A DNA stretch of 23,560 nucleotides, taken from positions 1 to 23,560 of IMG/VR virus record IMGVR_UViG_3300035199_000503; one strand, 5' to 3'. Below are positions 1 to 23,560 of this stretch, one piece after another. The notes below the pieces were generated by a model. It was not told the DNA's origin. It saw nothing but the letters and a program-made list of their open reading frames with translations, and made no database searches. The translations under genes were made by a program, and so were the position numbers. Every line of letters starts with the position of its first letter. Position 1 is the stretch's first letter. This stretch comes from a virus.

Positions 1-2
1 TT

Positions 3-461
3 AATAAAAACGGCGATCCAAACTTCTTTGTGAGTCGCGTTTACAAAGGAACGTGGGCAAAATATAAAAATCCAAACGTAAGTAAGGACATTATTTTCAA
101 TGAGCTTTACCTTGACTTCAAGCAGCATATTGTGCTTGTCGAAGGTGTGTTCGATGCCATTATCGCAGGAGAGAATGCGGTTCCTATTTTGGGGTCAACC
201 CTCAGAGAGAGCAGCAAACTCTTCCAAAGTATCGTTGACAATGATACCGCAGTCTACTTCGCTCTTGATCCAGATGCGGACGCAAAGGCTTATAAAATAA
301 TGCAAAAGCTGTTGCAATACGATGTAGATGTTTATAAAGTGGACATCACCGGCTTTGCCGACGTTGGCGAAATGACAATGGGACAGTTTATAGAGAGAAA
401 ACAACAAGCCCGGTGGGTCAACCCCGATAGCCTCTTGGCTATGCAAGTTGCTTGTATTTAG
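3..461 (+). CDS. DNA primase, C-terminal part with TOPRIM domain (5' truncated by window)
   Basis: The reading frame is open to the window edge, so this is the tail of a longer gene; a GTG at position 30 is only an internal codon candidate. The visible part carries a TOPRIM fold: a strand ending in LVEGVFDAI supplies the catalytic Glu-Gly, and FALDPDADAKAY supplies the Asp-x-Asp metal-binding motif. This is the pattern of DnaG-type primases, which make RNA primers at the replication fork; in T4 that role belongs to gp61. The upstream zinc-binding and RNA-polymerase domains lie outside the window. The stop overlaps the region leading into the recombination nuclease gene, suggesting one replication/recombination operon. 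Another TOPRIM enzyme cannot be excluded without the N-terminus. Confidence 0.78.
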   Translation, partial: NKNGDPNFFVSRVYKGTWAKYKNPNVSKDIIFNELYLDFKQHIVLVEGVFDAIIAGENAVPILGSTLRESSKLFQSIVDNDTAVYFALDPDADAKAYKIMQKLLQYDVDVYKVDITGFADVGEMTMGQFIERKQQARWVNPDSLLAMQVACI

Positions 462-469
462 GAGATAAC

Positions 470-3400
470 TTGAGAGTAGTTCATATTAGCGATACACATA
501 TTAGAAACTTAAAGTACCACAAGGAATACCGAGTGGTGTTTGCACAAATGTATGATAAAATCCGTCAGCAACAGCCTGACGCTATTGTACATTGTGGCGA
601 CTTGGCTCACACGAAGGTCAATCTCTCACCAGAGTATTTCGACCTTGCCACAGATTTTATGAAGAATTTGGCGGACATTGCTCCGCTTATTGTGATTCCC
701 GGTAACCACGATGGTAATCTTCGCAACTCGTCAAGGCAAGACGCTATCACCCCTCTGGTGGTCGCTTTGGACCACCCGAACATCACTCTCTTGAAAAACT
801 CAGGAGAACACAAGTTTAACGATAGGGTGACGTTCAATGTACTTTCGGTGTTTGACACAGACAACTGGATCAAGCCGAGTGATCCAAATAAAATTAATAT
901 TGCCCTGTATCACGGTTCCATTTCGGGGTGCGAGACTTCCCTTGGTTGGGTGATGGAACACGGTGAAAACGATGTGTCCATCTTTGAAGGCTTTGATTTT
1001 GCAATGCTTGGCGACATACATAAATCGAATCAAATCCTTGACAACGACGGCAAAGTGAGGTATTGTGGGTCAACAGTTCAGCAAGGTTTTGCCGAGGAAA
1101 GAGACAAGGGGTATCTTCTTTGGAACATTCGCTCCAAGGAGGATTTTGATGTAGAACTCCACACCTTTGGAAACCCAAAACCGTTTATTACAGTCGAACT
1201 TACAAAAAAAGGGAAGGTGCCTAAAAAGACCAAAGTTCCCAAGGGCGCAAGGGTTCGTTTGGTAGCCAACAACAAGCTTCCGATGGAAGTCATTAGAAAG
1301 GCTTCAGACGTGGCTAGGACTCGCTACAAGCCCGACAGCCTTGTCTTCTTGAACAAGGGTGGGGTGACGTTATCTTCGGTCAATACAGGCGACGTGACAG
1401 AGCAAAATCTTAGAGATGTTCAAGTACAACAGGAACTTATCCGCAAGTATCTAAAGGATTACAACCCAAGTGAAGATTTGCTCACTGAGGTGTTTTCTCT
1501 TAATGAAAGATTTAATCGCACAGCAGAACAGGACGAGGAAGTTGCTCGCAATGTGAACTGGTCTCTCAAAGAGTTGGAGTGGGACAACTTGTTCTGTTAT
1601 GGCAAGAACAATAAAATAAATTTTGAAAATATTCGTGGTCTGGTCGGTATTTTTGGCAAGAACTTCTCAGGCAAGTCGTCTATTGTTGATTCGCTATTAT
1701 ACACTCTTTTCAACTCTACGTCAAAGAATGTTCGCAAAAATGTGGATATTGTAAACGACGGCAAACAAAAAGGAAGAGGAAAAGTAAAGATTCAAGTTGG
1801 AACAAAACTTTACACCGTCGAGCGAACAAGCGAAAAATATGAAAAGAAGCTTCATGGTCAAGTGACTACCGAGGCTCGCACCGATGTGAAGTTTTCGGTT
1901 CTAGATGTGGCAACCGGAGACAAAGAGGTTTTGGACGACACCGATCGAAACAAAACTGACGCCACCATTCGCCACACCTTCGGCGCGTTGGAAGATTTTT
2001 TATTGACATCAATGTCGTCACAGTTGGGAGCATTATCTTTTATTAGTGAGGGTTCTACCAAACGCAAAGAGATTCTGGCTAAGTTTTTGGATTTAGAGTT
2101 CTTTGACAAGAAGTTCAAGCTGGCTAAAACTGAAAGCGCTGACACGAAAGGCTATTTGCGTAAACTGGAAAGTTTTGATTTGTCCAAGGACGAAGAAGAG
2201 ATAAAAAATGCCTTAGAAACAGCCATTGCCGATATTGCACAACAAGACAAGACGTGTCATGATTATGAAAAGACGCAACAATCGCTAGTCGAACAGCTTG
2301 CGGACGTGACCGTAAAGATTGAGTCTGTCCCGGCAATCATTATTGATCCTCAAGCCGTAGGAAGCCAGATTACCAGCTTTGAAATGCTGTTGGGCGGCAA
2401 CGAGCGTTTAATAGAGCGACACACTGAGAAGATCAATGAGACTCTTGATTTTATAGCCAAGGGCAAAGAACTGTTGACCACTTTTGATGAAGAGAAGCTT
2501 CTGAAGGACAAAGAAGATCGCACAAAACTAAAGGTCGAGTTGAGTTCTGTGTTGGCTGAAAACACAGGCTACAACCGCGATTTAGCTTATCTACAGAAAG
2601 AGGTAAAGGTTCTGGATCAGATTCCTTGTGGGGATAAGTTCAAAGACTCATGCCCCTTTATCTCGTCTGCTTTCTCGGCGAAAGAGGTGATTCCAGCTAC
2701 GAAGCTGGCTTTGGCTAAAAACCAAACAGAAGAAGCCGCACTGGTTGAGTTTATTAAAGAAAACACGGCAGAAGAAACTTTAGCTAAAATGGAGGCATTA
2801 AAGACTAAGTTGTTGGAGAATGAACACACAGTTTCGGCGTTGCGTTTACAAATTGCAAAAGAAAGACAACAACAGCTTCAAGTGTCGGACACCATCTCCA
2901 AACTGCGGAACAAATTGGACTACTTTGAGGAAAATCGCGAGTCGATCCTTAATGCTGCCGATCTGTATAAGCAAAAGAAAACTATCGCGAGACAAATAGA
3001 AACGACAAAGAAGGAACGCCAACGCTGTCAGGACCAGCTTTTAGTGTTGCACAAGCAGGAAGGCTCACTTCAGGCTCGCTTGGACGAGATACAAAATAAA
3101 AGATCTGAGCTTGATAAGACGCGAAAAGAATATTCGGCGTATGAGCTTTTTATGAAATGTATGCACCCCAACGGCATCGCGTTCCAAGTTATTAAAAACA
3201 AGCTGCCGATAATCAACGAAGCCGTTGCCGAAGTGCTGACCAATGTTGTAGATTTCAGCGTTTATTTTGAGGACAACGGAAGAAAGCTGGAGATCTTTTT
3301 GCAGCACAAGGATCAGGAGTCCAGACCGCTGGAGTTGGGTTCTGGTGCCGAAAAAACTTTAGCTGCTATGGCTATTCGTATTGCGCTTCTTAATGTGAGC

Positions 3401-3610
3401 AATATGCCAAAGTCCGATCTCTTTATTTTGGATGAGCCGGGAACCGCTTTGGACGCCAACAACATGGAAGGGTTCACTCGTATCCTCGATATCCTCAAAG
3501 AACATTTCAAGACGACGCTACTAATTACTCACATAGATGGGCTGAAAGATTCGGTACAGAAAGTCATTACAGTTGACAAGTATGATGGATGCGCTCATAT
3601 AAATCAGTGA
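470..3610 (+). CDS. Fused SbcD/Mre11-SbcC/Rad50 recombination nuclease (gp47-gp46 fusion)
   Basis: One uninterrupted 1046-residue protein combines two normally separate subunits. Residues 1-350 are an Mre11/SbcD metallophosphoesterase: D8-T-H10, G-D44, G-N79-H80-D, H148 and G-D-x-H184. From about 370 comes the Rad50/SbcC ATPase: Walker A GIFGKNFSGKS (393-403), a long coiled coil, signature LELGSGAEK (954-962), Walker B DLFILDEP (983-990) and H-loop H1021. The complex processes DNA ends for recombination-dependent replication. At the coiled-coil apex the usual CxxC zinc hook is replaced by C720-x7-C728. I chose the TTG at 470 because AGGAG sits just before it and translation then begins directly with the first catalytic strand; a TTG at 452 would add six residues. 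In T4 the two subunits are separate genes. Confidence 0.93.
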   Translation: MRVVHISDTHIRNLKYHKEYRVVFAQMYDKIRQQQPDAIVHCGDLAHTKVNLSPEYFDLATDFMKNLADIAPLIVIPGNHDGNLRNSSRQDAITPLVVALDHPNITLLKNSGEHKFNDRVTFNVLSVFDTDNWIKPSDPNKINIALYHGSISGCETSLGWVMEHGENDVSIFEGFDFAMLGDIHKSNQILDNDGKVRYCGSTVQQGFAEERDKGYLLWNIRSKEDFDVELHTFGNPKPFITVELTKKGKVPKKTKVPKGARVRLVANNKLPMEVIRKASDVARTRYKPDSLVFLNKGGVTLSSVNTGDVTEQNLRDVQVQQELIRKYLKDYNPSEDLLTEVFSLNERFNRTAEQDEEVARNVNWSLKELEWDNLFCYGKNNKINFENIRGLVGIFGKNFSGKSSIVDSLLYTLFNSTSKNVRKNVDIVNDGKQKGRGKVKIQVGTKLYTVERTSEKYEKKLHGQVTTEARTDVKFSVLDVATGDKEVLDDTDRNKTDATIRHTFGALEDFLLTSMSSQLGALSFISEGSTKRKEILAKFLDLEFFDKKFKLAKTESADTKGYLRKLESFDLSKDEEEIKNALETAIADIAQQDKTCHDYEKTQQSLVEQLADVTVKIESVPAIIIDPQAVGSQITSFEMLLGGNERLIERHTEKINETLDFIAKGKELLTTFDEEKLLKDKEDRTKLKVELSSVLAENTGYNRDLAYLQKEVKVLDQIPCGDKFKDSCPFISSAFSAKEVIPATKLALAKNQTEEAALVEFIKENTAEETLAKMEALKTKLLENEHTVSALRLQIAKERQQQLQVSDTISKLRNKLDYFEENRESILNAADLYKQKKTIARQIETTKKERQRCQDQLLVLHKQEGSLQARLDEIQNKRSELDKTRKEYSAYELFMKCMHPNGIAFQVIKNKLPIINEAVAEVLTNVVDFSVYFEDNGRKLEIFLQHKDQESRPLELGSGAEKTLAAMAIRIALLNVSNMPKSDLFILDEPGTALDANNMEGFTRILDILKEHFKTTLLITHIDGLKDSVQKVITVDKYDGCAHINQ

Positions 3611-3617
3611 GGATAAA

Positions 3618-3833
3618 ATGATGGCACAGATAAAGTCACTTGTGGACAAACACTTAGAAAAATACCTGTCCAGAAAACTGCTTGTTTGGCTGACGACAAC
3701 TGGTTTGCTTTTTGCAGATAAGCTGAATGGCGAACAGTGGGTCGCTATTGCGTTGGTTTACATTGGAACACAGGGCGCAGCAGATATTGCCACAGCTTGG
3801 AAATCAGGTCAGCTTTTGAACAAAGGAGACTGA
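3618..3833 (+). CDS. Small membrane protein, holin-like
   Basis: This 71-residue protein has a charged N-terminal helix, a short hydrophobic segment at 21-33, a hinge containing DKLNGEQ, a longer hydrophobic segment at 41-58, and a polar tail. Size and a two-segment hairpin are compatible with a small phage holin, which permeabilises the inner membrane at lysis, but no family-specific motif was recognised, so the function is inferred. A GAGG precedes the start; a second ATG three bases downstream (3621) is equally spaced for it. The stop overlaps the next start (TGATG), and the following genes encode more membrane-anchored proteins, which favours a lysis or envelope role. Confidence 0.6.
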   Translation: MMAQIKSLVDKHLEKYLSRKLLVWLTTTGLLFADKLNGEQWVAIALVYIGTQGAADIATAWKSGQLLNKGD

Positions 3834-4138
3834 TGTCTTGGTTGCTCGTAAAACATTGGACGCTTAAAACGTGGGTTGGCACAAAAACTTATTGGTGTGC
3901 AGGGGTGTGGTTGATGGCAAACTATTTTCTTTATAAGTTTTTTCTCTACAAAAAAGAAGAAGATGAAACGTTTGCCCAGACTGTCGAGAAGAAACTAAAA
4001 GTCGGCAACGAAGAAATAAAAGTTTTAGAGCAACGTCATCACAAAGAGTTACAGAAGTTGTGTCCCGTTCCTCGTCAAGACGAATCAACTCATTGGTTGA
4101 TTAGCCGGGACAAGCAAGCACCGGAGTTGAAAGAATAA
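3833..4138 (+). CDS. Small membrane-anchored coiled-coil protein (i-spanin-like candidate)
   Basis: The start is placed at the ATG of the TGATG junction, behind AAAGGAGA, giving 101 residues; the frame is open further upstream but would overlap the previous gene extensively. An N-terminal membrane segment (20-39) is followed by a charged helix (about 40-76) containing EEIK at 60-63 and then a polar tail. The architecture resembles inner-membrane spanins but is generic. The same plan, with EEIK at almost the same distance from the membrane segment, recurs in the gene at 5008, so the two may be diverged copies. The stop overlaps the next start by one base. Confidence 0.65.
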   Translation: MSWLLVKHWTLKTWVGTKTYWCAGVWLMANYFLYKFFLYKKEEDETFAQTVEKKLKVGNEEIKVLEQRHHKELQKLCPVPRQDESTHWLISRDKQAPELKE

Positions 4139-4536
4139 TGCCCTACGAAGCCAAGAAACAAAAATGTAAAAAAGAAGATGGATCTTCGGGTACTCACGCT
4201 ATTTATAAAAAGGGAACCAGCGAAAAAGTTGGTTGTACAAGCGACCCCTCTAGCTATATGGGGAAACTATATAGTGTAGAGGAATCGGCTAACGAGGACA
4301 AACAAATGACAGTCTCCCGGCAACGTCTACAAGAAATTATTAAAGAAGAATTAACAAACATGTTGAACGAAGAAGAAAAGTGGATTCAAGGTGCTGAAAA
4401 AGATATTGAGCGCCGAGGAACCGAGGGTGTTTGCACCGGAGATAAATATGGTAGTCCGAGTTGTCCTCCCGGCAGCAAGCGATACAATCTTGCCAAAACC
4501 TTTCGCAAAATGGCGAAGAAAAGGAAAAAGAAATAA
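4138..4536 (+). CDS. Small basic protein of two modules, with a probable internal start
   Basis: I do not recognise a named family. The 132-residue protein looks like two joined small modules. Residues 1-50 contain GTHAIYKKGTSEKVGC and a short helix. From residue 57 a second part begins MTVSRQRLQEIIKEEL, an amphipathic helix, and ends in a Lys/Arg-rich tail after a Cys-containing segment (EGVCTGDKYG). An in-frame ATG at 4306, preceded by GAGG eight bases upstream, would produce the second part alone, so two products are possible. The helix closely resembles the N-terminus of the next gene. Its stop overlaps the next start by one base. A role as a minor virion or internal head protein is speculative. 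Confidence 0.6.
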   Translation: MPYEAKKQKCKKEDGSSGTHAIYKKGTSEKVGCTSDPSSYMGKLYSVEESANEDKQMTVSRQRLQEIIKEELTNMLNEEEKWIQGAEKDIERRGTEGVCTGDKYGSPSCPPGSKRYNLAKTFRKMAKKRKKK

Positions 4537-4955
4537 TGAAACTTTCACGCAAAGAGCTTAAAGAAATCATCAAGGAACATCTTGAAGAAGGAATGTTTGA
4601 TTGGGTTCCACCCCTTTCAGCAAAAAAACGCAAACCGGAAAAAAAGTGGTCCGCAGAAGGCGAGTGGTCCGAAGCCCTCACCGCAATAAGTGACAAAGTA
4701 ATGCCCGCCCTGTGGGGTCCATTCGATAATCCTCCCCATCCCGAACTTTTAAAAAAGGGGCAGGATTTGATGGCTGGCATGAAAGCCGCTGGACCAAAGA
4801 AGGCAATGAACGAAAATCTCGCTGAGATCAACACGCTTGATGACTTAGCTCGACTTTTTGCTGTGCGTTCCCAAGGAGGAACTGTGGCACGGTTTGATCC
4901 AGCCGAGGCAAAAGCCGCGATTGCTATTTTGAGCGGCATGTCGGAAGGAACGTGA
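4536..4955 (+). CDS. Small phage protein with N-terminal amphipathic helix, function unknown
   Basis: The start is taken at the ATG overlapping the previous stop (TAATG), giving 139 residues; the frame extends further upstream but inside the preceding gene. It opens with MKLSRKELKEIIKEHLEEGM, an amphipathic helix rich in Leu/Ile-x-Glu steps, similar to the internal helix of its neighbour. The rest is a Pro- and Trp-containing segment followed by Ala-rich helices (about 95-136). No enzyme motif is visible. The helix-plus-cargo layout is reminiscent of phage head proteins imported through N-terminal targeting peptides that are cut by the gp21 protease, but this is only an analogy. An inverted repeat follows the stop. 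Confidence 0.6.
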   Translation: MKLSRKELKEIIKEHLEEGMFDWVPPLSAKKRKPEKKWSAEGEWSEALTAISDKVMPALWGPFDNPPHPELLKKGQDLMAGMKAAGPKKAMNENLAEINTLDDLARLFAVRSQGGTVARFDPAEAKAAIAILSGMSEGT

Positions 4956-4966
4956 CCTGATAAGTT

Positions 4967-4985
4967 GTGATAAAGTTTTTATCAC
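4967..4985. repeat. Inverted repeat, 8-bp arms with 3-base loop
   Basis: GTGATAAA and TTTATCAC are perfect reverse complements separated by GTT, in the 52-base gap between two genes. The arms are AT-rich and no T-run follows, so it is a poor intrinsic terminator. It could be an operator, a weak mRNA hairpin or a processing site in front of the gene at 5008. Confidence 0.5.
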
Positions 4986-5007
4986 TTGGCGAACGAAATG
5001 AGACACT

Positions 5008-5457
5008 ATGACGTGGTTAGCAGTAAAAACATTTTTTAAGAAAGCTTGGGCAACGGTTATTAAATACTGGCATTATTTTGCTCTGGTTGCTTACACTGTT
5101 GTAGTTTACACTCTCTTGAGAAAAAACAAAAATGCCGAAAGTATTAAGCAAGCCTTTAATCTGTCTAAGCAGGCTCATAAGGAAGAAATTAAGGCAATTA
5201 ATATGGCTCACAGTGAAGAAATAACAAAAAGAGACAAAATCGTTGTAGACTATGGCAGAACCGTCATGAAGCTCGATGACGAATATAAAAAGCAAAACCT
5301 CACGCTTCGCGAATGGGAAAAGAAAAGGGTTAAAGAAATAGTTAAAGAGACTCATAATGATCCAGAGCGAAGAGTCAAAAAAATAGCTGAACAATTTGGC
5401 TTTGAATTGGTACTAACAGATGATGAAAAAGATTTGCGCGACGTTGTTGATTTTTAG
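5008..5457 (+). CDS. Membrane-anchored coiled-coil protein (i-spanin-like candidate)
   Basis: The 149-residue protein has a short N-terminal segment, a membrane segment at about 20-38, then a long charged helical region (about 40-130) with alternating Glu/Lys and a heptad-like pattern. This N-terminal anchor plus coiled coil is the architecture of an i-spanin, which bridges the periplasm during lysis of Gram-negative hosts. The next gene begins inside this one in another frame and carries a signal peptide, an arrangement seen with nested spanin genes, but the partner has no lipobox. The segment KEEIKAINMAHSEEITKR resembles NEEIKVLEQRHHKELQKL in the gene at 3833. Function is inferred from layout only. 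Confidence 0.66.
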   Translation: MTWLAVKTFFKKAWATVIKYWHYFALVAYTVVVYTLLRKNKNAESIKQAFNLSKQAHKEEIKAINMAHSEEITKRDKIVVDYGRTVMKLDDEYKKQNLTLREWEKKRVKEIVKETHNDPERRVKKIAEQFGFELVLTDDEKDLRDVVDF

Positions 5458-5869
5458 TTTGGTGTGGCTCCCCGCCACTTCATTTGCAGAAACTCCCAAG
5501 GTGTCAGAAATTAAACAGGGTCAGAAAGCCCCGTTCAACGGTATCCTTTACAACTACCAAGCAAATGCCGTTCTACTCGCCGCGAGAGAGAAGGGACAAT
5601 TGGAATGCTCTCTTCAGCTTAAACACAGCGTAGCCAAAGAAAAAGCTCGTTGTAATATGTTGACTTCGCTCGTCAAAGCTTCGTTGGAAGCCAACGAAAA
5701 GAAGTACGACGCTATCTTGAAGATCAAAAATAACGAGATTGATCATCTTCAAAAAATAACGCTTGATAAGCCCGACGCTTATAATCATTGGTGGTTCGCT
5801 GGTGGGTTTATAGGTGGCGTGGCTTTGTCGATGGGTATTTTTTACGCTGCGGTACAGACAGCCAAATGA
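5420..5869 (+). CDS. Secreted/periplasmic protein with signal peptide and C-terminal membrane anchor
   Basis: The 149-residue product begins with a clear signal peptide: Lys-Lys, a hydrophobic core and an Ala-x-Ala-like end at SFAET, so cleavage near residue 23 is expected. A conserved-looking segment GQKAPFNGILYNYQANAVL follows, then a helical charged region and a C-terminal hydrophobic segment (about 124-145, starting WWFAGGFIGGVALS). No lipobox Cys is seen, so it is not a classic o-spanin. It overlaps the preceding gene by 38 bases in a different frame; ATGs at 5420 and 5423 are both possible and neither has a strong SD, suggesting translational coupling. An envelope or lysis role together with its neighbour is likely but unproven. 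Confidence 0.68.
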   Translation: MMKKICATLLIFSLVWLPATSFAETPKVSEIKQGQKAPFNGILYNYQANAVLLAAREKGQLECSLQLKHSVAKEKARCNMLTSLVKASLEANEKKYDAILKIKNNEIDHLQKITLDKPDAYNHWWFAGGFIGGVALSMGIFYAAVQTAK

Positions 5870-6243
5870 AAGACCAAAACTATATTGCACAATTAGAAAA
5901 AGCAATCAAAGACAAGTATGGAGACAAGGGAATACACAACCCTCGGTCTGGGTGGACCCCCGAAAAAGAGAAAGAATACCTCCGAGAACTCAAAAAAATA
6001 AATGAAAAACACTTTGCCCAAGAACTCCAACAACAGAAAGTAAACAAAGATGGTGTTTTATTGAGCAAAAAACTACTTATGAGGAGTGGCAATACTTCTT
6101 GTCCCATTTGCACAAGATACGATCTCAAAGCCCGCGATGAGATTTATATTTTGAGATGGGAATGTTGCGAGAGGTGTCACATAAAATATGTCGAAGGTCG
6201 CGAAAAGCGCTGGCGACAAGGATGGAGACCGAATAATGGCTAA
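5866..6243 (+). CDS. Small zinc-ribbon-like cysteine protein, function unknown
   Basis: The ATG of the ATGA junction with the preceding stop was chosen; the frame runs further upstream but that part is shadowed by the neighbouring gene. The 125-residue protein has a charged helical N-terminal half containing GIHNPRSGWTPEKEKEYL. The C-terminal half has C79-P-I-C82 and C100-C101-E-R-C104, spaced like a zinc-binding knuckle pair, and ends with a basic Trp-rich segment (VEGREKRWRQGWRP). Two CxxC-type pairs suggest zinc binding and perhaps nucleic-acid or protein contact. No catalytic motif is seen. It overlaps the next gene by eight bases and lies two genes before the terminase. Confidence 0.65.
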   Translation: MKDQNYIAQLEKAIKDKYGDKGIHNPRSGWTPEKEKEYLRELKKINEKHFAQELQQQKVNKDGVLLSKKLLMRSGNTSCPICTRYDLKARDEIYILRWECCERCHIKYVEGREKRWRQGWRPNNG

Positions 6244-6793
6244 TGCAGACTTAGAAATAATTAGAGATTTATCAACAGCCTCTGCTAATATGTACGATGG
6301 CGCTGTTGATGACAAGGGGGAACCCTTGAAAATGGGGCTTAAGCGCGATGACCTTCTTTCAACTGATCGCAAATATATTGACGGCGGCAAAGTAAGGTTC
6401 GCTGGCGATAAAATTATTGTAAGCTATGAAGCGGAGATTCGCCTGAAAGACGTTCATAAAGATGGCATTAATGGGTTCCAAAATGAAATGAATGATATGA
6501 TTCAGAACCTAGTTAAACAGCTTAAAAAGAACTATCGCTCTGTGGCTGGTAAGTCTATCACTTTAACGCCTGAAGGCGACGATGCTAAGGTAAACGTGGC
6601 ATATGTTTCTCGCACGCGCACGATTGTTACAGCGGTTCGCCCGTATAAGATTGGAGGTCTGAGCGACGTTATGGCTGCAACTGGTGCCGAAGTCAACAAG
6701 CGAGAAATTAGTGATGTGTACCGTAAATTTTTGGAGCAGGGTGGATTTGGTAAGAAACGACCAAAGAACGACACCAGACCTAAAAATGCTTAA
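6236..6793 (+). CDS. Conserved phage protein directly upstream of large terminase, function unknown
   Basis: The ATG at 6236 has GGAG eight bases upstream and gives 185 residues; an in-frame ATG at 6188 lies inside the previous gene and is less likely. The protein is a mixed alpha/beta domain: a helical N-terminus, a strand-rich centre (KVRFAGDKIIVSYEAEIRLK), a helix, a second strand pair (VNVAYVSRTRTIVTAVRPYK) and a basic tail. The position immediately before the large terminase is where a small terminase subunit often sits, but the coiled-coil oligomerisation region of T4 gp16 is not evident, so I do not assign that role. A minor virion protein is equally possible. Confidence 0.62.
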   Translation: MANADLEIIRDLSTASANMYDGAVDDKGEPLKMGLKRDDLLSTDRKYIDGGKVRFAGDKIIVSYEAEIRLKDVHKDGINGFQNEMNDMIQNLVKQLKKNYRSVAGKSITLTPEGDDAKVNVAYVSRTRTIVTAVRPYKIGGLSDVMAATGAEVNKREISDVYRKFLEQGGFGKKRPKNDTRPKNA

Positions 6794-8391
6794 TGTCCAA
6801 TCAACTTTCCAAGAACCAGCGACTCCAAGAAATCCTTAAAGCGGGCAAAGACCCCGTTTATTTTATCAAAAACTACTGTAAAATCTCCCACCCTTTGCGC
6901 GGGCTAATCCCTTTTCGTCTTTATGATTTTCAAGAAGATGTGGTTAGGGATTTTAATGATTATCGTTTTAACGTGATCAACAAAGCTAGACAGTTGGGAT
7001 TGTCTTCAACAGCAGCAGCATACATTGCGTGGATGCTTTTGTTTCACCGAGAAAAAAACGTCCTCGTCGTCGCCACAAAGTTAGGCACCGCAACCAATTT
7101 GGTGAAAAAAGTAAAATTTATTTTTAAGAATCTTCCCGGTTGGATGATGATTTCAAAAATTACCATTGATAACAGAACTTCGTTTGAATTGGAGAACGGC
7201 TCACAAATTAAAGCTTCGTCCACATCAGGAGACGCTGGTCGCTCAGAAGCCTTGACACTACTTGTGGTGGACGAGGCTGCTTTCGTTGAGGGCATGGATG
7301 AGATGTGGTCAGGTCTTTATCCCACATTATCGACCGGCGGTCGATGTATTGCCCTCTCATCTCCCAATGGTGTGGGAAATTGGTTTCATAAAACCTATAC
7401 TGAAGCCGAGGAAGAAAAAAATGATTTCAATTGTTTAAGCTTACCTTGGCACCATCATCCTGAACGCGATCAAGAATGGTTTGAAAAAGAGACTCGCAAT
7501 ATGTCTCGCCGAGAAATTGCACAAGAGCTAGAGTGTAACTTTAATCAGTCAGGCGAAGGTGTCTTCCACCCTGACAACATGGAAAAAATAAGAAACAATC
7601 TCCGTGATCCACAGCACAAGACAGGCGTTGATAGAAATTTTTGGATTTGGGAGAGTTTTCAAGAGGGCGCTGAATACCTGTTGGTCGGAGATGTCGCACG
7701 CGGCGATGGCAAAGACCACTCAGCGTTCCACATCTGGCGACTTGATACATTTGAACAAGTAGCCGAATATCAAGGCAAGCCCAATCTTGACGACTATTCT
7801 CACATTATTTATAATGCTTCACGGGAGTATGGATTTTGCCTGACTGTAGTAGAAAACAACTCTTTGGGAATTGCTGTTTTAGAAAAATTAAAGGACTTGG
7901 AACATCCTAATGTTTATTATTCCATAAAAGGAACGCACCAATATGTGGACAAGCTTCAAGCCGAGGCTGTTAGTAACTCCATCATTGGTTTTTCTACGAC
8001 TCCAAAAACAAGACCACTCATTATTGCAAAACTGGAAGAGTTCGTGAGAAATAAACTAATTAAAATAAACTCGCAAAGGCTTTATAATGAAATGACAACT
8101 TTTATTTGGAATAATGGCAGAGCAGAAGCACAAAGAAGTTACAACGACGACCTTGTTATGTCCACTGCAATCGGTTGCTGGGTAAGAGACACGGCTTTGG
8201 TTGTTAATAAGCGCGAACTGGAATACAGGAAAGCCATGCTTTCTTCTATCAGTGTTTCTAACGGAATGTTTGACTCTCGTATACCGGGGATGACCGGATA
8301 TAAAGCCACACAGGATTCATTTACTCCAAATAAAAACAAGGAATCTCAAGCCCACATACAACTACAGTACCCGGCTTTATTGAAAGGATAA
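6793..8391 (+). CDS. gp17: Terminase large subunit (gp17-like DNA packaging motor)
   Basis: This 532-residue protein is the ATPase/nuclease that cuts concatemeric DNA and pumps it into the prohead through the portal. The ATPase half shows a Walker A-type loop at 66-72 (R-Q-L-G-L-S-S), which lacks the usual Lys before Ser/Thr, Walker B LLVVDEAAF with D160-E161, and coupling motif ALSSPNG. The nuclease half has the RNase H-fold acidic triad: D300 in GDVARGDGKDHS, E354 in VVENNSLG and D452/D453 in YNDDLVMS. Length is close to T4 gp17 (610). The start overlaps the previous stop by one base, and the portal gene follows after five bases, as expected for a packaging cassette. Confidence 0.95.
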   Translation: MSNQLSKNQRLQEILKAGKDPVYFIKNYCKISHPLRGLIPFRLYDFQEDVVRDFNDYRFNVINKARQLGLSSTAAAYIAWMLLFHREKNVLVVATKLGTATNLVKKVKFIFKNLPGWMMISKITIDNRTSFELENGSQIKASSTSGDAGRSEALTLLVVDEAAFVEGMDEMWSGLYPTLSTGGRCIALSSPNGVGNWFHKTYTEAEEEKNDFNCLSLPWHHHPERDQEWFEKETRNMSRREIAQELECNFNQSGEGVFHPDNMEKIRNNLRDPQHKTGVDRNFWIWESFQEGAEYLLVGDVARGDGKDHSAFHIWRLDTFEQVAEYQGKPNLDDYSHIIYNASREYGFCLTVVENNSLGIAVLEKLKDLEHPNVYYSIKGTHQYVDKLQAEAVSNSIIGFSTTPKTRPLIIAKLEEFVRNKLIKINSQRLYNEMTTFIWNNGRAEAQRSYNDDLVMSTAIGCWVRDTALVVNKRELEYRKAMLSSISVSNGMFDSRIPGMTGYKATQDSFTPNKNKESQAHIQLQYPALLKG

Positions 8392-8396
8392 GATAA

Positions 8397-10313
8397 ATGG
8401 CAGACCCCAAAAATCCACGAAATACCACAGCACCTCTTTATAAAATGCTAACCCGATTATTTTCGGGACCAATTGTAAATCATGACCAACAGCAACAAAG
8501 GAAGTTTCGCCGTCACCAATTGAACAAGTATGGCACTAAGTTTACTTCTCTGTCCGGTAAGCAATTTAAAAAGTCGTCTTATAACATTTATGACAATTAT
8601 AGCGCACAGTATTATGCTGCCCAAAATCGACTAGAACGATATGCAGATTTCGATCAGATGGAGTATACTCCTGAAATTGCCTCGACCTTGGACATTTATG
8701 CTGACGAAATGACCACCTTTTCAGATTTACAACCTTTATTACACGTTATGTGTCATAATGATGAAATTCGTTCAACCCTTCGCACTCTACTCTATCAGGT
8801 TTTAAATATTGAGTTTAATCTTTATGGCTGGGCACGCTCGACGTGTAAGTATGGAGATTACTATTTGTATTTGGACGTTGATGAAAAAATGGGCGTGCAG
8901 TCTGTTCTTTCGCTTCCCATAAGCGAAGTGCAGCGGCTTGAGGGCGAAGATAAAACCAATCCCAACTATATCCAGTATCAGTGGAATTCCGCTGGTATGA
9001 CTTTTGAAAACTGGCAAGTCGCCAATTTTCGCATTTTGGGTAACGACAAATACGCTCCCTATGGCACGTCCGTGTTGGAACCCGCTCGCCGCATCTGGCG
9101 GCAACTCACTCTTTTAGAAGACGCGATGATGGCTTACCGTATTGTTCGCTCACCGGAGCGGCGAGTTTTTAAGATTGATGTCGGCAATATTGCTCCTGAA
9201 GATGTTGAGCAATATATGGAGAAAGTAAAAACCTCTTTAAAGCGAAACCAAGTTGTCGATCCCGATACAGGTCGTGTTGATCTTCGGTATAATCCAATGA
9301 GCATTGATGAGGATTTTTATATTCCCGTTCGCGGCGGTCAGAGTTCAAACATTGAAAGTCTTCCCGGCGGTCAGTTCACGGGTGATATTGATGATGTAAA
9401 CTATCTCAGAGACAAACTATTTTCAGCACTGAAGATCCCTCGTTCTTATCTGGCTCGCGGCGAAGGTGCCGATGAAGACAAAACCACTCTGGCTCAAAAG
9501 GATATCCGCTTTGCTAGAACCATACAAAGGCTACAACGTTCGGTTGTTTCTGAGTTAGAAAAAATTTGTTTGGTTCATCTTTATGTTCTTGGGTATCGAG
9601 GTGATGATCTCCTATCTTTTAAGTTAAAACTTAACAACCCAAGCAAGATTGCCGAGCTTCAAGAGCTTGAAAGTTGGGAAAAGAAGTTTAGTGTCGCCAG
9701 TGCGGCAACCGAGGGTTTTGTTTCTCGACGTTGGATCGCTACCCATCTTTTCAACATGACCGACGAAGAGTTTGTCCGCAATGAAGAAGAAATGTTTTAT
9801 GATGCCAAATTTAACGCCGCATTAGAAGCAGCCGGTGAACTTGGCGAAGGAGGCGAAGGTGGTGGTATGGACCTTGGAGGTGACGAAGAACTTGATATGG
9901 GTGAAGAAGAACTCGACCTTGGGGAAGAGGGTGAAGAGGAAGATAGCGCACTTCTGATAGAGCCGGGAGACGAAGAACTCACCGAGGCTGATCAAGACAC
10001 CATTCATTACACGTTTGAAGATGGCGCAACCACTACCAATAAATCGAAGGGAAATATCTATAAGCCCGTAAAGGTGGACAAGCGACCCGCTGGCGCACGC
10101 AAGCGCAGCACAGGTGCCGTAACTAAGCCACTCAGTTATAGCCGAGGAGATCCTACAGGCAAACGCGAGTTGGAGAAACTGGCTAAAGGCTACGTTTTTG
10201 CCGAGAACAAAACTATTTATGGAGACATGGAGTCCAAGATTTTAAACTCCAACAAGGAAATCGAAAAACTAATAGAAAGTTTGGAGAAGGTGAATGAAAC
10301 CAAAGCACAATAA
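8397..10313 (+). CDS. gp20: Portal vertex protein (gp20-like)
   Basis: The 638-residue product matches the T4-type portal, the dodecameric ring at the unique vertex through which DNA enters and to which the tail joins. Diagnostic segments are LLEDAMMAYRIVRSPERRVF, the DVGNIAPEDVEQYM helix, EDFYIPVRGG and the LPGGQFTGDIDDVNYL stretch leading into the helix of the channel domain. After about residue 475 comes an unusual Gly/Glu/Asp-rich acidic tail (roughly 480-530) and a basic C-terminal region of about 110 residues, making it longer than T4 gp20 (524). AAGGATA precedes the start. The last 20 bases overlap the next gene in another frame. Confidence 0.94.
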   Translation: MADPKNPRNTTAPLYKMLTRLFSGPIVNHDQQQQRKFRRHQLNKYGTKFTSLSGKQFKKSSYNIYDNYSAQYYAAQNRLERYADFDQMEYTPEIASTLDIYADEMTTFSDLQPLLHVMCHNDEIRSTLRTLLYQVLNIEFNLYGWARSTCKYGDYYLYLDVDEKMGVQSVLSLPISEVQRLEGEDKTNPNYIQYQWNSAGMTFENWQVANFRILGNDKYAPYGTSVLEPARRIWRQLTLLEDAMMAYRIVRSPERRVFKIDVGNIAPEDVEQYMEKVKTSLKRNQVVDPDTGRVDLRYNPMSIDEDFYIPVRGGQSSNIESLPGGQFTGDIDDVNYLRDKLFSALKIPRSYLARGEGADEDKTTLAQKDIRFARTIQRLQRSVVSELEKICLVHLYVLGYRGDDLLSFKLKLNNPSKIAELQELESWEKKFSVASAATEGFVSRRWIATHLFNMTDEEFVRNEEEMFYDAKFNAALEAAGELGEGGEGGGMDLGGDEELDMGEEELDLGEEGEEEDSALLIEPGDEELTEADQDTIHYTFEDGATTTNKSKGNIYKPVKVDKRPAGARKRSTGAVTKPLSYSRGDPTGKRELEKLAKGYVFAENKTIYGDMESKILNSNKEIEKLIESLEKVNETKAQ

Positions 10314-11106
10314 AAAGAGGAACACCGCGTTTTTATTTGAAGCGCTGGTTCGTGAAATGACCAAGGCAGTGGTCCGTGGTGACAAGAAAAGAAAAAAGAG
10401 GGTTTTAAAAGTGATCAAAGAACATTTTTCTAAAGGAACATCCCTCTACAAAGAGCTTCAACTTTATAAAAGCATCTACGAAACAAAAAATACTGACCAT
10501 CTCACCGCAGCTAAGATTATAGTAGAGTGTCGTAATGAACATCGCCGACTTGATAAAAAAGAAGTATTTAAACATCAATCATTTTTAATATCAGAGGTCA
10601 ACAAAACAGTTTCGCCACGGGTTTATAACAACTTTGTTCCCAACTATCGTGCGCTTGCAACGATTGCCCAACTTTTTAATGATGACACGCCCGCAAAGAC
10701 GCGAGTGTTATTGGAGAACAACCTAATCAAGCAGATGACGGTTCCACAAAAACCGTTGGCAGAAAAGAAAGGGCTAGACGATTTTACTTTCAAACAATAT
10801 GTTAAAACCTTTAATAGTGCATATTCATCATTATTGTCGGAACAAAAAACTGTATTGGGGTTGTTTATAAGCGATCAAACGTCTTTAGCATCTTTCTTGA
10901 ACGAGGAAATCGGAAGATTGCGTGACGCTCTAATCGGTGGCTTGCACACAGAAGAAATTAAAGAAGACACTGTAATGGTGGAAAACACAAAACAAATTAT
11001 TAAAATACTTGATGAGATAAAGAATAAAAAACTTACAGAAGGAACCATCGTTGATGTTCTGAAGATCCAAAAATTAGTTAGTGAGATCCAATCTAATGAC
11101 GATTAA
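10294..11106 (+). CDS. Conserved phage protein downstream of portal, possible prohead-core component
   Basis: The 270-residue, Lys-rich, largely helical protein begins inside the end of the portal gene behind GGAGAAGG. Its N-terminus (NTAFLFEALVREMTKAVVRG) and the following basic helices show no enzymatic motif. In T4 the genes between portal and protease (67 and 68) encode small prohead-core proteins; this gene occupies the equivalent place but is larger and shows no recognisable similarity by eye, so the role is positional inference. It overlaps the next gene by about ten bases. Confidence 0.7.
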   Translation: MKPKHNKKRNTAFLFEALVREMTKAVVRGDKKRKKRVLKVIKEHFSKGTSLYKELQLYKSIYETKNTDHLTAAKIIVECRNEHRRLDKKEVFKHQSFLISEVNKTVSPRVYNNFVPNYRALATIAQLFNDDTPAKTRVLLENNLIKQMTVPQKPLAEKKGLDDFTFKQYVKTFNSAYSSLLSEQKTVLGLFISDQTSLASFLNEEIGRLRDALIGGLHTEEIKEDTVMVENTKQIIKILDEIKNKKLTEGTIVDVLKIQKLVSEIQSNDD

Positions 11107-11620
11107 AATTAAAGTTGGTCGCCTCGCCAAGAAGCGCCCAGTTCATCGAAAAATAGCTGTTAAAAAATCTTTAGATGGCAATTTGATGTTTCTTTCACAT
11201 CCTCATATCAACGTGATCGTCAAAGGTGACAAAAACAAGGTTTTGGCTTTTGCCAAGGATGCAAAATACACTGAAGACGCATATGCGGCTATGAAACGCT
11301 TGCTGGCTTATCTTGCTGATGTGGGCTTGGTTGGCTTTGATTCTATTCAAGGTGGAAACATTTACGCTTCTTTAGAGGGGCTTCTGGTAGAGCCTGCGGA
11401 GGAACGTTCCCTTTTACAACTTGTTACTTTTCACATTGGCGAATGGCTCAATAAAGAAAGTTCAGAAGTTTATGATGAATATTATCAAGAAGAAGTCGAA
11501 GAGTATTTGCTTGATCCAGATGATCAAGATTCTACGGAACTTGGCGAAGTCCCTCAAAAAGCCGAAAAAGGTGTCCTTCCAAAAAATTCACAGGTAACTC
11601 CCCTTGTTTACAGGATCTAA
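11096..11620 (+). CDS. Conserved phage protein between portal and protease, function unknown
   Basis: I place the start at ATG 11096 (MTIKIKVGRLAKKRP), which overlaps the previous gene; a GTG 15 bases earlier is an in-frame alternative. The 174-residue protein has a basic N-terminus, an alpha/beta centre (INVIVKGDKNKVLAFAKDA) and a strongly acidic C-terminal third (VYDEYYQEEVEEYLLDPDD). No motif identifies it. The basic-to-acidic layout and the location among prohead genes would suit a head-assembly protein. It is joined to the following membrane-protein gene by a TAATG overlap. Confidence 0.62.
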   Translation: MTIKIKVGRLAKKRPVHRKIAVKKSLDGNLMFLSHPHINVIVKGDKNKVLAFAKDAKYTEDAYAAMKRLLAYLADVGLVGFDSIQGGNIYASLEGLLVEPAEERSLLQLVTFHIGEWLNKESSEVYDEYYQEEVEEYLLDPDDQDSTELGEVPQKAEKGVLPKNSQVTPLVYRI

Positions 11621-11931
11621 TGTCCCTCGTTGTTTTCATTCTAGCCGCATACGGCTTAACTCAAATATTAATCTACGGTTCAATCTTTGATCCGATAAGA
11701 CCGACCAAGGGTAAGTTGGGAGAACTATTCCAATGTTCGATGTGCTTGGGTTTTTGGGTTGGCGTGTTTCTCTACGGTGTTTCTTTTTATACGGAACTAT
11801 TTACATTTGAACTCAACTTGGTCAATCCATTTTTGTTGGGCTGGCTGAGTTCAGGGACGAGTTATATTTTAAGTCAGCTATTTGGTGACGAGGGAATAAA
11901 AATAAAACTAGAGGCACAAGATGAACATTAA
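11620..11931 (+). CDS. Small membrane protein with CxxC motif (DUF1360-like)
   Basis: The 103-residue protein has three hydrophobic segments (about 2-22, 43-60 and 70-88). Between the first two lies FQCSMCLGFWVG with C39-x-x-C42 followed by an aromatic/Gly pattern, a signature I associate with small bacterial and phage membrane proteins of the DUF1360 type; their function is unknown. It starts at a TAATG junction. Its location inside a block of head-assembly genes is unexpected and does not itself reveal a role. One copy of the ACTATTTA octamer found upstream of several late genes lies inside this gene (11796-11803). Confidence 0.68.
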   Translation: MSLVVFILAAYGLTQILIYGSIFDPIRPTKGKLGELFQCSMCLGFWVGVFLYGVSFYTELFTFELNLVNPFLLGWLSSGTSYILSQLFGDEGIKIKLEAQDEH

Positions 11932-11992
11932 CATTTACACAGATAATCACTGGATGCTGCGTCCTCCAACCAATTGCTGCAAGGGGTCGTGA
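11921..11992 (+). CDS. Possible 23-residue micro-protein with Cys-Cys
   Basis: An ATG behind GAGG (8 bases upstream) opens a short frame encoding MNINIYTDNHWMLRPPTNCC plus three residues, ending three bases before the protease gene. It fills a gap that otherwise has no gene and overlaps the end of the preceding gene, as neighbours here do. No homologue is recognised. It might instead serve only to couple translation to the protease start. The evidence is limited to SD, spacing and fit to the gap. Confidence 0.35.
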   Translation: MNINIYTDNHWMLRPPTNCCKGS

Positions 11993-11994
11993 CT

Positions 11995-12573
11995 ATGAGC
12001 AAGAAACAAATTCTTACTGAGTATTTTTTATTGGAGCGAACAAACGAGGCAGTCAAGACAGATGACGGTTTTATTTATCTTTCTGGGCTATTTCAACAGG
12101 CAAACAAGAAAAACGGCAACGGTAGAATCTACCCACCCCGTGCATTGACCCGCGAAATAGAAAACTACAAGAAGATTGTCCGTGAGCGTCGTTCCTACGG
12201 TGAACTTGACCACCCCGATAGTTCTGTGGTTGAACTGAAAAACTCTTCACACATTGTCACCGAAATCAAAATGGACGGTGAAGGAGTCTATGGAACACTG
12301 AAGCTTTTGAACACCCCTGCTGGCAAAATCGCACAGCAGATTGTTATGGACGGTGGCTCAATGGGCATCTCGTCCCGTGGTCTTGGTTCTACTCGTCAAG
12401 ACGGCGACACCACACTTGTTGAAGATGATTTTCAACTCATTTGTTTCGACCTTGTTTCCGAAGCTTCAACCCCCGGCGCATACTTAATGAAAGAGGGTAA
12501 AGAGCGCGACATTTTTTGCAAGGCAGATCGAATCAATCGTGCGCTCAATGACATTCTTGTCGGAAGAAAGTAA
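11995..12573 (+). CDS. gp21: Prohead core protease (gp21-like)
   Basis: This 192-residue serine protease matures the prohead by cutting scaffold and capsid proteins, in T4 after (Leu/Ile)-x-Glu. Family signatures are NGRIYPPRALTREIENY, YGELDHPDSS with the catalytic His at 73, and GSMGISSRGLGS with the nucleophilic Ser at 126 or 127, then DFQLICFDLVSEASTPGAYL. Length is close to T4 gp21 (212). ATG 11995 is preferred because AAGGGG lies upstream and the protein then starts MSKKQILTEYFL; a TTG at 11974 would add seven residues. Expected substrates in this window are the scaffold (13275) and capsid (14362) genes. Its stop overlaps the next start. Confidence 0.94.
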   Translation: MSKKQILTEYFLLERTNEAVKTDDGFIYLSGLFQQANKKNGNGRIYPPRALTREIENYKKIVRERRSYGELDHPDSSVVELKNSSHIVTEIKMDGEGVYGTLKLLNTPAGKIAQQIVMDGGSMGISSRGLGSTRQDGDTTLVEDDFQLICFDLVSEASTPGAYLMKEGKERDIFCKADRINRALNDILVGRK

Positions 12574-13004
12574 TGAAACGAGAACAACTAAAAAAACTTA
12601 TTAAGCCAATCATTAAAGAGTGCATCCACGAAGTTATTATTGAAAGTGGTGTGCTTTCTAATATTGTAGCCGAAGTAGCCAAAGGAATGGGCAATATAAT
12701 TGTTGAAACAAAACAACCTGAAACCCCATCAGAACCAGAACGGAATGTAAATCAAGAGGCTATTAAACAACAGAAGCAGCGCCTCGCAGAACACAGAAAG
12801 AAGCTTAGTTCAGCCATCGGAAACAACGCCTACGCTAATATTTTCGAAGGTGTCGAGCCAATGCACGCTCAAGGAGACACCAACAGCGCCTCAACAGCAT
12901 TAGCTGGTGTAGCTCCTCATGACCCCGGTGTCGATATTTCGGGCATCGTCGCCATCGGCGGCAAAAGTTGGAAAACTATAACCAATAAGGGCAAAAAGAG
13001 GTAA
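12573..13004 (+). CDS. Small prohead-region protein with N-terminal helix, function unknown
   Basis: The 143-residue product starts at the TAATG overlap with the protease. It opens with a hydrophobic/basic amphipathic helix (MKREQLKKLIKPIIKECIHE), then a polar linker, a basic helix (QQKQRLAEHRKKLSSAIGN), and a Gly/Pro-rich C-terminus containing GVAPHDPGVDISGIVAIGG. I do not recognise a named family. Placed between protease and scaffold, with Leu/Ile-x-Glu-like steps in its N-terminal helix, it could be a prohead-core component or a packaged internal protein; this is inference. Confidence 0.65.
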   Translation: MKREQLKKLIKPIIKECIHEVIIESGVLSNIVAEVAKGMGNIIVETKQPETPSEPERNVNQEAIKQQKQRLAEHRKKLSSAIGNNAYANIFEGVEPMHAQGDTNSASTALAGVAPHDPGVDISGIVAIGGKSWKTITNKGKKR

Positions 13005-13005
13005 T

Positions 13006-13218
13006 ATGGCACACGTCACAGTCCATGCTCGTTATAAGGAACCTGCCGAGAGATTAATCAAAAGGTTTTCACGAAAAGTAAAAAAAGAGGGAATTATAGA
13101 AGAAGTCCGTGATAGAAGGTTTTATAAAAAACCCTCCTCTGTACGCCGCCAAAAAAAGCTTCGAAGAAAAAGAATCATCCAAAAACTATCTGATCAACAG
13201 AGAAATGGGCAGAAATAG
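13006..13218 (+). CDS. rpsU: Phage-encoded ribosomal protein bS21
   Basis: The 70-residue protein aligns by eye along most of bacterial bS21 (71 residues in E. coli). It has a helix with KRFSRKVKKEGIIEEVR, the characteristic RRFYKKPSSVRR turn, and a basic C-terminal helix (KKLRRKRIIQKL). bS21 sits on the 30S platform next to the anti-Shine-Dalgarno end of 16S rRNA and aids initiation; phage copies are known and are thought to enter host ribosomes. AAAGAGG precedes the start by five bases. It lies between the protease-linked gene and the scaffold gene, directly upstream of the first strong late-type leader, so it would be expressed with head genes. The N-terminal region before the helix differs from the bacterial form. 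Confidence 0.9.
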   Translation: MAHVTVHARYKEPAERLIKRFSRKVKKEGIIEEVRDRRFYKKPSSVRRQKKLRRKRIIQKLSDQQRNGQK

Positions 13219-13236
13219 TTTTTTACTCTTGTGGGT

Positions 13237-13259
13237 ACTATTTATAGGGACTATTTCTG
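13237..13259 (+). promoter_or_regulatory. ACTATTTA late-leader motif, two tandem copies, before scaffold gene
   Basis: ACTATTTATA (13237-13246) and ACTATTTCTG (13250-13259) lie in the 56-base gap before the scaffold gene, with SD AAGGAG at 13261-13266 and ATG at 13275. The first copy shares its first eight bases with sites before three other late genes. It may be a late promoter element of a divergent T4-type system or an mRNA leader element; T4's own late promoter is TATAAATA. Confidence 0.5.
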
Positions 13260-13274
13260 TAAGGAGAAGCGCAA

Positions 13275-14348
13275 ATGTCGTCATTGTTCGATAAGGCTAT
13301 TGCTGACGCCAAAGAATTAAAGGAAACCGCTCTTAAAAATGCGGAACACCTGATCATCGAAAAGTATTCATCGGAACTTAAAGAAACTATTGAAAATATG
13401 TTGGAGCAGGACGAGGAAGAAGACCTTGAGTCACCGCTGGACGACGAAACCGCTGTCGCCGACGATGAGCTTGCTGCAATGGGCGGCGAAGAAGAATTGG
13501 GACTTGATGTAGGTCCAGCCCCCGGTGAAGAATCATTGATGGCTCAAGTTCCAGACGCAGCGTCCGCTGTTCTTTCTGGTGAGCTTGATGACAATGAAGA
13601 AATAGAAATAGACTTTGACGAACTTCGGGCGGCTATGGATGCCGAGATGGACCCCTCTTCCCCAGAAGATTTAATTGACCGAGAGGAAGAAATTATTGAA
13701 CCTACTCTGGGTGCCGAAGAAAACCCTGAAGACATAGAAGCCATGATGGAAGAGCTTACAGAAGATCAATTGACCGCGTTGCTTGAGGATGTCGATGTTG
13801 ATATTGCGACAATCTATCCCTCAAATGGTTGGGCAGGGTCTACTCAAAGCGACAAAGCCCAAAATGTTGAACTCGTTGCGCTTGGGCAAGCCCTTGAGGA
13901 AGAGTTAGAAACCGAACGTAAAAAGAACAAAAAGCTCACGGATCAAAATGTTGAATTGACCGAGAGTCTAAAGAAAACAAGAAAGAATTTAGCCAAAGCC
14001 AAATATATTTTCAAAGAAATGAAGAATAAGATTGGCGAAGCAAACCTCCGTAATGCCAAGTTGTTTTATACAACCAAGGTGTTGGAGACAAAAGAACTTA
14101 ATACCCGACAAAAGAATAAAATTGTCGAGTCTTTGGCGAAAGCCAAAACAACTGAGGAAACAAAACTGGTTTATCAAACTCTAAAAGAATCAGTGGGTAG
14201 CACCAAAGAAACAGCACCAGAATCATTGGTTGAGGCTGTAAACAGAACACGTTCCCTCGTCCTCTCTTCACGGAAACAAGAAGAGAAACCAGAAGCTTCC
14301 CCGATGTATAATCATTGGAAGAAGCTCGCAGGAATTAATAAACCATAG
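13275..14348 (+). CDS. gp22: Prohead core scaffolding protein (gp22-like)
   Basis: The 357-residue protein has the gp22 layout. It opens with an N-terminal helix (residues 1-45), followed by a very acidic low-complexity region (about 45-190) and a long charged coiled coil (about 200-250). The conserved C-terminal region includes KLFYTTKVLETKELNTRQKN and LVEAVNRTRSLVLSSRK, and the protein ends WKKLAGI. In T4, gp22 is the main internal scaffold, degraded by gp21 before DNA packaging; many Leu/Ile-x-Glu tripeptides here could be cut. It is preceded by AAGGAG and by a tandem ACTATTTA-type motif, and followed 13 bases later by the capsid gene, so scaffold and shell are co-expressed. It is longer than T4 gp22 (269) because of the acidic region. 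Confidence 0.87.
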   Translation: MSSLFDKAIADAKELKETALKNAEHLIIEKYSSELKETIENMLEQDEEEDLESPLDDETAVADDELAAMGGEEELGLDVGPAPGEESLMAQVPDAASAVLSGELDDNEEIEIDFDELRAAMDAEMDPSSPEDLIDREEEIIEPTLGAEENPEDIEAMMEELTEDQLTALLEDVDVDIATIYPSNGWAGSTQSDKAQNVELVALGQALEEELETERKKNKKLTDQNVELTESLKKTRKNLAKAKYIFKEMKNKIGEANLRNAKLFYTTKVLETKELNTRQKNKIVESLAKAKTTEETKLVYQTLKESVGSTKETAPESLVEAVNRTRSLVLSSRKQEEKPEASPMYNHWKKLAGINKP

Positions 14349-14361
14349 GAGGTAAACAATT

Positions 14362-16116
14362 ATGTCTGCATTAAAGAAATTGACAGAAGGCATTGTTGCT
14401 CGTGATCTCGGACAAGAAGGTGCTGCTCTCATGAATAAGTGGGAAAAAACCGGTCTTTTAGAGGGTATCGATTGCGATGTCAAGAAAAATACGATGGCAA
14501 GGCTCTTAGAGAACCAAGCCAAGGAGCTTCTCCGTGAAGTTTCTACTATGAAAGCGGGAGACGTTGAGGGCTTTGCTGCCGTTGCGTTTCCAATTGTGCG
14601 ACGTGTCTTTGGTGATTTGATCGCCAACGATCTCGTTTCAGTTCAGCCAATGAGCTTGCCAAGCGGTCTGATCTTCTTCTTAGATTTTACCGTGCAAAGC
14701 GCAAAGCTTGGCTACGCCACGGATTCATCGCTTTATGGCGGTGGGGTTGTGGGTAAGGGTATCACTAGTGGTTCAACCATTACTGGTAAAACTGGCAATT
14801 CTGAAGCCGGTCCATACGCCCTTAATAACGGCTATGCTTCGCCCACCGGTACTATTAACCCCGGTACTTATACAGCGATTTGCTCTGGCACTTACGGTGG
14901 CGGCATTGCGGATTCGGCTGTTAACGGAGTTGCTGAAGGAGTCAGTAACACTGGTTCAATCACAGCAGCGGTATTTGATCGATTGCTTCAATATGATCAG
15001 GACTTGGCTTCTGGTACTTTGGTTGCTATTGGGTCATTCCCGACCACTACTCTTGAGGCAACTAGTCTTAACATGGACAACTTAATTGCTGTTGATACCG
15101 CAGCTTCGGTCTCGCCGCATTATTTGCAGCGACGATTGACTCGTATCGATCCGCATGATACTAGTAGAGTATTATTTGTCCTCGCTGGCACTGGTACGCT
15201 CGCTTCGAATCCTCACGGCACTAATGTTCTTCAGTCTGTGCTGGAAGATCTCGCTGGCGGCGCGAATCTCGTTGGTCCCGTTAAGGATGCCTTCTTGCCC
15301 TCTGCTGCTGTTGGTTCAGTCCGTGGTTCAAGCCCGTGGAACTTGGAAGACACTGGTTCAATCCCCCAGATTGATATCAAGGTCGATTCGGTTGCTGTTA
15401 CTGCGGTTACCAAGAAGCTGAAGGCTCAGTGGTCTCCAGAGTTGGGACAAGACCTTAATGCATACCATAACTTGGATGCGGAGGTTGAGCTTACTAGCAT
15501 TCTTTCGGAGCAGATCGCTTTGGAGATTGATCAGGAGATTCTTGAGGATCTGATTCAGGGTGCTGGCAAGAGCGCTGTGCGCTATTGGAGCCGATCTGCC
15601 GGTAAGTTTGTGAATCGCTCTACAGGCGCTGAAATTGGCGTTAGTGCGACACCTGACTTCACTGGTACAGTCAGCGAATGGTACGAGACTCTTATTGAGA
15701 CTATCAATGATGTCTCTGCGATTATTCATCGCAAGACTGTTCGCGGCGGCGCAAACTTCTGTGTTTGCTCGCCAGAGGTGGCTAACATTCTTGAGTTCAC
15801 GGCTGGTTTCCGTGCCAACGTTGCTGTTGATAGCAACAAGGGTACTGCTGGCGCAATGAACGTTGGTTCACTCAGCAAGAAGTTCGATATTTATGTCGAT
15901 CCTTACTTCCCAAGGAATGTTATTCTGGTTGGTCGTAAGGGTAGTAGCTTCTTAGAGAGTGGCTATGTTTACGCTCCTTACGTTCCGCTACAGGTCACTC
16001 CTACCATCTTTGGTACGGAAGACTTCGTGCCGCGCAAGGGTGTGATGACTCGTTATGCAAAGAAGATGGTGCGCCCAGACATGTATGGTCTGGTCATTGT
16101 CGAAGACTTAGCATAG
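14362..16116 (+). CDS. gp23: Major capsid protein (gp23-like)
   Basis: The 584-residue shell protein shows the gp23 core: AFPIVRRVFGDLIANDLVSV, VQPMSLPSGLIFFLDF, LKAQWSPELGQDLNAYHNLD, EIDQEILEDL and the C-terminal YVYAPYVPLQVTP. An N-terminal propeptide is expected; Leu/Ile-x-Glu sites at E50 and E59, shortly before the conserved core, are candidate gp21 cleavage points. Residues about 115-300 form a Gly/Ser/Thr-rich insertion larger than that of T4 gp23 (521 residues in total). AGGAGGT gives a near-perfect SD, and codons such as GGT and GCT are frequent, as expected for the most abundant protein. The gene ends at an inverted repeat followed by a strong terminator, closing this unit. Confidence 0.95.
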   Translation: MSALKKLTEGIVARDLGQEGAALMNKWEKTGLLEGIDCDVKKNTMARLLENQAKELLREVSTMKAGDVEGFAAVAFPIVRRVFGDLIANDLVSVQPMSLPSGLIFFLDFTVQSAKLGYATDSSLYGGGVVGKGITSGSTITGKTGNSEAGPYALNNGYASPTGTINPGTYTAICSGTYGGGIADSAVNGVAEGVSNTGSITAAVFDRLLQYDQDLASGTLVAIGSFPTTTLEATSLNMDNLIAVDTAASVSPHYLQRRLTRIDPHDTSRVLFVLAGTGTLASNPHGTNVLQSVLEDLAGGANLVGPVKDAFLPSAAVGSVRGSSPWNLEDTGSIPQIDIKVDSVAVTAVTKKLKAQWSPELGQDLNAYHNLDAEVELTSILSEQIALEIDQEILEDLIQGAGKSAVRYWSRSAGKFVNRSTGAEIGVSATPDFTGTVSEWYETLIETINDVSAIIHRKTVRGGANFCVCSPEVANILEFTAGFRANVAVDSNKGTAGAMNVGSLSKKFDIYVDPYFPRNVILVGRKGSSFLESGYVYAPYVPLQVTPTIFGTEDFVPRKGVMTRYAKKMVRPDMYGLVIVEDLA

Positions 16117-16133
16117 TTTAGTCAGCGACTAAA
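16117..16133. repeat. Inverted repeat just after capsid gene
   Basis: TTTAGTC and GACTAAA are perfect 7-bp arms around AGC, starting directly after the capsid stop, followed by an A-rich stretch and then the intrinsic terminator. It could form an extra hairpin protecting the capsid mRNA 3' end. Confidence 0.45.
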
Positions 16134-16143
16134 TAAAAAAGAT

Positions 16144-16184
16144 ACCCCTCGTCTGCTTCGGTAGGCGGGGGGTTTCTCTTTTAC
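16144..16184 (+). terminator. Intrinsic terminator after major capsid gene
   Basis: Thirteen consecutive pairs, allowing G-U, can form between 16144-16156 and 16161-16173 around a C(UUCG)G tetraloop, one of the most stable RNA loops. TTTCTCTTTT follows the stem. It lies 27 bases after the capsid stop and before the neck gene, so it would end or attenuate capsid transcription. Confidence 0.88.
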
Positions 16185-16187
16185 CAA

Positions 16188-16197
16188 ACTATTTAGA
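16188..16197 (+). promoter_or_regulatory. ACTATTTA late-leader motif before first neck gene
   Basis: ACTATTTAGA lies immediately after the terminator and is followed by the SD-like AGAGAGGA (16198-16205) and ATG at 16216. Its position right behind a terminator suggests a new transcript begins here. Confidence 0.5.
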
Positions 16198-16215
16198 AGA
16201 GAGGAATCTTAAACC

Positions 16216-17472
16216 ATGCCTGTTCCACAACTTAGTCCAGCTTCCACAGTTAGCACGTCTGTTTTAACGTCTACTGGCTCCGCTGCCAAGGTCGCAGCGG
16301 CTTTGCCGTTTACAGTTTATAGCACCGTTGATGCGTTTCTAAGCGGAGCGTCAGATCAGGTCGCCTATGTTTATAAAAAATTGGGCGGCGATATTTTAGA
16401 TATCGAAATTAAAGCAGAAAATGTTTATGCCGCTTATCAAGAAGCAGTGTTAGAATATTCATATGTCATAAATTCCCATCAAGCCAAAAATGTTTTATCG
16501 GATATGCTTGGCGCAACGACTGCCTCTTTTGACGAAGATGGCGAAATATCGTCAGGGGCTGCGGACGCCTCAAGAGATTTTCCAAACTTTGGTTTTGGTT
16601 ATGCTCGACGTGTTGCGGGGGGAATCTCGACGGAAGCGGGTGTCGGCGGCTTCCAAACACAATATTCTGCAAGCTTTACATTGGAAGCCAATAAACAAAA
16701 ATACGATCTTCAGGCTATCGTACAAAACAGTAGTTCGGCGGCTTCTTCTCCCTACTACAATAAGATTAACAATAAAAAAATTCTCATACGGGATGTTTTT
16801 TATAAAAGCCCCAAGGCAATGTGGAGATTTTTTGGGTATTATGGCGGTTTAAATGTTGTTGGCAATCTGAATACTTATGGGATGTTTGCTGATAATTCAA
16901 CATTTGAGGTGATTCCAACGTGGCAAAATCGATTACAGGCTATGGCGTATGAAGATAGTGTTAATGTTCGCTTTTCTCAATATTCTTATAACATACAAAA
17001 TAATTTTTTGCTGGTATATCCACCTCCCGGCGCCAGCATCGACACGTCAAATGACATAATTTGGTTCACGTTTACGGTGGAAGAGGATGCTAATGCGGTG
17101 GACACGACGCGACTTCGTGGTGTGAAGGGTGTAAATAATATGAATACATTACCCTTTGCCAACATTCCCTATGACAACATAAATTCAGTGGGCAAACAAT
17201 GGATTCGACGTTATGCTTTGGCGTTGTGTAAAGAAATATTAGGACAAGTGCGTTCCAAGTTTTCCACTATTCCTATTCCAAATGATAGTGTGACTCTTAA
17301 TGGAGATGCCTTGATTACTCAAGCCCGCGACGAACAAGAAAAATTAAAAACAGAGTTGAAAGAACTTTTGGAAAGCTTGACTTATGGAGCTTTGGCAGAT
17401 GGTGATAGCGCTATCGTAGATGCTACCAGCAAAGTTTTTCAACAAGTTCCAAATCCTATCTTCGTTGGATAA
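16216..17472 (+). CDS. Neck/head-tail connector protein (gp13-like candidate)
   Basis: The 418-residue virion protein is the first of three neck/tail-completion genes. A low-complexity N-terminus is followed by an alpha/beta body. The most conserved-looking part is C-terminal: KQWIRRYALALCKEILGQVR then KFSTIPIPNDSVTLNG, a segment typical of head-completion proteins in T4-like phages. In T4, gp13 and gp14 form the neck that seals the filled head. It is longer than T4 gp13 (309), and no decisive motif separates gp13 from other neck proteins, so the number is tentative. The ATG has the SD AGAGAGGA about ten bases upstream, right behind the ACTATTTA motif. Confidence 0.68.
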   Translation: MPVPQLSPASTVSTSVLTSTGSAAKVAAALPFTVYSTVDAFLSGASDQVAYVYKKLGGDILDIEIKAENVYAAYQEAVLEYSYVINSHQAKNVLSDMLGATTASFDEDGEISSGAADASRDFPNFGFGYARRVAGGISTEAGVGGFQTQYSASFTLEANKQKYDLQAIVQNSSSAASSPYYNKINNKKILIRDVFYKSPKAMWRFFGYYGGLNVVGNLNTYGMFADNSTFEVIPTWQNRLQAMAYEDSVNVRFSQYSYNIQNNFLLVYPPPGASIDTSNDIIWFTFTVEEDANAVDTTRLRGVKGVNNMNTLPFANIPYDNINSVGKQWIRRYALALCKEILGQVRSKFSTIPIPNDSVTLNGDALITQARDEQEKLKTELKELLESLTYGALADGDSAIVDATSKVFQQVPNPIFVG

Positions 17473-17477
17473 TATGA

Positions 17478-17957
17478 ATGGCAAAGTTTACTAGACCAGA
17501 TGCTCCACCACCTCCGCTTTTTGTTGGCGACAAAGAAAGGAAGTTGGTGCGCCAAGTAAACACAGAACTGATTGAAAATGTTGTTGGGCAGGTTATAGCT
17601 TATTACGCCATTGATTTAGAGAGTTCAAATTTTCATCCTATTTATGGAGAAAGTAAACAAAAAAGCTTTTTACCTCCCGTGAGAGTTTATGCGAGAGTGG
17701 AAACAGAAGCTGCCGACATTCTTCAAACCAAAGCAGGAATTGATCGTTTACAAAAAATTAATGTTTATTTTCATCGCAAACGATTGACAGAGGATCAGAA
17801 ACTTGTGGTTCGAATTGGTGATTTTGTTTATTACGATGGTGACTATTATGAAATCGTAGAGACCAGAGGTTCAAAAAGATTGTTCGGACAAGACGGACAA
17901 AAGTATGAGATTTCAGCAACGTGCATAAAGGCACGGGAGAACATGTTCAATGGTTGA
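17478..17957 (+). CDS. Neck protein (gp14-like candidate)
   Basis: The 159-residue protein starts five bases after the previous stop. The segment ending IGDFVYYDGDYYEIVETRGS, followed by KRLFGQDGQKYEIS, resembles the C-terminal part of T4 gp14 ([20 protein letters not shown]), and the earlier FHPIYGESKQKSF matches the position of the gp14 FGEDLK region. It is shorter than T4 gp14 (256), lacking the extended tail. Its place between a gp13-like and a gp15-like gene fits T4 order 13-14-15. It overlaps the next gene by eight bases. Confidence 0.7.
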   Translation: MAKFTRPDAPPPPLFVGDKERKLVRQVNTELIENVVGQVIAYYAIDLESSNFHPIYGESKQKSFLPPVRVYARVETEAADILQTKAGIDRLQKINVYFHRKRLTEDQKLVVRIGDFVYYDGDYYEIVETRGSKRLFGQDGQKYEISATCIKARENMFNG

Positions 17958-18753
17958 GTTGCGTGAACAACCCTTTGTAGAATCATCCATAGAAACAATG
18001 GACACTGCGGTGTTTAACTTTATAAATAACAAGCTCGATTTTTATACAGTCCGCAACGGCGAGTCTGAAAAAGTCCCTGTATTGTGGTCTTCTGCGGAGC
18101 GCTCTTACCAACTCAAGAAACAAAAAGAGTTGCGGGACAATAATGAAACTCTCATATATCCCCTCATCACCGTGTATCGCGAGTCAATTGAGAGAGACGT
18201 GGAGGGGTTCCCATTTACTCCCGGCACTAACTCTTTTGCCATTGCTCGCCGAATTATGCCCTTTGATACACGCAAGTTTGCTAATGCCACATCTAAGAAA
18301 AGATTTGGGGCTGATAACTGGAAATTTGATAATACAAAGGTGGTTTATGAAACACTTTATTCAAAAAATATCTCTGCGGTCTTGGCAAAATACAATATTC
18401 TTATTAAAACAAGCTATTTGACAGACATGAACCAAATTTTAAATGGGTTTATAACGATTAACAATTATCGCGGAGTAAAGGTGGAGAATGAAGGTCATTT
18501 CTATTATATGACGTTTCCAAATCAATTTTCATTTGATAAAATATCCGAAAATTTAGAAGCAGGAGAGCGCTCTTTTGAGACCTCTTTTATTATTGAAACC
18601 AGAGGCGCACTTTTTGCGCGACCGGAAAATTTGGACGATGCTGTATTAAAGACGGCTCAAAATGCGGTCACTATTAAATTTAACAAGGAAAGAACAATGG
18701 TGGAGGAGACACCTTCGGTTCGCGATGGCGCAAAAGCATTTGTTGAGGACTAA
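17950..18753 (+). CDS. Tail terminator / sheath stabiliser (gp15-like candidate)
   Basis: The 267-residue protein is close in size to T4 gp15 (272), which caps the tail tube and stabilises the contracted sheath at the head-proximal end. It follows the same plan: VPVLWSSAERSYQLKKQ, then a helix and strand with LIYPLITVYRES, YNILIKTSYLTDMNQIL in the centre, and a terminal strand SFETSFIIETRGALF. The resemblance is by arrangement rather than identity. It is the third neck/tail-completion gene and precedes the sheath gene after a 58-base leader, consistent with tail completion. Confidence 0.72.
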   Translation: MVELREQPFVESSIETMDTAVFNFINNKLDFYTVRNGESEKVPVLWSSAERSYQLKKQKELRDNNETLIYPLITVYRESIERDVEGFPFTPGTNSFAIARRIMPFDTRKFANATSKKRFGADNWKFDNTKVVYETLYSKNISAVLAKYNILIKTSYLTDMNQILNGFITINNYRGVKVENEGHFYYMTFPNQFSFDKISENLEAGERSFETSFIIETRGALFARPENLDDAVLKTAQNAVTIKFNKERTMVEETPSVRDGAKAFVED

Positions 18754-18775
18754 CATTCTTTTCAAAGGAGTTGCT

Positions 18776-18785
18776 ACTATTTATA
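18776..18785 (+). promoter_or_regulatory. ACTATTTA late-leader motif before tail sheath gene
   Basis: ACTATTTATA lies in the 58-base gap before the sheath gene, with CTAGGAG as SD and ATG at 18812. It is identical over ten bases to the first site before the scaffold gene. Confidence 0.5.
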
Positions 18786-18811
18786 AGTGATATTCTAGGA
18801 GTGATTAAACG

Positions 18812-21646
18812 ATGTCAGTAAAAAAGTTCAAATTTGTATCTCCCGGCGTTTTTATCAACGAGATTGATAATTCCCAACTACCCAGTTCCCCACAGCCTGA
18901 AGGTCCAACCGTTCTTGGACGTTCGTTAAGAGGACCAGCGATGCGACCTGTTCAGGTTGAATCTTTGGAAGAGTTGGTTGAAGTGTTTGGACCACCAATT
19001 GCTGGTATTGAAAACGTTGACGCCTTTAGAGAGCCTGCCTTTGGTGCAGCAACATATGGTATGTATGCCGCCGAGGCGTGGTTGCGGAATAGTTCTACTA
19101 TTAACTTTGTTCGCTTGTTGGGAATGGAACACCCTAACAAAACTACCGACAGTGGCGAAGCTGGTTGGAGATTAGCTCCTTTTAACAGCAGCACGGGTGG
19201 CGGCGCATGGGGCGTCTGGGTCTTTGCAACTGGCTCAAGCGCACTTGGCGGTCAGCCGACAGGCACTCTCGGTGCAATTATTTATTGCGATTCTAATACA
19301 TATGTTGAGGCAACGGGCACGATGGCTGTAGCTACCGGTGCCTCCTTAAATGTATCTGCGGCAGACACCCTTGTCGATTGTACCAATAATGAGTTTACAT
19401 TAAAAATTGTGGGCTCTTCTACAGTTACTTCTGTTTGTAATTTTGACAGAACGTCAAGAAAATATATTCGCACCGTTCTTAACACGAATCCAACGAAGAC
19501 AACGACTGCTATTACACCCTCCGCTAATCAAACAGAGTATTTTGTTGGTGAAACATATGACCGCTCTATTGAAGATGTCCTTGCTGGCACAAGCAATATT
19601 AAGTATGTGATGGTTGCACCCCTTGATGCAGGCAGTGCCGGTGACCAAGCCGATATGCGGCGGGCTTTGATTAACGGTCAATCAGGCTGGGTTATTTCAC
19701 AGGATAAGTCAGCGACGAATACCGATTTTTCCCCAGAAAATAACACTAGAGTTACAAAACTTTTCCGATTTGTTGGCATGGAAACAGGCGAATATGATCA
19801 GAGTGCTGTGAAGATTTCTATTGAAAACATTCTTCCTTCCAAGAATCCTAATGATTTTGGAACATTCAATGTGATTGTCCGTCGAATAGAGGACAATGAT
19901 GCGAAGATCAGGGAGGTCGAGAGATTCAATTCTGTTAACCTTAATCCCAATTCTCCTAACTACATCGCAAGAGCTATTGGAGATAGAAACATTTCTTGGG
20001 ACAACGACGCAAGAGTTTGGAAAGAGTACGGTCAATATACAAACCAATCCCGATACGTTCGTATGGAGATGGCGCAAGTTGTCGATGACGGTGGCGTTTC
20101 TAATACACTTTTGCCATATGGCTTTTATGGTCCGCTACAGTATGCCAACCAGACAATTACTTCTGGCTCCGCAACTTCTTATCCAGCAGGCTCTGCAATG
20201 CTGGCAGGCACTTCGTCTATAGTGGCAGCAGCCCGACCAGCAGCCAGTGTCGCAGGAATCGCCTGCGGCGATTTTATCACTGGTCATGCCCCCAAGATGC
20301 TTTTTAAGTTCCCCAAGCTGCCGATGCGCTCGACCACAGCCGTTGGTGATGTGAGTAGCCCACAAGCAGCCTTCTTTGGAATGTCAACGACGCGCTCTAC
20401 TGGATCGTTCACTTATGATGACTCGATTCCTTCATTCCTTCGCACGAAGCCAGCAGGAATTAGTTCGTTTTCCACATCGGCTACGACAGTCTATTCAGAG
20501 ATTTTTACTCTGGACAACTTGGTAACGGGTGATGCTGGCAATATGGTCTATACTAGTGGTTCACGCGCAAGCGGCGCTTCTTTAACAGCCACAAGCGGCA
20601 GTTATGCCGTCTTGACGAGTAGCCTTGCCCCGAGGGGCTTTACGCTGCCGATCTTTGGCGGCTTTGACGGATTAGATATCACTGAAAAAGATCCGTTTGC
20701 CCAGCGAAATACCAACGGAGAGACACAACGAACAAGTTCACCATATTACTCTCTCACCGTGGCAATGGATTCTATTAAAGACAGAGAGGTGATGCTCACT
20801 AATGCTATTACTGCTCCCGGCATTACAACTACAAGTCTGACAGACAAGATGCTTGATATCGCGGCGGATCGAGCCGATTGTATCGCTCTCATCGATATTC
20901 CCGGTGGTTTTGAGCCATCGTCTGAAAATTCTAATGCCCTGTCTGCACGAATAGGTACTGTGCAGGCGACTGTGAACAATCTAAATGCTCGCAATATCAA
21001 TTCAAGTTATGGCTGTGCATATTACCCTTGGGTTCAGATTGCCGATTCGTTTGGTGATGCGAATGTGTGGGTGCCCCCTACTGTTGTGGCACTGGGTTCA
21101 TTCTCTTACACCGATCAGGTGTCAGCACCTTGGTTCGCCCCGGCAGGATTTACTAGGGGTGGGTTATCACGCGGTGCTGGTGGAGTTAACGTTGTCGGAG
21201 TTACTGACCGTCTGCGTTCAAAAGATCGCGACGATCTTTATGAGGCTAATATCAACCCAATTGGAACATTTCCGAACGAAGGAATAGTTATATTGGGACA
21301 AAAGACTCTGCAAGTTACGCGGTCTGCTCTTGATAGAATTAATGTGCGACGTTTGTTACTATACACAAAGAGACACATCACTGCTGTCGCAAATGATTTT
21401 CTCTTTGAGCAAAATGTAAGTGAAACATGGAATAAGTTTTTGGGGTTAGCCGAGCCTATTCTCAATGACATCACAGCACGGTTTGGTTTAGAAGAATACA
21501 AGATGATTTTAGATGAAACCACAACAACGCCCGAAATGCGAGATAGAAACATTCTTTACGCAAAGGTGTTTTTGAAGCCAGCAAAATCAATTGAATTTAT
21601 TGCTCTGGATTTTGTGATTACTAACTCGGCAGCAGTATTCGAATAA
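18812..21646 (+). CDS. gp18: Contractile tail sheath protein (gp18-like)
   Basis: The 944-residue protein is the contractile sheath subunit. The N-terminus SPGVFINEIDNSQ and the following GPTVLGRSLRGPAMRPVQVE are typical of gp18. The C-terminal core includes EANINPIGTFPNEGIVILGQ, VRRLLLYTKRHITAVANDF, FGLEEYKMILDETTTTPEMRD and KSIEFIALDFVIT, which pack around the tube. It is far longer than T4 gp18 (659). The extra length lies in Gly/Ser/Thr-rich insertions, roughly residues 120-260 and 440-610, likely surface domains. It is followed 18 bases later by the tube gene, the usual partner. A CTAGGAG SD and an ACTATTTA motif precede it. Confidence 0.95.
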   Translation: MSVKKFKFVSPGVFINEIDNSQLPSSPQPEGPTVLGRSLRGPAMRPVQVESLEELVEVFGPPIAGIENVDAFREPAFGAATYGMYAAEAWLRNSSTINFVRLLGMEHPNKTTDSGEAGWRLAPFNSSTGGGAWGVWVFATGSSALGGQPTGTLGAIIYCDSNTYVEATGTMAVATGASLNVSAADTLVDCTNNEFTLKIVGSSTVTSVCNFDRTSRKYIRTVLNTNPTKTTTAITPSANQTEYFVGETYDRSIEDVLAGTSNIKYVMVAPLDAGSAGDQADMRRALINGQSGWVISQDKSATNTDFSPENNTRVTKLFRFVGMETGEYDQSAVKISIENILPSKNPNDFGTFNVIVRRIEDNDAKIREVERFNSVNLNPNSPNYIARAIGDRNISWDNDARVWKEYGQYTNQSRYVRMEMAQVVDDGGVSNTLLPYGFYGPLQYANQTITSGSATSYPAGSAMLAGTSSIVAAARPAASVAGIACGDFITGHAPKMLFKFPKLPMRSTTAVGDVSSPQAAFFGMSTTRSTGSFTYDDSIPSFLRTKPAGISSFSTSATTVYSEIFTLDNLVTGDAGNMVYTSGSRASGASLTATSGSYAVLTSSLAPRGFTLPIFGGFDGLDITEKDPFAQRNTNGETQRTSSPYYSLTVAMDSIKDREVMLTNAITAPGITTTSLTDKMLDIAADRADCIALIDIPGGFEPSSENSNALSARIGTVQATVNNLNARNINSSYGCAYYPWVQIADSFGDANVWVPPTVVALGSFSYTDQVSAPWFAPAGFTRGGLSRGAGGVNVVGVTDRLRSKDRDDLYEANINPIGTFPNEGIVILGQKTLQVTRSALDRINVRRLLLYTKRHITAVANDFLFEQNVSETWNKFLGLAEPILNDITARFGLEEYKMILDETTTTPEMRDRNILYAKVFLKPAKSIEFIALDFVITNSAAVFE

Positions 21647-21664
21647 TAAGGAGATTTATAAACC

Positions 21665-22162
21665 ATGACCTTCTGGACATCAGCAGAACTAGAACCAAAG
21701 AAAAGCTATCAATATTATGTTAGTTTTAGTGCAATCGCCGACCCATTTTTAATCAAGGGGGTTACGTTGCCATCTTTTGAGCTAGGAACAATAGAAGCGG
21801 ATTATACACAGTATAAGTTCAATTACCCCGGCAAAATGTCGTGGTCGCCTGTGGAATTTACCATTTATGATGTTGTCGGCGATCAATCGACCGCTAAGAA
21901 ATTGATGAAACTATTAAAAGCTGCTGGCGCAGAACAACCCACAAAATCCACAGACAGAACCACCCTATCAAAGCAGAAAATTTCACAAGCTGTCGGAGAT
22001 ATTAAGATTGTACAAGTGGATACTGCTGGCAACCAGATCGGTACTTGGACATTGAAAAGTCCCTTTATCACCGCTGCCAATTTCGGTACACAGGGATACT
22101 CTGACGAGAGTCTTATTGAAGTAACTTGCACGGTGACATATGATTGGGCAGATTACTCGTAG
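21665..22162 (+). CDS. gp19: Tail tube protein (gp19-like)
   Basis: The 165-residue protein matches T4 gp19 (163) in length and layout: an opening FWTSAELEPKKSYQYYVSF, the strand VTLPSFELGTIEADYTQYKF, then YPGKMSWSPVEFTIYDVVGD and a terminal strand ESLIEVTCTVTYDWADY. It polymerises into the inner tube through which DNA passes and is surrounded by the sheath. AAGGAGA precedes the start. The order sheath-tube is as in T4. Confidence 0.93.
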   Translation: MTFWTSAELEPKKSYQYYVSFSAIADPFLIKGVTLPSFELGTIEADYTQYKFNYPGKMSWSPVEFTIYDVVGDQSTAKKLMKLLKAAGAEQPTKSTDRTTLSKQKISQAVGDIKIVQVDTAGNQIGTWTLKSPFITAANFGTQGYSDESLIEVTCTVTYDWADYS

Positions 22163-22190
22163 CTTACCCCGCTCACCGCTGAGATGTCGC

Positions 22191-22204
22191 ATTTTAATTA
22201 AAAT
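22191..22204. repeat. Perfect 14-bp AT palindrome before gp26-like gene
   Basis: ATTTTAATTAAAAT reads the same on both strands, in the 54-base gap between the tube gene and the gp26-like gene, just upstream of the SD GAGG. It could be a regulatory or promoter element; no protein can be named. Confidence 0.4.
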
Positions 22205-22216
22205 ACATGAGGTAAT

Positions 22217-23068
22217 ATGAGAAATGAAGAGAGACTAGGTACAAACCCACAACCAACCAACAAATCGCGGAAATCCGCTTCCCCTCCCCACCAACTACAG
22301 AACATACTAAGCTTTCCGACAACTACAGAATTTGTAGATCTGCCCTCAGAGGGTGAGTTTTATCCACCAGATCACCCATTATACGAAAAAAAGCAAATTG
22401 AAATGAAGGTGATGACAACCAAAGAAGAAGACATTCTTTTAAACGCTAATTATATTAAAAACGGGGTTGTTATCGATAAGTTGTTGTCGAGTCTGATAAT
22501 GGACAAATCCATTAAGATAAATGACCTGTTGATTGGCGACAAAAATGCGCTTGTGTTTGCCGCACGTTCGTCGGGCTTGGGGAATATTTATACTGCGAAA
22601 GCAACTTGTGGAGAGTGTGGGGAATCCACTGACACAGAACACGATTTAAGTGAAATGGGTAAAAAAGAACCCAAGGAAGTAGATTGGATCGACAAAACAG
22701 AAAATGGGACTTTTGTCGTTACTTTGCCCAAGTCTGAGTTTAAGGTGGAGTTCAAACTGTTGTTGGGCAAAGAGGAGATCGCAATAGACAATACCATAGC
22801 CAAGCGCAAGAAGCGCAGACTCCCAGTAAATAATTTAATTATACGAATGCAAAAAATAATTGTTTCAATCAACGAAGTGACGGATCATCACCAAATTGTT
22901 TCATGTCTTGAGTCGATGCCAATTATGGATTCTAGGAGAATCCGGCTTGCATACGAGCATGTTCTGCCCGATGTGAACACAAGTTTTAATTATGTGTGCC
23001 CATTCTGTGATGCGGAACAGGAGGTAGGACTGCCCCTGTCGGCAGACTTTTTTTGGGCTAACGAATGA
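22217..23068 (+). CDS. gp26: Gp26-like (T4 baseplate-hub family) protein; likely zero-frame product of a frameshift pair
   Basis: The 283-residue protein has the family pattern of T4 gp26: a disordered basic N-terminus, LPSEGEFYPPDHPLYEKK, the helix TKEEDILLNANYIKNG, GDKNALVFAARSSGLG, and two zinc-type cysteine pairs, C131-x-x-C134 and C261-x-x-C264, with a hydrophobic end at LPLSADFFWANE. T4 gp26 is classed as a baseplate hub protein. The position after the tube gene, where other tailed phages place tail-assembly chaperones, suggests a related role for this family. Seven Ts at 23048-23054 and a TGA stop lie just before a second open frame that looks coding; see the next entry. GAGG precedes the start. 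Confidence 0.84.
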   Translation: MRNEERLGTNPQPTNKSRKSASPPHQLQNILSFPTTTEFVDLPSEGEFYPPDHPLYEKKQIEMKVMTTKEEDILLNANYIKNGVVIDKLLSSLIMDKSIKINDLLIGDKNALVFAARSSGLGNIYTAKATCGECGESTDTEHDLSEMGKKEPKEVDWIDKTENGTFVVTLPKSEFKVEFKLLLGKEEIAIDNTIAKRKKRRLPVNNLIIRMQKIIVSINEVTDHHQIVSCLESMPIMDSRRIRLAYEHVLPDVNTSFNYVCPFCDAEQEVGLPLSADFFWANE

Positions 23069-23243
23069 GTACGGTAAACAAGCTTATGAAATGCTCTTTT
23101 ATTTGGTCTATTATGGAGGAATTAGCTTTATCGAAGCCTATAATTTTCCCATTGCACTTCGACAGTATATGTTCGACCGACTTGTGCAAGAAATAGAAAC
23201 CAAAAATAAAACAGTGCGAAGCGCTCGCAAAGGTTCCCCTTAG
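23055..23243 (+). CDS. Overlapping ORF, probable frameshift extension of the gp26-like protein (tail-assembly-chaperone-like)
   Basis: In the +1 frame relative to the gp26-like gene, an open frame reads NEYGKQAYEMLFYLVYYGGI then SFIEAYNFPIALRQYMFDRL and a basic tail. The hydrophobic helix, GG-I-S, E-A-Y and a Pro before a helix resemble the downstream part of tail-assembly chaperones (the T part of lambda G-GT). The first in-frame ATG (23091) lies inside the apparently conserved part and has no SD, so a separate start is unlikely. A -2 slip on the T7 run, or a +1 slip there or at GAA TGA, would add about 58-63 residues and give a fusion of roughly 341. The shift is inferred. The stop TAG overlaps the terminator loop. 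Confidence 0.66.
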   Translation, partial: GLTNEYGKQAYEMLFYLVYYGGISFIEAYNFPIALRQYMFDRLVQEIETKNKTVRSARKGSP

Positions 23244-23268
23244 TTTTAAACGAGGGGAACTTTTTTTT
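23230..23268 (+). terminator. Intrinsic terminator after tail cluster
   Basis: GTTCCCCT (23233-23240) pairs perfectly with AGGGGAAC (23253-23260) around a 12-base loop, and eight Ts follow (23261-23268). The stem can extend by a G-U and A-U pairs into the T-run. The preceding ORF's stop codon is inside the loop. Confidence 0.9.
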
Positions 23269-23271
23269 GAG

Positions 23272-23281
23272 ACTATTTATC
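23272..23281 (+). promoter_or_regulatory. ACTATTTA late-leader motif before the last gene
   Basis: ACTATTTATC lies directly behind the terminator T-run and is followed by the strong SD GAGGAGGT and ATG at 23298, repeating the terminator-motif-gene pattern seen at 16144-16216. Confidence 0.5.
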
Positions 23282-23297
23282 TGAGGAGGTAATTCTT

Positions 23298-23560
23298 ATG
23301 GAAGAAAAAACAGTTATTAATTTAAACGAGAAGCGCATTGATGAATCTTGGATGCATCGTTTTGGTGGACAAGTACAATATATGCTTTCCCAAATGGGTC
23401 TTGGTGGATCAATGGGAGGCTCTAATATGAGCATTCGTGGTCTGCCTTCTCAGATTCAAGCTTTTGCTGGCGCACTTATGGGTGAACGAGCGCACATGGC
23501 AGCGGCAACCCGCTATGGCTTGACCGATCCTAAAACCTATTCAAGTCGCATGAAACTCGA
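23298..23560 (+). CDS. Start of a phage protein of unknown function (3' truncated by window)
   Basis: The first 87 codons are present: MEEKTVINLNEKRIDESWMH, a Met/Gly-rich segment (GLGGSMGGSNMSIRG), then a helical part with LPSQIQAFAGALMGERAHMA and YGLTDPKTYSSRMKL, running off the end. The strong SD GAGGAGGT and the open frame to the end support a real gene. No named family is recognised. Being the first gene of a new transcript next to the tail cluster, it could be a minor virion protein made in quantity. Confidence 0.8.
   Translation, partial: MEEKTVINLNEKRIDESWMHRFGGQVQYMLSQMGLGGSMGGSNMSIRGLPSQIQAFAGALMGERAHMAAATRYGLTDPKTYSSRMKL

Follow-up and report, generated by a model that had tools for sequence, protein, structure and literature searches.

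A probable programmed +1 frameshift at UUU_UGG in a gp26-like tail assembly chaperone gene of a virus and its relatives

G-T frameshifting is described as widely conserved "except T4", and in lambda G binds the tape measure and T the tail subunit (Atkins 2016, PMC5009743). In T4, gp26 and gp51 are listed as hub assembly chaperones, the function of gp51 being called unknown (Leiman 2010, PMC3004832); in cyanophages gp51 has about 20% of its normal length, and it is absent in Aeh1 (Sullivan 2010, PMC3037559). As cited in PMC12846349, Vladimirov 2022 (Virology 566:9-15) reports T4-like TAC-N genes with -1 poly-T sites, and a -1 site in the same kind of gene is mentioned for the Vandenendeviridae phage Adele. 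On this second-hand account, by which T4-like chaperones, some with -1 poly-T sites, appear to be already published, the -1 sites below and the assignment of gp26 and gp51 count here as prior work. Shifts of +1 in tail chaperone genes are known elsewhere, in the archaeal virus HSTV-2, so a missing -1 heptamer is no bar to membership of the chaperone-pair class. Few bacterial +1 sites are independent of a stop codon. At the +1 site of the RF2 gene prfB, UUU belongs to the group of codons next in slipperiness (PRFect, PMC10885494).

The window, a stretch of 23,560 nucleotides of viral DNA, ends within a tail module that carries the following features.

18812 to 21646, plus strand: tail sheath gene (phrog_23, E 1.5e-64; PF04984)
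21665 to 22162, plus strand: tail tube gene, immediately 5' of the gp26-like gene (phrog_4542, E 1.2e-16)
22217 to 23068, plus strand: gp26-like gene, short product of 283 residues (PF12322, E 3.3e-13)
22217 to 23243, plus strand: predicted frameshift fusion of 341 residues, TAC-NC or gpGT-like (translation with one +1 step)
23048 to 23057, plus strand: putative +1 slip site TTT TTT TGG G (conserved motif, synonymous peak, slip-codon usage)
23055 to 23243, plus strand: +1-frame extension, 62 residues followed by TAG (extension profile across relatives)
23066 to 23068, plus strand: TGA that ends the short product in the 0 frame (from the sequence; its location varies among relatives)
23298 to 23558, plus strand: start of a small ORF that continues past the window end (tblastn, 34% to L008:3554-3796 and 32% to L011)

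The gp26-like core scored 50.3 bits against PF12322 (cut-off 24.5), which places it in that family, and its residues 39-280 aligned with positions 16-233 of the 282 of phrog_150, a baseplate hub family (E 1.9e-14). Zinc-ribbon cysteines are present in the short product, and its assignment as a putative chaperone core, TAC-N or gpG-like, is supported. The gene follows the tube gene directly. The initial annotation had asked whether the tape-measure gene lies just downstream: this is so in Immutovirus and Listeria phage LIS04, where it is annotated after the chaperone gene, and in the relative L008, where a long tape-measure-like ORF starts at 3865 after one small ORF. The window ends before the tape measure, which lies beyond its end, and we counted the gene as flanked by tube and tape-measure genes. 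The small ORF 3' of the chaperone gene is itself conserved, in the window and in L008 at the positions listed above and in L011:3645-3899. The sheath protein is large, with 944 residues, and its Pfam sheath domains are confined to the last third.

At the junction, the 0 frame of the window reads GAC TTT TTT TGG GCT AAC GAA TGA, with the seven Ts noted initially at 23048-23054. The +1 frame has been open since 23028, hence back through the T-run as claimed, and meets no stop until TAG at 23241-23243; its translation is TFFGLTNEYGKQAYEMLFYLVYYGGISFIEAYNFPIALRQYMFDRLVQEIETK... In agreement with the initial annotation, the -1 frame stops nearly at once (TAA, 23059-23061) and a single +1 slip yields a fusion of 341 residues. 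The predicted junction peptide is ADFFGLTNEYGK for a +1 slip and ADFFFGLTNEYGK for a -2 slip; the corresponding prediction for Flavobacterium phage vB_FspM_immuto is GVSFLGLTPEYR. We also confirmed that the extension has no well-placed start: the +1 frame holds no ATG, GTG or TTG before 23091 and no good Shine-Dalgarno sequence, and the first candidate, at 23091, sits within the first predicted helix of the extension.

Relatives were collected with tblastn using the core, which gave nine phage records, and with two IMG/VR scans, which gave about 160 loci; a first viral scan with the window protein alone as query returned no match. At 165 loci, all six reading frames in the region of the core stop were searched with a profile of the extension, built from only four sequences. 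The profile scored best in +1 at 151 of them and in -1 at 14, and at none in frame with the core or antisense, these loci being mutually related and their counts therefore not independent. Clustering at 90% identity left 116 +1 clusters and 11 -1 clusters. In a held-out second collection of genome contigs, all 16 readable loci, two of which share one contig, carried the extension in +1. Among individual records, the extension follows the core directly in +1 in Immutovirus, Mel-JY01, LR756508, Streptococcus phage GXN1 and Listeria phage LIS04, and in -1 in LR756511; Rhodothermus phage RM378 has TTT TTT TGG and an open +1 frame. Homologous shifted-frame extensions thus occur in nearly all relatives examined, far above chance, which bears out the claim that the +1 frame is coding. 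A short product combined with a conserved, frame-shifted C-terminal extension is the arrangement of a chaperone pair.

The junction alignment and the synonymous-site analysis proposed at the outset both point to the slip site. The 0-frame consensus across the 116 +1 clusters (clustered at 90% identity) is TTY-TTT-TGG-CCT. By codons, 94 clusters have TTT-TTT-TGG, seven TTT-TTT-TAC, six TTC-TTT-TGG and six TTT-CTT-TGG, with one case each of TTT-CTA-TTC, TTC-TTT-CGT and TTT-TTT-AGT. A YUU_U core like that of prfB is therefore present: the second codon is TTT or CTT in 115 of the 116 clusters, and nearly all have T next. More precisely, the slip codon is TTT in 109, CTT in six, CTA in one and TTC in none, while phenylalanine elsewhere in the same genes is encoded by 854 TTT and 255 TTC (109:0 versus 854:255, p 4e-13, uncorrected for kinship). 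As the third base of this codon is not part of any new +1 codon, and the +1 product is independent of it, the preference for TTT points to re-pairing on UUU. Synonymous conservation falls short of expectation on the upstream side (ratios 0.7-0.9), is raised only at codons -1 to +5 (1.3-2.3), and goes back to about 1 deeper in the extension; conservation of the +1 frame starts at the slip. Seven Ts are found in most +1 members, with four in those carrying TTC TTT TGG and three in those carrying TTT CTT TGG.

We found no strong stimulator near the slip, whether a Shine-Dalgarno sequence or a downstream RNA structure. No Shine-Dalgarno sequence lies at the short spacing used in prfB, the anti-Shine-Dalgarno profile being weak within 12 nt of the site, and downstream RNA structure is modestly enriched (mean z -1.3, about 31% below -2). 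A Shine-Dalgarno-like AGGAGG recurs at about -31 in the window (23018-23024) and in relatives, at constant position and with a mean duplex energy of -4.8. As a stimulator we rejected it, since about 30 nt is too distant for a known one; it probably reflects acidic codons.

Very probably the gene encodes a tail assembly chaperone and contains a programmed +1 slip site, UUU_U(GG), from which the 341-residue fusion would arise; conservation, genome position and homology support this reading. Of the three routes into the extension named in the initial annotation, the best fit is a +1 slip on UUU_U, at the second TTT. The GAA TGA route lacks support because the stop sits 2, 3, 5 or 6 codons past TGG in different relatives, with TTT TGG CCT constant; the same variation places the 0-frame stop outside the slip element. 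A -2 ribosomal slip on the T-run would enter the same frame with one extra phenylalanine (ADFFFGL instead of ADFFGL), and the seven Ts of the window would indeed let UUU re-pair two bases back. It is incompatible, however, with the six +1 clusters that have TTC TTT TGG, where UUU would have to pair on UCU, and with L003 (TTT CTA TTC), where the pairing would be on ACU, whereas +1 re-pairing fits practically every site; we regard a -2 slip as most unlikely. Transcriptional slippage, in which RNA polymerase would lose or gain Ts along the run and generate mixed mRNA, is suggested by the seven-T run of most +1 members. Yet members with runs of four or three Ts retain the frame and the YUU_U core, and the -1 clades carry ribosomal heptamers, so this explanation is very unlikely.

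Independent synthesis of the extension, from a start codon of its own or through reinitiation past the gp26-like stop, also appears highly improbable. It might draw on the ATG at 23091, on Pseudomonas phage Cygsa01, whose extension ORF overlaps at TAATG, and on the gp51 label that databases give to such ORFs in cyanophages. Against it, 54 of the 127 clusters have no start codon before extension residue 12 and a Shine-Dalgarno-like start is found in only 11; conservation of the +1 frame already begins at the slip, and the TTT-only rule would be left unexplained. Faulty assembly or sequencing might conceivably break up a continuous gene in a single IMG/VR contig with a homopolymer. The same break recurs in 151 related loci, in the isolates Immutovirus, Mel-JY01 and RM378, and in the 16 genome-contig loci, and in no close relative do core and extension share one frame at the site; therefore an error can be dismissed almost entirely. 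The favored reading remains a programmed +1 slip, the direction of which we strongly infer.

According to the mechanism we propose, the majority of ribosomes would terminate at TGA 23066 and release the 283-residue core. A minority would stall at an A-site UGG, presumably because this codon is decoded slowly, with UUU (23051-23053) occupying the P site, and peptidyl-tRNAPhe would move one base forward, from UUU to UUU (23052-23054). Reading would then resume in +1 with GGG CTA ACG and so on, and the resulting fusion of 341 residues would end in a domain of three helices; at CUU sites tRNALeu would slip, and GGC or GGG would be read next. Slip efficiency is presumed on the same footing. By analogy with lambda gpG/gpGT, the short form would outnumber the long one, the tape-measure protein would be coated by the core, and the C-terminal domain of the long form would bring in tail-tube subunits; these roles are suggested by the lambda analogy and by T4 genetics.

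As in lambda, short and frameshift-extended products would come from one gene near the tube and tape-measure genes, and the extension is C-terminal, a likeness in arrangement; lambda uses -1, whereas the window would use +1 at UUU_UGG. Like prfB with its CUU_UGA, the site has a YUU_U core, and CUU is the second commonest slip codon here. In contrast to prfB, the A-site codon is the sense codon UGG rather than a stop, and the window lacks a Shine-Dalgarno sequence about 3 nt upstream. The -1 poly-T TAC-N genes are the same kind of gene with the same outcome, but the window group shifts +1 at UUU_UGG and has no heptamer for the right frame.

A canonical -1 heptamer X_XXY_YYZ, absent from the window, is present elsewhere in the superfamily. 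In the L014 clade, ten clusters have the extension in -1, all ten with A_AAU_UUC, and nine have TTC before TGG; the -1 heptamer has thus replaced the +1 site. In L005 the extension is in -1 with U_UUU_UUC. On a quick tree of 144 cores, which has long branches, the L014 clade is nested among +1 members, and the frame label changes three times, two of the changes being forced by well-supported branches. All 81 Kyanoviridae-like loci, phiAS5 included, are in -1 with U_UUU_UUY (TTT TTC, in one case TTT TTT). The extension is also in -1 at U_UUU_UUY in KVP40-like phages, Aeh1, Cronobacter phage S13, Vibrio phage phi-Grn1, Synechococcus phage S-SSM7, Pelagibacter phage HTVC008M and Stenotrophomonas phage YB07, at U_UUU_UUG in Rhizobium phage RL2RES, and at U_UUU_UUU in the jumbo phages XacN1 and RAS14. 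The U_UUU_UUY sites of Kyanoviridae, Aeh1, S13, phi-Grn1 and others are probably what Vladimirov 2022 reports, to judge from the citing paper. Salmonella phage Vi01 (Ackermannviridae, L263:1590-1800) has a -1 extension and no canonical heptamer; like Cygsa01 with its TAATG overlap, it arrives at this domain by another route.

T4 gp26 and gp51 both match PF12322. The gp51 family aligned over positions 7-199 with the cyanophage core (hhalign, 97.1%, E 5e-11) and over 199-251 with the cyanophage extension (hhalign, 97.4%, E 1.2e-11). The cyanophage core and extension aligned in turn with those of the window family (97.4% for the core; hhalign, 93.8%, E 1.7e-7 for the extension). A direct HMM comparison of T4 gp51 with the window-family extension was not significant, so the homology between them is drawn via the cyanophage extension. 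On PHROG 150, which has 282 positions, the match to gp26 ends at 235 and that to gp51 at 280. According to these profile comparisons, gp51 of T4 would consist of core plus extension and gp26 of the core alone, a short and long chaperone pair like lambda G/GT, and the extension of the window would correspond to TAC-C or gpT, matching the C-terminus of T4 gp51 and the cyanophage "gp51". T4 differs in using two separate genes, so that frameshifting is not needed: gene 26 ends in ..EFFELL with gene 25 immediately next, and gene 51 lies apart. The initial doubt about frameshifting as a trait of the T4 gp26 family is answered in part, by the -1 poly-T sites that the second-hand account places in T4-like chaperone genes and by the -1 or +1 sites seen in most gp26 lineages examined, T4 being the two-gene exception. 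The short gp51 of cyanophages and vibriophages is this same domain; annotated there as a stand-alone gene, it is read here as a -1 extension of gp26, also in Aeh1.

We lean modestly toward a broader reading, in which a large, mostly uncultured clade of the T4 superfamily makes its long tail chaperone through an undescribed +1 element, YUU_UGG(C), that relies on a slowly decoded sense codon in place of a stop. Shifts would have changed direction within the family, and the separate genes 26 and 51 of T4 would represent a resolved final state. Under that reading, the passage of a nested clade to -1 via A_AAU_UUC would mean that the fusion, not the direction, is under selection. A single account of "except T4", of cyanophage gp51 at about 20% of its length and of the gp51 missing from Aeh1 is supported, and it offers a reading of T4 gp26 and gp51. 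The conserved +1 UUU_UGG class and the switching between +1 and -1 look new; we found no report of the +1 class in the open-access literature, where absence is no proof. The +1 sites provide more than 100 diverged natural versions of one minimal motif, among them the variants CUU, UAC and CGU, together with a natural case of its loss, marked by the arrival of TTC and a change of frame.

It follows that many annotated phage genomes have, at the extension, either a separate gene of doubtful standing or no annotation. Public labels are inconsistent (L265:1572-1763, L262:1653-1790, L260:1678-1843, L261:1630-1792): the records of S-SSM7 and HTVC008M list the extension as gp51 and give it an improbable start, and in Aeh1 and Cronobacter phage S13 it is unannotated. 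The overlapping ORF of Cygsa01 lies at L172:2730-2982.

An AlphaFold2 model of the core has a mixed alpha/beta fold (pLDDT 91.7), and the model of the extension consists of three helices (pLDDT 87.5). Foldseek returned nothing below E 1 for the core; 2ob9, the tail assembly chaperone of HK97, ranked fourth (E 2.1, probability 0.33) and was not used. For the extension, Foldseek gave no hits, VIA-align an uninformative best Z of 2.9, and Pfam and PHROG scans of the window sequence no family. Among 66 extension members, weak matches were to DUF6760, PHROG 634 and a tail assembly chaperone PHROG. DUF6760, a Pfam family to which no function is assigned, matched 18 of the 66 (best E 1e-5) and perhaps represents a wider domain family of tail-like systems.

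Outside the tail module, positions 452-3610 of the window hold one ORF of 1052 residues with a calcineurin-like phosphoesterase domain (residues 7-168) and an AAA/SMC ATPase domain (372-1043). It combines Mre11/gp47 and Rad50/gp46, separate genes in T4, in a single polypeptide.
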